The notes beneath the pieces are model-generated. The model ran no database searches and had not been told where the DNA came from. It was given only the letters and a program-made list of their open reading frames with translations. From positions 310,001 through 374,000 of the forward strand of contig CAIRYG010000010.1 in NCBI GenBank assembly GCA_903882745.1: a stretch of 64,000 bases of DNA, written 5' to 3'. Below, in pieces: positions 1 to 64,000 of the stretch. This stretch comes from an uncultured Gemmatimonadota bacterium (lineage in GTDB: Bacteria; Gemmatimonadota; Gemmatimonadetes; Gemmatimonadales; Gemmatimonadaceae). The position numbers and the translations under genes are program-made. Within the stretch, counting starts at the first letter, position 1, and every line of letters begins with the position of its first letter.

Positions 1-65
1 AAGAAGGCATCGGCGACGGCGAGAACCGCGTCGGGCGAGATATGCGTGCGATGGAAGTGCTTCAT
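1..65 (-). CDS. Unidentified protein, N-terminal 21 codons only (cut by window edge)
   Basis: Only the start of this gene is in the window. The minus strand reads MKHFHRTHISPDAVLAVADA from an ATG at 65 and stays open to base 1. Its ATG overlaps the TGA of the lipoprotein-like gene upstream (62-517) in an ATGA arrangement, which argues that it is a real, translationally coupled gene. I do not recognise the family from this fragment. Confidence 0.6.
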   Translation of the reverse strand, partial: MKHFHRTHISPDAVLAVADAF

Positions 66-517
66 GGGGTCGTCGTTCCAGGTTCGGCCGCTTGGCGGAT
101 CATCTGCCGCCAGTCGTCCTCAGGTTTCACCAACGTCTGCGTCGAGTCACGTCGGAACTGCACGTTCATAGCCCACTCGCCCGCGGTAATGAACATCAGC
201 CGCGCGTGGTACGTCCCAACTTCGGGACCATAGGAGAAGCCGTCCCAGATGGTCTTGCGGTCGGCATTGGTCGCGAAAATTCGACCTTGCCCATTCACGA
301 TCGGTTCGCGCGTTTTCTTGTCGCGGATCGTGATCGTGTAGTTCGTGGTTTCGAGCGCGCGCGGCGGCACCACATCGGCCGCAATGCGAAACTCAAACTC
401 CGACGTAAAGAGGCGCATGTCGGTGTTCAGCTTTTGCGGCTCGCATCCCATACCTACGAGTGCCACGACCACCGGCGCGAGCACCAACAGGCGTCGCCAG
501 TTCCGATTCGGGGTCAT
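62..517 (-). CDS. Secreted lipoprotein-like protein, possible YtkA/FixH-like fold
   Basis: This encodes 151 residues. The N terminus has a basic stretch (NRNWRR), a hydrophobic segment at about residues 11-24 and then Cys25, which suggests a lipoprotein signal with an imperfect lipobox (VGMGC). The rest looks like one small beta-rich periplasmic domain: a statement about permitted forms (RDKKTREPIVNG), then aromatic and glycine-rich turns and a WAMNVQF strand. That resembles YtkA/FixH-like proteins, but this is a shape match only. The ATG at 517 is preceded by a strong Shine-Dalgarno (AAGGAGGA). It follows the CDP-alcohol transferase on the same strand after 84 bases and overlaps the next gene by ATGA. 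Function unknown. Confidence 0.6.
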   Translation of the reverse strand: MTPNRNWRRLLVLAPVVVALVGMGCEPQKLNTDMRLFTSEFEFRIAADVVPPRALETTNYTITIRDKKTREPIVNGQGRIFATNADRKTIWDGFSYGPEVGTYHARLMFITAGEWAMNVQFRRDSTQTLVKPEDDWRQMIRQAAEPGTTTP

Positions 518-601
518 GCGTCCTCCTTCAGTCCTGAGTGAGCGATCCGGTCAGAGAAACTTAACCTCGGTGGAATCTCCGCCATAGGCGCGCCGGTCGG
601 T

Positions 602-1255
602 TCAGGGCGCCGTGCCGTGCCCCTCAGCACCCGCTACGGCGCGGCGAGCCAAGGTGCGGCGTACGAACTGCACCCGTTGCCAGACGGTGATCCAGGCGGT
701 GACGGCCAGCACCACCACCACGGCGCGAAGGACCCAGCCATCGAGGGCGAAACCGAGCAGCCCCTGAGGCGCGGCAAGAAGCGTCACCCGCTCCGGACGC
801 TGCATGATGCCAACCTTGGCGTCGAGCCCCAGCGCCTCGGCGCGCGCGCGCGCATAGGACGTCATGAAGGTGCCGATAATGGCTGCGAGCGTCACCGCGA
901 CCATGGGCATGCTGTGATAGGCGGTGTCGGACGCCCAGAAATAGAGAATCCCACCGAGCACTGCCCCATCGGCGACGCGGTCGAGGGTGGAATCGTAGAA
1001 GGCCCCGAAGATGCTTGCCGTCCCAGTGCGTCGTGCCACCATGCCGTCGAGAACATCGAAGGCTGCCGTGACGCCAAAGAGCCAGCCACCGGCGACGAAG
1101 TGGCCCGTCGCGTAGAGCCCGCCGGTCACGATGGTGCACAGGGTGCCGAACGTGGTGATCGCGTTCGGCGACACCTTCCAGCGGACCAGTAGACCTACCA
1201 CCGGCTCGATAAGCCGGAGGTATCCCCGTTGGATGGCGTCCCAGAGCTGTTTCAT
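602..1255 (-). CDS. CDP-alcohol phosphatidyltransferase family membrane enzyme
   Basis: An inner-membrane enzyme of 217 residues that would join a CDP-activated lipid to an alcohol such as glycerol phosphate or inositol phosphate. The family signature D-x2-D-G-x2-A-R-x8-G-x3-D-x3-D is intact around residues 67-93 (DVLDGMVARR, then GAFYDSTLDR), so the Mg2+ site is complete. Several hydrophobic helices surround it. The size fits PgsA or phosphatidylinositol-phosphate synthase relatives, but the alcohol substrate cannot be read from the motif. It lies 32 bases downstream of namZ on the same strand and may be cotranscribed with it. Confidence 0.88.
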   Translation of the reverse strand: MKQLWDAIQRGYLRLIEPVVGLLVRWKVSPNAITTFGTLCTIVTGGLYATGHFVAGGWLFGVTAAFDVLDGMVARRTGTASIFGAFYDSTLDRVADGAVLGGILYFWASDTAYHSMPMVAVTLAAIIGTFMTSYARARAEALGLDAKVGIMQRPERVTLLAAPQGLLGFALDGWVLRAVVVVLAVTAWITVWQRVQFVRRTLARRAVAGAEGHGTAP

Positions 1256-1287
1256 GCAGCGGAAGCTATGCGTCCGTGTGGGGCGTG

Positions 1288-2598
1288 CTAGTGGTACAGC
1301 AGGTATTTGCGGACCTTCTCGCGGAAGGCGGTCACGGCCGGAAGTTCTCGGTCGATGACGGAGTCGGGATCTTCACCTCTCAGCAACGCTTCGCGAAGTC
1401 CGGCAGCGCCGAACCGTTCATCGAAGCCAGTGTTACTGATTTTCAGTGAATCCGGAGCGGTCTTTGCGATTGCCCAGAGGAGGGCGGCGCCGACGCGCGA
1501 GGGATTCATGCTATTACGGTCGGTGACGATAATCCTGACCCCAGACAGCTCCTGCTCCGCGAACTTGCCGTCGGTCGGGGCACGAGGCGTAAACGACTCG
1601 GCGCGGAACTTGACGCCAGGGATCAATCGATCGTTCAGCAGGTCGGCGACTCCCCTGCCGTTCATCCACGGAGCGCCGATAAGTTGAAATGGAATATCGG
1701 TTCCGCGCCCAACCGAAACGTTCGCGCGCTCAAAGGCGACCAACGCAGGATAGACCAGCGCGCTGGTGAGCGTCGGCAGGTTGGGCGATGGCTTCACCCA
1801 GGGGAGTTTGGTCTCGTCAAACCACATCGCGCGCCGCCACCCGCGCACCGGGACCACGGTGAGGTTCGCCTGAATCCCCAGTTCTTCATTGAAAAACAGG
1901 GCCAGTTCCCCCATTGTCATTCCGTGCCGTAGGGGCGCGGGATATAATGCGTACGACTTGCCCGGTTTCCCCGGCTCGGGGTCTGCACTGTTGGCCAGTG
2001 CAACATCGAGCATCGGCCCCTCTTCGCGAGAGCCGGTGATGGGGTTCGGGCGGTCGAGTACCACGATCGGAATCTTGTTCCGCGCGGCCGCTCGCAGGGT
2101 GTAGACCATCAATCCGGTATACGTCCACGTGCGGGTGCCGATGTCCTGCAGGTCGAAGATGATGGTCTCGACGCCGCGGAGCAGTGAGTCCGCGGGCGCT
2201 TGAGTGCTTGGACGGTAGAGCGAGTGGATGGTAAGCCCCGTGCGCTCGTCCACTTCATCGGCGACATTTGGGTGATCCTCGGTCCCACGGATTCCGTGTT
2301 CCGGGGAAAAGAGGGCCACAAGTTTGACCCGCGCTTTCAGGGCTCGTCGATCGCGAGTCAGCAGATCGATGTCCGAGGTGCGATCTTCATTGATGCCGGT
2401 CTGGTTGGTGATCAGCGCGACACGTCGATTTTGAATGAGGCCGGTTCGTTCGTCGAGTAGCACCGTGATGCCAGGACGTACCTTCTCCGGTTCGGCGCGC
2501 CCATTGCGCTGGGCACGCACCCCTGCGGGAACCAGAAGTCCCTGTATGACTCCCATGACCAGGACCACCTCGGTGGCCTTCCTCATCCGATGAAACAT
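1288..2598 (-). CDS. namZ: Exo-beta-N-acetylmuramidase family protein (DUF1343, NamZ-like)
   Basis: A predicted secreted glycosidase of 436 residues. Family members such as Bacillus NamZ (formerly YbbC) release MurNAc from the non-reducing ends of peptidoglycan fragments. A hydrophobic signal segment ends near AGVRAQ (about residue 30). Family hallmarks are visible: ALITNQTG, the FSPEHGIRG motif, DLQDIGTRTWTYT and LDRPNPI. The ATG at 2598 is favoured because GAGGAG at 2605-2610 lies six bases upstream of it; ATG at 2586 is an alternative. It runs divergently from the NagZ-amidase fusion, and the two 5' ends overlap by nine bases. In Bacillus the same protein families are encoded together in the MurNAc recovery cluster. 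Confidence 0.85.
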   Translation of the reverse strand: MFHRMRKATEVVLVMGVIQGLLVPAGVRAQRNGRAEPEKVRPGITVLLDERTGLIQNRRVALITNQTGINEDRTSDIDLLTRDRRALKARVKLVALFSPEHGIRGTEDHPNVADEVDERTGLTIHSLYRPSTQAPADSLLRGVETIIFDLQDIGTRTWTYTGLMVYTLRAAARNKIPIVVLDRPNPITGSREEGPMLDVALANSADPEPGKPGKSYALYPAPLRHGMTMGELALFFNEELGIQANLTVVPVRGWRRAMWFDETKLPWVKPSPNLPTLTSALVYPALVAFERANVSVGRGTDIPFQLIGAPWMNGRGVADLLNDRLIPGVKFRAESFTPRAPTDGKFAEQELSGVRIIVTDRNSMNPSRVGAALLWAIAKTAPDSLKISNTGFDERFGAAGLREALLRGEDPDSVIDRELPAVTAFREKVRKYLLYH

Positions 2599-5460
2599 TC
2601 GCGTCTCCTCGCGTGCGGTTCCGTTCTTGCCCTGGCCATCGCCTGTGTGCCCACTGGTCTCCGAACCCTGCCGACGCCATCGTTTCGGCCGTCATTCAGC
2701 ACGCCACTCACTGACGACGCAACGCGCTGGATTGACCACACACTCGCCGGCCTGTCGCTCCGCGAGCGCGTCGGCCAGATGGTCACGGTCTGGGCTCTAG
2801 GAGATTACACCAGCACCACCGATCCGTCATACCTGGAACTGCGCCGCTGGATCCAAGAGGACAAAGTCGGCGGCGTGATCATGTCGCTCGGCTCACCGAT
2901 TGAAGTCGCCGCCAAGGTGAACGATTTCCAGCGGATGGCAAAGATTCCACTCCTGATCTCGTCCGACATCGAGCCTGGACTCGGCCGCCTTGAGGGCGGG
3001 GTCTTTGCGCCCAACACATACGGTGGCGGCAGCGCGACGATTCTCCCGAATAACATGGCGATCGGCGCGACCGGGAACGAAGCAAATGCCTTCGAGGCGG
3101 GTCGGATTACAGGGAAAGAAGCACAGGCGATTGGCATTCATATCGCCTTCGCTCCGGTGGTGGATGTCAACAACAATCCCGCGAATCCCGTCATCAACAC
3201 GCGGTCGTTCGGCGAGGATCCACAGGCCGTCGCGCGGATGTCGGCGGCGTTTGTGCGCGGCGTGCAGGGTGAGGGGGTCGCGGCTGTCGCCAAGCACTTC
3301 CCCGGCCACGGCGACACCGATACCGATTCGCACACCGCCTTGCCGATTGTCTCGAGTAATCGAGCACGGCTCGAGGCAGTCGAACTGGTCCCCTTCCGCG
3401 CCGTGGTGGACGCGGGCATTTCGGGCGTGATGACGGCGCACATTGCGCTCCCCGCGATCGCGCACGATTCGATCCCGGCCACGCTGTCGCCGGCCATCAT
3501 CTCGGGGCTGCTCCGGGACACGCTGCACTTCCGGGGCGTGACCTATACCGACGCCCTGTCGATGGAAGGGATCGGCGGCGGCTACACGGTGGAGAAAAGC
3601 GCGGTCCTCGCAGTGAAGGCGGGCGCCGATGTCCTGCTGAAGCCAACCGATGTCCGTCGAGCGATCGATGCCGTGGTCGCCGCGGTGGAGCACGGGGAGA
3701 TTACGCCGGCTCGCATCGACGCGAGCGTCCGGCGCCTGCTCGAACTCAAGTTGCGCACGGGCGCCATTCAACATCCGATTGTCGCGTTGGACTCGCTGCG
3801 CATTGCGGTGGGCAGCGCCACAAGTCGTGGGACCGCGGCGTGCATCGCGAGTGAAGCCATCACACTGCTTCGCGATGACGCATCGCTCGTGCCCGTGAAA
3901 ACCGGTGGTTCCACGCTGGTACTCACCTATGCGAGTGAGAACGACCTCGACGCGGGACGAGTGTTCGGGGCCACGGTCCGCGCGGCCGTACGCAACGCAC
4001 GGGTCGTGCGCATCACGCCGCGCTGGTCACGCGCGCAGCTGGACTCGCTGGTGCGTCCAGCCGATCGGCTCGTCATTGCCACGCAAGTGCGCACGATCGA
4101 AGGCGAGGGGCGCTTCTCCGTGGCCAAGCCGGTGGCACAGTGGATTGACTCCATTGCGGCAACGCACGCTGTCATCGTCGCGGCCCATGGCAACCCATAC
4201 GTGCTCCGCGAGTTCCCACATGTTGGCGCGTACCTCGCGACCTGGGGACGGGGTCCGGCACTCGAGGACGCGGCCGCGCGCGCTATCACGGGACGCATCG
4301 GGGTGACCGGCAAGGCTCCTGTCTCGCTGCCGGGATTCTTCGCCCGCGGCGACGGGCTGGTGCGCGTTGCCCCGCCGAGTCTCTCAACGGCAATGAGTGA
4401 CACACTGCGACGCGTGCTGGACCGTGCCATCGCCGACAGCGCATTCCCTGGGGCGTTCGTCGTCGTAGGACGGCGCTCGGGCATCGTCGCGCAGATGGGG
4501 GCTGGCCATCTCGACGTCGGACCTTCCCCCGTTCCCGACGAGCACACGCTCTGGGACATGGCATCGCTCACCAAAGTGCTCGCACTGACGTCGGCGATGA
4601 TGCAGCTGGTCGAGCAAGGCACAGTGGAGTTGGACGCCCCGGTGCAGCGGTACCTCCCACAGTGGAAGGGTCCAAACAAGGATCGCGTCACCGTGCGTGA
4701 CCTGCTCACCCATCGCTCGGGATTGCCGGCGTGGCGCCCGATTTACAAAGAGGCCACAACCCCTGCCGAGGCGCTGGCCCTCGTGTTCGCGACGGCGCTC
4801 GATACGCTCCCGCGCGTCCGCATGGTCTACTCCGACCTTGGCGCGATTCTCATGGGGGAGATCGTGCGCACCGTGTCAGGCCAACGCATCGACGCCTACA
4901 CCCGAGACCATGTGTTCGGGCCACTCGGCATGAAGGAAACGAGCTACCTGCCAGACCCTGCCCTCCTCCCGCGGATCGCGCCGACCGAGGTCGACCCGTG
5001 GCGCCAGCGGCACCTCCGCGGCGAGGTGCATGACGAAAACGCATTCGCCCTGGGCGGTGTCTCCGCACACGCCGGCCTCTTCAGCTCGGGATCAGACCTC
5101 GCGCACCTGGCCCAGGCCTACCTGAACGGAGGGGTATTCGGCGGCGTTCACGTCTTCAAGGAGAGCACCATCCGGCAGTTCACGGCCGTGCAAGACTCCA
5201 CCTTCTCGAACCGCGCACTCGGCTGGGAGACCCCAACCGGCTCGAACTCCGCGGGTCACCTGATGACGCGCCCGTCGTTTGGGCACACCGGCTTTACGGG
5301 GACCTCCTTCTGGGTCGATCCGACCGACGACTTATTCGTGATTATGCTCACGAATCGGGTGAATCCGACACGAGCCAACACCAAGATTTCAGCGTGGCGC
5401 CAAGCCGTGGCCGATGCCGCCGTCAGCCTGACCCGTCAGCTCGCGCCGGCGCAGCCCTAG
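2590..5460 (+). CDS. nagZ: Fusion of beta-N-acetylglucosaminidase (GH3, NagZ-like) and serine amidase/beta-lactamase family domain
   Basis: This encodes 956 residues. The signal or lipoprotein leader (LALAIACVP) is followed by a GH3 catalytic domain at about residues 40-400. It shows KHFPGHGDTDTDSH, carrying the NagZ Asp-His acid/base dyad near residues 242-248, and the nucleophile region YTDALSMEG near residue 321. A GH3 C-terminal-like region spans about 400-590. A second catalytic domain (590-950) is of the penicillin-binding/beta-lactamase fold: SLTK near residue 659, YSD near 747 and HTG near 899 match the SxxK, YxN and KTG boxes. In Bacillus these activities are the separate proteins NagZ and AmiE (an N-acetylmuramoyl-L-alanine amidase). 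The fused protein should strip both peptide and GlcNAc from muropeptides outside the cytoplasm. The start lacks a clear Shine-Dalgarno. Confidence 0.88.
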   Translation: MKHSRLLACGSVLALAIACVPTGLRTLPTPSFRPSFSTPLTDDATRWIDHTLAGLSLRERVGQMVTVWALGDYTSTTDPSYLELRRWIQEDKVGGVIMSLGSPIEVAAKVNDFQRMAKIPLLISSDIEPGLGRLEGGVFAPNTYGGGSATILPNNMAIGATGNEANAFEAGRITGKEAQAIGIHIAFAPVVDVNNNPANPVINTRSFGEDPQAVARMSAAFVRGVQGEGVAAVAKHFPGHGDTDTDSHTALPIVSSNRARLEAVELVPFRAVVDAGISGVMTAHIALPAIAHDSIPATLSPAIISGLLRDTLHFRGVTYTDALSMEGIGGGYTVEKSAVLAVKAGADVLLKPTDVRRAIDAVVAAVEHGEITPARIDASVRRLLELKLRTGAIQHPIVALDSLRIAVGSATSRGTAACIASEAITLLRDDASLVPVKTGGSTLVLTYASENDLDAGRVFGATVRAAVRNARVVRITPRWSRAQLDSLVRPADRLVIATQVRTIEGEGRFSVAKPVAQWIDSIAATHAVIVAAHGNPYVLREFPHVGAYLATWGRGPALEDAAARAITGRIGVTGKAPVSLPGFFARGDGLVRVAPPSLSTAMSDTLRRVLDRAIADSAFPGAFVVVGRRSGIVAQMGAGHLDVGPSPVPDEHTLWDMASLTKVLALTSAMMQLVEQGTVELDAPVQRYLPQWKGPNKDRVTVRDLLTHRSGLPAWRPIYKEATTPAEALALVFATALDTLPRVRMVYSDLGAILMGEIVRTVSGQRIDAYTRDHVFGPLGMKETSYLPDPALLPRIAPTEVDPWRQRHLRGEVHDENAFALGGVSAHAGLFSSGSDLAHLAQAYLNGGVFGGVHVFKESTIRQFTAVQDSTFSNRALGWETPTGSNSAGHLMTRPSFGHTGFTGTSFWVDPTDDLFVIMLTNRVNPTRANTKISAWRQAVADAAVSLTRQLAPAQP

Positions 5461-5500
5461 GTCGGCCGCGCGGCAGGCAGCAGCGCTGGCGCGCGCGAGG

Positions 5501-6085
5501 TCAGCGCCCCACCAGCTTGGGCTCGGTGCGCTGGGAAACCCCTTCGGGTGCCACGATCATCGTGAACTCGAGGGGTTTTCTCGCTTCCGCGGCAATCTTC
5601 ATGGAGAGGCCGCCGTTGCGATTGAAGCCCACCCCGCCCCACCCCACCGTTAGCACTTCTACATGCTGCGCGGTCGCCGTCATCCGGACCTTATAGTCCC
5701 CAAAGATGGGCTTCTTGAGCTGCACGCTGACAGTGCAGGTCGAATCGCCAGCAACCAGCCCCCCGGCGTCCGTGCAATCCACTTTCGGCTGGGCGTCGGG
5801 GATTGTGGCCGCGTTGGGCGAGCCGGGGACAAAGACGGTTACTTTCCGGCCATCGGGGGCGGTCAGTTCAAGGCCGATGTCGGCCACCGTCACTGTGAGG
5901 AACATCTCCCCGACGGGTTTGTCGAGGGTCTGAAGCCGAGGCGCCTTTTCCCGTCCGTTGTCGCGGGTCAGGAGCCCCCACGCCAGTGCGACACCGCCCG
6001 CGAGGATCGCGGCCAGCCCCAGGATGGGCTTCAGCCCCTCCACCAATGCCCGCAGGTGCCTATTTCCTTGAGAATGATTCGGCAT
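5501..6085 (-). CDS. Unidentified single-span membrane-anchored protein
   Basis: This encodes 194 residues. A short basic N terminus is followed by one transmembrane helix (about residues 17-38, LGLAAILAGGVALAWGLL), then an extracytoplasmic domain rich in beta-type sequence with two Cys (VDCTDAGG and DSTCTVSV) that could form a disulfide. The C terminus repeats hydrophobic/charged strand patterns without a recognisable motif. It is convergent with the NagZ fusion and divergent from the Fe-S carrier gene, 63 bases from it; its first codons contain the -35 box of that gene's promoter. I do not recognise the family. Confidence 0.55.
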   Translation of the reverse strand: MPNHSQGNRHLRALVEGLKPILGLAAILAGGVALAWGLLTRDNGREKAPRLQTLDKPVGEMFLTVTVADIGLELTAPDGRKVTVFVPGSPNAATIPDAQPKVDCTDAGGLVAGDSTCTVSVQLKKPIFGDYKVRMTATAQHVEVLTVGWGGVGFNRNGGLSMKIAAEARKPLEFTMIVAPEGVSQRTEPKLVGR

Positions 6086-6096
6086 TCGGATATATT
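6068..6096 (+). promoter_or_regulatory. Predicted sigma-70-type promoter for the A-type Fe-S carrier gene
   Basis: TTGAGA at 6068-6073 and TATATT at 6091-6096 are 17 bases apart, placing transcription start near 6103, about 46 bases before the ATG at 6149. The -35 box lies inside the start of the divergent gene. Both hexamers match the consensus at five of six or nearly so. Confidence 0.6.
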
Positions 6097-6148
6097 ACGT
6101 CCTAGCACATCATACCGCTCGCCAGAGGCGACGCAGGAGGAGGATACG

Positions 6149-6505
6149 ATGAGCACGATGAATCAGCCAGAGACCCTGTTGGGGCTTACCGCCGCAGCGG
6201 TCGTCGAAGTCAAGAAGTTCATGGTCGCGGAGAATGTCGCGCCGGAAACCGGCGGACTCCGCGTGTCCGTGCAGCCGGGCGGATGCTCCGGCTTCAAGTA
6301 CAGCCTGTTGATCGAAGATAAGCCCGCCGAAGACGACACGATTGTGGCGCAGGACGGGTTCAACGTGTTCGTGGATCCCTTCTCGATGCAGTACGTCGGC
6401 GGCGTCACGGTTGACTACGTGACGTCCATGCAGGGCTCAGGCTTCACGTTCAAGAACCCGAATGCGACTGGCGGCTGCGGCTGCGGCAGTTCGTTCTCGG
6501 CGTAA
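6149..6505 (+). CDS. A-type iron-sulfur cluster carrier (IscA/ErpA/SufA family)
   Basis: A protein of 118 residues that would receive and hand on Fe-S clusters to apoproteins in the cytoplasm. The three conserved cysteines are present: one in GGCSGFKY and the C-terminal pair in GGCGCGSSF. The length is close to the family norm. The ATG at 6149 is chosen because GGAGGAGGA lies at 6136-6144 and because the protein then starts just ahead of the conserved LTxxA region; the frame stays open further upstream but without coding character. It sits between the NagZ fusion and the symporter gene, whose TTG start is nine bases beyond this stop. Which member of the A-type family it is cannot be told from sequence alone. 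Confidence 0.92.
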   Translation: MSTMNQPETLLGLTAAAVVEVKKFMVAENVAPETGGLRVSVQPGGCSGFKYSLLIEDKPAEDDTIVAQDGFNVFVDPFSMQYVGGVTVDYVTSMQGSGFTFKNPNATGGCGCGSSFSA

Positions 6506-6514
6506 AGCAGTCCG

Positions 6515-8041
6515 TTGTCTGGGGGCCGATTCGGGATCATTGATCTTGCGGTTGTCGTCCTCTACCTGACCGCGACCACCGGCTTTGGGTTGTGGCTGGG
6601 GCGCAAGCAGACCAACGCGCGTGATTATTTCGTGGCAGACCGCTCACTTCCTTGGTGGGCGGTCTGCTTTTCAATTGTCGCCGCGGAAACGAGCGCGCTG
6701 ACCTTCATTTCGATTCCCGGGCTCGCGTACGTCGGGAACTTTGGGTTCCTCCAGGTTGCCGCCGGGTACATCGTTGGGCGCATCGCGATCGCGGCGATCC
6801 TGCTCCCCCGGTATTTCGAAGGCGACCTCGTGACGGCGTATACGCTGCTCGAGACGCGGTTCGGAAAAGAGACGCGTCGGTTCACGTCAATCGTGTTCAT
6901 GGTGACGCGCGCTATGGCAGATTCGGTGCGCGTGTTCGCGACGGCGATTCCGATCGCGTTGATCATCGGTCCCGTGGTGCCGCGTCAGTATCTGATGCCG
7001 AGCGCCATTCTGATCCTGGGTGCGCTGACGATCGTATACACCTATAAGGGCGGGATGCGTGCCGTCGTCTGGACAGAACTCGTGCAGACAGGGGTCTACC
7101 TGACGGGCGGGCTCGCCGCCGCATTCCTGCTTGGCCACGCCGCGACGGACGGGTGGAGTGGCATCCTCGCGCGCGCCGGCGCCGCGGGAAAGCTGCAGTT
7201 CATTGACGTCTACCGCGGGTTCGACCGGCCGCACACCGTCTTTGCCGGTGTGATTGGCGGCGCGTTCCTCTCGATGGCCTCGCATGGCGCCGACCAGACG
7301 ATCGTCCAACGACTCCTGTCGTCGCGCTCGCTGAAGGATGCCAAGCGCGCGATCATTGGGAGTGGGGTGGCCGTGTTCGTGCAGATGACGCTCTTTCTGC
7401 TCGTCGGCATCGGGCTGTGGTCCTTCTACGGCGGACGCGAGTTTGCGAAGCCTGACGACATCTTTCCGACGTACATCGTGGAACAGATGCCGCATGGGCT
7501 GCTCGGGCTGATTGTCGCGGCGATTGTCGCCGCGACGATGAGCACGCACTCGGGCGCCATCAACTCGTTGGCCGCGACCACCACGCATGACATTTACCTC
7601 CCGCTCTCCGGCCGCAAAGAAGACGATCCGCAAACATTCCGTGCGGGGCGTTTCTTCGCGTTGATCTGGGGAGTGGTGCTGACGGGTGGAGCACTCCTCT
7701 ACCCCGAGGGGAAAGTCCCCGTCGTCGTGGTGGCCCTCTCCATTGCGTCCTTTACTCAGGGAGCCCTGCTTGGCGGGTTCTTCCTGGGGATCTACAATCG
7801 GCGCGCCGTGCAGCGCGACGCAATCATTGGCATGAGCGTTGGTATTTTGACTATGGCATTCGTGGTCTTTGCCAAGCCGCTGGTTGCCGCGTATCCGAGT
7901 CTTGTGGGTCCGTTGAGCCCCTTCGTGAATATCGCGTGGCCGTGGTACGTGCTCATTGGCATGACAATTACCGTTACCGTGGGTTCGTTGTCCGCACTCA
8001 CGCACGACGGACGCACTGCCACACCCCTGCCCAAACGCTAA
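6515..8041 (+). CDS. Sodium:solute symporter (SSS family), candidate MurNAc/amino-sugar importer
   Basis: An inner-membrane Na+-coupled carrier of 508 residues with about 13 hydrophobic helices. Family features include the N-terminal GLWLGRKQTNARDYFVADR segment with SLPWWAVCFSIVAAETSALTF, and ATMSTHSGAINSLAATTTHDIY, the helix-8 region that in the family contributes Na+ ligands. The only usable start near the conserved N terminus is TTG at 6515, with no strong Shine-Dalgarno. It is likely cotranslated with the Fe-S carrier gene nine bases upstream and is followed after ten bases by a BadF-type sugar kinase. In Tannerella forsythia an SSS-family protein (MurT) imports MurNAc next to a MurNAc kinase. 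The substrate here is an inference from that parallel and from the nearby NamZ and NagZ genes. Confidence 0.85.
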   Translation: MSGGRFGIIDLAVVVLYLTATTGFGLWLGRKQTNARDYFVADRSLPWWAVCFSIVAAETSALTFISIPGLAYVGNFGFLQVAAGYIVGRIAIAAILLPRYFEGDLVTAYTLLETRFGKETRRFTSIVFMVTRAMADSVRVFATAIPIALIIGPVVPRQYLMPSAILILGALTIVYTYKGGMRAVVWTELVQTGVYLTGGLAAAFLLGHAATDGWSGILARAGAAGKLQFIDVYRGFDRPHTVFAGVIGGAFLSMASHGADQTIVQRLLSSRSLKDAKRAIIGSGVAVFVQMTLFLLVGIGLWSFYGGREFAKPDDIFPTYIVEQMPHGLLGLIVAAIVAATMSTHSGAINSLAATTTHDIYLPLSGRKEDDPQTFRAGRFFALIWGVVLTGGALLYPEGKVPVVVVALSIASFTQGALLGGFFLGIYNRRAVQRDAIIGMSVGILTMAFVVFAKPLVAAYPSLVGPLSPFVNIAWPWYVLIGMTITVTVGSLSALTHDGRTATPLPKR

Positions 8042-8051
8042 CTTAGTTGCC

Positions 8052-8981
8052 ATGACTACCACGATCGTTGTCGGCGTTGATGGAGGCGGTACCAAGACCA
8101 AGGTCATCGTCGCCGACGCTGAGGGAACACAGTTGGCGACGGTCACGGGCCCGGGGTCCGCTGTCCGCCCCGGGACCGCCGAGGACTCTGCCGATGTGAT
8201 TGAATCGCTCATCGGCGAAGCCCTCGCCGCCTGTGGGCACGAGGAGACCAAACCCGCCGCGATCTGTGCGGGGCTGGCTGGGGTTGGACGTGATGCCGAG
8301 TACTCGGCGATTGTTGCGGCACTCTCGCGTCGCGAACTGAGTGTCGAACTCGAGGTACTCCCCGACACGGCCGTGGCGCTCGAGGATGCGTTCGGCGACG
8401 GACCTGGTATCCTGTTGATTGCCGGCACCGGCTCATCAGCGATCGGCCGCAGTCACACGGGGCGTCTCGCGCGCTGCGGCGGCTGGGGCCCGATTTGCGG
8501 TGACGAAGGGAGCGGTGCGTGGCTTGGCCGTCGTGCGCTGAGCATCATCACCGGCGCCGCAGACGGGCGCGAGCCCGAAACCGCGCTCCTCGGCGTGCTC
8601 CTCACGCACCTACAGATGGAGAATCCCGACGAGCTCGTGGCCTGGGCCGCCAAGGCGACACCAGCGAAGTTCGCGGAGCTCTCAGGTCCGATCATGACCG
8701 TCGCGGCCAATGGAGACCTGCGCGCCAACTCCCTCTGCACGATGGCGTGCGAAGAGCTGGTGGTGCACATCCGGACCCTCGCGCGTCAACTCTTCACCGA
8801 TGAGCGCGCCGCGATTCCGATTGCGCTGGCCGGCGGCATGATGCATCGCGGGAGTTATCTGCGCCGGCTGGTTGAGCTTCGACTGAAGACCGCCGTTCCC
8901 GGCATCAATCTTCACTCGGCTGAAGTCATCCCAGCACGCGGCGCCGTACGGTGTGCCTTGCGACTGGCCGCAAACGCCTAG
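8052..8981 (+). CDS. BadF/BadG/BcrA-type sugar kinase, likely GlcNAc/MurNAc kinase (MurK-like)
   Basis: A cytoplasmic ASKHA-fold ATPase of 309 residues. It has phosphate-1 motif VDGGGTKTK at residues 9-17, the adenosine/phosphate-2 loop AGTGSSAIG near residue 125, and GDEGSGAWLG near 150, which in GlcNAc kinases contacts the sugar. Characterised homologues phosphorylate GlcNAc or MurNAc at O-6. It starts ten bases after the symporter stop and shares its direction, so import and phosphorylation look coupled. No murQ etherase, needed to use MurNAc-6-phosphate, is visible in the window. A strong bidirectional terminator follows. Confidence 0.85.
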   Translation: MTTTIVVGVDGGGTKTKVIVADAEGTQLATVTGPGSAVRPGTAEDSADVIESLIGEALAACGHEETKPAAICAGLAGVGRDAEYSAIVAALSRRELSVELEVLPDTAVALEDAFGDGPGILLIAGTGSSAIGRSHTGRLARCGGWGPICGDEGSGAWLGRRALSIITGAADGREPETALLGVLLTHLQMENPDELVAWAAKATPAKFAELSGPIMTVAANGDLRANSLCTMACEELVVHIRTLARQLFTDERAAIPIALAGGMMHRGSYLRRLVELRLKTAVPGINLHSAEVIPARGAVRCALRLAANA

Positions 8982-9002
8982 CTCCAGGGGCAGAACAGGA
9001 GA

Positions 9003-9035
9003 AACGGGGGCCGTGCAAAGCGCACGGCCCCCGTT
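9003..9035. terminator. Bidirectional intrinsic terminator
   Basis: A perfect 14-base-pair stem (9003-9016 with 9022-9035) closes a five-base loop, and TCTTT follows on the plus strand. It lies between the convergent kinase and dienelactone hydrolase genes. Confidence 0.85.
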
Positions 9036-9056
9036 CTTTCATCGCGCGTCACAATC

Positions 9057-9722
9057 CTAGCGAAGCTGGACCTTCAAGAAGTCGACGGTGCGCGCAAAGG
9101 CCACTGCGGCGGCCGCCGCGTCGTACGCCGGTCGTACTGGATTACAAAACGCGTGCCCTGCATCGTACTCGTGCGCGACGAACGACCCGCCGGCTGCGTT
9201 CACGCCGTCTACCAGCGCGTGCACGGCGGCGAGCGGAACACTCGCGTCGGTCCGACCAAAGTGGCCGAGGACCGGCACCGTGATCCGCGACGGAGTAATC
9301 TCGACCTTGGGATGGATGCCGTAGAAATCGACGCACGCCGACACGAGCTCCTTCATCTCCTGCGCGGCGTACAACGCGAGCTGCCCACCCATACAGAACC
9401 CCATGACGCCAACCTTGCCCGGGGACACCGCAGGATGTGCCAATAAATAATTGGCGGCTCCGCGCAGGTCGACCCCAGCCTCAGCAATATTGAGCGCCAT
9501 CAGGAGTTTACCGGCCTGATCGGGATTGGAGGTGTGTTCGCCGTGGTACATGTCCGGGGCGAGGGCCACGAATCCCGCCGCAGCGAACTGGTCCGCCACA
9601 TCCTTGATGTGCCCAACGAGGCCCCACCACTCTTGGAGCACGATAAGCCCTGGGCCAGCGCCCGAGGGCGGGAGCGCGAGATACCCGTTGTTGATTCGGC
9701 CGTTGGCCGCGAACGTGATCAT
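9057..9722 (-). CDS. Dienelactone hydrolase family protein
   Basis: A soluble alpha/beta hydrolase of 221 residues. The dienelactone hydrolase triad is visible: Cys110 in GFCMGG, Asp159 in GRTDASV and His190 in DAGHAFCN. A cysteine nucleophile is what separates this family from ordinary serine hydrolases. The usual substrate is a dienelactone from chlorocatechol breakdown, but many family members act on other lactones or esters, and no catechol genes lie nearby. It follows the glutamate/dicarboxylate symporter gene upstream with no terminator in the gap, so a shared transcript is plausible. Confidence 0.85.
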   Translation of the reverse strand: MITFAANGRINNGYLALPPSGAGPGLIVLQEWWGLVGHIKDVADQFAAAGFVALAPDMYHGEHTSNPDQAGKLLMALNIAEAGVDLRGAANYLLAHPAVSPGKVGVMGFCMGGQLALYAAQEMKELVSACVDFYGIHPKVEITPSRITVPVLGHFGRTDASVPLAAVHALVDGVNAAGGSFVAHEYDAGHAFCNPVRPAYDAAAAAVAFARTVDFLKVQLR

Positions 9723-9730
9723 GGCTCCAG

Positions 9731-11035
9731 TCAGCTCGCGATCTTTGCGACGGCGGGCTGCCCGGGATTCTCCGGGAACTCACCCTCCCAGCGCGCCATG
9801 ACGGCCGTAGCAAGGCAGTTGCCGAGCAAGTTGACCGAGGTGCGCGCCATGTCCATCACAGCGTCAACGCCAAGGATCACGGCGACCGCCTGCAGCGGAA
9901 GCCCGAACATCGTGAGCGCGCCGCTCAAAATCACGAGCGAGGCGCGCGGCACCGCCGCAACACCCTTCGACGTCAGCATCAACGTCAGCATCATCAAAAG
10001 TTGCTGACTCAGGGGCATATCGATGCCCCCCGCCTGAGCGGCGAAGATGCTCGCCACCGCGAGATACAGCGTGGAGCCGTCAAGGTTGAACGAGTACCCC
10101 GTGGGCAACACGAAGGCGATGATACGCTTCGGGAGACCGAACTTTTCGAGATTCTCCATCGCCAACGGCAGAGCGGCCTCGCTCGACGCCGTTGAGAAAG
10201 CAATCATCCACGGCTGCTTCACAAAGCTCCAGAAGATGCCGAGCGGAATCCGCGCAAAGAGCGCAATCGGCACCAGCACGATCAACACGAACACAATCAA
10301 CGATCCGTAGAGCGTCACGACGAGAATCGCCAAGCTCTTGAGCACGCCAAGGCCGCTCGTGCCAACGGTGGTTGCGATAGCGGCACCGATACCGAACGGC
10401 GCGAACTTCATCACAATCCCGACGAACTTGAACATCACGTCCGACATGCTCTGACAGAAATCGAGCATGAACTGCTTGCTCTTCCCCTGCGGTACTTGCG
10501 ACAGGCCGACGGCAAAGAGAATGGTAAAGAATACGATCTGCAGTACTTCGTTGTGCGCCGCGGCATCAAAGAAACTCTGCGGCACCATGTGCTCAATCAC
10601 GCCGGTAAACGAGACCTCCGTCTTGGCAAACTCTGCGCCTTTGTCCGCCGAGGCTGCCGCGAGGGTGATGCCGACGCCGGGCTTGATCAGATTCACCGCA
10701 ATCAGGCCGATGGCCAGCGCCGCCGTGGTGACCACCTCGAAGTACAGAATCGAACGGAAGGCGAGGCGTCCCACTTTCTTCATGTCGTCGCCGTGCCCGG
10801 CAATCCCGACCACGAGGGTGCTGAAGAGCAACGGCACAATCAACGACTTGATCATCCGCAGAAACACAGACGACGTCGCCTTTTCAGCGATGGCCATCTT
10901 GGGCCACTCGGCCGCCGGAAAGAAGTAGCCGAGGGCAATGCCCGAGAGCATCGCAATGATGATCCATTGCGTGGAACTGATGCCACGGGGGGCAACGCTC
11001 GCCGCGCTACTGTGTGTGCTGCTGGTCTCGCTCAT
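9731..11035 (-). CDS. Dicarboxylate/amino acid:cation symporter (DAACS, GltP/DctA type)
   Basis: An inner-membrane carrier of 434 residues taking up glutamate, aspartate or C4-dicarboxylates with H+ or Na+. The re-entrant hairpins are recognisable: HP1 with FSTASSEAALP and HP2 with TSKGVAAVPRAS. The unwound TM7 reads SFNLDGST, a variant of NMDGT, and DMARTSVNLLGN in TM8 carries the substrate-binding Asp, Arg and Asn. It stops eight bases before the dienelactone hydrolase start and follows the amino-acid permease gene after 78 bases. The exact substrate cannot be assigned. Confidence 0.92.
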   Translation of the reverse strand: MSETSSTHSSAASVAPRGISSTQWIIIAMLSGIALGYFFPAAEWPKMAIAEKATSSVFLRMIKSLIVPLLFSTLVVGIAGHGDDMKKVGRLAFRSILYFEVVTTAALAIGLIAVNLIKPGVGITLAAASADKGAEFAKTEVSFTGVIEHMVPQSFFDAAAHNEVLQIVFFTILFAVGLSQVPQGKSKQFMLDFCQSMSDVMFKFVGIVMKFAPFGIGAAIATTVGTSGLGVLKSLAILVVTLYGSLIVFVLIVLVPIALFARIPLGIFWSFVKQPWMIAFSTASSEAALPLAMENLEKFGLPKRIIAFVLPTGYSFNLDGSTLYLAVASIFAAQAGGIDMPLSQQLLMMLTLMLTSKGVAAVPRASLVILSGALTMFGLPLQAVAVILGVDAVMDMARTSVNLLGNCLATAVMARWEGEFPENPGQPAVAKIAS

Positions 11036-11113
11036 ACGTGCGTCACCGGTGCGTGGTGGAGGCGACGTCGCCTCGGGAAAGTGGTAGACAGTCGAAATGG
11101 TCCGTCAACAGCA

Positions 11114-12610
11114 TTACGCACGCTGCGCTTCGCCGCTGCGGAGCGTTGAGTTCTTGTAGCCATACACTGCGTACAACACGATACCAATCGCAAGCCACCA
11201 GCCAAACCGAACCCAGGCAAGCCCAGGGAGCCCAAGCATCACATATACACAGGCGCCAGCGCCCGTGACCGCAACAGGCCACACGAAGGGCACGCGGAAT
11301 GGACGCGGACGATCCGGCTCGAGATATCGGAGCGCGAGCACACCCAAGCAGACCAGCGCGAACGCGAAGAGGGTGCCGATGTTGGTCAGATCGTACGTCT
11401 CATTGGCATCGCCAATCAGCGACCAGAGCGCGACGAACACGCCGGTGATAATCGTCGTGATGTGCGGGATATGCGTCTTGGGGTGCACCTTGGCGGCCCA
11501 ACGCGGAAGCAGTCCGTCGCGCGCCATCGCAAAGAAAATGCGGGGCTGGCCGTACTGAAACACCAAGAGCACCGCGGCCATCGAGAACACCGCACCGAGG
11601 GCAACAATCTTGGAGATGCTCGTGAGCCCAGTCGCATCAAGCGCGAAGGCGAGCGGATCTGCCGAGGCCCCAAGCTTCTGGTACGGCACCATGCCGGTGA
11701 GGACGGCGCCAACCACGATATAAATCAGTGTGCAAATCGCGAGCCCGCCCAGAATACCGATGGGCAAGTTCCGCTGCGGGTTCTTAGTTTCTTCGGCTGC
11801 CGTCGAAATCGCGTCAAACCCGATATACGCAAAGAAGACAATCGCCGCCCCCTGATGCACGCCCGTAAATCCGTTGGGGGCAAAGGGGTGGTAGTTGGCG
11901 GTGTCGATGTGCTGCGCGCCCATGATCAAGAACAGCGCGAGCACCAGCAGCTTGACGCCGACCATGATGTTATTGGCTCTGGTGCTTTCCTTGACGCCCG
12001 TGAGCAGCAACCAGGTGATCAGAGCAACGATCGCGAAGGCCGGAACATTCACCAGCACCGGCATGCCGAACAGGTGCGGCGCGGACTGCATGAGTCCGTG
12101 CACCGCGGGATCCGCACTCAGGAGCGCCGTGCGGTATCCGGTGGTCATCCAAGCGGGAAGCGCGAGGAATCCTCCCGTGAGTGACTTGAAGTAGTCCCCC
12201 CACGAGATGGCGACGGCCACATTCCCCACCGCATACTCAAGAATCAGGTCCCACCCAATGATCCACGCGACAATCTCGCCGAGGGTGGCGTATGTGTAGG
12301 CGTAGGCACTGCCGGCCTGCGGAATCATTGAGGCGAGCTCCGCATAGCAGAGCCCTGCCAGCGCGCACACGCAGCCGAGCAGCAGGAACGAGAGGACCAA
12401 CGCCGGCCCCGCACCGTACCGAATCACGTGCCCCGCGGCATCGGTCTGCCCAGCCGCAGCAGAACCAATGGATCCAAAGATCCCCGCCCCGATCACGGCA
12501 CCGATCGCGAGCATGATCAGGTCGCCCGCTCCCAAGGATCGCTTGAGCCCCGAGGCCTCCGTCTCTGCGACCAGCGTGGCAATCGGCTTTCGACTGAAAA
12601 GTCCCTTCAT
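11114..12610 (-). CDS. Amino acid permease, APC superfamily (cationic amino acid transporter-like)
   Basis: This encodes 498 residues with about 12-13 hydrophobic helices. The first helix carries the APC substrate loop [10 protein letters not shown] (about residues 37-46). [29 protein letters not shown] is the classic TM6-loop region of the YfnA/CAT subgroup (residues near 260), and the C terminus has [16 protein letters not shown]. It would take up an amino acid across the inner membrane. It follows the H+-pyrophosphatase gene on the same strand behind a strong hairpin terminator and precedes the DAACS carrier gene. Confidence 0.9.
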
Positions 12611-12641
12611 GCGACAGCAGTCCTTGTGATGGGCGGGAAAT

Positions 12642-12674
12642 CCGAGGCCGGCGCAATAGCCGCGCCGGCCTCGG
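12642..12674 (-). terminator. Intrinsic terminator after the H+-pyrophosphatase gene
   Basis: A perfect 13-base-pair stem (12642-12654 with 12662-12674) with a seven-base loop, followed in the minus direction by ATTTCCC. There is no full U-tract, so efficiency is uncertain. Confidence 0.65.
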
Positions 12675-12688
12675 GATGCTGCGTCACA

Positions 12689-14872
12689 TCAGATAAAGAG
12701 CGGTGCGAGCACGAGCGTGATCGTCGAGAGCAACTTGATCAACACGTGCAACGACGGGCCGGCCGTATCCTTGAACGGGTCGCCGACGGTGTCGCCAACC
12801 ACCGCGGCCTTATGCGCGTCAGACTTCTTGCCGCCGTACGCGCCGGTCTCGATGTACTTCTTGGCATTATCCCACGCGCCGCCGCCGTTGTTCAGGAAGC
12901 CGGCCATCAGGATGCCCACCACGGTCGCGATCATCAAGAAACCGGCAACCGCCTCGGCGCCAAGATGCTCATCCGGACCGCCGAGCGACTTGAAGATCAA
13001 GCCGACGCCGATCGGGAACGCGAGGACCAAGAAGCCAGGCAGCACCATCGCCTTCAGGGCGCCGACCGTCACAATGTCTACGCACGCCGCATAATCCGGC
13101 TGCTCGGTGCCCTGCATGATGCCCGGGCGCTCCTTGAACTGACGACGGACTTCCGTGATCACGCTCTGCGCAGCCTTGCTCACCGCGGTCATCGCGAGCG
13201 AGGAGAACCAGAACACGAGCATACCGCCGATCAGCGCACTCACGAACACCTGCGGCTTGCTGAGGTCGACATGCAGCGTCTGGCCGGTGTAGTTCTTGAC
13301 TTCATCCAAATACGCCGAGAAGAGCAGGAAGGCGGCCAGTGCGGCCGAACCAATCGCGTACCCCTTCGTGAGCGCCTTCGTGGTGTTGCCCACCGAGTCC
13401 AGACGATCCGTCTTATCGCGGATCTCCGCCGGCTGCTTGGACATCTCGACGATACCACCGGCGTTGTCCGTGATCGGTCCGAACACGTCCATCGCGAGGA
13501 TATAGCCAGCCGTACCGAGCATACCCATCGTGGCGACTGCAGTGCCGAACAGGCCACCCGCGGCCTGCCCGTCGATCATGATGCCGCTGGCACGACCCAC
13601 CATGAAGCTCGAGACGAGCGCGATGGCGATCGTGAACACCGGCAACACCGTGGACTCCATACCGACCGACAAGCCCATGATGATGTTCGTGGCCGGGCCA
13701 GTCTGCGAGGCTTCGGCGATCGACAACACGGGACGATAGCGATACTCGGTGTAGTACTGCGTGATGAACACGAAGGCGACCGAGGTCGCGACGCCGATCA
13801 TCGCGCAGATGAAGTAGTGCCACCAAGCGTCCGGAGCATCCGGCGTCACGAGCAGCATCTTGCAGGCAAAGAAAATGGCAACGCTCACGAGCACCGCCGT
13901 GAGATAGAAGCCACGGTTCAGCGCAGCCATCGGATCGGCGTCTTCCGTAGTGCTCACGCTCATCACACCGACAATCGAGCACACCAAGCCAAGCGCGCCA
14001 ATGACGAGCGGAAAGAGAATGCCCGCGACGCCGAACGACTTGAACAGCAACACGCCCAGGATCATCGCGCCGATGTTCTCGGCGGCGGTGGACTCGAACA
14101 GGTCGGCGCCACGGCCGGCGCAATCGCCGACGTTGTCGCCCACGAGATCGGCGATCACTGCCGGATTGCGCGGATCGTCCTCGGGGATTCCGGCTTCAAC
14201 CTTGCCCACCAAGTCCGCGCCAACGTCAGCGGCCTTCGTGTAAATGCCGCCGCCGAGCTGCGCGAACAGCGCCACGAACGAGGCGCCGAAGCCGTAGCCG
14301 ACGATCAAGAACGGAATCTTCTGCGCCCACGCCGCCGACTCCATGCCGTTCGGCACCAGCGCGGCGAGAATGGCGAACAGGCCACCGACGCCGAGCAACG
14401 ACATCGAGACGGTGAAGAGGCCAGAGACCGCACCGCCACGAAGCGCCGTCTGCAGCGCCGCGTTGAGCGAGGTCATGGCCGCGGCGGCCACGCGGATGTT
14501 TGTGCGGATCGACACCCACATGCCCATGTAGCCGGCGATTCCAGAGCTCAGCGCGCCGAGCAGGAACGACAGCGTGATGAACAGGGCGAAGACCTTCGGG
14601 TCATCGACCGGGTCGGTCGCGTTGTGCGTGCGAAGGACGCCATAGCCAACGGCGAGCACGGCGGCGACGAGTACTGCGAGCATCGCGATCGTCTTGTTCT
14701 GGCGAGCGAGGTAGGCCTCAGCGCCTTCCTGAATCGCGTCGGAGATCTTGCGCATTTCCGGCGTACCGGTGCTGCGCGCAAGCACCCAACGGGCGAGCCC
14801 AACCGCGAACAACAGGGCGCCGACACTGGCACCAATAACGATCATGAGCAAAGTCGACTGCATGGAAGCCAT
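12689..14872 (-). CDS. hppA: Membrane-bound proton-translocating pyrophosphatase, K+-independent type
   Basis: An integral membrane enzyme of 727 residues that couples PPi hydrolysis to ion export. Its catalytic signature ADVGADLVGKVE lies near residue 215, followed by IADLVGDNVGDCAGRGADLFE. The residue that separates K+-dependent from K+-independent enzymes is Lys in GNTTKALTKG (near residue 497), and Lys is characteristic of K+-independent H+ pumps. About 15-16 helices are expected. It recovers energy from biosynthetic PPi, possibly powering the adjacent carriers, and is flanked by two APC permease genes on the same strand. Confidence 0.95.
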   Translation of the reverse strand: MASMQSTLLMIVIGASVGALLFAVGLARWVLARSTGTPEMRKISDAIQEGAEAYLARQNKTIAMLAVLVAAVLAVGYGVLRTHNATDPVDDPKVFALFITLSFLLGALSSGIAGYMGMWVSIRTNIRVAAAAMTSLNAALQTALRGGAVSGLFTVSMSLLGVGGLFAILAALVPNGMESAAWAQKIPFLIVGYGFGASFVALFAQLGGGIYTKAADVGADLVGKVEAGIPEDDPRNPAVIADLVGDNVGDCAGRGADLFESTAAENIGAMILGVLLFKSFGVAGILFPLVIGALGLVCSIVGVMSVSTTEDADPMAALNRGFYLTAVLVSVAIFFACKMLLVTPDAPDAWWHYFICAMIGVATSVAFVFITQYYTEYRYRPVLSIAEASQTGPATNIIMGLSVGMESTVLPVFTIAIALVSSFMVGRASGIMIDGQAAGGLFGTAVATMGMLGTAGYILAMDVFGPITDNAGGIVEMSKQPAEIRDKTDRLDSVGNTTKALTKGYAIGSAALAAFLLFSAYLDEVKNYTGQTLHVDLSKPQVFVSALIGGMLVFWFSSLAMTAVSKAAQSVITEVRRQFKERPGIMQGTEQPDYAACVDIVTVGALKAMVLPGFLVLAFPIGVGLIFKSLGGPDEHLGAEAVAGFLMIATVVGILMAGFLNNGGGAWDNAKKYIETGAYGGKKSDAHKAAVVGDTVGDPFKDTAGPSLHVLIKLLSTITLVLAPLFI

Positions 14873-14958
14873 GAACTTGGGGGACTAGAGTGCGGAGGTG
14901 CGAGGGCGTGATGAACGAAACGAAACCGCCCCGTGGGAGTGGAGAAGCAAACTCAGCG

Positions 14959-16437
14959 CTAGGCAGCGTTGCCCGATGATGCCGAACGCTTCCAAGCGTA
15001 GTACACGGGAACACCGATCAACACGAGCACGAGCCCCGACAGGGCCTGCGCACGCGTTTTGTCTGCCACGAGCAGCGTCACCGCGACACCGCCGGAGAGC
15101 AGGACGTACAGCGCAGGGAGCACCGGATAGCCAATCGCCTTGTACGGGCGGGGGACATCCGGGCGCTTGGCCCGCAGGAGGAACAAGCCGATGGTCGTCA
15201 GCGCATAGAACAGCAACGCCGCGAAGACCACATAATCGAGCAGCTGACCGTAGGTGCCCGTCAGGCAGAGTGCGCTCGTCCAGATGGACTGCAGCACGAG
15301 GGCCCACGCCGGCACGCCATTCTTGCTGAGGACGCCGGCCTTCGCAAAGAACAGTCCGTCCTGTGCCATCGCGTAGTACACGCGAGAGCCCGACAGAATC
15401 AGTCCGTTGTTACAGCCAAAGGTCGAGATCAAAATGGCACAGGCCATGATCGCCGCGCCGTTGGCACCAAAGATTGTTTCCATGACCGCGGTGGCCACAC
15501 GATCTGACGTCGCATGGTCAATCCCGCGCGCAATCGTGGTGGCGCCATCGACGGCGCCATGAATCGGCAGCACGCTCAGATAGCCGACGTTGGCGAGGAT
15601 ATACAAACCGGTCACGAGCCCGGTTCCCATAAGCATCGCCAGCGGCAGGTTCTTGGCAGGGTTCTGCACTTCGGCGGCGGCGAACGTCACGCTGTGCCAC
15701 GAGTCGGCGGAGAACAACGAGCCGGTGAGCGCTGCGCCAAAGGTGATCACGAACAACATCGTGAAGTCCGGCGAGCCGGCAAAGAACTGCCCTGCGCCGA
15801 AGTTCGCGGCCACGGCATCTGCATTACGGCCAATGGTCAGCGCCAGGATCACCAGCAACGCGAGCGCTGCGGTCTTGATAAAGGTCAGCGACGTCTGGAC
15901 GAACTTCCCTTCCTTCACGCCGCGCAGGTTGATCCAGGTCAGCACCCAGATCGTGACAAGCGCCACCAATCGCTGCGGCGAAAGGCCGAGTTCGACCATG
16001 CCGCCCGGCGAGGCAATATCAAGCTTCGGGAACCACGAGAAGCGCTCCGGCGTCACAGCGGGCAGGAGCACACCGAGGAACTTTCCGAAACCGACCGCAA
16101 CGGCCGCGATCGTTCCGGTCTGGATGACGACAAACAACGTCCATCCGTACAGGAACCCCATCAGCGGGCCCATCGACTCGCGCAGGAAGGTGTACATGCC
16201 ACCGGCCCGCGGATACATCGCCGCGAGTTCGCCGTAGGCGAGCGCTCCGAGGAGCGTCATGACACCAGTGAGCACCCACGCCAGAAGCAGCCACCCTGGC
16301 GAGCCGAGCGAACGGCTCATGTCGGCCGACACGATGAAGATTCCAGATCCCACCATGGAGCCTGCCACAAGCATCGTGGCGTCGGTGAGGGTCATCGCCT
16401 TCACGAACTGGCCCTTCTCAGCAGTCGGTTGGCTCAT
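14959..16437 (-). CDS. Amino acid permease/antiporter, APC superfamily (LAT-like)
   Basis: This encodes 492 residues with 12 predicted helices. The TM1 motif reads GSMVGSGIFIV (about residues 27-37), followed by LGALAYGELAAMYPRAGGMYTFLRE, typical of the L-type or APA-like branch. SADSWHSVTFAAAEVQNPAKNLP marks the TM6-7 region. The C-terminal half resembles amino-acid exchangers. The substrate is not resolved. It is on the same strand upstream of hppA; 119 bases separate it from the TonB-like gene before it. Confidence 0.9.
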   Translation of the reverse strand: MSQPTAEKGQFVKAMTLTDATMLVAGSMVGSGIFIVSADMSRSLGSPGWLLLAWVLTGVMTLLGALAYGELAAMYPRAGGMYTFLRESMGPLMGFLYGWTLFVVIQTGTIAAVAVGFGKFLGVLLPAVTPERFSWFPKLDIASPGGMVELGLSPQRLVALVTIWVLTWINLRGVKEGKFVQTSLTFIKTAALALLVILALTIGRNADAVAANFGAGQFFAGSPDFTMLFVITFGAALTGSLFSADSWHSVTFAAAEVQNPAKNLPLAMLMGTGLVTGLYILANVGYLSVLPIHGAVDGATTIARGIDHATSDRVATAVMETIFGANGAAIMACAILISTFGCNNGLILSGSRVYYAMAQDGLFFAKAGVLSKNGVPAWALVLQSIWTSALCLTGTYGQLLDYVVFAALLFYALTTIGLFLLRAKRPDVPRPYKAIGYPVLPALYVLLSGGVAVTLLVADKTRAQALSGLVLVLIGVPVYYAWKRSASSGNAA

Positions 16438-16556
16438 GGTGATCGGCTAAGGGTTACCCACAATCTGAGTAAGCTAGCGACCGGTTCGAGGGGGGGGAAG
16501 ATACATTAGAGCCACCGACAAACTTCTCGTCACCCCGGGGGCTCCAGGCGCGGACC

Positions 16557-17378
16557 TCAGCTGGCGCTGGGAACCTCGGCCGTCACGAACGCCGTATCGC
16601 GCACGGTGGTCCCGTCAGGACGCACCGCGGGGCGGAATCGCACCTCGTCGAGCATCTGCTTGATCTTCCGGTTGTAGTCGCCGTCCTTGCTCTCGTTCCA
16701 CCGGATGAGCTTGGCTTTTCCCTTCTCGTCGACCTCGAACACCGCGACGAGCTTGTACGGGCGCACTTTTGACGGCACCGGGAGCGGGAGGATCGCCAAC
16801 GTTGTGACACTTGGGGGGAAGGTCTTCCCCTCCCCGCCCCCGGTCCCTGGCCCCACACCGGACCCCTTCCCGGTGCCAACCCCAGACCCACTGCCGCCGC
16901 CGGTGCCTGGACCGGTTCCGGACGTCCCATCGCGACCACTGCCCCCGCCGGTTCCGGCAACGGGGGCAGCGTCCTTTGGTGGCTCGGTGGTGGTCTTCAC
17001 CGGCTCAGGCTTTGGCGGAACCACCGGCTCGGGTGGCTTGATCTCCGGCGGCTTCACGACCGGTGGAGGAATCACCTTGGGCGGCACGATCTGCGGTTGG
17101 GTCTGCGGAGCGACCTGCACGTACTGCAGCCGCTCGGTGACAATGCCCCCGTTCCCGCGGCGCCCTCCGCCACCACCACCGGCGGGCCCCGCCCCCATCC
17201 CGGCGTCCTTCTTGTCGAGAATGATCTTCACCCAGAAGGGGCCGAGCAGGAGCAGGAGTAGCCCGAGGTGGACCAGGGTCGACACCACAGCACTCCCCAC
17301 GCGATTCTGCTGTGGAAGCGGAATCCCGACCGGGGGCCGATATGGCCGACGCGTAGCATCTGAAGTGGGTTCTGTCAT
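16557..17378 (-). CDS. TonB-like energy transducer, proline- and glycine-rich
   Basis: This encodes 273 residues. It has one transmembrane helix at about residues 30-48, a Gly-rich run, a Pro-rich stretch at about 95-140 (repeated PPKVIPPPVVKPPEIKPP-type sequence) and a long Gly/Ser/Thr linker. The C-terminal domain (about 190-273) reads VAVFEVDEKGKAKLIRW and VRFRPA, a pattern of TonB C-terminal strands. It would span the periplasm and touch outer-membrane receptors. It is the last gene of the Ton operon, is preceded by a perfect 15-bp hairpin, and has GAGGAGAG directly before its ATG. Divergence from the first TonB suggests a second receptor class. Confidence 0.75.
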   Translation of the reverse strand: MTEPTSDATRRPYRPPVGIPLPQQNRVGSAVVSTLVHLGLLLLLLGPFWVKIILDKKDAGMGAGPAGGGGGGRRGNGGIVTERLQYVQVAPQTQPQIVPPKVIPPPVVKPPEIKPPEPVVPPKPEPVKTTTEPPKDAAPVAGTGGGSGRDGTSGTGPGTGGGSGSGVGTGKGSGVGPGTGGGEGKTFPPSVTTLAILPLPVPSKVRPYKLVAVFEVDEKGKAKLIRWNESKDGDYNRKIKQMLDEVRFRPAVRPDGTTVRDTAFVTAEVPSAS

Positions 17379-17391
17379 CTCTCCTCAATAA

Positions 17392-17427
17392 TACGGCCGG
17401 CGAACCCAAAAAGGTTCGCCGGCCGTA
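17392..17427 (-). terminator. Perfect 15-bp hairpin between exbD2 and the second TonB-like gene
   Basis: Arms 17392-17406 and 17413-17427 pair perfectly around a six-base loop. On the minus strand it is followed by TTATTGAGGAGAG and then the ATG of the TonB-like gene, so it sits immediately before a Shine-Dalgarno. It may be a partial terminator, an mRNA-stabilising stem or a translation control element. Confidence 0.6.
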
Positions 17428-17462
17428 AGGTCCGACTGATCAACCAGGCGCTCGGCGCGCGA

Positions 17463-17924
17463 TTACTTGCGCTTCTTTGCCGCCGGGGCGGCAGCACCGC
17501 CGCCGTTGTCCTTCGGCGTCATGCCGATGACCTTCACACCGCCGCCACGGGCGGCATCCATCGCGAAGATCACGTCCTGATACTTCACCTGCGGATCGCC
17601 CTTGACGAACATGATCTTTTCCGGGCGGTTCTCGTAGATCTCCTTCAGACGATCACGAAGCTTCAGCCGGTCGACCGCTTCGGTATTGACGAAGAAGAGA
17701 CCATCGCCAGTCGGGCTCGGCTTGACTTCGAGCACAATCTGGTTGGACACAGAGTTGGCGGTCGCAACCGCTGGCTTCGGGTCCGGGAGCTGAACATCGA
17801 TTGCCTTCCGGCTCATCGGCAGGATCATCATGAAGATGATCAGCAGCACGAGGAGCACGTCAATCATCGGCGTTACGTTGGGCTCGTTGGTCAGCCCGCC
17901 GCCGCCACCAGTGCTCATGGCCAT
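17463..17924 (-). CDS. ExbD/TolR family proton-channel subunit (second copy)
   Basis: An inner-membrane protein of 153 residues with a single N-terminal helix at about residues 17-37. The helix contains the conserved Asp in NVTPMIDVLLVLLIIFM, which carries protons through the ExbB-ExbD motor. The periplasmic domain follows (LKLRDRLKEIYENRPEKIMFVKGDP). The C terminus ends in an Ala/Lys tail. Its ATG overlaps the stop of the first exbD by one base (TAATG), so the two are translationally coupled. Confidence 0.92.
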   Translation of the reverse strand: MAMSTGGGGGLTNEPNVTPMIDVLLVLLIIFMMILPMSRKAIDVQLPDPKPAVATANSVSNQIVLEVKPSPTGDGLFFVNTEAVDRLKLRDRLKEIYENRPEKIMFVKGDPQVKYQDVIFAMDAARGGGVKVIGMTPKDNGGGAAAPAAKKRK

Positions 17925-18394
17925 TAGGGTTTCCCCTTCTTGATATTATCGCCGAGGTTGTCGCCTTCCACCACAGACTTGGTGTTGTTCAACTGGTCGG
18001 AGATCATGCCAGTGACACGCACGCCGGACTTGGCCGCAATGTCGAGCGCATCGACAATCTTCTCATACTTGAGGTCCTTGTGGGCCTTGAGATAGAGAAT
18101 CTTATCGCTGGTGCGCGCATCATAGATTCGCTTCAGGATGTCGCCCAACTGCTCGTTGGGGACCGCCTTCTTATCGAGGAAGTACTGACCGTTCACGTCG
18201 ATACCAAGCACGCGATCGTTGTCTTCCTCGGGGTGGGGCTTCAGGTTCTGCCCCTGGGGCGGCTCAGCCACGAAGCCCGCGTTGATCTGCGGCACTACGA
18301 TCATGAAGATGATCAGCAGTACGAGCATCACGTCGATCATTGGCGTGACGTTCGGTTCGGCCTTTACGCCGCCCCCTCCCATTGACATCGACAT
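17924..18394 (-). CDS. ExbD/TolR family proton-channel subunit (first copy)
   Basis: This encodes 156 residues with the same plan as the copy that follows: NVTPMIDVMLVLLIIFM with the proton-carrying Asp near residue 21, then a periplasmic domain (NGQYFLDKKAVPNEQLGDILKRIYDA). The two paralogues share the helix but differ through most of the periplasmic part and in the C terminus. It starts 33 bases after the exbB stop. Two different ExbD subunits with one ExbB is a common but poorly explained arrangement in Bacteroidetes and relatives. Confidence 0.92.
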   Translation of the reverse strand: MSMSMGGGGVKAEPNVTPMIDVMLVLLIIFMIVVPQINAGFVAEPPQGQNLKPHPEEDNDRVLGIDVNGQYFLDKKAVPNEQLGDILKRIYDARTSDKILYLKAHKDLKYEKIVDALDIAAKSGVRVTGMISDQLNNTKSVVEGDNLGDNIKKGKP

Positions 18395-18427
18395 CGGATA
18401 GGCTCCGAAGTGGTGGGTGAGCGAACC

Positions 18428-19165
18428 TTAGACCGCCGACTTGCCGGCGTTCTGCGCGGCCGTGTTGAACTCACGGGTGAAGCGGCTACGACCGAACTCG
18501 CCCGACACGCCCTTGATGAGATAGTCGATCATCTCCTTGGAGCTGTAGGTCATTTCAGCCGTGATGTTGTCGATCTTGGTCTGGAAGAAGTTGTACGCCC
18601 ACACAGCCGGGATGGCGACGAGGAGTCCGAACGCCGTCGTGATGAGGGCTTCGGCAACACCCGCCGAGATCGCGCCGATACCACCACCGCCGCCCGCGGC
18701 CATGCCGACGAAGGCGTTGACGATACCCATCGTGGTGCCGAGCAGACCGACGAACGGCGCCGTGGCGCCGACGGTGGCCAGCACGCCCAGTCCACGCTTC
18801 AGCAGCACGATCGTCATCAGCATTTCACGCTCAACCGCACGTTCTGCCGAGTTGATGTCGGCGACCGTCACCGAACCGTCCTGGATCAACGGCTTGATTT
18901 CGGAGAGCGAGTTGCCGAGCACGCGCGCCACATGCGACTTCTTGTAGCTGACGGCGAGGTTGATCGCTTCGGAGAGGTTGTCCTCTTCGAGGAACTGCGA
19001 GAACTCAGGCGCGAACTTCAGGGTCTCCTTCTGCGCCGTCCGGAGGTACCACCACTTCTGGAACATAACGGTCAGCGAATACATGGACATGATGAAAAGG
19101 GTATACACGATACCCTTTGCAAATCCGCCCATCGAGTGGTACAGCTCGACCATGGAGAGATTCAT
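18428..19165 (-). CDS. exbB: MotA/TolQ/ExbB family proton-channel protein
   Basis: An inner-membrane protein of 245 residues with three helices. The first (about residues 12-35) is followed by a long cytoplasmic loop. The conserved GLGVLATVGATAPFVGLLGTTMGIVNAF region and the Gly-rich GGGGGIGAISAGVAEALITTAFGLLVAIPAVWAYN helix line the pore. With ExbD it converts the proton gradient into force on TonB. It is the second gene of the operon; the tonB gene ends 40 bases upstream. Confidence 0.93.
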   Translation of the reverse strand: MNLSMVELYHSMGGFAKGIVYTLFIMSMYSLTVMFQKWWYLRTAQKETLKFAPEFSQFLEEDNLSEAINLAVSYKKSHVARVLGNSLSEIKPLIQDGSVTVADINSAERAVEREMLMTIVLLKRGLGVLATVGATAPFVGLLGTTMGIVNAFVGMAAGGGGGIGAISAGVAEALITTAFGLLVAIPAVWAYNFFQTKIDNITAEMTYSSKEMIDYLIKGVSGEFGRSRFTREFNTAAQNAGKSAV

Positions 19166-19205
19166 TTCGAAAACTCCTAACGCGTTGAGTAGTGAAGAAC
19201 CGAGA

Positions 19206-19922
19206 TTACTTCTGGATGCCGAACACGAACGGTTGCTGTACGAGCTGCTTTACCTTCCTGTTCCCGACTTCCGCCGGGATGAACCGCATGTTCGGCAACG
19301 CATTCTTGACCGCCGAAGCGAACAGGTCATGCGACGTCTTCAGCACCTTGAAGGTGCTGAGCTCGGCGCGACCGAGCGTGTCCACCACGAACTGGGCAAT
19401 GACTTCGCCCTCAACGCCAGCGCTCTTGAGGATGTCCGGGTAACGCGGGGACGCCGAACCTGGCGCCTGCATAACCGGCTTCTCCACCTGGAACTCCATG
19501 AGCGGCTGATCGGGATTGGTCGGCAACTCGACCTTTCCACCGACGACTCCGTTCGCACGACCACCCGCCGTTCCCTTGCCCGAGAAATCGCTCTCATTCG
19601 TCAGCTTCTTTGAGAGATCGATTTCAGGGAGCACGTCCGGGATGTTGACCGGCGCGGTGAGTACCTGGAACCCCTTGACCGTCGGAGCGTCAGCAACTGC
19701 CTCTGGTGGCGGTGGCTTCGGCTCGTCCTTCGGTGGAGGTGGTTCGTCCTTCTTTGTCTCGACGAAGTCGATCTTTTCCTCCTTCACCTTTTCCTTTTGC
19801 CCCGCATTCAGCGTGGCTTGGATGGCGAAGATGGCGACCGCTACGTGGAAGACAAAGCTACCAACAGCACCGCCCGTTGAGCGTTGCTTTTGGGCCTTCG
19901 ACTCCAGCAGGTTGTTGAGCAA
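19206..19922 (-). CDS. tonB: Energy transducer TonB
   Basis: With the start chosen here it is 238 residues: a short cytoplasmic end, one membrane helix (about residues 21-40), a Lys/Glu then Pro-rich spacer (KKDEPPPPKDEPKPPPP) and a TonB C-terminal domain with PRYPDILKSAGVEGEV and MRFIPAEVG. The frame is open to a TTG at 19970. I prefer TTG at 19922 because AAAGGAAAGGA lies just upstream and the protein then begins with the LNNLLESK sequence that precedes the helix in related TonB proteins. It transmits ExbB/ExbD energy to outer-membrane receptors and is the first gene of the Ton operon. Confidence 0.88.
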   Translation of the reverse strand: MLNNLLESKAQKQRSTGGAVGSFVFHVAVAIFAIQATLNAGQKEKVKEEKIDFVETKKDEPPPPKDEPKPPPPEAVADAPTVKGFQVLTAPVNIPDVLPEIDLSKKLTNESDFSGKGTAGGRANGVVGGKVELPTNPDQPLMEFQVEKPVMQAPGSASPRYPDILKSAGVEGEVIAQFVVDTLGRAELSTFKVLKTSHDLFASAVKNALPNMRFIPAEVGNRKVKQLVQQPFVFGIQK

Positions 19923-20014
19923 GTGTCCTTTCCTTTGCGGCTGTGGAAACCGTGAGACAAGCTCGGACAAGGGGATAAGCTAGCGTCCGGTTCCCCGCCG
20001 GGTAATGGGCGAAC

Positions 20015-20031
20015 ATTAAGATTTGCTTAAT
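20015..20031. promoter_or_regulatory. Possible OmpR-type operator upstream of tonB
   Basis: ATTAAG-ATTTG-CTTAAT is an inverted repeat, and it also holds two TTAA cores spaced exactly 11 bases apart. One helical turn is the spacing that OmpR/PhoB-family regulators favour. It lies about 95 bases upstream of the tonB start, and an OmpR-type regulator is encoded just upstream. The link is inference. Confidence 0.35.
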
Positions 20032-20116
20032 CAGGAGTTAGCATTCTTCATGGTCACCCACGACCGTCCTCTTGCGTGTTCCGAGAGCGTCGCTTACTGG
20101 CGCGACGCCTGCACGA

Positions 20117-21574
20117 CTACGCGATGGTCGCGCTGTCGTCGCTGACCGCAGGGATCGACACGGTGAACGTGCTCCCGCGCCCCAAGCGACTCGAGACGAG
20201 AATGGACCCGCCGTGCGCCTGTGCAATCCACTGGCTAATCGCGAGTCCAAGCCCGACTCCGCCGCGCTCGACGCGTGTGCGGGCGCGGTCCACGCGCCAA
20301 AACCGATCAAAGATGAAGGGAAGATCGGCACCGGCGATCCCAATGCCGGTGTCTTTCACCGCGAACTGTGCGAGGCCATCCGCCAGCGTGAGCGACAGCT
20401 CCACACTCCCGCCCTTCGCCGTGTACTTGATGGCGTTGGTAATCAAGTTCAGGAACAGTTGCCGCAGCCGGACGACGTCACCGCCGACGCTCACCGCAGC
20501 GATCGCGCCCAGCGTCACCGTAATCCCCGCCTCCTCGCCGAGGATGTTGGCGGTCTCGGCCACGTCGCGCACGAGCGGCTCGAGGGGCACGACTTCGCGG
20601 TGCAGGTCGAAGCGCCCCTCGTCGGCACGCGCGAGTGTCAGGAGCGACTCCACAAGATTGGCCATACGTGTCGTCTCTTGCAGCGCTTCTTCCAGTGCCA
20701 CCAACTGCTCGGTCGCGCCCTGCCGCGTGGTCATGGCGCGTTCGATGTCCGCCCGAAGCACCGTCAGTGGCGTCTTGAGTTCATGACTCGCGTCGGCCGT
20801 GAAACGGCGCAGGCCTGAGAACGACACCTCGAGACGCGCCAGCATCGCGTTGAGGGTCACACCGAGGCGGCCGACTTCGTCGCCTTCGTCGTCAACGGGA
20901 AGGCGCTTATGGAGCGACCGTCCGTCGGAGATCGCCTCCACATCGTTGATCATGCGATCCACCGGCTCGAGCAGTCGTCCGGCGATGAGCCACGCGGTCA
21001 GAATCGCGATCAACACAACCACGGGGCCAAAGCGCAACGCGAGTCCGGTGATGTTTGCCGCCGCCTCGTCGATCCGCGCGGCCGAGACGGCCGCGACCAC
21101 ACGTCGCACGCCTGGGGTTACCCGGGGATCTTCCAGTCGCGCGGCCACGATGACATCAGACCGCAAGCTGTCGAGTGAGATCAAGCGCAACGGATCCGTC
21201 GGTGCCAGACGCAGTGCCAGTTCGCTCATGCGGTCGCGATCCGCCACACTGAGGCGCGCGACCGCCGGCGATCCGTACACGATACGCGCGGAGTCCGCGA
21301 CAATGATGTACTCCGGCACCGCGTCCAGGCGTCGCCGCATATTGGGGTTGAGCTCTCGTCCAACCAACGAGTCGGTAATCACCGTGAGTTGGCTCTCGAC
21401 CCCTCCCTGCTCCAACATGCGAGCGCCGAGTTCGGCGTTGGCAATGGCTCGGGCGCTCAGTTCGCGCGTCACCTCGACGCGCCGCTCGGCAATGAGGACG
21501 GCGGTAAAGGCCGCCATCGTGCCGAGGAGCGCGAGGGTGTAGCTCGCCGTGATGCGGGCGCGGATCGAGGCCAC
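20117..21574 (-). CDS. Two-component sensor histidine kinase (OmpR partner, EnvZ/CusS-like architecture)
   Basis: An inner-membrane kinase of 485 residues. It has TM1 at about residues 9-28, a periplasmic sensor of about 145 residues, TM2 near 178-200, a HAMP domain (LLEPVDRMINDVEAI) and the HisKA domain with His264 in ASHELKTPL. The ATPase part shows NLITNAIKYT (N box), DTGIGIAG (G1) and GGVGLGLAI (G2). The start is GTG at 21574, 12 bases after the response regulator stop. The signal is unknown; the sensor domain has no motif I recognise. It is the third gene of the NtrC-like/OmpR/kinase operon. Confidence 0.92.
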   Translation of the reverse strand: MASIRARITASYTLALLGTMAAFTAVLIAERRVEVTRELSARAIANAELGARMLEQGGVESQLTVITDSLVGRELNPNMRRRLDAVPEYIIVADSARIVYGSPAVARLSVADRDRMSELALRLAPTDPLRLISLDSLRSDVIVAARLEDPRVTPGVRRVVAAVSAARIDEAAANITGLALRFGPVVVLIAILTAWLIAGRLLEPVDRMINDVEAISDGRSLHKRLPVDDEGDEVGRLGVTLNAMLARLEVSFSGLRRFTADASHELKTPLTVLRADIERAMTTRQGATEQLVALEEALQETTRMANLVESLLTLARADEGRFDLHREVVPLEPLVRDVAETANILGEEAGITVTLGAIAAVSVGGDVVRLRQLFLNLITNAIKYTAKGGSVELSLTLADGLAQFAVKDTGIGIAGADLPFIFDRFWRVDRARTRVERGGVGLGLAISQWIAQAHGGSILVSSRLGRGSTFTVSIPAVSDDSATIA

Positions 21575-21586
21575 GGCGTGCGCCCG

Positions 21587-22251
<665 letters not shown>

Positions 22252-22255
<4 letters not shown>

Positions 22256-23616
22256 ACGCTCCCCGCCGACTCGTCGCGTGGAACTCCATACTCCCGAATC
22301 TTGCGATACAGGGTCTTGGCGGAAATTCCAAGCCGCTCCGCGGCACGCCCCTGATGTCCGCCGGTGCGCTCGAGCACCACTTGAATGTGCTGCCATTCCA
22401 CCGCATCGAGCGATTCATCCTGCGGAGCGGCAAGTTCAACGCTCGCGTGCGCCGGCAGCAGCAGGTGCTTGGCGTCAATCACGTCCCGTGGCGCAATCGC
22501 GACGGCACGCGCCATGACCGCGCGCAGCTCGCGGAGGTTGCCGGGCCAGTGATATTCGAGCAAGGCCGCTTGGGCCGCGTCCGTGAGCGCGTGCGCCGCG
22601 AGGGGCGCGGCTTCGCGGACATACCGTTCGGCGATCGGCAGAATGTCAGCGGCCCGCGCACGGAGCGGCGGGAGGGCGATCAGGTCACCGCTGAGTTGCT
22701 CGAGCAAGTCCGTGCGAAGTTCGTGGTGATCCCCCATCGCCGTAAGCGTGGTCGCGATCACTCGAGCCTCCACCGGCAGCTGCGCGCGCGCGCCCTCGCG
22801 TCGGAAAAATCCAGATGCCAATGCAGCAGCGAGCGCGGACTGCGAGGGATCGTCCATCCACTCGACGTCACACAAGACGACCGTTCCGCCAGCGGCTTCC
22901 TCAAACGCACCGACTGTTCGCGGCCCGTCACTTGCCTTCGACTCCGTGGCGGTGACCGAGGTACTGAAGAGCGCGGCCAAGGCGCGCGATCGCTCCAGCC
23001 GGCCGCATTTCACCTTGACCATCGGGCCCTGGCCACGCGGCGAGACGTCGTGCAGATAGCGCGCGATACTCGACTTCCCTGTGCCGGGCTCTCCCACGAT
23101 GAGCACTGATCCAAGCGATTGCGCCGCGCGCTCGGCGGCCAGCAGTGCCGTCTGCATTGAGCGCGCGGCCGATTCCGGCGCGGGCAACGACGGGCGCCCG
23201 AACAACCGTCGCCGCATGCGCGCGTTGTCAAAGCGCATGCGTTTCGCTTCGGCCGCGCGTCGGACCACGCCGTCAATTTCCTCGGGGCGGTACGGGGGCT
23301 CGAGGTAGTCATGCGCACCAGCGCGCATGGCCGCGACCGCCGTGTTGATCGTGGCGTGGCTCGCAAAGATGATGCATTCCGGGGGGAATGGATCCTGGCG
23401 CGCCCGGCGCAGCACTTCGAGGCCGTCGATGTCCGGCAGATCGAGCCCGAGGAGCGCAACATCGAAGGCGAACTCTTGGATGGCCCTGAGTGCATCGCGG
23501 CCATTCGTGAAACGCTCCACGCTGTGCCCCTGATCCTCGAGGGAGCGCTGGAGCATGCCGGCGACGGTATCGTCATTTTCGGCAATCAGGACGCGGACGT
23601 CAACTGTCGGAAGCAT
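22252..23616 (-). CDS. Degenerate NtrC-family regulator: pseudo-receiver, AAA+ domain without the sigma-54 loop, Fis-type HTH
   Basis: This encodes 454 residues from ATG 23616. In the receiver (1-120) the phosphoacceptor position holds Gly57 (VALLGLDLP) and the conserved Lys is Pro107 (DYLEPPYR), so ordinary phosphorylation is unlikely. The AAA+ domain has Walker A GEPGTGKS with Lys181, but the GAFTGA loop that contacts sigma-54 is missing, and the Walker B region reads VVLCDVEWM rather than a hydrophobic stretch ending in Asp-Glu. LPPLRARAADI and YHWPGNLRELR match sensor regions. The C terminus is a Fis-type helix-turn-helix (GRAAERLGISAKTLYRKI). It probably regulates sigma-70 promoters or acts on its neighbours. 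The frame extends upstream to a TTG at 23643. Confidence 0.85.
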
Positions 23617-23624
23617 TGACAGCG

Positions 23625-23653
23625 AAGATAATGTACCGCGCAAAACTGGACAA
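23625..23653 (-). promoter_or_regulatory. Predicted promoter for the NtrC-like/OmpR/kinase operon, giving a leaderless or near-leaderless mRNA
   Basis: On the minus strand TTGTCC (23648-23653) and TATCTT (23625-23630) are 17 bases apart. Transcription should begin within a base or two of the ATG at 23616, and no Shine-Dalgarno precedes that ATG, so the message would have almost no leader. Confidence 0.5.
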
Positions 23654-23793
23654 GTTGACCGGTTGGCAGGCTATAGCACCGGACTTTGGTAGGGCTCCGG
23701 ATAGCAGAAAGGGCGCGTTCGGACAAATCGTCCAAAGGCACCCTTTCGTCACCCGCTGGCACGCCCCGAAACGGACCGGGTGTTCGCGGGGCG

Positions 23794-23841
23794 CTGCGTG
23801 TTGTGCTGCGTGTTGTGCTGCGTGTTGTGCTGCGTGTTGCG
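23794..23841. repeat. Tandem array, 12-base unit, four copies
   Basis: CTGCGTGTTGTG is repeated three times exactly and once with a change at the end. It lies between the NtrC-like operon and the peroxiredoxin gene, ending 45 bases from the peroxiredoxin stop codon, in noncoding DNA. Confidence 0.9.
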
Positions 23842-23885
23842 TGGCCTGAGCCGAGCTGCGCGGCCCTGGGCCGAGCTAGACGACG

Positions 23886-24347
23886 TTAGCCGATCTTCGC
23901 GATCTCGGCGAGGATCTCGCTGTTCTCGCGGCGCAGCCCGTTGTTCTCTTCGACGTACGCCCAACGCACGATGCCGGCCTTGTCGATCAGGAAGTACGAG
24001 CGGTTCGCCAGAAAGGCGGCTTCGTTGAGTACGCCATAGGCGCGGGCGGCATCGCGACGGAAATCGCTCGCGAACTCAATGCTGGCGTGTGTCGAGTCCT
24101 TGAAGGCTTTCAGGCTGGGCACGGCATCGACGCTCACCGGAATGACTTCGACGTCCTTGGATGCGAAGGCGGCATAGTCGTCGCTGAAGGCGCAGACTTC
24201 TTTCGTGCACGTCCCCGTGAAGGCGAGCGGGAAGAAGGCGAGCAGCACGTGCTTCTGTCCCTTCAAGCCCGCCAACGTGACCTTCGATCCGGCGGTGGTA
24301 TCAAGGGTAAAATCAGGAGCGGCAGAACCCACGGCGGGAATGGTCAT
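23886..24347 (-). CDS. Peroxiredoxin, BCP/AhpC-TSA family
   Basis: A thiol peroxidase of 153 residues that reduces hydroperoxides. The active-site loop PLAFTGTCT places the peroxidatic Cys at residue 47, and a second Cys at 52 (EVCAFSD) has the five-residue spacing of the BCP-type atypical 2-Cys enzymes. The ATG at 24347 begins MTIPAVGSAAPDFTL, the standard start of the thioredoxin fold; the frame extends upstream through the end of ccmH without coding character. It lies downstream of the cytochrome c maturation operon on the same strand, 121 bases after ccmH. Confidence 0.93.
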   Translation of the reverse strand: MTIPAVGSAAPDFTLDTTAGSKVTLAGLKGQKHVLLAFFPLAFTGTCTKEVCAFSDDYAAFASKDVEVIPVSVDAVPSLKAFKDSTHASIEFASDFRRDAARAYGVLNEAAFLANRSYFLIDKAGIVRWAYVEENNGLRRENSEILAEIAKIG

Positions 24348-24468
24348 GTTCAGCGGTCGTTGGAGAGTGGTACGCAACAGGCGACCACCCGATGCGGTGG
24401 CCGACTTCAAGATAACATCCGACCCCCGTCTTGGGTTCCGACCCAGGCCGGTCGCCGAGCGGCGTCGG

Positions 24469-25032
24469 TTAGGTAGTGCTGTTCTCGCCGCCGTCCGCGG
24501 CGTCGCGGTCGCTCGCGTCACTCGCGTCGCTTGCGTCGCCCAACGCGGGGGCCACCGTCCAGCGTCGCACCAGGGTGATGATGAACCCAAGTCCACCCAC
24601 CACCAGCAGCACCGGGAGGGCGTAGACGAGCAGGTTGAATCCCGACGCTTTCGGCTCGAGCAGGATCCACTCACCATACTTCGAAATAAAGTAGGCGCGA
24701 ACCTCCTCGTCGGTCTTGCCCGCTGCCAGCTGGTCACGCACCAGACTGCGCATCTGTTGCGCCAGTTCGGATGGCGAATCCTGAATCGAGAGCCCCTGAC
24801 AGACGGGGCACCGCAACCCGGAGGCCACGGCACTGGTGCGCGCTTCGAGCGCCGGATCTGTTGCCTTGGTGGGCGCGCCGGCGCGCAGCCCTTCTGGTGT
24901 CACCACCAGGGTGTCGCGCGGCGCTGCGGGTGCCTGCTGCGCCACGAGCGCACGCGGCATGGCCACCGCGAGGGAAAGCGCGAGCGTAAGCGCGAGAGAA
25001 AGCGCCGCGAACACCGAGCGCACGCGCGTCAC
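24469..25032 (-). CDS. ccmH: Cytochrome c maturation protein CcmH (CycL)
   Basis: This encodes 187 residues. The signal segment (about 1-32) is built from a 12-base tandem repeat giving alternating Ala/Leu/Ser residues. The catalytic motif LRCPVCQ is near residues 73-79, with the conserved helical domain SPSELAQQMRSLVRDQLAAGKTDEEV after it. One membrane helix lies near 133-153, followed by an Asp/Ala/Ser-rich cytoplasmic tail made by a nine-base repeat. CcmH keeps apocytochrome CXXCH thiols reduced for haem ligation. The start is GTG at 25032, overlapping the ccmG stop (GTGA). There is no ccmI domain. Confidence 0.93.
   Translation of the reverse strand: MTRVRSVFAALSLALTLALSLAVAMPRALVAQQAPAAPRDTLVVTPEGLRAGAPTKATDPALEARTSAVASGLRCPVCQGLSIQDSPSELAQQMRSLVRDQLAAGKTDEEVRAYFISKYGEWILLEPKASGFNLLVYALPVLLVVGGLGFIITLVRRWTVAPALGDASDASDASDRDAADGGENSTT
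24512..24538. repeat. Tandem array, 9-base unit, three copies, in the 3' end of ccmH
   Basis: Units of CTCGCGTCA type are repeated in frame and encode the repeated Asp-Ala-Ser of the CcmH C-terminal tail. Confidence 0.85.
24967..25002. repeat. Tandem array, 12-base unit, three copies, in the CcmH signal sequence
   Basis: CGCGAGGGAAAG-like units encode the ALSLALTLALSL-type hydrophobic core of the signal segment, so the repeat itself builds the membrane-targeting sequence. Confidence 0.8.
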
Positions 25033-25598
25033 TTAGCTGCCGCCGCAGCGATGAGGGAGTCCACCACGCGATGCAAGACCGTGGCCGTGACCGGCCCCGT
25101 GTTCTTGAACGCGACGCGGCCGTTTGCGTCGAGGAAGAACGTTTCGGGTACCCCGTAGAGCCCATAGTCGATTGCGGTGCGCGCGCCGGGATCTAGGACC
25201 GACGGATAACTCTGCCCGCCCATCTCGGCGATCCACTTGTTGCCAGACGCCGCGTCGTCGTTGTACAGCACACCCAAAAAGTGCACGGGCTTGCCGACAT
25301 ACAACCGAGCGACCTCGGAGAGAATCTCGTGCTCATCCCGGCATGCCAGGCACCACGAGGCCCAGAAGTTCAACACCACCACTTGCCCCTTGAGACTCTC
25401 AAGTCGCACAGTGTCACCAGCGGGACGCGCGAGCGTCTCTTGCCCCGGGGCAAACACGGCCAGCTTAAATCCGGGGGCCTCGCGCCCAGCAAGCGGCGAC
25501 GGCCCAAGGTCGCGCGGATCTCGCCCCATCCCTCTGGCGAACAGCCAAATCAGTGGGATCGCAATCAGCATGCCGAGAAACGCACGCGTGCGATTCAT
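25029..25598 (-). CDS. ccmG: Thiol:disulfide oxidoreductase CcmG/DsbE
   Basis: This encodes 189 residues. One N-terminal membrane helix (about 7-22) anchors a periplasmic thioredoxin domain. The redox motif is WASWCLAC near residues 85-92, followed by GVPETFFLDANGRV with the cis-proline. It supplies reductant to CcmH or directly to apocytochrome c. The ATG at 25598 overlaps the ccmF stop as ATGA and is preferred over an open-frame extension to 25670, which would lie inside ccmF. It ends overlapping the ccmH start. Confidence 0.93.
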   Translation of the reverse strand: MNRTRAFLGMLIAIPLIWLFARGMGRDPRDLGPSPLAGREAPGFKLAVFAPGQETLARPAGDTVRLESLKGQVVVLNFWASWCLACRDEHEILSEVARLYVGKPVHFLGVLYNDDAASGNKWIAEMGGQSYPSVLDPGARTAIDYGLYGVPETFFLDANGRVAFKNTGPVTATVLHRVVDSLIAAAAAK

Positions 25599-27547
25599 GC
25601 GCGCGACCGGGCGGGGAGAATCGACAACACCGAGCCAAGCACAACGATCATCCCGCCGATCCAAATCCACGGAACCATCGGCTCGTAGATCAGGCGCACG
25701 GTGGCACTCGATCCGTCTGGACGGAAGGCTTGCAGATTCGCGTATAGGTCACCGGCAATCGAGCTCTTGACCTGCGGCGTCGGCACGGGCTGCTGTGAGG
25801 TGGGGTAGAAATTCATCTTGGGCTCGATGGTCCCCGTGACCGCCCCATTCTTCACAATCTCAAGGGTCGCGCCAATCACCGACCGCTGCACTTCCTCTCG
25901 GCCCCACACCTGCTTCAGTCGCACGGTGTGCCCAGAGACCGTCATCGAGTCACCCGGCTTGAGCGTTGCTTCGGTTTCCGTGCGGAAGGTGCTCGAGGCG
26001 GCGATGCCCAATGCCACGGTGAGAATTCCCAAGTGCGCGACGTAGCCACCGTACCGACGGCGATTCCCGGCCATCAGGCGGAACAACGCCGTGAGATAGT
26101 TCTCCCCATGCGCACGCTGGCGCGCACGAATGCCGTACCAGAATTCGAACTTGTTGGACGCGCCCGAAAAACCAACAAAGGCAAAGGTGACGAGCGCATA
26201 GAAATTGCGCGTCCCGACGGCGATGGCAATTGCGAGCATCACCGCCGCGCCAACGAGCGGCGCGCGCAGCTTGGCCTTGAGCTCCGGCATGGTGATGCGC
26301 TTCCACGGCAGGGCTGGCCCCACCCCCATCAGGAAGAGCAGCGCGACAATCATGGGCAGCGACATCCGATTGAAGAACGGCTCGCCGACACTGACCTTGA
26401 CGCCCTTGACCGATTCCGCCACGAGCGGGAACAGGGTGCCCAAGAGCACCGTGAACATGAACGCGGTCAAAAACAGATTGTTCAGCAGGAACACCGTCTC
26501 CCGCGATGCGGGACCATCAAAACGTTTCTCGTCCTTCAATCGCCCCGACGTACCGGCCACAAGCGCCAGCGCCACGAGCAGCGTCACGGCAATGAAGGCG
26601 AGGAAATAGTATCCAATGGTCCCCGTCGTGAACGCATGCACCGATGAGATGATGCCCGAACGGGTCAGGAAGGTCCCGAGAATCGTCAGGACGAAGGTGC
26701 CGACCACGAGATTCAGGTTCCAGAGCCGCAGCATACCGCGGCGTTCCTGCACCATCACAGAATGCAGAAAGGCGGTGGCGGTGAGCCAGGGCATGAACGA
26801 GGCATTCTCAACGGGGTCCCAGGCCCAGTAGCCGCCCCATCCTAGCACTTCATACGACCACCACATGCCGGCGATAATCGCCGCCGACAGCAGTCCCCAC
26901 GACGACAGCGTCCAACGACGCGTGATCTTGATCCAATCGTCGGTCAGCACTTCGCCCGACAGCATCGCACCGACAGCAAAGGCAAACGGCACCGACATTC
27001 CGACGTAGCCGAGATACAGCAGCGGCGGATGCACCGCCATCAAGATGTGGTTCTGGAGGAGCGGGTTCGGCCCCGGCCCATCGAGCGGCACGGGGAACAC
27101 CGGTTTGAACGGATCCGCAGGCCCCACCAGCAAGATGCCAAAGAACAACGAGATGCCGAGCAGCGCGGCGGCCGCGTACGGCACCAGGTTGCCAGGACGA
27201 TCCGCATTGATCCAGACCACGGCGGCGGCGTACATCGCGAGGACCCAGGCCCAGAACAGAATCGAGCCTTCGAGCGCGCCCCAAAGCGAGATAATCGTGT
27301 AGAACAGCGGCGTGGCCTTGCTGCCCACCTGGGCGACGTACGACAGGGAGAAGTCGTGGGTCACCAATGCCCATACCATCGCGACGGTCGCCACGGTGAT
27401 GAGCAAAAAGTTGGTGTACACCGCAGAATAGGCGAGCGCCACCCAGTCTCGGCGATCACGCTTGATCGCGAATGGGATGAAGAACATCCCGAACGCGACG
27501 ACGGCGAGCGAGACGAGGATCGCTCCGTGCGCGAGTGTACCGATCAC
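25595..27547 (-). CDS. ccmF: Cytochrome c haem lyase subunit CcmF
   Basis: An integral membrane protein of 650 residues with about 15 helices that ligates haem to apocytochrome c. The tryptophan-rich WWD domain WGGYWAWDPVENASFMPWL lies near residues 235-255, followed by the conserved TFLTRSGIISSVHAF. Conserved periplasmic-facing His residues (AVHPPLLYLGY) occur before it. The C-terminal extracytoplasmic part (about 515-620) is beta-rich. The gene overlaps ccmE at its start and ccmG at its end by four bases each. Confidence 0.96.
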   Translation of the reverse strand: MIGTLAHGAILVSLAVVAFGMFFIPFAIKRDRRDWVALAYSAVYTNFLLITVATVAMVWALVTHDFSLSYVAQVGSKATPLFYTIISLWGALEGSILFWAWVLAMYAAAVVWINADRPGNLVPYAAAALLGISLFFGILLVGPADPFKPVFPVPLDGPGPNPLLQNHILMAVHPPLLYLGYVGMSVPFAFAVGAMLSGEVLTDDWIKITRRWTLSSWGLLSAAIIAGMWWSYEVLGWGGYWAWDPVENASFMPWLTATAFLHSVMVQERRGMLRLWNLNLVVGTFVLTILGTFLTRSGIISSVHAFTTGTIGYYFLAFIAVTLLVALALVAGTSGRLKDEKRFDGPASRETVFLLNNLFLTAFMFTVLLGTLFPLVAESVKGVKVSVGEPFFNRMSLPMIVALLFLMGVGPALPWKRITMPELKAKLRAPLVGAAVMLAIAIAVGTRNFYALVTFAFVGFSGASNKFEFWYGIRARQRAHGENYLTALFRLMAGNRRRYGGYVAHLGILTVALGIAASSTFRTETEATLKPGDSMTVSGHTVRLKQVWGREEVQRSVIGATLEIVKNGAVTGTIEPKMNFYPTSQQPVPTPQVKSSIAGDLYANLQAFRPDGSSATVRLIYEPMVPWIWIGGMIVVLGSVLSILPARSRA

Positions 27548-28005
27548 GTGGTGCTATTCCCCTGCATCAGGGTTTTCACCATGTCCTTGCCGCTCTGGCC
27601 AGGCTTGGGTGCTTTGTATTCGTTGGAGTGCTTGACCATCAGGCTTGACGACTGAAACACCTTGTCGCGCCCGTAGCGCCCTTCGACGACCACGCCCATA
27701 GCGTCGCGGAACATCTGCGGCGGTGCGCCCTTGGAGTGCACGACGATGTCACTGACACCGTCGACGTCGGTCACCACGAACCGAAGATCGAGGGTCTTAT
27801 CGTCCCACTTCACGGTCCCGGGCTTCACTTGGCCGCCGAGGCGCACGGGCTTTTCAAAGCCGGCATCGCCCTTGGCGATCAGTTCCTTTGGCGTCCAGAA
27901 GTACACGACGTTCTTGTCGAGTCCCCCGTAGAGCAGCCAGGCAAAGGTGCCGATGATACCGACGACGGCAACGATCGCCAGTTTGCGCGAGTTCACAGCA
28001 GCCAT
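27544..28005 (-). CDS. ccmE: Haem chaperone CcmE
   Basis: A 153-residue haem chaperone with one N-terminal membrane helix (about 9-27) and a periplasmic OB-fold domain. The haem-binding histidine is in MVKHSNEYKAP near the C terminus, matching the H-x3-Y pattern of classical CcmE rather than the Cys variant. It accepts haem from the CcmAB/CcmC complex and passes it to CcmF. ATG 28005 is preceded by an adjacent GTG at 28008; both overlap the ccmD stop. Confidence 0.94.
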   Translation of the reverse strand: MAAVNSRKLAIVAVVGIIGTFAWLLYGGLDKNVVYFWTPKELIAKGDAGFEKPVRLGGQVKPGTVKWDDKTLDLRFVVTDVDGVSDIVVHSKGAPPQMFRDAMGVVVEGRYGRDKVFQSSSLMVKHSNEYKAPKPGQSGKDMVKTLMQGNSTT

Positions 28006-28160
28006 CACTTCGCTCCAGCGGCATTCGCCGCGTCCAAATCATGCTGCGCGTCGCGCAGCGTCCGGTGCACATGCACCCAGTACCCGATGATCGTGATCCA
28101 GGTGATTGCATACGCGGCAATCACAAAACTCCAGTTGTTCTGTCCAGCGATTGGCGGCAT
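28005..28160 (-). CDS. ccmD: Cytochrome c maturation protein CcmD
   Basis: A small protein of 51 residues starting MPPIAGQNNWSFVIAAYAIT. It has one membrane helix (about residues 11-30) and a charged C-terminal tail (HRTLRDAQHDLDAAN), the CcmD plan. CcmD stabilises the CcmC-CcmE complex so that haem-loaded CcmE is released. It starts one base after the ccmC stop, and its TGA overlaps the ccmE start, exactly where ccmD sits in other System I operons. Confidence 0.85.
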   Translation of the reverse strand: MPPIAGQNNWSFVIAAYAITWITIIGYWVHVHRTLRDAQHDLDAANAAGAK

Positions 28161-28161
28161 C

Positions 28162-28875
28162 TCAGTGTCCTCCCAATGCGGCGGCCTGCGACGTCATTTC
28201 GGCGGCCCGAGCAATCATCGCCGCCTCGTAGCGCCGCCGAATCAAATACACCGCCAGCAAGGTAAAGGCCAAAAAGTTGATCAGGAGTCCGTTGCGGTAG
28301 GTCGGATCCATCGTTTGCGGCGTGGACTGCATCTGGTGCAACGTACGCCACCAGCGCACCGACATCCACACGATGGGCACGTTGATGGAGCCGAGGACAC
28401 CCACCGCCGCGCTCCACTGCCCGCGCCGCTGTGGTTCGTCAATAAACGCCCGCAGTGCAAGGTAGCCAACGAACACCAGGAAGAGCACGAGGGTGGAGGT
28501 CAGGCGTGCGTCCCACGTCCACCAGACCCCCCAGGTCGGCTTTCCCCAGATCATGCCCTGCACGAGCGTCAGGCCGACGAACGTCGCGCCCACCTCAGCC
28601 GACGACGCGGCGAGCAGGTCGTAGCTGTCCTTCCCTTTCCAGAGGTACAGCAAACTGTAGACGAACACCAACGCGAAGGTGATCGACATAATCCACGACG
28701 CCGGAACGTGCACGTAGAGGATTTTCTGCAAATCGCCCATGTCGCGGTCCGCCGGCGACGTGGCAATCGCATACCACTGCGAGAACACCATGAAGGCGAG
28801 CGTGAACCAGCCAAACAGGGGCCACGAGCCCGCCTTGGGGACCGGGATAGCGGAAGAGGACGCGGGAGCAGTCAT
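28162..28875 (-). CDS. ccmC: Haem-loading membrane protein CcmC
   Basis: This encodes 237 residues with six helices. The WWD motif WGVWWTWDARLTS is near residues 116-128, and two conserved histidines flank it (ILYVHVPASW and RTLHQMQS), the set that holds haem while it is attached to CcmE. It follows ccmB after seven bases and precedes ccmD. Confidence 0.95.
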   Translation of the reverse strand: MTAPASSSAIPVPKAGSWPLFGWFTLAFMVFSQWYAIATSPADRDMGDLQKILYVHVPASWIMSITFALVFVYSLLYLWKGKDSYDLLAASSAEVGATFVGLTLVQGMIWGKPTWGVWWTWDARLTSTLVLFLVFVGYLALRAFIDEPQRRGQWSAAVGVLGSINVPIVWMSVRWWRTLHQMQSTPQTMDPTYRNGLLINFLAFTLLAVYLIRRRYEAAMIARAAEMTSQAAALGGH

Positions 28876-28882
28876 CAGAGCG

Positions 28883-29584
28883 TTATGCCTCGATCACATG
28901 TTCGAATGCGAGGTGCGTCGCCAACACGAAAATAATGTCGTACGCGATCAACATTTTGATCCAGGCGCCGGCTTCGAGCATCATGTCGGCACCAATCAAT
29001 GCCTTGCTCGCTTGCATCGCCGCCAAGAGCACGGGAACCAGCATCGGGAAGAGCAACAAGGGCAACAAGACTTCGCGAGCCCGACTGCGGCTCGCCATCG
29101 ACGCGTAAAAAGTCCCGAGGGTCACAAGCCCAATGGCGCCAAGGGCGAGCACGGCAATCACGGTGGGCCAGGCGTCTGGAACCTTCACGGCAAAGAGCAC
29201 CATCCCGGCAATCACGACAATCACGAGCAACAGGCCAACGAAGAGCATGTTGGCGAGCAGCTTCCCCGTGAAGATCGTCCAGCGGGCACCGGGATACAGC
29301 AACAGCGGCTCGAGCGCCCCGGTATCGAGTTCCACCTGATAACTGCGATTGAACGCCAGCACCCCCGCAAAGAGTACCGCGAGCCAGAGCGCACCAGGGG
29401 CAGCGTCGCGAAGCACCTGCGCATCGGGCCCGAGTGCGAACCCAAAGAGCACCAGAATCGTGATGCCGAGCGACACTACGGCATTGAATCCAGCCTTGGA
29501 GCGTCGCTCGGTGGTCAAATCCTTCCAGGCGATCGCGCGGATGCGGCGCCAGTTGTCGCCCCCCTGCTGCCGGACGCGCGTCAT
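28883..29584 (-). CDS. ccmB: Haem exporter subunit CcmB
   Basis: The ABC permease subunit of the CcmAB complex: 233 residues, six predicted helices. The cytoplasmic coupling region RAIAWKDLTTERRSKAGFNAV is near the N terminus and LDTGALEPLLLYPGARWTIFTGKLLAN is a conserved central segment. With CcmA it drives release of haem-loaded CcmE from CcmCD. The start overlaps the ccmA stop as ATGA. Confidence 0.94.
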   Translation of the reverse strand: MTRVRQQGGDNWRRIRAIAWKDLTTERRSKAGFNAVVSLGITILVLFGFALGPDAQVLRDAAPGALWLAVLFAGVLAFNRSYQVELDTGALEPLLLYPGARWTIFTGKLLANMLFVGLLLVIVVIAGMVLFAVKVPDAWPTVIAVLALGAIGLVTLGTFYASMASRSRAREVLLPLLLFPMLVPVLLAAMQASKALIGADMMLEAGAWIKMLIAYDIIFVLATHLAFEHVIEA

Positions 29585-30351
29585 GCGACCACCGAGATGC
29601 TCGCCGCGCTCGCCGCGCTCGCGGTGCTCGCGGTGCTCGCGGTGCTCGCGGCGCCCGCGGTACTCGCGAGTGCTGCCTCAGCGAGCAGCGCAGCCGTAGG
29701 ATCGGCGACACGGCCATCACGGATCGTGACCGTGCGGTCGAGTAGCCCTGCGGCGGGTGCCAACTCATGCAACACGACGAGCGCGGCTCCCCCGTCGCGA
29801 GCGGCTTCCGAGATGATGCTGTTCATCAGTCGGATACCGTCGGTGTCAAGATTGCTATAGGGCTCGTCGAACAGCAGGACCCGAGCCTTGGTGAGCATGA
29901 GGCGGCCAAGGGCAAGACGACGCTGCATGCCGGCGGAGAATCCACGCACGCGCTCGTGCCGCACGTGCGACAAGTTGACCCGCTCGATCAGGGCATCGAT
30001 GTCCTCGTGCCCACCGCCAAGCATCTCAGCGGCGAACTCTAGGTTCTCCCGCGCGGAGAGGTCGTCGTAGAGCCCGGGGGTATGCGCGAGGAACCCGATG
30101 TTGCGGCGCACCTCGTCGGCTTCCGTCACGACGTCATGGCCGTAAATGGCAGCGCTACCGGCCGTCGGCTTGAGGAGGGTGGCCAACATGCGCAGCAGGG
30201 TGCTCTTGCCGCAGCCATTGGAACCCAGCAGCCCGACCACCTCGCCAGGGCGGACATGCAGGGACACGCCGCGCAGAATCCATCGGGCGCCGAAGCGCCG
30301 AGCGATGCTCTGCGCCTCGATCGCGAAGACGTCATCCGTGGGGTGCGTCAT
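29581..30351 (-). CDS. ccmA: Haem exporter ATP-binding protein CcmA
   Basis: An ABC ATPase of 256 residues. It has Walker A GSNGCGKST (near 48-56), a Q-loop region, signature FSAGMQRRLALGR, Walker B RVLLFDEPYSNLD and the H-loop VVLHELA. The last 25 or so residues are an Ala/Ser/Thr tail produced by an eight-copy nine-base DNA repeat and absent from typical CcmA proteins. I start at ATG 30351; the frame is open to GTG 30408, which would add 19 residues of weak coding character. It is the first gene of ccmABCDEFGH and begins 69 bases after tRNA-Ala. Confidence 0.94.
   Translation of the reverse strand: MTHPTDDVFAIEAQSIARRFGARWILRGVSLHVRPGEVVGLLGSNGCGKSTLLRMLATLLKPTAGSAAIYGHDVVTEADEVRRNIGFLAHTPGLYDDLSARENLEFAAEMLGGGHEDIDALIERVNLSHVRHERVRGFSAGMQRRLALGRLMLTKARVLLFDEPYSNLDTDGIRLMNSIISEAARDGGAALVVLHELAPAAGLLDRTVTIRDGRVADPTAALLAEAALASTAGAASTASTASTASAASAASISVVA
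29599..29670. repeat. Tandem array, 9-base unit, about eight copies, in the 3' end of ccmA
   Basis: Units of GCTCGCGGT type, with drift at the edges, are read in frame on the minus strand and encode the Ala-Ser-Thr tail of CcmA. The three central copies are identical. Confidence 0.9.
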
Positions 30352-30420
30352 TGCGTGTAGGGCGACCAACCGAACTTGGTGTGCCGAAGCCACTTCCGTG
30401 GCACACACAGGGGTGATGAA

Positions 30421-30493
30421 TGGAGCGGACGGGGATCGAACCCGTGACCCCCTGCTTGCAAAGCAGGTGCTCTCCCAGCTGAGCTACCGCCCC
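30421..30493 (-). tRNA. tRNA-Ala, anticodon TGC
   Basis: A 73-base cloverleaf: acceptor GGGGCGG/CCGCTCC including the G3:U70 pair that marks alanine tRNAs, D arm GCTCAGCTGGGAGAGC, anticodon stem CCTGC/GCAGG with loop TTTGCAA, and T arm ACGGG-TTCGATC-CCCGT. The discriminator is A and CCA is not encoded. It lies on the minus strand between actF and ccmA. Confidence 0.97.
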
Positions 30494-30553
30494 CTAGTCC
30501 AACACTATCAACAACTTAGCAGGAGCGTAACCAGATAATAAGGTGACGCGGCC

Positions 30554-30639
30554 CGTCCTGCTGTCGGAAACTCCCCGAACCCCTGTAGTGGAGTTCCCCA
30601 CAAACGCTGACGGCAGCAGGACGAATCCCCGCTGCCGTC
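30554..30639 (-). other. Mutually exclusive RNA hairpins downstream of actF
   Basis: One fold pairs 30554-30563 with 30614-30623 and encloses a second stem (30566-30574 with 30590-30597). The other pairs 30609-30617 perfectly with 30631-30639. The two folds share bases 30614-30617 and cannot coexist. Neither is followed by a U-tract. The segment separates the actF stop from tRNA-Ala and could attenuate or process the transcript. Confidence 0.45.
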
Positions 30640-30665
30640 CGAAACATTCGCGACGCAGCCAGTGC

Positions 30666-32000
30666 CTACTCGTGCGCTGGCAGCGGCTCCATCGTGTGCG
30701 GATCCACCGGAATCTGCACCTCGTCGCGGTACTGCGAGGTCAGCAAAAACACCCGGAACTTCGGGAAAGCGTCCATGAAGCTGGAATAGCAGAAGCCCCA
30801 GCAACCAAGGAATCCAAGGAAAATCCCGACTTCCCAGAAGCTGAACGGCGCATTCGAGGCGACGCCGTACGACGACGGATACACCTCGACGTACCGCGCA
30901 ACCCACAGCCCAACAAAGCTGCAGGCGGCAAAGAAGAACATCGTCGGGCGCCACATCTTGGCCTTGACCGAGAGCAAACCAAAGAACGGCAGCGCAAAGG
31001 TCAGCCAGGCAGCCGCCAAGGTCCAGTTCTTCCACACGCCGCTCAAGCGAAGCGTGAAGAAGTGGGTTTCCTCGAACATGTTGCCATACCAGATCACCAG
31101 GAACTGGCTGAACGTCAGGTAGCCCCAGAACGCGGTGAAGGCGAAGCAGAGCTTGCCGATGTCATGGAAGTGCGAATCGGTGATCAGGTCGTCCGCCCCA
31201 AGATAATCCTGCCAGAACCGAATCAGGACCGAGGTGACCATGAGCGCGACGAGCCAGCCGCCCATGAAGACCTGCCAGCCGTACATCGTGCTGAAGAAGT
31301 GCGGGTCGAGCGACATCGACTGGTCCCACGCGAGGATGCACCAGCCGAAGCCGAACACCAACGCCATGATGACCGCAAGCTTTCCCTGCAGCGAGTGCGT
31401 GCTGTGCAGCTCACGACGCTCTTCGCCGAACCCAGCGCGCATCTTGGCCCGGATGCCAGCGGCCCAGCTGGCCCCGCCCTCAGGGCTCACGCCGACGTCC
31501 AACCGGACCGAGGTCCAGAGGTACCAGAGCTGCATGACCATGATCGCCGTGAAGGCGGCCACGGAACGCACGGCAAAGAACGTGTGCCCAAGGTACAGCT
31601 GCTTCTCGTGCTTGAGCTCGGCCAGCTCGTTCCACCACGGATACGCATGCTCGCGGCCGAACAACACGAGCACGAGCAGTCCGATGAAGGCAACGGGGAG
31701 GAACGCCCCGAACCCTTCCATGATGCGCACAATGCCGCGCGACCAGCGGGCAGTCGTGATGCGCTGCACCGCGACGAACATCACAGCGGCCGACGAAATC
31801 GTGCTAAAAAAGAGCCAGTTCACCTGGAACGCATGCCACGCGCGCTCCTTGGTCGTGCCCGCGACGACGCCGAACACAAAGATGGCGATACCCAGTACGG
31901 CGAGGCCTAACGAGGCCTGACGAATCCATGACGGGAGCTGACGCGAGCCCGCGGCAACAACGCGCTCGCGAGCGTACCCGTGATCTTGATGGCCGCTCAT
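30666..32000 (-). CDS. actF: Alternative complex III subunit ActF (quinol-binding NrfD-like membrane protein)
   Basis: This encodes 444 residues with ten or so helices. It belongs to the NrfD/ActC-ActF type but is more divergent than ActC. Features include WLFFSTISSAAVMFVAVQRITTARW and the long loop after helix 5 with YLGADDLITDSHFHDIGKLCFAF. In alternative complex III, ActC and ActF form the two four-helix-bundle membrane halves; ActC holds the better-defined quinol site. It ends the act operon, overlapping the actE start by four bases. Confidence 0.9.
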   Translation of the reverse strand: MSGHQDHGYARERVVAAGSRQLPSWIRQASLGLAVLGIAIFVFGVVAGTTKERAWHAFQVNWLFFSTISSAAVMFVAVQRITTARWSRGIVRIMEGFGAFLPVAFIGLLVLVLFGREHAYPWWNELAELKHEKQLYLGHTFFAVRSVAAFTAIMVMQLWYLWTSVRLDVGVSPEGGASWAAGIRAKMRAGFGEERRELHSTHSLQGKLAVIMALVFGFGWCILAWDQSMSLDPHFFSTMYGWQVFMGGWLVALMVTSVLIRFWQDYLGADDLITDSHFHDIGKLCFAFTAFWGYLTFSQFLVIWYGNMFEETHFFTLRLSGVWKNWTLAAAWLTFALPFFGLLSVKAKMWRPTMFFFAACSFVGLWVARYVEVYPSSYGVASNAPFSFWEVGIFLGFLGCWGFCYSSFMDAFPKFRVFLLTSQYRDEVQIPVDPHTMEPLPAHE

Positions 32001-32719
32001 TCCAGGCCCTCCGGCTTCTTGGTTTCCGCCGCAGCCTCACCATGGGCCTCACCATGGGCTTCCCCCTTGGCTTCGCGCGGCTTGACGTTCGGATGGAAAT
32101 ACGCGGACGGCACGGTGGGGCCGAGCTTGGTGTAGCCGGGGAGCTTCTCTCCGGTCTCACCAGGACGGCCAACCGCACCGGTGTCCACAGGGTAACGCCC
32201 CTGCAGCCCGCGAACATAGTTCACGACATCCCAGCGCTCGGCTTCTTCAATACGATTCGCCGAGGGCATGATGCCACGGCCGTTGCGCATCATTCCCCAC
32301 ACGTAGCCATCGCTGCGCCCCTTGGCCTGATCGGTCAGGAGGCTCGGCGCGAACCCGTAGTTGATGGCAGCGAGCGTGCTCTTGGCATCACCAGCGACGC
32401 CATGGCACACGGCGCAGTTGATGGTAAAGTACTTGCGTCCGTTGAGCAGCGAACGGGCATCGGGCTTGGTCGGATTTTGAATCCCGGCCAAGGAGTCGAT
32501 GGTCTGCGGCAACTGCTGGTAGCTCACGCCATAGCCCGGCGCCAGCGTTCCATTGGTGCCAACGGAGTGCGATGGCTGGCCGCGGAATCCCTTGAGCGCG
32601 GTGCTGTCATTGAACTCTTGCCAGGTCCCAACCGACGGCTGCTGCTTGAAGTCGGTGAACCAGTCGCAGGCGCCCAATGCCAAGGGCAGCGCCACGAGCG
32701 CGAGTCGACGAGCGATCAT
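31997..32719 (-). CDS. actE: Alternative complex III subunit ActE (monohaem cytochrome c lipoprotein)
   Basis: This encodes 240 residues with a lipobox at the N terminus (LPLALGAC). One c-type haem motif CAVCH lies near residue 125, followed by GVAGDAKSTLAA and a distal Met candidate in GRGIMPSANRIEEAERWDVVNYVR, the usual cytochrome c end. ActE takes electrons towards a terminal oxidase or soluble carrier. ATG 32719 follows the actD stop by one base and has GAGGAATAAC before it; an upstream ATG at 32752 lies inside actD. The His/Glu-rich C-terminal tail (about the last 30 residues) is unusual. Confidence 0.92.
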   Translation of the reverse strand: MIARRLALVALPLALGACDWFTDFKQQPSVGTWQEFNDSTALKGFRGQPSHSVGTNGTLAPGYGVSYQQLPQTIDSLAGIQNPTKPDARSLLNGRKYFTINCAVCHGVAGDAKSTLAAINYGFAPSLLTDQAKGRSDGYVWGMMRNGRGIMPSANRIEEAERWDVVNYVRGLQGRYPVDTGAVGRPGETGEKLPGYTKLGPTVPSAYFHPNVKPREAKGEAHGEAHGEAAAETKKPEGLE

Positions 32720-32720
32720 G

Positions 32721-33224
32721 TTATTCCTCACCACGCACCTCCACCGCGCCATTCCGGCGCAGGATCTCTTCGGCAGTCTTGAGCTGTTCCGGCGCGCACT
32801 TCACCCATACGCCGTAATCACCATGGCTGAAACGCGGATCGTAGCCGACGGTCATCGTGAGGCGCGGGATGCGCGACAGGATGAAGAAGCCAGCCACCGT
32901 GGACAGCGCGCCCACGAGCACCATCACCTCGAACCCGAAAATCGTGTACGGGATCCAGGTCGAGATCGCCTTTCCGCCTACGACCAGCGGCCAATACTCC
33001 GAGGTCCAGATGGCGATCCAATATCCAAACACGCACCCGGAGAGCGCGCCGACCAGTGTGAACTGACGGACCTTGCTCATCGGCGACTTCATCGCGTGCT
33101 CAATCTCGTGGCGCGGGGTCGGCGTGAACACCGTGACCTCGCCCACCTTCTTCTTCTTGAGCTCTTCGATCGCCAAGCAGGTGGCGTCGAGCTCACGGAA
33201 GGCGCCCAGCATGCCTTGCTTCAT
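32721..33224 (-). CDS. actD: Alternative complex III subunit ActD
   Basis: This encodes 167 residues (DUF3341 family) with two membrane helices (about 57-76 and 96-118). The cytoplasmic N terminus is followed by TPTPRHEIEHAMKSPMSKVRQFTLVGALSG, and the C terminus has MTVGYDPRFSHGDYGVWV. It carries no cofactor and packs against ActC/ActF. ATG 33224 lies one base after the actC stop; an earlier in-frame ATG at 33239 is less well placed. Gene order matches known act operons. Confidence 0.92.
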   Translation of the reverse strand: MKQGMLGAFRELDATCLAIEELKKKKVGEVTVFTPTPRHEIEHAMKSPMSKVRQFTLVGALSGCVFGYWIAIWTSEYWPLVVGGKAISTWIPYTIFGFEVMVLVGALSTVAGFFILSRIPRLTMTVGYDPRFSHGDYGVWVKCAPEQLKTAEEILRRNGAVEVRGEE

Positions 33225-33225
33225 G

Positions 33226-34632
<1,407 letters not shown>

Positions 34633-34645
34633 GGTCGCGCCCCCC

Positions 34646-37705
<3,060 letters not shown>

Positions 37706-37715
37706 GCGCCGATTC

Positions 37716-38447
37716 CTAGTAGTGACAGTTGGAGCAGTCGTACGACGCCTTTTTGCGCGGGGCGTCGAGGGCTGCCTTATCGGGAGTGTATCCGGCCGCG
37801 CGCATCCCTTCGGCGGGCGAGTAGCCGTTCACGTGACAGCTGACGCACCAGCCCATGTTGAGCGAGGCGTACTGATAGACCTGCGGCATGTTGTTGACTT
37901 GGCCGTGGCAGCTCTGGCAGGTGACGCCTGCATTCACGTGGCGCATGTGCGGGAAGTGCACGTACTCGGGGACCTTATGCACGCGGACCCAGGGTACCGG
38001 CTGCTTCTTGTTGTAGTACTCGGTGAGCTTTTTGATCTCGGGGCGTTCGCCACCGATGATCGTGTGACAGCCCATGCACGTACCGACGGCGGGCAGCCCC
38101 GGGTCGGACGACTTGAAGGCAGCGCTGTGGCAGAACACGCAGTTCATCTTGAGCGTGTTGACATGCACCGGGTGGGGGAACTTGACCGGCTGCACTGGGG
38201 AGCGACCCACGCCGCCACCAATGTAGTTGGTATAGCCGGAGGCTCCGCTGTAGGCCCACGGTCCTGGGACCGCCTTGCCTGAGGCTTCGCGATTCGCGGC
38301 TTCGGTCGCCGTTTCTTTCTTGCCGGCAGGCGCGCCGCTTTGCGGAGCGCTGCCTTGCTGTGAGCCGGCGTACGCCGACATCATCGTGGCCGTAGCGGCA
38401 ATCACGACGACACCTGCTGTTGCAGCCCACTTCCTGAGTCCGGTCAT
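37716..38447 (-). CDS. actA: Alternative complex III subunit ActA (pentahaem cytochrome c)
   Basis: This encodes 243 residues. An N-terminal hydrophobic segment (about 9-27) anchors or exports it. Five haem motifs are present: CVFCH, CMGCH, CQSCH, CVSCH and a C-terminal CSNCH ending one residue before the stop. Histidines (FPHPVHVNT, FPHMRHVNAG) offer distal ligands. A low-complexity Ala/Gln/Ser stretch follows the signal. It is the first gene of the act operon, with a CRP/FNR-like palindrome 44-65 bases before its ATG. Confidence 0.95.
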   Translation of the reverse strand: MTGLRKWAATAGVVVIAATATMMSAYAGSQQGSAPQSGAPAGKKETATEAANREASGKAVPGPWAYSGASGYTNYIGGGVGRSPVQPVKFPHPVHVNTLKMNCVFCHSAAFKSSDPGLPAVGTCMGCHTIIGGERPEIKKLTEYYNKKQPVPWVRVHKVPEYVHFPHMRHVNAGVTCQSCHGQVNNMPQVYQYASLNMGWCVSCHVNGYSPAEGMRAAGYTPDKAALDAPRKKASYDCSNCHY

Positions 38448-38490
38448 CGACTGGATCCGGTGCTGATGAGAGGGATCATAGGGATATCGT

Positions 38491-38512
38491 GCTTGTGAAA
38501 TCGTTCACAAGC
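38491..38512. promoter_or_regulatory. CRP/FNR-family operator-like palindrome upstream of actA
   Basis: GCTTGTGAA-ATCG-TTCACAAGC is a perfect inverted repeat with nine-base arms. It contains TGTGA-N6-TCACA, the consensus of CRP-type sites. Its centre is 54 bases before the actA ATG. A candidate -10 (TATGAT on the minus strand, 38475-38480) lies downstream of it without a well-spaced -35 box, as expected for an activated promoter. Confidence 0.6.
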
Positions 38513-38570
38513 GCGAATACAGATTGTGAAAAATGATGAGTGGTGAGTGCATTCGCAAGACTACGGATGT

Positions 38571-39323
38571 TCAGAGTTCTAAGCCCCGTTTCATCCGGTC
38601 GATTGTGCGCATCACCTCGATGGCGGCAGCCCGCACGAGGGTCAGTTCGCGCGAATTGGGGTCGGCGCGCGACAGGAGCGATCGAATCGTCCGCATCACA
38701 TGATCTTCATTGCGGGTCCGGAAGAACCGAATCTGCGTGAGCGCCTCGGTGATGTTTCCGAGCGCCAACTCCCACTCGTCGTGGGTTGGCGGCGGCGCAT
38801 CCTTGCGGGGCGGCGCGAGCACCCGTGTGGCATCGCCGGCGGCCACATGGAGTTCGTAGCAGGCGACCATTACCGCTTGCGCCAAGTTCAGCGAGGCGTG
38901 TTCGGTGGTGGGGATCGTCACGAGGAGCTGGGCGAGGTCGAGCGCTTCGTTTGGCAGTCCGTGGTCCTCTTGCCCAAACAACAGGGCGACAGGGCCATCG
39001 GCCACGCGCTCAAGCACCTTGGCCGCCATTTCGCGCGGCGTGGCGACCGGCCACTTGGCGGCGCGACGCTTGCCCGCAAAGGCCGCCACGAGCACGCAAT
39101 CGGCGAGCGCTTCGGGGAGTGAGTCGAAATGTTGGATGGCCGAGACCACGTCGCGCGTCCCGTGGGCCACCCCTTCGATCCGCCAGGGATCGTAGGGTTC
39201 CGGGTTCACCAGACGGAGCTGCGACACGCCCATGTTCTTCATCACCCGCACGGTGGCGGCGATGTTGACCGGATCTTGCGGGCGGTTGAAGACCAGGACG
39301 ATGCGATCGAGAAGGCTTGGCAT
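38571..39323 (-). CDS. SPOUT-family RNA 2'-O-methyltransferase (TrmJ-like)
   Basis: This encodes 250 residues. An N-terminal SPOUT domain (about 1-165) has motif 1 RPQDPVNIAATVRVMKNMG, motif 2 LFGQEDHGLPNEAL and motif 3 IPTTEHASLNLAQAVMVACYEL, which form the knotted S-adenosylmethionine site. A helical C-terminal extension (about 180-250) resembles the TrmJ tail. TrmJ methylates position 32 of tRNAs; whether this copy acts on tRNA is inference. It is divergent from dedA with only 35 bases between start codons. Confidence 0.9.
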   Translation of the reverse strand: MPSLLDRIVLVFNRPQDPVNIAATVRVMKNMGVSQLRLVNPEPYDPWRIEGVAHGTRDVVSAIQHFDSLPEALADCVLVAAFAGKRRAAKWPVATPREMAAKVLERVADGPVALLFGQEDHGLPNEALDLAQLLVTIPTTEHASLNLAQAVMVACYELHVAAGDATRVLAPPRKDAPPPTHDEWELALGNITEALTQIRFFRTRNEDHVMRTIRSLLSRADPNSRELTLVRAAAIEVMRTIDRMKRGLEL

Positions 39324-39358
39324 GATGTGTAGAAGTTAACGCCTCGTTAGAATTGAGG

Positions 39359-39991
39359 ATGCCTTCGATTGCCGATCTGCTCCATTATCTGAAAGACCCG
39401 TCGCTCTTGATTGTCGCCGTGGGGATGTTTGGCATCCCCGCGATCATCTTCATTGAGACGGGGTTGCTCTTCCCGATGCTCCCCGGGGACTCCCTGCTCG
39501 TGACGGCGGGGTTGCTCGCGTCGCAGCCAGACGGGCCGGTGCCGCTGAATGTCTGGACACTGGGGATCACCTGTTCGCTCGCGGCGATCGCGGGGAACAC
39601 CACCGGGTTCTTCATTGGGCGCAGCGCTGGCAAGGCGCTCTTCACCCGTGAGGATTCGCGCTTCTTCAAAAAGAGCTATATCCAGCAAGCGCACGCCTTT
39701 TACGAGACGCACGGCGGCAAGACGATCTTCATTGCGCAGTTCATGCCGATCGTGCGCACCTTTGCGCCGGTGGTGGCGGGCGCCGCGGACATGCGCTTTC
39801 TCACCTTTGTGACCTACAACATCACCGGGGCGCTGACCTGGATCTGGTCGATGCTGCTGATCGGTTACTTCATTGCGACGCAGTTCCCCATTGTTGGGAA
39901 GCACGTCGAAAAGCTGATTATCGTGATTGTCCTGCTCTCGATCACTCCGGCGATCATTGGCTGGCTGCGAGGGCGCAGCAAGGCGTCGTAG
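39359..39991 (+). CDS. DedA family inner-membrane protein
   Basis: A protein of 210 residues with about five hydrophobic segments. Family features: [17 protein letters not shown] near residues 30-47 with the re-entrant loop acids, [16 protein letters not shown], and [18 protein letters not shown] with the conserved Arg. DedA proteins take part in membrane lipid (undecaprenyl phosphate) recycling and pH tolerance. ATG 39359 is chosen over a TTG six bases upstream; GAGG precedes it. The last codons are the first unit of a 13-base tandem repeat. Confidence 0.9.
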
Positions 39992-40028
39992 CAAGGCTTC
40001 GTCGCAAGGCGTCGTAGCAAGGCGTCGT
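39977..40028. repeat. Tandem array, 13-base unit, four copies, straddling the dedA stop
   Basis: AGCAAGGCGTCGT is repeated four times with two single-base changes (at 39998 and 40003). The first unit encodes the last DedA residues (Ser-Lys-Ala-Ser), and the stop codon is formed at the junction with the second. Confidence 0.9.
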
Positions 40029-40124
40029 CGCCGACCGGCGTCGCACAGGATTGCCCGATGCGGGAACCGCGGCACGTCACCAAATCGTATATTTCGTACA
40101 GCAACCACACTCTGGAGAACCGCC

Positions 40125-40739
<615 letters not shown>

Positions 40740-40766
40740 TCCGACGCAGCGCAGACTGCGTGCCAG

Positions 40767-40796
40767 AGGGGCGCCGCGTAGGTACGCGGCGCCCCT
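40767..40796. terminator. Bidirectional terminator hairpin
   Basis: AGGGGCGCCGCG pairs perfectly with CGCGGCGCCCCT around a six-base loop, followed by GTTC. It separates the convergent superoxide dismutase and antiporter genes. Confidence 0.75.
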
Positions 40797-40820
40797 GTTC
40801 GTAGCAGCTACCCGCGCGCG

Positions 40821-41816
40821 CTAGGTGATAACGCGCGGACTCTGGTGACTGCTGCGGCGCGCGACTCTCGCGAGGACGATTGGCGTCACGAAAGTGGTTG
40901 CAAAGATCATCAGCATGAGCGACCCAAAGAGGGCTGGGGTCAGCGCACCGGATGCCATCCCCACCTGCGCGAAGATCAGCCCCACCTCGCCGCGAGGAAC
41001 CATCGCGACCCCGACGAGCCACTTGTTCCCCGTGAACCACCAGGGCGCAAAGCCCGCCGCAACCTTCCCCACGACGCCCACCGCGGTCAGCACGGCCCCT
41101 GCGAGCAGCGCCTCGGGGGCGAGCAAGGCGTGCAGGTCGACGCTGGCGCCGACGCCCACGAAGAACATTGGCACCACCACATGAGCGAGTGTGCGGACAC
41201 TCGTGGCAATCGATCGACGCTGCGGCGTGGGATGAAGCAACAGCCCCGCGGCAAAGGCGCCGAGGATCAGCGCAGAGCCACGCCAGGCACTGACGGACCC
41301 ACCGCCGGCAATCGTCGAAATCACCGCGAGGATGATCAAGCCCATAAGATCGTCGAGCACCGCTGCGCCGAGCACGACCTGTCCTTCTGGGGTGTCGAGT
41401 TGTCCGAGATCACTCAGGATGCGTGACGAAATACCGATTGAGGTTGCCGTCAGTGCCGCCCCGCACACCAGCGCCGCCACCATCCCAATCCCGAGCTGGC
41501 GCGAGAGGAGCACCCCACCAGCGAAGGGGAGCACCACGCCAACGCAGGCCACCGTGAACGCCGCACCGCCAACCTTGCTTAGTGCTCGCAGGTCGGTGTG
41601 TAATCCAATCTGAAACAGCAGCACCACAACGCCGAACTCTGCCACCTTCTGCAACAGGACGTCGCCCGTATTCCACAGCGGCAGCACCCGGCTCCCGAGC
41701 AAAACGCCAGCGGCCAGCTCTCCGAGGACGGAGGGCTGGCCGAGTGTGCGCGCGAGCTTGCCGAACGTGGTGGCAACAACAAGGGCGCCTACGAGCCGCG
41801 CGAGCGACTCGAGCAT
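40821..41816 (-). CDS. Monovalent cation:proton antiporter, CPA2 family
   Basis: An inner-membrane carrier of 331 residues with about ten helices and no RCK/TrkA-N nucleotide-binding domain. CPA2 marks include GQPSVLGELAAGVLLG near the N terminus, the double Asp of the ion site in GAAVLDDLMGLIIL, and VVPMFFVGVGASVD. It is shorter than many members (about 380-400), perhaps lacking one N-terminal helix. ATG 41816 and the adjacent GTG 41819 both overlap the arginine decarboxylase stop, so translation is coupled to it. It would exchange Na+ or K+ for H+. Confidence 0.88.
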   Translation of the reverse strand: MLESLARLVGALVVATTFGKLARTLGQPSVLGELAAGVLLGSRVLPLWNTGDVLLQKVAEFGVVVLLFQIGLHTDLRALSKVGGAAFTVACVGVVLPFAGGVLLSRQLGIGMVAALVCGAALTATSIGISSRILSDLGQLDTPEGQVVLGAAVLDDLMGLIILAVISTIAGGGSVSAWRGSALILGAFAAGLLLHPTPQRRSIATSVRTLAHVVVPMFFVGVGASVDLHALLAPEALLAGAVLTAVGVVGKVAAGFAPWWFTGNKWLVGVAMVPRGEVGLIFAQVGMASGALTPALFGSLMLMIFATTFVTPIVLARVARRSSHQSPRVIT

Positions 41817-43789
41817 CACTTGGCGGCGTCGCCCTCGAGGTAGGTATAGCCCTCGAGTCCCGCGACGTAGTCGGCGATGAACATGTTCGCCTCCTCACGC
41901 GAGATCGTCGTGGCGGCTTGGACCTTGCGACGGAACGTCGTGAGGAGATCCGACGCGCGGAACTGTACATAGTTCAGCACCTCGGTCACGGTGTCGCCGT
42001 GCACGAGGTCGGTAATCTCGTAGCCCTGCTCGCCGAGTCGGACGTGCACCGCGTTGGTGTCGCCGAACAAATTGTGCAGGTCGCCGAGGATCTCTTGGTA
42101 CGCGCCGGTGAGGAAGATGCCGAGCATATAGGGCTCGCCGTCGTCCTTGAAGAGATGCAACGGCATACTCGGGTCGCCTTCACGCGAACCAACAAAGCGA
42201 TCGATTTTGCCGTCGGAGTCGCAGGTGATGTCTTGCAACGTGCCGCGTCGTGTTGGCTCTTCGCCGAGGCGATGAATCGGCATGATCGGGAAGAGCTGAT
42301 CAATGGCCCAGCTGTCCGGCAACGACTGGAAGAGGGAGAAGTTGCAGAAGTAGCGGTCGAGCAGTGTGGCGTCGAGATCGGGGATGATGTCCTCGAACTC
42401 ATCCAGATTCTTCTGCGCCACTCGCGCAATTTGATTGATCGTGCACAGATGCAGCCGCTCGGCGAACGCGCGCTCGCGGAGCGAGAAGACGCCGCTGCTG
42501 AAGTACTGCTGCGCGCGCTCCTTGTCGAAGACCGCGTCGTGATAGATCTCGCGCACGCGGCGCAGGGAGACATTCTTGCGCGTGACGGCCTTGAGATCCT
42601 CGGACATCTCGTGCAACAGCTGATGATCGTCGTCGCTGAGTACCGGCTGCTGGGGATCGTGCGCCGACTCCACATCGATGACGCTCAGCAGCAGCAGCGC
42701 GTGGTGCGCCGTGAGGGCGCGCCCTGACTCGCTGATGATGTGCGGCATCGGCATTTCCTTCTCACGGCAGACATCGGCCAAGGTGTAGACAATGTCATTG
42801 GCGTACTCTTGCAGCGAGTAGTTGACGCTCGCCTGCGCGGTGCTCTGCGTGCCGTCGTAGTCAACGCCGAGCCCACCGCCGACATCGACGTGCGTGATCG
42901 GAATGCCGAGGGCGTGGAGTTCCACGTAGAAGCGGGACAGTTCCTGGAGTCCCGCTTTGATGTAGCGGATGTCTGTAATCTGCGAGCCCAGATGGCAGTG
43001 AATCAGCTTGATGATGTCGAGCTGCCCCGCGGCCTGGAGGCGCTCGATGACCTGCATCAACTGCGCGGGGCTCAGCCCGAACTTGGACTTCTCACCACCG
43101 CTCTGGGCCCATCGCCCACTGCCTTCGGTGCTCAACTTGATGCGCACGCCAGCCTGCGGGGTCACCCCCATCTCGGCGGCGACTTTGAGCAGCACGTCGA
43201 GCTCGCTCACCTGCTCGATCACGATATACACCTCGTGTCCGAGGCGCTGGCCCATGAGGGCGAGGCGCATGAACTCCTCGTCCTTGTAGCCGTTACAGAT
43301 AATCAGATGGTCCGTGCTCTCGGAGAGGGCGAGCACCGCTTGCAGTTCAGGCTTTGATCCACACTCGAGACCAACACCGGTGGCTTTGCCAAACTCGACG
43401 ATTTCTTCGACTACGTGGCGCTGCTGATTGACCTTGATGGGGTACACGGTGGTGTACCCGCCCGTATACTCGAACTCCTTGATCGCGCCCTGAAAGTTGC
43501 TGTTCAGCGATTCAATGCGACTGCGCAGGATGTCGGAGAAGCGGAGCAACACCGGGAGGTTCACCCCCTGTGCTTCGAGATCGCACGCGAGTTCAAAGAG
43601 GTCGAGTGTGCGATCGGCGTGCTCACGGTCTGGGCGGACAACAACGTGTCCCTTCTCGTTGATGTCGAAGTAACGGTCACCCCATCCCTCGATATTGTAG
43701 AGGGCGCGCGCGGCCTCGATGGTCCACGTCGACTCGGGTGCGTCGGGCGGTGTCGGGAGGCCTGCGTCCGGCGTGCTGATTGTGCTCAT
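41816..43789 (-). CDS. speA: Biosynthetic arginine decarboxylase
   Basis: A PLP enzyme of 657 residues that converts arginine to agmatine and CO2 for polyamine synthesis. The PLP lysine is Lys119 in VYPIKVNQ. GGGLGVDYDGT holds the PLP phosphate, and HIISESGRAL is the conserved region that supplies an active-site acid. The SpeA-specific insert and C-terminal region (FCNFSLFQSLPDSWAIDQLFPIMPIHRLGEEP) are present, and the length equals the E. coli enzyme class. The antiporter gene overlaps its stop. Confidence 0.96.
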   Translation of the reverse strand: MSTISTPDAGLPTPPDAPESTWTIEAARALYNIEGWGDRYFDINEKGHVVVRPDREHADRTLDLFELACDLEAQGVNLPVLLRFSDILRSRIESLNSNFQGAIKEFEYTGGYTTVYPIKVNQQRHVVEEIVEFGKATGVGLECGSKPELQAVLALSESTDHLIICNGYKDEEFMRLALMGQRLGHEVYIVIEQVSELDVLLKVAAEMGVTPQAGVRIKLSTEGSGRWAQSGGEKSKFGLSPAQLMQVIERLQAAGQLDIIKLIHCHLGSQITDIRYIKAGLQELSRFYVELHALGIPITHVDVGGGLGVDYDGTQSTAQASVNYSLQEYANDIVYTLADVCREKEMPMPHIISESGRALTAHHALLLLSVIDVESAHDPQQPVLSDDDHQLLHEMSEDLKAVTRKNVSLRRVREIYHDAVFDKERAQQYFSSGVFSLRERAFAERLHLCTINQIARVAQKNLDEFEDIIPDLDATLLDRYFCNFSLFQSLPDSWAIDQLFPIMPIHRLGEEPTRRGTLQDITCDSDGKIDRFVGSREGDPSMPLHLFKDDGEPYMLGIFLTGAYQEILGDLHNLFGDTNAVHVRLGEQGYEITDLVHGDTVTEVLNYVQFRASDLLTTFRRKVQAATTISREEANMFIADYVAGLEGYTYLEGDAAK

Positions 43790-43850
43790 GCGTACAAGCT
43801 AGGGACAATGGGGGGCTGACGGTATGCCCTAGACCGTCGAGACCGAGCCG

Positions 43851-44657
43851 TTACTTGGTCCAGATCACGAGCAGCCCGCAGGTGGAGCGGGTGCCGTTGT
43901 ACATCGCGGGCATGGTCGCACCACCGGCATAGGACTCAATGCCAGCGATCTCGGAGAGCGGAATGCTGTTCAGGTCGAACAACGTTTCTCCGGGGTTCCC
44001 TTGATAGACATAGCTGCCGTCGAGGACGACCGCAGCGTAGCAGAAGCCTGGCTTGGCGCCCTTGGCTTTGTCGCTGGCGTCGACCGCGGGGGTGGAGCTG
44101 GAACTCCGCGACTGCACGCCGCGCCCGCCGTAGAGCCAGGCCGCTTGGGAGTTGCCTGTCAGCACTTTGTTTCCCGGCACGCGCGCCAGCGCCTCGGCGA
44201 GCCGGCCGTTCTCATTCTTCTTGAGGTCTGCCTCGGTCAGGAAGTGCCCGAAACCTGTTCGGCGGCGCTCGTCGAAGGCGGCGAGCTTTCCCGTGGGTGC
44301 TTTCTCTCCGGCGACGGCGACGGTGGGCAAGACGGTCTGCGCGCCCGTGAGGAGCATGTCGGTGTCGATGGTATCCTTGGCGCCGAAACTCAGCAGGGTG
44401 GAGATTGGCGAAAAGCGGATATGGCGCACCGTGACCGCGTAGTTTCCGGCGGGGATTCCCGTAATCAGGAAGCGTCCACTCGAGTCACTCGTGGCTTTCA
44501 GGCCAAGCGCCGGCAAGGTGATTTCGGCCCCAGCAATCGGCGTTTCAACCGCATTCACGAGTACGACGCCCTTGAGCACGGATTGCGCGTGCACGACCGG
44601 CGCCAGCAAGCAGCACGCGATCACGGCGGCGATTAGCCCACGACTGGTACTGCGCAT
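43851..44657 (-). CDS. Secreted carboxypeptidase-regulatory-like protein with a stand-alone TonB-plug-like domain
   Basis: This encodes 268 residues. A signal peptide (about 1-24, ending VVHAQ) is followed by a carboxypeptidase regulatory-like beta-sandwich (about 27-105, LKGVVLVNAVETPIAGAEITLP through GNYAVTVRHIRF). A region resembling the plug of TonB-dependent receptors comes next (LAEALARVPGNKV, NSIPLSEIAGIESYAGGATMPAMYNG). No outer-membrane barrel follows; the protein ends at ST-CGLLVIWTK. It is a receptor front end without the channel. It sits 20 bases after the ABC permease gene. ATG 44657 is preferred over an extension to 44897 that would overlap the permease. Confidence 0.75.
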   Translation of the reverse strand: MRSTSRGLIAAVIACCLLAPVVHAQSVLKGVVLVNAVETPIAGAEITLPALGLKATSDSSGRFLITGIPAGNYAVTVRHIRFSPISTLLSFGAKDTIDTDMLLTGAQTVLPTVAVAGEKAPTGKLAAFDERRRTGFGHFLTEADLKKNENGRLAEALARVPGNKVLTGNSQAAWLYGGRGVQSRSSSSTPAVDASDKAKGAKPGFCYAAVVLDGSYVYQGNPGETLFDLNSIPLSEIAGIESYAGGATMPAMYNGTRSTCGLLVIWTK

Positions 44658-44677
44658 GCGCCCCTCCGACACTCGGT

Positions 44678-45463
44678 TCAGGTGATGGCTCGCTTCATGA
44701 ACCCACGCTGGCCAAAGAACCAGAAGAGCGCCAAGAGAAACACGAGCGCCCCGCAGACGACCGTTAGGTCCATGTGCGGAATGCTTGGTATGAGCGTTGC
44801 TCGCATCCCCTCCGCTACATATACGAGCGGATTGACCAGCACCGCGTATTTCATAAACGGAATCTTGTCGAGCGCGCGCCAGGGATAGTACATACACCCA
44901 AAGAAGATCATCGGGCCGATGATGGAGCTGAACATCAACCCGATCTGCTGCGGACTGATCGCACAGCCGATCAGCAGGCCCAGCGCGCTGAAGGTTGCGG
45001 CGCCGAGCACCATGACCAGAAAGATTTCCGGGAAGTTCCCGAGGGCGAGCCCTTGGATCGGGCCCATGATCAGCCGCCCCGCGGGGAGAACGAAGAGCCC
45101 CGCGAGAAGTCCTTGCAAGGTGCCGGCAACGACGAGTTCAAGCGCAACAATCCGGGTGGGCACCGGCGCGAGCAGTCGGTCCTCGATTTCCTTGGAGAAC
45201 CCAAACTGCGCCACCATGGGCAACGCGACGGACTGCACCGCGGAGAGCGCGAGGGACAGCGCGAGGACCCCAGGCAGCAGCGTCGAGGTGTAGCCGGCCT
45301 GCATCATCCCCATTTTGGGCAGCAGGTACCCAAACACCACCATCAGCATGAGTGGCTGCAGCGCGGTGCGGAGCAAAAAGAAGGGGAGCTCACGGCGCGC
45401 GACGCGAATATCGCGGCGGAGCATCGCGAAAAAGACCGCCGTTGTAGGATGCTGATCGTTCAT
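44678..45463 (-). CDS. ABC-2 type transporter permease
   Basis: An inner-membrane export permease of 261 residues with six helices. The family region LLIGCAISPQQIGLMFSSIIGPMIFFGCMYYPWRALDKIPFMKYAVLVNPLVYVAEGMR is intact near residues 165-225. The ATG at 45463 overlaps the ATPase stop as ATGA and has GGGAGGAAAC upstream. With the ATPase it would form a DrrAB-type exporter for a drug, lipid or polysaccharide. The substrate is unknown. Confidence 0.88.
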   Translation of the reverse strand: MNDQHPTTAVFFAMLRRDIRVARRELPFFLLRTALQPLMLMVVFGYLLPKMGMMQAGYTSTLLPGVLALSLALSAVQSVALPMVAQFGFSKEIEDRLLAPVPTRIVALELVVAGTLQGLLAGLFVLPAGRLIMGPIQGLALGNFPEIFLVMVLGAATFSALGLLIGCAISPQQIGLMFSSIIGPMIFFGCMYYPWRALDKIPFMKYAVLVNPLVYVAEGMRATLIPSIPHMDLTVVCGALVFLLALFWFFGQRGFMKRAIT

Positions 45464-46488
45464 CCGAGTTTCCTCCCGGTGAGGGACACGAAGAGCGATT
45501 CGAGACTCGGCTTCGCGAGGTTGATGTTCTGGACACGTGCACCGGACTGTTCGACGGCGCGAATCAACGCGGGGAGGAGTTCGCCTCCGCGCGCGGCGTA
45601 GGCCAGGATGTCCGTGGCGGCGACATCCACGCGGGTCACGCCGTCGAGGGTGCGGCACGCCGCGGCCGCAGCAGCGGCGTCGCCTTCGATGGTGAGGTCG
45701 ATACGCGTGTCACCTGGGGCGAGGGCTTTGAGCTTGGTCGGCGAGTCGCAGGCGAGGAGGCGCCCCTGATCGACGATCGCGAGGCGATCGCACAACTCGT
45801 CGGCTTCCTGCATGTAGTGCGTGGTCATCACAATGGTGCGACCTTCGCGATGCAGACGACGCAACACCTCCCACAGGGCGAGTCGCGCCTGTGGGTCGAG
45901 CCCAACCGTTGGTTCGTCCAGAAAGAGCACCTGCGGCTCATGCAGCAGGGCGCGCGCAATCATGAGTCGCTGTTGCTGACCACCGGACAACTCTTCGACC
46001 TTGGACTGCGCCTTGTCGCCAATGTCGAACTGCTCGAGGAGCCCCATTGCCCGGCGCTCGGCCTCACGCGTGGGAATGCCGAAATAGGCGCCGTGGAAAA
46101 TCAGATTCTCGATCGCGTTGAGGCTGCGATCCGGATTGGGGATCTGCGGCACAATCCCGATACGGCGGCGCACGGCCACGTCTTCCGTGCGCACATTCTT
46201 GCCGGCGACGAATGCCTCGCCGGAGGTCGCGCGGACGCGGGTCGTGAGAATGCCGATGGTTGTGGTCTTCCCTGCCCCGTTGGGGCCGAGGAGGCCGAAG
46301 AACTCCCCCTCTTCCACGGTGAGGTCGAGACCATCAAGGGCGGCAATGCCACCGCCTTCAACGCGGACCCCTTGAGGCGGTGCGGCGGTTCGCGGCGCGA
46401 AGGTCGATGTGCGCGGGCCCCCTCGTTTGCGGGCCGGAGGGGCAGGATAAATCTTGCGCAGCGCGCGAGTTTCGATGGCCGTTGACAT
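45460..46488 (-). CDS. ABC exporter ATP-binding protein (DrrA-like)
   Basis: This encodes 342 residues. It has Walker A LLGPNGAGKTT (near 67-77), signature LSGGQQQRL, Walker B VLFLDEPTVGLD and the H-loop TTHYMQEADEL. The C-terminal 90 residues form the small DrrA-type extra domain. An insertion of about 30 residues (KRGGPRTSTFAPRTAAPP onward) separates the first beta strand (ALRKIYP) from the rest of the fold; this is absent from typical members. It heads a three-gene unit with the permease and plug-like protein. No Shine-Dalgarno is evident before the ATG. Confidence 0.92.
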   Translation of the reverse strand: MSTAIETRALRKIYPAPPARKRGGPRTSTFAPRTAAPPQGVRVEGGGIAALDGLDLTVEEGEFFGLLGPNGAGKTTTIGILTTRVRATSGEAFVAGKNVRTEDVAVRRRIGIVPQIPNPDRSLNAIENLIFHGAYFGIPTREAERRAMGLLEQFDIGDKAQSKVEELSGGQQQRLMIARALLHEPQVLFLDEPTVGLDPQARLALWEVLRRLHREGRTIVMTTHYMQEADELCDRLAIVDQGRLLACDSPTKLKALAPGDTRIDLTIEGDAAAAAAACRTLDGVTRVDVAATDILAYAARGGELLPALIRAVEQSGARVQNINLAKPSLESLFVSLTGRKLG

Positions 46489-46542
46489 TTTTAAAATCTA
46501 CCGATTGCCGTGACTTCGCGGAACGGGTGTAGGCCGTAACGA

Positions 46543-46576
46543 CGAGGCCCCGGCGGCAGTTGCCACCGGGGCCTCG
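46543..46576 (-). terminator. Intrinsic terminator after the S9 peptidase gene
   Basis: A perfect 11-base-pair stem (46543-46553 with 46566-46576) encloses a further GGCA/TGCC pairing. It lies 20 bases past the S9 peptidase stop, and only a weak T-run follows. Confidence 0.7.
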
Positions 46577-46596
46577 ACTGAGCGCTGTTCCAGCGA

Positions 46597-49569
46597 TTAC
46601 TCGGGGGTCTTTCCCGAGGTCGTCGGCTCGTCCTTGCCGCCCGTCGCGCCGGGCGTTCCCATCTTCACCTGATCTTTTCCCTTGTCCAGGTACGGGATGC
46701 CGCGCTTCATCCAGTCTGGCGCGGCCTCACCCTTCAGCTTGTTGCCGAAGAACTGCTGCATCTTGAGGTCGATGTCCTTCTGGTTTGCACGCTTGGTAGG
46801 ATTGTGCACATCGCCGTTGTACACAACGAAGTACGCTTCCTTCTTGAGGCGACGCATCGCGTTGTAGAACTCAATGCCCTGGTACCAGGGTACCGCATCG
46901 TCCGCATCGTTGGCCATGAAGAGCACCGGCGTGGTGACGCGGTCGAGCTTGAAGAGCGCAGAGTTTTCGATGTAGCGCTCCGGATATTCCCACAGCGATC
47001 CGCCGATGCGGCTCTGCGTGTGTTCGTACTGGAAGGTGCGGAGCACGCCGGGGCCCCAGCGGATACCGCCGTAGGCCGACGTCATGTTGACGACCGTCGC
47101 GTTCGGCACCGCAGCGGCGAACATTGTCGTCTGGGTGATGATGAACGACGACTGGAAGCCGCCCCACGACTGCCCCTGCAGGCCCATGTGCTTCTCGTCC
47201 ACAAACCCACGGCCGATCAGCGACTGCACACCCGACACGACGGCCTTCGTGGCGCTGTTCCCCGGCTCACCGGTGGTGTAGACGATATCCGGCTCGAAGA
47301 TCAGGTAGCCGAGCGAGGTGTAGACGTGCGGGTTGATGACGTTACGGCCGCTCGGTGCGACGTAGCCGTGAAGGCCGTCGCTGAGGCGCTCGTAGTAGTA
47401 CACGATGAGCGGGTACTTCTTGGTCGGATCAAAGCCTTCGGGCTTGTAGAGCATGCCCTGCAGGCGGACGCCATCATTACTGAGCCAGCTGACCAGTTCC
47501 ACGTCGCCGCGCGGGTAGTCCTTTTCCTGCGGGTTGGCGTTTGAGATCTTGGCGGTCGAGGCGATGCTCGTGCCGGTCCAGAGATCGGGGAACTCGCGGT
47601 ACGTCTGCTGCGTCATCAGGTACTGCTCGGCCTTGCGGGCCTTTGCGAGGCCGGCGTAGCGCTTCGCCCCGTGGATGATGACCTCGGGTGTGGTCGAGGC
47701 GCCAAGCTTGGCCTTGGCGTAGCCGCCGTCCTTGGTGAGGCTGTCGAGCGTGGTGAGGATCAGCGGTTCGGCGGGATCGAGATAGCGATCCTCGGTGTCG
47801 AGGTTCACCACGCGATAGGTGCGGATCTGCTTGCGGCCGGCGCCGGCGGTGACGTTGCGCGGCGGCACGATGCCAGCGGGATCGACTTCCCAGACGTCGT
47901 AGCGATCGTAGAGCAGGACGGACTTGTCGTCCTTGGTCCAGCCACCCGAGCCGTAGGCGGGAATGTTGTCTGGGCTATCAAACTCCTCGTTCTCGAACTT
48001 GATGCCCTTGATCTTCTCGGTGAGGTTGACCTTTTCCTTGGTCGCGATGTTCTGGGAGTACCAGACGCCCGCGTCGTACCAGATCAGGTACTTCGCGCTC
48101 GGGGAGAGCGCGGGACGGGCATCGAGCTTCTTGATCACCAGGGTCCGCGCGCCGGTCTGCGGATCGAGCAGGTACACGTCGTTCGCACCCTCACCCCACG
48201 TGGATTCGATCGCGTACTCGAGCGTGCTGATGCCAAGAGCGACCTTGCCGTTGTCGGCGAGGGTGGCGGTGGTGATGGAGTCGTTGGTGAGGCGCGCCCA
48301 CTTCTTGGTGGCCGGCGTGTAGGCCGCGATGTAGGTGCGATTTCGGTCGCGGGCGGCTTCGATGCGCTGTTGGGGCTGGATGCGCGGATCCTGCCAATGC
48401 CAGAGGTCGTACACCGCCTTGTCGATCAGCGAGTCGGCGGGAACGGTGTCCATGGGAGCCGGCGCGAGCGAGAACTCGAGCACATTGCCGTCGCGATTAA
48501 AGCCCACGCGACCGCGATCGGCGATGAACAGGCCTTCGCCAACCGTGCCGGCAGCGACGACCTTCTCAGCGGCGCCGATGCTCTTGGCGCCCTTCGCCGG
48601 AACGAGCGAGCCGAGGTAGAGCGAGTAGCGTGGCTTGGCGGCCGCGTCGTCCTTGTCGGAGACAAAGGCGACGGAGGTCCCCTTGCGGTCCATGGCGAGC
48701 GACTTGTAGTTGCCCTTTCCGCTGGCGAGGGCGGTAACGGCACCGGTGGCGAGGTCGCGAACCCAGACGCCGGTCTTGGAGGAGTCGCTGCTGGCCGTGC
48801 TGTAGGTCAGCACGTGTTCGGCGTCGTCAAAGAGGTAGCTGGTGACGTCGTCAATGCGGGTGTCTGTAGCAGCCGCGAGATCGCGGAGCACGAGGGGTGC
48901 GCCCGGTTCCGTGCGCGCACCAGCTGCGCCGCCACCGGCGCCGCCACGACCACCGCGACCACCGGCGGCAGGAGCCCCGCCGCCTGACTGCGCGGCGGCC
49001 GTGTCGGATTCCATCAAGTACGCGATGTACTTGCCACCGTCACGGGCCATTTTGAACGAGCGGACGCGGGCGATCAGCATCACGTTGCCGTCCGAGAGCC
49101 GCACGACGCCCATGTCGTTGCGGGGCATCGGCACCGGGCGGTTGCGCGGCGCTTTGCGGGAGGCCTCGACGGCCTGAGCGGACGGGTACTTCACGTAGGC
49201 CGCGTACAGTCCGTTGCCGGAGAACTGCGCCGGGGCGGCACTAAAGAGGGCCGCCGAATCGGCACCAGCCTGGAGCTGCGGACGGCCGGTGTAGCCGCGT
49301 GGGAACTTGTATTCGGTGCTACCGCTCGTGCTGCGGATGACCAACTCGCCCTCGCCGACGGCGGGGGAGACGGTGTACATCGCCCATTTGCCGTCGGTGG
49401 ACAGGGCGGCGCCAGAGATGGAGCGCCAGAGGTCGTAGACATCCTGCGTGATGGGCTTCTTCCCGCTCTGCGCGCCGGCCGTACCGACAGCGGCCGAGGC
49501 GATGGTGAGGAGGGCCATCAGGGCCCATCGGCCCAGACGGTGGGGGGTGCGGCGGGGGAGATCTCTCAT
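46597..49569 (-). CDS. Secreted S9 family (prolyl oligopeptidase/DPP-like) peptidase
   Basis: A predicted periplasmic serine peptidase of 990 residues. A signal peptide (about 1-34, ending GTAGAQ) leads into a long beta-propeller. It includes a glycine/alanine-rich insertion near residues 190-225 (GGRGGRGGAGGG type). The C-terminal alpha/beta-hydrolase domain holds Ser801 in GQSWGGFQ, an Asp near 893 in NDADDAVPW and His922 in GDVHNPTKR. It would cut oligopeptides outside the cytoplasm. The long propeller with a signal peptide is common in Bacteroidetes and Gemmatimonadota. It diverges from the DUF502 gene. Confidence 0.92.
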   Translation of the reverse strand: MRDLPRRTPHRLGRWALMALLTIASAAVGTAGAQSGKKPITQDVYDLWRSISGAALSTDGKWAMYTVSPAVGEGELVIRSTSGSTEYKFPRGYTGRPQLQAGADSAALFSAAPAQFSGNGLYAAYVKYPSAQAVEASRKAPRNRPVPMPRNDMGVVRLSDGNVMLIARVRSFKMARDGGKYIAYLMESDTAAAQSGGGAPAAGGRGGRGGAGGGAAGARTEPGAPLVLRDLAAATDTRIDDVTSYLFDDAEHVLTYSTASSDSSKTGVWVRDLATGAVTALASGKGNYKSLAMDRKGTSVAFVSDKDDAAAKPRYSLYLGSLVPAKGAKSIGAAEKVVAAGTVGEGLFIADRGRVGFNRDGNVLEFSLAPAPMDTVPADSLIDKAVYDLWHWQDPRIQPQQRIEAARDRNRTYIAAYTPATKKWARLTNDSITTATLADNGKVALGISTLEYAIESTWGEGANDVYLLDPQTGARTLVIKKLDARPALSPSAKYLIWYDAGVWYSQNIATKEKVNLTEKIKGIKFENEEFDSPDNIPAYGSGGWTKDDKSVLLYDRYDVWEVDPAGIVPPRNVTAGAGRKQIRTYRVVNLDTEDRYLDPAEPLILTTLDSLTKDGGYAKAKLGASTTPEVIIHGAKRYAGLAKARKAEQYLMTQQTYREFPDLWTGTSIASTAKISNANPQEKDYPRGDVELVSWLSNDGVRLQGMLYKPEGFDPTKKYPLIVYYYERLSDGLHGYVAPSGRNVINPHVYTSLGYLIFEPDIVYTTGEPGNSATKAVVSGVQSLIGRGFVDEKHMGLQGQSWGGFQSSFIITQTTMFAAAVPNATVVNMTSAYGGIRWGPGVLRTFQYEHTQSRIGGSLWEYPERYIENSALFKLDRVTTPVLFMANDADDAVPWYQGIEFYNAMRRLKKEAYFVVYNGDVHNPTKRANQKDIDLKMQQFFGNKLKGEAAPDWMKRGIPYLDKGKDQVKMGTPGATGGKDEPTTSGKTPE

Positions 49570-49702
49570 CGGCGAGCCCGGTAGGGGTTATCTTCAAGCG
49601 TAGCGCTCTTATTCTACGTCACTGAGCGGTCGACCGCTGGCCCACCAGCAGTCCCCCCCCCCGCCGCGTGACACCCCGCCCTCTCCCGGGAACGCCCGCA
49701 CG

Positions 49703-50293
49703 ATGAAGCGATTACTCCGCTATTTCCTGCAAGGTCTCGTCATCACCGTTCCGCTCCTGCTGACGGCCTTCGTCTGCGTCCAAGCGTTTCAGAAGGTGGA
49801 CAGCTGGCTCGGCATCTCCATTCCCGGCGTGGGGTTTGTGGTGACCCTGGCATCGATCACCCTCGTGGGATTTTTTGGGTCGAGCGTCCTGACCAAGACG
49901 GTGATTGTCGAGTTCGAGCGGCTCCTTGAGCGCCTGCCGTTCGTACGCTTGGTGTACACCTCGACCAAAGATCTACTCAACGCCTTTGTCGGCGAGAAGC
50001 GCCGATTCGACAAGCCGGTGCTGGTGTCGCTCACCCCCGACGGCGCGATCAAGGGGCTTGGGTTTATCACGCAAGAGTCCATGGCTTCGCTCGGAGACGC
50101 CGAGTCGGTGGTGGTGTATTTCCCCCAGTCGTACGCCTTTGCGGGCTGGACCTTTGTGGTACCGGCCACGCGCGTGAGTCGCGTTGAAATGGAAAGCTCC
50201 GACTTCATGGCATTTGTCGTCTCGGGTGGTGTGACGGGATTTCCTGGCACCGGCACGCACGCCGCGGTCTCTCCGCTGATTCCCCAGAACTAA
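49703..50293 (+). CDS. DUF502 family inner-membrane protein
   Basis: This encodes 196 residues. Two helices at the N terminus (about 9-30 and 45-65) carry the family motif [16 protein letters not shown], and [37 protein letters not shown] follows, then the conserved C-terminal part [24 protein letters not shown] and [11 protein letters not shown]. The function is unknown in bacteria. The next gene starts 16 bases later, but nothing links their roles. Confidence 0.85.
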
Positions 50294-50309
50294 CCCTTCA
50301 CTGCGAGTG

Positions 50310-51605
50310 ATGTCGATGCGTCGTCGAGGATTGTTGGCCCTCCTTGTATTCCCTCTGGTGCTCAGCGCGCAGGCGGCTCCGCCGAAGGATGCGCTCGTGC
50401 TGTTGCGTCCGGCTGCCGTGTGGGATGGCGTGACGGATGCGCCACATACGGGATGGACCGTTCTCGTACGCGGCGACAAGATCGCCGCCGTCGGGAGTGC
50501 GAGCGAGGTCGGTTCACCCAAGGGAGCAACGGTGATCGACCTACCAGGCACGACACTGATGCCGGGACTGATCGAGGCGCACTCACACTTACTGCTACAC
50601 CCCTACGACGAAGCCGCGTGGAACGACCAAGTCCTCAAGGAGCCACTCGCCCTGCGCACCGCGCGCGCCGTGAACCACGCGCGCAACACGTTGATGGCCG
50701 GCTGGACGATGGTTCGCGACCTTGGCACCGAGGGAGCGGGCTACGCGGACGTTGGGCTGAAGCAGTCCATTGACCAAGGGATTATTCCCGGCCCACGGAT
50801 GCTGGTGACGACGCGTGCAATTGTCGCGACGGGCTCCTATGCGCCGCGCCGCGTGGACTTTGCGTTTGAACCGCCGCAGGGGGCCGAGGAAGCGAACGGA
50901 CCCGAGGATGTGATTCGCGTGACGCGTGATCAGATCGCACACGGTGCAGACTGGATCAAGGTGTACGCCGATTATCGGTGGGGCCCAAACGGCCAGACCA
51001 TGCCGACGTTCAGCGAAGCCGAGCTTCGCGCGATGGTTGAGACGGCGCGCTCGAGTGGGCGCGCTGTGGTGGCGCACTCCTCCACCCCAGAGGGGATGCG
51101 GCGCGCGATCATGGCAGGGGTCGAAGACATTGAGCACGGCGACAATGGCACGCCGGAAATCTTTGCGCTCATGAAGGAGAAGGGCGTCGCCTTCTGCCCG
51201 ACGCTGGCTGCGGGCGATGCCACGTCGCAGTACGCAGGATGGAAGAAGGGAGTCGATCCCGAGCCGGCATCCATTACCCGGAAGCGCGCGACGTTCAAGA
51301 TGGCACTCGACGCCGGCGTCACGATCTGCAATGGCAGCGACGTTGGCGTGTTCACGCACGGCGACAACTCGCGCGAACTCGAACTCCTCGTGAACTATGG
51401 CATGACACCGGTCGCAGCGCTCAAGGCGGCGACGAGTGTGAACGCCAAGGTGATGCACATGGAGACGCGCCTGGGAAGCGTGAAGACCGGGTTGCTCGCG
51501 GACCTGATCGCGGTGGACGGCGACCCAACCAAGGACATCACCAAGACCCGCGCGAGTGGTGTGCGCCTCGTGATGAAGGGCGGCATCGTGTACCGTCGGC
51601 CCTAG
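50310..51605 (+). CDS. Secreted imidazolonepropionase-like amidohydrolase (possible Xaa-Pro dipeptidase)
   Basis: This encodes 431 residues. A signal peptide (about 1-22, ending LSAQA) is followed by a metal-dependent amidohydrolase. The metal ligands are visible: HSH in [11 protein letters not shown] (near 90), the possible carbamylated Lys in WIKVYADY, His in [10 protein letters not shown] and DIEHGDNG, and Asp in CNGSDVGVF. Members cleave proline dipeptides or other amides. The first Met codon is at 50310, directly after a GTG at 50307; a third candidate is 50316. It is convergent with the permease gene, whose end carries a tandem repeat. Confidence 0.85.
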
Positions 51606-51642
51606 GGCCTGATACGAACTGTGCGCGCGGTGTGCTGTGCGC

Positions 51643-51678
51643 GCGCTACGCGCGCTATGTGCGGTATGTGCGCTATGC
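51643..51678. repeat. Tandem array, 9-base unit, four copies, at the end of the amino-acid permease gene
   Basis: Units GCGCTACGC, GCGCTATGT, GCGGTATGT and GCGCTATGC follow each other from just beyond the amidohydrolase gene to the stop codon of the convergent permease. Confidence 0.8.
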
Positions 51679-52998
51679 CGATTTCGGGCGGCAGGCGCGA
51701 TACACGAGTGGACCAATGCACATGGCGACCACCGAACCGAGGAGCGACGGCAGTGCCACGTCGCCCTCGGCGTAGGAGAGCACCACCACGAGGACAAGCA
51801 CGATGGCGGGCAGTGTAGCCAACACGGCGACACCCGTGGTGCCTAGGGGAATTCGGAAAGCGCCCCGCAGTTCAGGTTCTTTGCGGCGGAGCTGCACGAG
51901 GGCCGCGAGCTCCATGAGCAAGGCGGCGCTGTAGAGCAGCACGTCGGCGACAATCAGCGAGCTGAATGGCAGCAGGGTGAACACCGAGTACAAGACGGCG
52001 GCCACGAGAATCGCATTGCGTGGCGTACCGCGGCGATCGGTGAACGCTAAAAACTCGGGAAGCAGCCGGTCGCCGGCGAGCGCCACCGGGAGACGGGAGT
52101 AGCTCAGCAGCAGCGCATTGAAGAGCGAGGCGGCCCCGATCATTCCGCCGATCGCCAACCACCAGGCCACGACAGTGCCGCTGCGTCCACCCATCGACTG
52201 CGCGATGCGTGGCCAGCTGCCTTCCGTCCAGGTCGTCCAGTCGGTGGCCGCGAGTGCGGGCAATACCGGAATGAAGTACACCAATGCCACCAACGGGAGC
52301 GCGATGGCGAGTGCACGCGGATAGGTGCGGGTTGGATCGATGACCTCACCCTGCACGGTGCTCGCGTTGTCCCAGCCGATGAAGTTCCAGAGCGCCGTGG
52401 AGAGTCCAACCGCGAGCCCTGCACCCAGTGAGTGCGTCGTGGTGCGGAACGGTACCCACGGGGCGTGGTTCACATGCGGGAGCGCAATCACCGCGAACGC
52501 GACAAAGCCCGCGACAATAAACGCGCCCGCCCAGACACTCGACTGCCCCACCTGACGTGCGCCGCGCAGGTTGATGCCCGTCGCGGCCCAAATGAGGGCG
52601 AGCGATACCATCCAGCTGACGCCTTCACTCAGCCCCGGGAAAAACCACTTGAGATAGAGATTGAACAGCGCGGGATAGAGCGCCATGTCTACCACCGAGT
52701 AGAGCAAGGTGGTCCACCCATTCTGGAATCCCCACGCTTCGCCGAACGCGCGACGCACCCAGCGATAATAGCCGCCTTCCTCCGGCAGCATACTGGCGAG
52801 CTCGCCGACAATGAGCGTCTCAGGAAGCGAATAGCAGATGGGAAGCACGAGGAGCATCAGCAGCGCGAGGCCGGGCCCGGTTGCCTTGACCAGCCCTTCA
52901 AGGCTGTAGGCACCGCCGGACACCGAGAAATACATCACCGCCACCAGTGAGGTGGTTGTGAGGGTGCGTTTCAGCGCGGTGGATGGCACGTGGGACAC
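51673..52998 (-). CDS. Amino acid permease, APC superfamily
   Basis: This encodes 441 residues from GTG 52998, chosen because AGAGGAG lies six bases upstream and the protein then begins just before TM1 (LTTTSLVAVMYFSVSGGAYSLEGLV). An open extension to 53100 has no coding character. About 12 helices are present. SMLPEEGGYYRWVRRAFGEAWGFQNGW is the conserved TM2-3 region, and the unwound TM1/TM6 motifs of APC carriers are recognisable. It would import an amino acid or polyamine. Divergent from thrB, 91 bases apart. Confidence 0.88.
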   Translation of the reverse strand: MSHVPSTALKRTLTTTSLVAVMYFSVSGGAYSLEGLVKATGPGLALLMLLVLPICYSLPETLIVGELASMLPEEGGYYRWVRRAFGEAWGFQNGWTTLLYSVVDMALYPALFNLYLKWFFPGLSEGVSWMVSLALIWAATGINLRGARQVGQSSVWAGAFIVAGFVAFAVIALPHVNHAPWVPFRTTTHSLGAGLAVGLSTALWNFIGWDNASTVQGEVIDPTRTYPRALAIALPLVALVYFIPVLPALAATDWTTWTEGSWPRIAQSMGGRSGTVVAWWLAIGGMIGAASLFNALLLSYSRLPVALAGDRLLPEFLAFTDRRGTPRNAILVAAVLYSVFTLLPFSSLIVADVLLYSAALLMELAALVQLRRKEPELRGAFRIPLGTTGVAVLATLPAIVLVLVVVLSYAEGDVALPSLLGSVVAMCIGPLVYRACRPKSA

Positions 52999-53089
52999 GC
53001 GGGACTCCTCTGGGATCACGAACGGCAAAAATGTATCGACTGCGCGGAACAATGGACACCACCCGCGCGCTCCGCTAACGTCCGACCAC

Positions 53090-54046
53090 ATGCCTCTCAC
53101 GCTTCGCGATCACGCTGCCGCACTGGCACCTGCCGGAATCGGAAACATCGGTCCCGGGCTTGATGTGCTCGGGATGGCCGTCACCGGCCCTGGCGATCGG
53201 GTGCGCGTCGAGCGCCGCACGACAGTCGGAATCGAAGTGGCCGACGCGGGACATCCCGAACTCCCCACGGACCCAACAGCGAACACCGCAAGCATCGCGG
53301 CACAGCATGTGCTGCGTCGTGCGTCTGCCACGAACGTTGGCGTGCGACTCTTTGTGACCAAGGGGCTTCCGTTGGCTGGCGGCCAAGGCGGGAGCGCCGC
53401 ATCGGCGGTCGCCGGCGCCGTTGCCACAAACCGGCTGCTCGGATCGCCGCTGGATGGGGTGGCCCTCCTGGAGTGCGCGCTCGAAGCGGAGGCCACCGTT
53501 GCCGGACGGCACGCGGACAACCTCGCCCCTGCCCTATACGGCGGGATTTGTCTCGTCCGCAGCGTCGCGCCGATGGATATTGTGCGACTCCCGATCCCCG
53601 AGGGGTTGCACGTGGTGCTCGCGCATCCGGCTCAGCGGATGAAGACGGCCGACGCGCGCGCAGCGCTCCCTCGCTTTATCTCGCGAGAGATCACCATTCA
53701 TCAAATGGCGCACGTCGCGGCGATGGTCGCGGCGTGCTTCACCAACGATCTGGCCCTTCTCGGGCGATCACTCGACGACCAAATCGCGGAGCCAGCCCGC
53801 GGTATCCTGCTTCCGGGGTTCGCCGAGTCAAAAGCGGCCGCGCTCGTCGCAGGCGCGCTTGGCGGCTCGATCTCAGGCGCGGGCCCCACGTCGTTCTACC
53901 TGTGCGACAGCGCGGCGACTGCGCAGTCCGTGGCGAGCGCAGTCGCGGGTGCCTACTCGGCCCTCGGCATTGGATGCACCACGCGTGTCTGCCGTACAGC
54001 GCCACAGGGCGCGCTTGATCTCCCGGAGGACGCCGATGTCGCGTGA
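53090..54046 (+). CDS. thrB: Homoserine kinase
   Basis: A GHMP-family kinase of 318 residues that makes O-phosphohomoserine for threonine synthesis. The ATP loop is LPLAGGQGGSAASAV near residues 88-102 and the third motif is GALGGSISGAGPTSFYL near 258-274. The ATG at 53090 gives the correct N terminus (LTLRDHAAALAPAGIGNIGPGLDVLG with motif 1). The frame continues upstream into the permease's start region and was not used. The stop lies 11 bases inside the start of thrC. Confidence 0.94.
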   Translation: MPLTLRDHAAALAPAGIGNIGPGLDVLGMAVTGPGDRVRVERRTTVGIEVADAGHPELPTDPTANTASIAAQHVLRRASATNVGVRLFVTKGLPLAGGQGGSAASAVAGAVATNRLLGSPLDGVALLECALEAEATVAGRHADNLAPALYGGICLVRSVAPMDIVRLPIPEGLHVVLAHPAQRMKTADARAALPRFISREITIHQMAHVAAMVAACFTNDLALLGRSLDDQIAEPARGILLPGFAESKAAALVAGALGGSISGAGPTSFYLCDSAATAQSVASAVAGAYSALGIGCTTRVCRTAPQGALDLPEDADVA

Positions 54047-55340
54047 CGCATTGTTTAGCGCCGAGGGCGCAGCGAGTATCCAGCGGTGCGGATCGTGCGG
54101 AGCGGAGTGGCCCTTCACCCTGACCGCGAGTGCGTGCCCGACCTGCGACGGACTCCTCGAAGTGATTCACCCGCACCCCGCGATGCATGGCGCCGCCCTG
54201 TTGTCGCGATTCGGGGGCCGCTGCTGCACGCATCACGGGAGTGAAGCCAGCGGCGTGTGGCGGTTTCGAGAGCTCGTGATGCCGGGCGAGGGCGCCGTGG
54301 TGAGCCACCCCGAGGGGAACACTCCGCTCATGCACCGCGCGAGCATCGCCGAGTACGCTGGTGTCAGCTCGCTGATGCTCAAACACGAGGGACGAAACCC
54401 GACGGGCTCTTTCAAGGACCGCGGGATGACCGCAGCCGTGACGCATGCGGTGCGTACCGGCGCCACAGCGGTCGCCTGTGCGTCGACCGGCAACACGTCA
54501 GCGTCGCTCGCCGCCTACGCGGCGCAAGCGGGATTACCGGCCCTCGTCTTCGTGCCTGAGGGCAAAGTGGCGCTCGGCAAGATTGCGCAGGCGCTGGCCT
54601 ACGGCGCGCGGACGCTGATTGTGAAAGGAGATTTTGACGACTGCCTCCGACTCGCGCGCGAGTCGTCGCGCGAACTCGGCGTGTATCTCGCCAACTCGGT
54701 GAATCCGTGGCGTGTCGAAGGACAGAAGACGATCGTGTTTGAGATGCTCCAGCAACTCGGCTGGCAGGCGCCTGACTGGATCGTGCTACCCGCCGGCAAC
54801 CTTGGAAACACGTCGGCATTTGGCAAGGCGTTGCGCGAACTGCATGCGCTTGGACTCATCACGAAAATGCCGCGGGTCCTCTCCGTGCAAGCGATGGGTG
54901 CGGCACCCTTCGCGCATGCGTTCGACACGGGATTTACCACGCATGAGCCCGTGCGCGCCGCGACCGTGGCAACGGCCATCCGCATTGGCGATCCCGCGAG
55001 CTGGGATCGTGCGGTGCGGGTGATCCGCGACACGAACGGCGCGGTCCTCGCGGTCAGCGACGACGCGATTCTCGACGCCAAGGCTGTTATCGATGCCGCG
55101 GGGGTGGGCTGCGAGCCGGCGAGTGCCGCAAGTGTGGCCGGCGTGCGAGCCGCGCGCGCCTCAGGACTCATTGGCGCGGACGACTCGGTCGTTGCCGTGC
55201 TCACGGGACATGTGCTCAAAGATCCCGAGCTCGTGGTGCAGTATCATGAGCAGATGCGCCCCGTGCCACCCCGCGCAAACAAACCTATCCCGATCGACGC
55301 AACGGTCGCGGATGTCGCGCGGGTGCTTCAGCGCACGTAA
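54036..55340 (+). CDS. thrC: Threonine synthase with an N-terminal zinc ribbon
   Basis: A PLP enzyme of 434 residues that converts O-phosphohomoserine to threonine. It has an N-terminal zinc ribbon: Cys18, Cys21, Cys34 and Cys37 (CGSCG and CPTC). The PLP lysine is Lys127 in NPTGSFKDRG, and GNTSASLAAYAA binds the cofactor phosphate. ATG 54036 has GGAGGA upstream and overlaps thrB by 11 bases, so the pair is translationally coupled. The stop TAA lies inside the first unit of a 10-base repeat. Confidence 0.95.
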   Translation: MSRDALFSAEGAASIQRCGSCGAEWPFTLTASACPTCDGLLEVIHPHPAMHGAALLSRFGGRCCTHHGSEASGVWRFRELVMPGEGAVVSHPEGNTPLMHRASIAEYAGVSSLMLKHEGRNPTGSFKDRGMTAAVTHAVRTGATAVACASTGNTSASLAAYAAQAGLPALVFVPEGKVALGKIAQALAYGARTLIVKGDFDDCLRLARESSRELGVYLANSVNPWRVEGQKTIVFEMLQQLGWQAPDWIVLPAGNLGNTSAFGKALRELHALGLITKMPRVLSVQAMGAAPFAHAFDTGFTTHEPVRAATVATAIRIGDPASWDRAVRVIRDTNGAVLAVSDDAILDAKAVIDAAGVGCEPASAASVAGVRAARASGLIGADDSVVAVLTGHVLKDPELVVQYHEQMRPVPPRANKPIPIDATVADVARVLQRT

Positions 55341-55360
55341 GTGCGCGTAAGTGCGCGCCG
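55331..55360. repeat. Tandem array, 10-base unit, three copies, at the thrC stop
   Basis: GCGCACGTAA, GTGCGCGTAA and GTGCGCGCCG follow each other; the first contains the thrC stop codon. Confidence 0.7.
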
Positions 55361-55380
55361 GTGGAAACCGCCGTGCCGCG

Positions 55381-55430
55381 CCGTAATAGGCAGTACTAGC
55401 CCGTACTAGACCGTACTTGACCGCACTAGG
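55381..55430. repeat. Tandem array, 10-base unit, five copies, between thrC and the aminotransferase gene
   Basis: Five degenerate units of CCGTACTAGA type fill 55381-55430 exactly, in step with the sequence's ten-base blocks. The last unit runs into the aminotransferase stop codon. Confidence 0.85.
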
Positions 55431-56598
55431 CGCTGAACGAGCGGAGCACTTCCCCTGCGCGCGCTGCAGCTTCGGCAATACGCGCTGGCGATGTGATGAA
55501 TGAGACACGGAAGAACCCTTCACCGCCCGCGCCCAACGCCGAGCCCGGCAGGACGACGACGCCCGTGTCGAGCATGCGCTCGTGGAACTCTTGGCTCTTG
55601 ATGTGCGACGGGAGCGGAATCCACAGATACATCGTCGCCATCGGCGATTCACAGGGGAACCCGTTGGCCCGGAATGCCGCGACTGCTGCGTCGCGACGCT
55701 CCTTGAAGACCGCGACATTCCCGGGGAGCCAAGCGTCGGCCACACCCATCGCGGCAACGGCGGCGTGCTGCACGCCCTGGAACTGGCCGGTATCGACAAA
55801 GCTCTTCACCCGCGACAGTGCGCCCACGATGTCCTTGTTGCCAGCCGCCCAGCCGCAGCGCCAGCCGGTCATGTTGAAGGTCTTGGACATCGAGTGGAAC
55901 TCGATCGCCACGTCGCGCGCGCCCTCCACATCAAAAATGCTCGGCGCCACATAGCCATCGAAGGTCATCTCTGCATACGGATTGTCGTACACGAGCACGA
56001 TGTCGCGCTCACGACACGTCTGCACCACGCGCGCGAGGTAGTCGAGCGGCGCCACCGCACCGGTGGGATTGTTGGGGTAGTTCAAATAGAGGATCCGTGC
56101 GCGACGCATAACGTCGTCGGGGATCTCATCCAACTCCACCAGGAACTTGGTGCGCGGTGTGATCGGATACAGATACGGCTCACCGTCAGCAAGCTGCGTG
56201 CCCCCGCGATACGCGTTGTAGCCGGGATCCGGAACGATGGTGGTATCGCCCTTCTGGACATACGCGAGCGCGAGGTGCGACAACCCTTCCTTGGAACCCA
56301 GCAACGGCACGACTTCCGTGATGGGATCAAAGCTGTGACCGAATCGCTTCTGCATCCACTCCACCGCGGCCGTGCGGAAGGTGGGCAACCCGAGGCCGAA
56401 TCCATACCGGCTGAGCGCGGGCGTCGTACCCACATCGGCGAGCGCATCAATCGCTGCTTGCGGGGGTGCGAGATCCGCGTCGCCGGCGCCCAGGTCAATC
56501 ACATCGACCCCGCGGGCGATCAGCTCTCGCTTTCGCTGCGGAATGGTCGCGAGCGGGTACGGGGGGAGTCCGTTGTATCGATCAGAAAAACGTGGCAT
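55426..56598 (-). CDS. Class I/II PLP aminotransferase (LL-diaminopimelate/aspartate aminotransferase-like)
   Basis: An aminotransferase of 390 residues. The PLP lysine is Lys239 in HSMSKTFNMTGWR, with YPNNPTG near residue 173 and VYDNPYAEM near 203-211 binding cofactor. The Arg that holds the substrate carboxylate is in RVSFITSP. The N terminus (PLATIPQRKRELIARGVDVIDLGAGD) resembles the LL-DAP and alanine aminotransferase branch. It is the last gene of a run containing HppD and HmgA, so tyrosine or another amino acid of that route is a possible substrate. The assignment remains open. Confidence 0.85.
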   Translation of the reverse strand: MPRFSDRYNGLPPYPLATIPQRKRELIARGVDVIDLGAGDADLAPPQAAIDALADVGTTPALSRYGFGLGLPTFRTAAVEWMQKRFGHSFDPITEVVPLLGSKEGLSHLALAYVQKGDTTIVPDPGYNAYRGGTQLADGEPYLYPITPRTKFLVELDEIPDDVMRRARILYLNYPNNPTGAVAPLDYLARVVQTCRERDIVLVYDNPYAEMTFDGYVAPSIFDVEGARDVAIEFHSMSKTFNMTGWRCGWAAGNKDIVGALSRVKSFVDTGQFQGVQHAAVAAMGVADAWLPGNVAVFKERRDAAVAAFRANGFPCESPMATMYLWIPLPSHIKSQEFHERMLDTGVVVLPGSALGAGGEGFFRVSFITSPARIAEAAARAGEVLRSFSA

Positions 56599-56600
56599 GG

Positions 56601-57233
56601 TCAGGGAGTCTTCGGACGCGCGAGCGACCAGAGGTCGTCGCGTTCCACTGTGAGATAAAGGTCACCGCCGAGTCGTGCGAGTTGCTGCAGCTTGGCGTTG
56701 TCGGGCAGGCCGTCGGTGCACACGGCGGGATCGGCATGAATGAGGAGTACTTCACCAACGATGTAGTTCGAGGCCTGGGGTCCAGTCCCGTGGGTGACGA
56801 TCTGTTGCAATCGGCACTCCATCCGCACGGGGGACTCAGCGACACCCGGTGGCGCGACGAGCACACTGGCGGCGCGGGTGAACCCCGCGGCGTCGAACTC
56901 GTCGACGTCCGGCGGATACTCGAAGGAACTCTGATTCATTCGTGCGAGCATTGGTGCCGATACGGTGCTCACCACGAACTCCCCGGTGGCTTCGATGTTC
57001 AACACCGTGTCCTTGCGACGCCCCTGTCGGTCATTCACGGTGCAGAACGCCACCGACGGTGGATTGCTCCCGCCAGCCGTGAAGAAGGAGAACGGGGACA
57101 AATTGCCGACCCCCGCGGCCGACTGCGACGACACAAACGCAATCGGGCGCGGCGCCACGATACGCGAGAGCAGCCGCCCACGCTCAGGAAGCGAAAGCGT
57201 CCCGAGGTCGAAGGTCAGCGGCGCCTCAGACAT
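56601..57233 (-). CDS. Flavin reductase-like FMN-binding split-barrel protein
   Basis: A protein of 210 residues with the split-barrel FMN fold: VAPRPIAFVSS and NLSPFSFFTAGGSNPPSVAF near 26-65 contact FMN, and KDTVLNIEATGEFVVS follows. The C-terminal region (GEVLLIHADPAVC) completes the barrel. It may be a flavin reductase or a dehydrogenase. It lies two bases after the aminotransferase in the reverse sense, and 12 bases after the hmgA stop, so is cotranscribed with tyrosine-degradation genes. Confidence 0.85.
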   Translation of the reverse strand: MSEAPLTFDLGTLSLPERGRLLSRIVAPRPIAFVSSQSAAGVGNLSPFSFFTAGGSNPPSVAFCTVNDRQGRRKDTVLNIEATGEFVVSTVSAPMLARMNQSSFEYPPDVDEFDAAGFTRAASVLVAPPGVAESPVRMECRLQQIVTHGTGPQASNYIVGEVLLIHADPAVCTDGLPDNAKLQQLARLGGDLYLTVERDDLWSLARPKTP

Positions 57234-57245
57234 GCGCGCCGCGGG

Positions 57246-58430
57246 TTACGAGGTTGGCGGCGAGAAGCCACCACCCTGCGCATCAATCCAACTGGTCATG
57301 TACTTGGGATCTTCGATGGGCAGGATCGCCTTGGCCACCTTGAGGGGGCGGAAAGAATCCATCATGACCGCCAGCTCATCGGTCGCCTTTGCACCAATCG
57401 AAGCCTCGGCGCGCCCCGGGTGCGGGCCGTGCGGCAGTCCGTCCGGATGCAGCGTGATCGACCCGTACTCGATCCCCTTCCGGCTCATGAACTCGCTGGA
57501 GGCATAGAAGAGCACCTCGTCGGAGTCGACGTTGCTGTGATTGTACGGTGCCGGAATCGACTGCGGATCAAAATCATACGGGCGCGGGCAGAACGAACAG
57601 ATCACAAAACCGTCGCCCTGGAACGTCTGATGCACTGGCGGCGGCTGATGCACGCGGCCGACGATGGGCTCGAAGTCGTGGATGTTGAACGCCCACGGGT
57701 AGAACATGCCATCCCAGCCGATCACATCGCAGGGGTGGTGATCCAGAATGTGCTCGGTGAGTCCGTTGTACTGCTTGGTAATGATCGCGAAGTCTCCGCG
57801 CTCATCATTAGTCACGAGTTCACGCGGAATACGAAAGTCCCGCTCGCTGTACGGAGCGCCCTCAACAATCTGCCCGTAATCGTTGCGATACCGACTCGGC
57901 GTGCGCACGTAGCCACGGCTCTCCATCACGAGCAGCTTGGCTGGCTTCGTGAAGTGATACCGGTGCATGATGTTGCGATGGATGACGAGATAGTCGCCCG
58001 GAATGATGGGCAGGTTCCCGAACTGCGTCTCGAGATGCCCCTCCCCTTCCGCGACGTACACCACTTCGTCGGCCTGCGAGTTGCGGTAGAAGTGCTCGTC
58101 CTGCGTATCGGGCTGCGCCCACAGCATCGCGATGTCCTCGTTGAACAGCAACGGCACACGGTCGAGTGTTGGGCTGCCACCGCGGGGAAGCCCCGCCGTA
58201 CGAAAGTGCCGATGGCGCAACGTCAGGTCGGGGTCCGCTTCGTACTTAATATCACAAATCCGGCGCGCCGACTTGACCGTCGTGGGCGGATGCGTGTGAT
58301 AGAGCAGCGACGCCACGCCGGTAAAGCCTTCGTTCCCCATCAGCTGCTCGGCGTACAACCCGCCATCGGGCTTGCGGAAGATCGTGTGCCGTTTGCGCGG
58401 GATCTGACCGAGGACGTGATACTGGGGCAT
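57246..58430 (-). CDS. hmgA: Homogentisate 1,2-dioxygenase
   Basis: An iron dioxygenase of 394 residues that opens the homogentisate ring to maleylacetoacetate. The conserved segments are present: EQLMGNEGFTGVASLLYHTHPPT, DEVVYVAEGEGHLETQFGN and PGDYLVIHRNIMHRYHF in the first cupin, and the C-terminal YNHSNVDSDEVLFYASSEF and LHPDGLPHGPHPG, which carries the metal-binding His set. Somewhat shorter than the 430-440 of many proteobacterial members. The ATG overlaps the hppD stop by one base (TAATG). Confidence 0.93.
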   Translation of the reverse strand: MPQYHVLGQIPRKRHTIFRKPDGGLYAEQLMGNEGFTGVASLLYHTHPPTTVKSARRICDIKYEADPDLTLRHRHFRTAGLPRGGSPTLDRVPLLFNEDIAMLWAQPDTQDEHFYRNSQADEVVYVAEGEGHLETQFGNLPIIPGDYLVIHRNIMHRYHFTKPAKLLVMESRGYVRTPSRYRNDYGQIVEGAPYSERDFRIPRELVTNDERGDFAIITKQYNGLTEHILDHHPCDVIGWDGMFYPWAFNIHDFEPIVGRVHQPPPVHQTFQGDGFVICSFCPRPYDFDPQSIPAPYNHSNVDSDEVLFYASSEFMSRKGIEYGSITLHPDGLPHGPHPGRAEASIGAKATDELAVMMDSFRPLKVAKAILPIEDPKYMTSWIDAQGGGFSPPTS

Positions 58431-59554
58431 TAGAGATTCCCTCGGATCGCCTGCTCGCGCTCCAACGATTCGAACAGTGCCTTGAAGTTGCCGGCTCCAA
58501 AACTCTTGGCACCCTTTCGCTGAATGATCTCGTAGAACAACGTCGGGCGATCCTGTGCGGGCTTGCTGAAAATCTGGAGCAAGTATCCTTCGTCGTCGCT
58601 GTCGATCAAGATGCCGAGCTCGGCGAGCGGCGCGAGATCTTCGTCAATCGTTCCGACACGGGCAAGCACGGTCTCGTAGTACGTGCCGGGGATGCTGAGG
58701 AACTCCATGCCGCGGCTCTTCAGATCGCGCACGGTCTTCACGATGTCGTCGGTGGCGATCGCGATATGCTGCACGCCGGGGCCACGATAGAAATCCAGAT
58801 ATTCCTCGATCTGCGACTTCTTCTTTCCTGCGGCCGGTTCGTTGATCGGGAACTTGATGCGGCCGTTGCCATTCGACATCACCTTCGACATCAGCGCCGA
58901 GTACTCGGTGGAGATCTGCTTGTCGTCGAAGGAGAGGAGATTGTAGAAACCGAGGACGCGCGAGTAGAACTCCACCCAATGGTTCATCTTGCCGAGCTCG
59001 ACGTTGCCGACGCAGTGGTCGACATACTTGAGGCCCGCCGACTTCGCGACGAACGACGGCGAGGACTTAACGAAGCCCGGGAGGAAGGTGCCCGTGTAGT
59101 TCTTGCGCTCGACGATCGAGTGAATCGTGTCACCGTAGGTGGCGATCGCAGCGATCACCACCTCGCCATTCTCGTCGCGGTCGACGCGCGGCGGGTGGAT
59201 GCTGCGGGCGCCACGCTCGATAGCCTTGGCGTAAGCGTCGCGGCAGTCATCGACCCAGAACGCAAGATCGCGCACACCGTCGCCGTGGAGAGCGATATGG
59301 GCGGCGATTTCTCCCTCGGGGCCCATCGGCGTGGTGAGCACAAAGCGGAGCTTGTCTTGCTGCAGCAGATAGCTAGCCCGATCCCGCACGCCCGTTTCGG
59401 GACCACGGTACGCAAGGAGCTCGAAGCCCATCACGTGACGGTAGTACAGCTGAGATTGCTTGGCGTTCGCGACCCAAAACTCGATGTAATCCGTCCCGTT
59501 GATCGGGAAGGTGTCGTGAGCGGTCTCGGCTTGCGGGGAAGCGATCGTAGCCAT
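58430..59554 (-). CDS. hppD: 4-hydroxyphenylpyruvate dioxygenase
   Basis: An iron enzyme of 374 residues that converts 4-hydroxyphenylpyruvate to homogentisate. The iron ligands are His180 (YVDHCVGNV), His263 (GVQHIAIATDD) and Glu342 (FYEIIQRKGAKSFGAGNFKALF). Both glyoxalase-type halves are complete. ATG 59554 is used; the frame continues to 59743 without coding character. It is coupled to hmgA and so produces that enzyme's substrate directly. Confidence 0.95.
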   Translation of the reverse strand: MATIASPQAETAHDTFPINGTDYIEFWVANAKQSQLYYRHVMGFELLAYRGPETGVRDRASYLLQQDKLRFVLTTPMGPEGEIAAHIALHGDGVRDLAFWVDDCRDAYAKAIERGARSIHPPRVDRDENGEVVIAAIATYGDTIHSIVERKNYTGTFLPGFVKSSPSFVAKSAGLKYVDHCVGNVELGKMNHWVEFYSRVLGFYNLLSFDDKQISTEYSALMSKVMSNGNGRIKFPINEPAAGKKKSQIEEYLDFYRGPGVQHIAIATDDIVKTVRDLKSRGMEFLSIPGTYYETVLARVGTIDEDLAPLAELGILIDSDDEGYLLQIFSKPAQDRPTLFYEIIQRKGAKSFGAGNFKALFESLEREQAIRGNL

Positions 59555-59660
59555 CGGTGTGTCCTCGAGGTCGTGTAGTCGCGCGACGAGGGCTCGTGCT
59601 ATCTCCAGCGCACGCCCTCTCGAACGGTCCCCTGAAATATAGCCGCCCGGAGGGGGACGG

Positions 59661-60686
59661 CTATCGGACCTCGGGGGTGGGCGGTCGGCGCGCCGCCCGC
59701 TCTGCCTGCTCGGCCAGCTCGGCCAGCCGACTGGCGTCCACATTGCCCCCGGTCACGACGCAGGCCACACGGGTGCCCGCTGGGAGGCGCACCACCCCAC
59801 TCATCAGCGCGGCGAGACACGCCGCTGCCGCCGGCTCGGCAGCGATCCCGCAGGCGTCGCGCAGGGTGAAGAGCGCCTCAACAATCGCGTCGTCCGTGAC
59901 GGTGACCATTTCTGCGTGGAGGTCGCGGACATGCTGATAGTTGAGCGCCCCCGCCCAGGGGGCGGCGAGGCCATCCGCAATGGAGTGTACGCGATCGAGA
60001 CGGACCGGCGCCCCTTCGCGCACGCTGCGCGTCATCCCCATGGCACCCTCTGGCTCGACACCGATAATGCGCACAGCGGCCCCACGGGCATTCGCCGCCG
60101 CGAGGAGGCCGCTCACGATGCCTCCCCCACCAACACCAACGAGAATCACTTCGACATCGGGGACGTCTTCGAGCAGTTCCACACCGCATGTGGCTGCGCC
60201 GGCGATGATAAAACGGTCGTCAAAGGGCGGGATGAAGACCAGGTTCCGCTCGGCTTGCATGCGCTGCATCGTCGGCAAGAGGGTCGGGCCTGGCGTGAGC
60301 ACGACCTCGGCTCCGAACGCGCGGGTGGCATCAACCTTCATCTGAACCGCCCCGTCGGGCATTACGACCGTCGCGGCAACTCCTGCCCCGCGCGCCGCCC
60401 AGGCCACCGCCTGCGCATGATTCCCCGCGGAAACAGTGATGACCCCTCGCGCCCGCTCGGTGTCGCTCAACTGCGCAATGCGATTGAACGCGCCGCGTGC
60501 CTTGAACGACCCCGTATGTTGCTGCAACTCGAGCTTGAGATGGAGGTCGACGCCAAGTCGCTCGCTCAGCAGCGCCGAGTGAATCGTGGGCGTGCGCCGG
60601 ATTGCTGCACCGAGCGTCCGCTGCGCGGCGGCAATTTCGTGGGCCGTGACGACCCCCGCCGGATCACTCACGAATGGTGCGCTCAT
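59661..60686 (-). CDS. Threonine/serine dehydratase (PLP fold II, no regulatory domain)
   Basis: An enzyme of 341 residues that deaminates threonine to 2-oxobutyrate, or serine to pyruvate. The PLP lysine is Lys62 in QHTGSFKARGAF, SAGNHAQAVAWAARG binds the cofactor phosphate, and VGVGGGGIVSGL follows. It stops at about residue 325 of homologues that continue into an ACT-like regulatory domain, so it is the short catabolic or TdcB/serine-racemase-like type. ATG 60686 follows the AacS stop by ten bases. The dehydratase stop lies 106 bases before hppD. Confidence 0.9.
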   Translation of the reverse strand: MSAPFVSDPAGVVTAHEIAAAQRTLGAAIRRTPTIHSALLSERLGVDLHLKLELQQHTGSFKARGAFNRIAQLSDTERARGVITVSAGNHAQAVAWAARGAGVAATVVMPDGAVQMKVDATRAFGAEVVLTPGPTLLPTMQRMQAERNLVFIPPFDDRFIIAGAATCGVELLEDVPDVEVILVGVGGGGIVSGLLAAANARGAAVRIIGVEPEGAMGMTRSVREGAPVRLDRVHSIADGLAAPWAGALNYQHVRDLHAEMVTVTDDAIVEALFTLRDACGIAAEPAAAACLAALMSGVVRLPAGTRVACVVTGGNVDASRLAELAEQAERAARRPPTPEVR

Positions 60687-60696
60687 TGGCTGCTCG

Positions 60697-62793
60697 TCAC
60701 GACAGTGCGAGTGATGGATGCGCCCGATACAACGCGAGCGATTCCGGGTTGGCGAGGGCGTCGGTGTTGTCGACCGAACGCCCGTGAATCGTCTCACGCA
60801 CCGCGATCTCGGAAATCTTGCCGCTGATCGTGCGCGGAATATCGGCGACCTGCACAATCACCCGTGGCACATGATGCGGGCTTGCCTGTTCGCGGATTCG
60901 GCGTTTGAGGCGATCGCGGAGCGTGTCGTCTAAGGAAACGCCAGCACGAAGCCGCACGAACAGCACGATCCGTACGTCAGGGCTTCCATCCACCGTAATC
61001 TCTTGCCCCACAACGACCGCCTCGAGCACCTCGTCGACCTGCTCGACCTGCCGATAGATCTCCGCCGTCCCGATCCGAACACCGCCCGGATTCAGCGTCG
61101 CATCGCTCCGACCAAGAATCACCAGGCCGTCGTGCGCGGTGCGGAGCGCCCAGTCGCCGTGGCGCCAGACGCCCGGAAAGAAATCGAAGTACGCCTTTCG
61201 ATACTTCGAGCCATCCGCGTCATTCCAAAACGCAACGGGCATCGACGGAAACGGACGTGTGCAGACAAGGTCGCCAGGATTCAACGCGAGCGGTTCGCCG
61301 GCGGCGTCCCAGACATCCACCGCCATGCCGAGTCCGAGGGACTGCAACTCCCCCTGCCAGACGGGCAGCATTGGGTTCCCGAGGGCGAAGCACGAGATGA
61401 TATCGGTGCCGCCAGAAATACTCGCGAGGTGTACATCGGACTGCACGTCGCGGTAGACGTACGCAAAACTCGCGGGGGCGAGTGGACTGCCCGTACTCAG
61501 AATGGTGCGCAACGCGCTCAGGTCGTGCGTGCGCTGCGGCGCGAACCCTTCCTTCTCGGAGAGCGCGAGGAACTTGGCACTCGTACCAAAGACGGTCACG
61601 CGTTCGTCGGCGGCGAGTGTCCAGAGCGCATCTGGTGCGCTCGGGGGCATCGGCGCGCCGTCATATAGCACGATGGCCGCGCCGCTCGCGAGCGCCGAAA
61701 CAAGCCAGTTCCACATCATCCACCCGCAGGTGGTGAAGTAAAAGATTCGATCGCCGTCGCGGAGGTCGGTGTGGAGTTGATGCTCCTTCAGGTGCTGCAG
61801 CAAGGTGCCGCCCGCTCCGTGCACCATGCACTTCGGAAGCCCCGTCGTGCCGGAGCTGTACATCACGAAGAGCGGGTGATCAAAGGGAAGTCGCGCAAAG
61901 TCGAGCGCGGCTGGCGCCGATCCATGGCCGAGCGCTTCCCATCGCGTCGCACTGCGCGGCGCACCTCGCGGCGTACTACTCGGCGCACCACGCAACGCGT
62001 CGAGCGCCGTATCGGCAACGCGCTCGCTCAGAAACGAGACCACCACCACGTGTTCGATCGCGTCGATGCGCTCGACAATTTCACGCGCGCGCGCCATACA
62101 GTCGATCGACTTGCCTGCATAGCGGTATCCGTCGGCCACCACCAGCACCCGCGGCGCGATCTGTCCGAATCGATCGAACACACCGCCAACGCCAAAATCA
62201 GGGGAACAGCTCGACCAGACCGCGCCAATGGACGCGGCCGCGAGCATGGCAACCACCGCTTCGGGAATATTGGGCAGGAAGCCCGCCACGCGATCACCAG
62301 AGACGACACCCATCGCGCGAAAGGCGGCGGCGACGCGCGCGACGTCGGCGCGCAGGGCATCGCGACTTATCTCACGCCGCACCCCACGTTCATCGCGTGC
62401 GATGATTGCCGCTTCCGTCCCGCGACGCTGCAACATGTTCTCGGCAAAGTTCAGCTGCGCGCCAGCGAACCACACGGGGCCACGCGTCGCGTCTGGCGGC
62501 GCCATCCGGTCGGCACCCTGCACGACCTGCGACCAGTGTGAGCCATTCGCCTGGCGCTCTGCCACCACACCACCGAACTGCCACATGGCCGCCCAGAACG
62601 CACCGGGCGACGCGATGCTCCACGCGTGCCATTCGCGGTACGGCGCATCGGCCGCTGGGGCACCCGGGGTCGTGGCGGCCACCTGCGCAAAGAACCGCGC
62701 CATGCGCGATTGCGCAGCGCGGGCCGCAGTGGGGGTCCAGAGTGGAGCGAGCGGTTGGTCGTTCACGGGCACGGTGGCGTTCGGATGGCGCAC
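60697..62793 (-). CDS. aacS: Acetoacetyl-CoA synthetase (acetoacetate-CoA ligase)
   Basis: An ATP-dependent ligase of 698 residues from the acyl-adenylate family. Motifs: YSSGTTGLPKCMVHGAGG (P-loop, near 308-325), the AACS-specific WWMMWNW-type segment TTCGWMMWNWLVSAL, and the A8 region GRSDATLNPGGVRIGTAEIYR, with the A10 lysine in RTISGKISE. It converts acetoacetate, released from tyrosine breakdown, to acetoacetyl-CoA. A GAPSSTPRGAPRSATR insertion near residue 280 is unusual. The N terminus is open: GTG 62793, 62772 and 62766 are all candidates, none with a clear Shine-Dalgarno. Confidence 0.9.
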   Translation of the reverse strand: MRHPNATVPVNDQPLAPLWTPTAARAAQSRMARFFAQVAATTPGAPAADAPYREWHAWSIASPGAFWAAMWQFGGVVAERQANGSHWSQVVQGADRMAPPDATRGPVWFAGAQLNFAENMLQRRGTEAAIIARDERGVRREISRDALRADVARVAAAFRAMGVVSGDRVAGFLPNIPEAVVAMLAAASIGAVWSSCSPDFGVGGVFDRFGQIAPRVLVVADGYRYAGKSIDCMARAREIVERIDAIEHVVVVSFLSERVADTALDALRGAPSSTPRGAPRSATRWEALGHGSAPAALDFARLPFDHPLFVMYSSGTTGLPKCMVHGAGGTLLQHLKEHQLHTDLRDGDRIFYFTTCGWMMWNWLVSALASGAAIVLYDGAPMPPSAPDALWTLAADERVTVFGTSAKFLALSEKEGFAPQRTHDLSALRTILSTGSPLAPASFAYVYRDVQSDVHLASISGGTDIISCFALGNPMLPVWQGELQSLGLGMAVDVWDAAGEPLALNPGDLVCTRPFPSMPVAFWNDADGSKYRKAYFDFFPGVWRHGDWALRTAHDGLVILGRSDATLNPGGVRIGTAEIYRQVEQVDEVLEAVVVGQEITVDGSPDVRIVLFVRLRAGVSLDDTLRDRLKRRIREQASPHHVPRVIVQVADIPRTISGKISEIAVRETIHGRSVDNTDALANPESLALYRAHPSLALS

Positions 62794-62844
62794 AGGGGAC
62801 GGGAGGAAGATGCCCGCTCGGCACGGGATGCGCTATCGTTCAAG

Positions 62845-64000
62845 GTGCCCCGAATCCTGCTCGCTGATGCCGACGCGTTCTTTGTCGCGGTCGCCCGAAA
62901 GGTCGACCCCGAGGGGGCCGGGCGCGCGCCGCTCTTGATTGTGGGGGGACGTCCCGGGAGCCGTGGCGTGGTGTGCAGCGCATCGTACGAAACGCGCGCC
63001 TTCGGCGTCCGCTCGGCAATGCCGATCGCCCAAGCACTCCGACTCTGCCCCGACGCGATGTGCGTTCCCGTCCCGCGGAACGCCTGCTCCGACAACAGCC
63101 GCGCGATTCGGCGGGTTCTCGAGACCTTCACACCGGCGGTCGAGGGAGCGAGCATCGACGAATGGTATTTGGACCTCTCGGGCACCGAAGCGTTGTACCA
63201 CGGGGAGTCGCTGCGCGAGACGGCCCTTCGTATGCGCCAGGCGGTCATCGACCAGGTCGGCCTCTCGCTCTCGCTCGGTGGCGGGCCGTCCAAGCTCGTC
63301 GCAAAGCTCGCAGCGGAGCGGGCCAAACCCTCCAAACAGCCGGACGGCGGCGGGGTGTTTATCGTCCCCGACGACGGGGTGCTCGCGTTCATGCGCACGG
63401 TGGAGCTTGCCGACATCCCAGGCATCGGGCCCAAGCTCCAGGAAAAACTCGGCGCACTCGGCCTCCGCCACGCGTCCGACGTGCTCCCACACGATCGACT
63501 CACCCTCACCCGATGGGTCGGTCCGAAGACCGCCGACTGGCTCTATGACCGCGTGCGAGGGGTGAGCCATTCGTCCGTCGAACCGCGTACGCCCGCCAAG
63601 CAGATCAGCCGCGAAGAAACATTCCCGCGAGACATCTCGACCAACGCTGAGGTCGCGAGTGAACTTCGCATGCTCGCCGAGAAAGTCGGCAGCGACCTCC
63701 GCGGCGAAGGGCTTGGCGCGCGCACCATTACGGTAAAACTGCGCGACACGAGTTTCACCACGCGCACGGCGAGCCGAACGCTCGACCAACCCATTGAGAG
63801 CGATCGCGCATTGATCGACGTGGCGCAGGCACTGCTCACCAAGCTTCGCGGGGTGCGTCCCGCTCCGGCTCGGCTCGTGGGTGTGGCCGTGAGCAACTTC
63901 GGCTCGGCGCGGGACGCAGAGCAGTTGTCGATCTTCCAGACCACGCACGCCACACCTGAAGCGCCGGAGCGCGAGCGTGATCGTGATCTCTCGCGCGCCG
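62845..64000 (+). CDS. Y-family DNA polymerase (DinB/Pol IV-like), cut by the window edge
   Basis: A partial translesion polymerase: about 385 codons are in the window. The start is GTG at 62845; no ATG lies in frame. The N terminus MPRILLADADAFFVAV carries Asp8 and the adjacent FF, and SIDEWYLDL near residues 103-111 has the catalytic Asp105-Glu106 pair. IPGIGPKLQEKLGALGL is the helix-hairpin-helix of the thumb, and the little-finger domain follows (ISREETFPRDIS, ITVKLRDTSFTTRT). Most Pol IV proteins have SIDEAYLD; the Trp is a change. The gene is divergent from aacS, 51 bases apart. Confidence 0.93.
   Translation, partial: MPRILLADADAFFVAVARKVDPEGAGRAPLLIVGGRPGSRGVVCSASYETRAFGVRSAMPIAQALRLCPDAMCVPVPRNACSDNSRAIRRVLETFTPAVEGASIDEWYLDLSGTEALYHGESLRETALRMRQAVIDQVGLSLSLGGGPSKLVAKLAAERAKPSKQPDGGGVFIVPDDGVLAFMRTVELADIPGIGPKLQEKLGALGLRHASDVLPHDRLTLTRWVGPKTADWLYDRVRGVSHSSVEPRTPAKQISREETFPRDISTNAEVASELRMLAEKVGSDLRGEGLGARTITVKLRDTSFTTRTASRTLDQPIESDRALIDVAQALLTKLRGVRPAPARLVGVAVSNFGSARDAEQLSIFQTTHATPEAPERERDRDLSRA

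Follow-up and report, generated by a model that had tools for sequence, protein, structure and literature searches.

Is the gene group at positions 1288-8981 of the window a PTS-free route for salvaging the amino sugars of peptidoglycan, and where would such a route end? The window is the whole stretch of DNA analysed here, 64,000 nucleotides from an uncultured member of the Gemmatimonadaceae (Gemmatimonadota) with a 3.06 Mb genome in 14 contigs (estimated completeness 100%). A preliminary description had reported a compact locus in which genes for NamZ, a NagZ-beta-lactamase-fold fusion, a sodium:solute symporter (SSS) and a BadF-type sugar kinase lie within 8 kb. ORF calling and Pfam searches located all four (Table 1). 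We consider it likely that these genes form a module for PTS-free salvage of peptidoglycan amino sugars.

Table 1. Genes of the locus, with their coordinates in the window and the evidence for each assignment.
Feature	Position	Strand	Evidence
NamZ-type exo-beta-N-acetylmuramidase	1288..2598	-	Pfam NamZ_N, NamZ_C; PDB 4k05
Exported NagZ-type GH3 + serine beta-lactamase-fold (AmiE/PBP4B-like) fusion, 956 aa	2590..5460	+	Pfam; PDB 6k5j; motifs
194-aa protein with N-terminal hydrophobic segment	5501..6085	-	No Pfam or NCBIfam family matched
ErpA-like A-type Fe-S carrier	6149..6505	+	TIGR00049 over cut-off
Sodium:solute symporter (SSS), predicted MurNAc and/or GlcNAc importer	6515..8041	+	TIGR00813
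BadF/NagK-type amino-sugar kinase, MurK-like, predicted MurNAc/GlcNAc 6-kinase	8052..8981	+	PF01869; PDB 8zo3

The compactness first described holds in that all four genes are there, but they belong to divergent units, and an ErpA-like gene and a 194-aa ORF also lie inside. Rather than a single operon, the locus comprises three transcription units: the genes of NamZ and the GH3-beta-lactamase fusion are divergent, and ErpA, SSS and BadF make up the third unit. NamZ probably starts at 2586 (MRKATEVV...), judging from its N-terminal sequence. This start (minus strand) and that of the fusion (2590, plus strand) are then head to head and 3 nt apart (window 2584-2592), so that each promoter would have to lie within the opposite gene; in a relative of the same genus (L046), about 200 nt separate the two starts. 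The tight spacing of the third unit, with intergenic gaps of 9 and 10 nt, suggests a single ErpA-SSS-BadF transcript, and a promoter-like site is found upstream of the ErpA gene at 6068-6096. The 194-aa ORF has matches in its nearest relatives only (same genus and close relatives, 30-42% identity) and is not clearly part of the salvage system. Many relatives also keep, beside the cluster, the downstream block at 9731-16437 with its carboxylate symporter, two APC permeases and membrane pyrophosphatase.

Both trimming proteins carry the domains expected from the preliminary description. NamZ matched NamZ_N (E = 7e-68, 228 bits, cut-off 26.9) and NamZ_C (E = 2e-41, 143 bits, cut-off 25) as well as PDB entry 4k05 (195 bits), and its N-terminus, Sec-type by inspection, predicts export. 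The fusion was borne out as one ORF with the N-terminal (E = 1.5e-82) and C-terminal (E = 7e-8) GH3 domains and a Beta-lactamase domain (E = 3e-59), and its best PDB match was the GlcNAcase 6k5j (272 bits). Its catalytic motifs are intact: KHFPGHG at 235 and DSH at 246 agree with the NagZ-type KH[FS]PGHG and Asp-His loop dyad, and SLTK at 659, YSD at 747 and HTG at 899 are of the SxxK, YxN/D and HxG types. These motifs recur in relatives (KH[FS]PG in 63/63, D[ST]H in 62/63, SxTK in 63/70 and YS[DN] in 69/70), among which a GH3-beta-lactamase fusion occurs at 28 loci and two separate genes at 21. The fusion begins with MKHSRLLACGSVLALAIAC, including a lipobox-like LAIAC at residues 15-19, and looks like a periplasmic or outer-membrane lipoprotein. 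Of the extracellular trimming proposed earlier, trimming outside the cytoplasm is thus supported, but it would not be simply extracellular.

The symporter (SSF, E = 4e-38; TIGR00813, 204.6 bits against a cut-off of 184) did not cluster with proline or sialate carriers; such clustering had been named in the preliminary description as a possible refutation. Its proline symporter score was 75.7 against a cut-off of 515.5, with pantothenate and acetate symporter models likewise far under theirs. The nearest solved protein, the sialic acid transporter SiaT, is 28.6% identical, compared with 39-43% for those SSS proteins of Acidobacteriota and Planctomycetota that adjoin murQ and BadF. From these relationships, we infer that it imports MurNAc and/or GlcNAc with Na+. 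The likeness to Tannerella forsythia MurT drawn earlier stands as one of function, by description rather than by sequence. MurT is placed in the sodium symporter superfamily by PMC5790795, a paper that also names it MFS; the alternative that MurT is a non-SSS protein (DUF5009) found no support in the literature searched.

Two side observations concern symporters. In many relatives, the cluster has an additional insert, a second SSS only distantly related to the first (22% identity; L039:5727-7481, minus strand; L048:4291-6093, plus strand), which occurs in Acidobacterial murQ loci as well. Within the SSS coding sequence of the window, at 6634-6668, a perfect 15-bp hairpin is followed by a T-rich stretch (folding z -6.1). 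Relatives have an imperfect palindrome at this site instead; the hairpin turns a conserved Met into Cys and resembles the product of a quasipalindrome correction.

The kinase (BcrAD_BadFG, PF01869, E = 5e-33, 115 bits) had a single NCBIfam kinase match, NagK_SO3507, at 102 against a cut-off of 370. Its best PDB match by sequence was the MurNAc/GlcNAc kinase MurK of C. acetobutylicum (8zo3, 121 bits), with 96 bits for the C. violaceum GlcNAc kinase 1zc6. An AlphaFold (AF2) model (pLDDT 93.9) gave the same best structural match (VIA; Z 35.6, rmsd 2.4, 304 residues aligned, 29% identity); further matches were S. tokodaii hexokinase (Z 32.3), human NAGK (32.1), 1zc6 (31.8) and the T. forsythia kinases (24-25), so that, of the two MurK proteins, that of C. 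acetobutylicum is the nearer one and that of T. forsythia the more distant. D105 (catalytic) and D151 (O1-binding) are both invariant in the kinase alignment. According to the T. forsythia MurK structure (PMC10465942), MurNAc is permitted where neither Glu nor His occupies MurK positions 133-134 and neither Asn nor His occupies position 94. The corresponding lactyl-group positions are open in our kinase family: G143 and G144 are invariant, and residue 104 is P, T, A or G, never Asn or His. This permits MurNAc and is not decisive, as the residue before the catalytic Asp, Pro in the window's kinase, is Asn in C. acetobutylicum MurK and Thr in 1zc6. The N-acetyl loop also differs from that of C. 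acetobutylicum MurK and, in our reading of the alignment, has Ala (SAVRPG) where NAGK has Asn. Judged by sequence and model, the kinase is nearest to C. acetobutylicum MurK, and GlcNAc, MurNAc or both are possible substrates.

The preliminary description had found no murQ in the window and suggested looking elsewhere in the genome. We located murQ on another contig (C11; TIGR00274, 329.6 bits, cut-off 302), outside the salvage cluster on contig C10. There it is the first gene of a murQ-anmK-GH3 run on one strand (L024:9379-12945), adjoining a gamma-glutamyltranspeptidase gene and with an Amidase_3 gene nearby; the GH3 protein is NagZ-like, lacks an evident signal peptide and is predicted to be cytoplasmic. 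Of the 101 genomes of the order Gemmatimonadales, 97 have a murQ match above the cut-off. An AmgK bypass was considered and rejected, the single strong APH match adjoining an acyl-CoA dehydrogenase and not being AmgK-like.

Co-occurrence in relatives, proposed earlier as a check whose failure would refute the idea, proved extensive within the order, in other families of the class and in other phyla. All but one of the 101 Gemmatimonadales genomes have a single match to the BadF kinase, and tblastn of the kinase neighbourhoods (n = 41) revealed a fixed order: CDP-alcohol phosphatidyltransferase(-), NamZ(-), GH3(+), beta-lactamase-fold(+), ErpA(+), SSS(+), BadF(+). SSS was found in 41/41 neighbourhoods and NamZ in 31/41. 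In other families of the class, the cluster comprises NamZ, GH3, the beta-lactamase-fold gene, a NagB-PIG-L gene, SSS and BadF but no ErpA. ErpA is a conserved neighbour in Gemmatimonadales, and the clusters of the class's other orders lack it; it is therefore probably a housekeeping gene that joined as a later passenger. None of the Gemmatimonadota loci surveyed has murQ linked to the cluster.

A scan of genome contigs from other phyla found the same SSS and BadF pair directly beside murQ in Acidobacteriota and Planctomycetota. In Pyrinomonas methylaliphatogenes K22 (L122), the genes form one run, BadF-MurQ-SSS-GH3-(BLA-NamZ), the last being a fusion of the beta-lactamase-fold (AmiE) domain with NamZ in one 827-aa protein (L122:16885-19368); Pyrinomonadaceae BP_17 has a similar cluster. 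Further loci combine the beta-lactamase-fold gene, SSS, BadF, NagB and MurQ (Acidobacterial L113, L115 and L120), MurQ, a second SSS, the beta-lactamase-fold gene, GH3, NamZ, SSS and BadF (L150), or, in a Planctomycetia MAG, NamZ, SSS, MurQ and BadF. The enzymes and murQ, but no SSS of the window's type, occur in Pontibacillus and an Anaerolineae MAG. Gene orders differ, which indicates independent arrangements. In the kinase tree, Gemmatimonadota form a single group (support 100/99), and the kinases linked to murQ are spread over several distinct lineages outside it.

Independent co-localisation and the two different domain fusions (GH3-beta-lactamase here, beta-lactamase-NamZ in Pyrinomonas) support the salvage model, as does the presence of murQ in the genome. 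Gene identities, motifs, gene order and the murQ linkage in other phyla are observed, and the catalytic activities, transport substrate, localisation and co-expression are inferred from them. Outside the inner membrane, the lipoprotein fusion would remove GlcNAc from muropeptides with its GH3 domain and the stem peptide with its beta-lactamase-fold domain, and NamZ would release MurNAc from non-reducing ends. The SSS would import the freed sugars with Na+, the kinase would phosphorylate MurNAc and/or GlcNAc at O6, and MurQ, encoded beside AnmK and the cytoplasmic NagZ, would convert MurNAc-6-P to GlcNAc-6-P and D-lactate. The trimming, Na+-driven uptake and phosphorylation proposed at the outset thus gain support. 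Counted against the model are the kinase score below the NagK_SO3507 cut-off, its Z of 24-25 with T. forsythia MurK, the Ala in the N-acetyl loop, the unlinked murQ of Gemmatimonadota, the 10/41 neighbourhoods from which NamZ is missing, and the lack of NagA and NagB in the genome.

Each step has a precedent. By analogy, the locus would work like the murTKQ system of T. forsythia joined to the AmiE/NagZ/NamZ module of B. subtilis. The former (PMC5790795, PMC10465942) is likewise a PTS-free route, with MurNAc uptake by a transporter of the sodium symporter superfamily, a BadF-family MurNAc kinase and then MurQ; in the window, however, murQ is unlinked and the trimming enzymes share the locus. 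The B. subtilis cluster murQ-murR-murP-amiE-nagZ-ybbC(namZ) (PMC5061867) similarly encodes AmiE, NagZ and NamZ together for stepwise muropeptide trimming outside the cytoplasm, whereas the present locus, from a diderm, encodes an exported NagZ-AmiE fusion, has SSS and kinase in place of the PTS protein MurP, and contains neither MurR nor murQ. RmNag3 of Rhodothermus marinus (PMC6987092) has the same build as the fusion (signal peptide, GH3 domains 1 and 2, C-terminal beta-lactamase domain) and is an active GH3-beta-lactamase GlcNAcase acting on chitooligosaccharides, but its gene has not been reported with NamZ, SSS or a kinase. The Pyrinomonas K22 cluster also has BadF, SSS (41% identity), GH3, beta-lactamase-fold and NamZ in one run, but with murQ inside the run and the beta-lactamase-fold domain fused to NamZ rather than to GH3.

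Several other readings have to be weighed. The genes might be neighbours by chance, as their division among three transcription units and the ErpA gene between the parts could suggest; this we regard as practically negligible and refuted, since most kinase neighbourhoods in Gemmatimonadales show the same succession of genes, and murQ joins the genes in independent arrangements in other phyla. The beta-lactamase-fold domain, for its part, could be a DD-carboxypeptidase/endopeptidase (PBP4B/AmpH-like) or an esterase instead of a MurNAc-L-alanine amidase. Its best NCBIfam model is PBP4B (165 bits, under the cut-off of 385), AmpH also matches, and PBP4B belongs to E. coli's own murQ operon (PMC5061867). 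We think such an activity doubtful, however, as both the fusion with NagZ or NamZ and the order amiE-nagZ-ybbC in B. subtilis favour an amidase acting before MurNAc import.

A further, rather improbable competitor is a GlcNAc-centred system in which SSS and kinase (as NagK) serve GlcNAc only, MurNAc enters solely as anhydro-MurNAc via AnmK-MurQ, and NamZ merely frees GlcNAc-containing ends. It draws on NagK_SO3507 being the only NCBIfam kinase match, on a sugar-pocket loop resembling that of 1zc6, on the separate AnmK-MurQ run, and on NagB neighbours: NagB-PIG-L lies between ErpA and SSS in relatives, and NagB adjoins BadF in L113, L115 and L120. Yet besides nagB, murQ adjoins the same SSS and BadF genes in several phyla, the positions that would block MurNAc are open, and NamZ yields free MurNAc, for which no AmgK-like kinase was recognised in the genome. 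Recycling of the cell's own wall, rather than scavenging from dead neighbours, would share its enzymology with the salvage model and differ in the source of substrate; we give it somewhat less than an even chance. It was proposed earlier for B. subtilis and R. marinus, and the genome has no AmpG over threshold, which would leave periplasmic trimming and free-sugar import as the sole means of recovery; the same argument has been made for R. marinus (PMC6987092). However, the AmpG model detects only 5/14 controls, so that a divergent AmpG could escape, and the source of the substrate is not readable from sequence.

With the salvage model preferred, the fate of GlcNAc-6-P deserves attention. NagA exceeded its cut-off in 0/101 genomes of the order (best 41 bits; 36.7 bits in the window's genome), and the window's genome has no match to the NagB domain (PF01182), so that both enzymes of the standard NagA-NagB catabolism of GlcNAc-6-P are missing from it. 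Its two PIG-L proteins were weighed as substitutes for NagA and set aside; one of them is BshB1 (238 bits, cut-off 182.5). A NagB-PIG-L protein (PRK02122, glucosamine-6-phosphate deaminase-like family, 880 bits) was matched in 72/101 genomes, most as full-length fusions and a few as the NagB part only. In many Gemmatimonadaceae, it is encoded at the position between ErpA and SSS (L058:5921-7900, L026:6001-7965, L046:6416-8269), and the window's genome has lost it. In the fusion, the NagB part contains GIGKTGHIGFNEPG, with Thr at the position of Asp141 in E. coli NagB. As a tentative and rather speculative idea, Gemmatimonadales might run a NagA-less route in which NagB-PIG-L, whether its gene lies in this run or elsewhere, acts as a bifunctional GlcNAc-6-P deacetylase/deaminase replacing NagA in most members, with lineages lacking the fusion, such as that of the window, feeding GlcNAc-6-P directly into UDP-GlcNAc synthesis by an undescribed step.

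Such salvage systems are known in other bacteria, with precedents for the individual steps in RmNag3 (PMC6987092), B. subtilis AmiE/NagZ (PMC5061867) and T. forsythia MurT-MurK-MurQ (PMC5790795), and the locus combines known parts in a new way without being a new kind of system. A literature search found no relevant paper on amino-sugar or MurNAc use in Gemmatimonadota, and the present mix of parts appears to be undescribed in this phylum. Unrelated phyla have the same transporter and kinase as a pair linked to murQ, and the three trimming enzymes are independently connected by two alternative fusions (NagZ-AmiE and AmiE-NamZ). NagA is absent across the order and NagB-PIG-L present in most of its members, a pattern that points to a step of amino-sugar metabolism still to be solved. 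For an abundant and little-cultured phylum of soil and freshwater, the locus would provide a concrete, testable PTS-free route to the sugars of bacterial cell walls.
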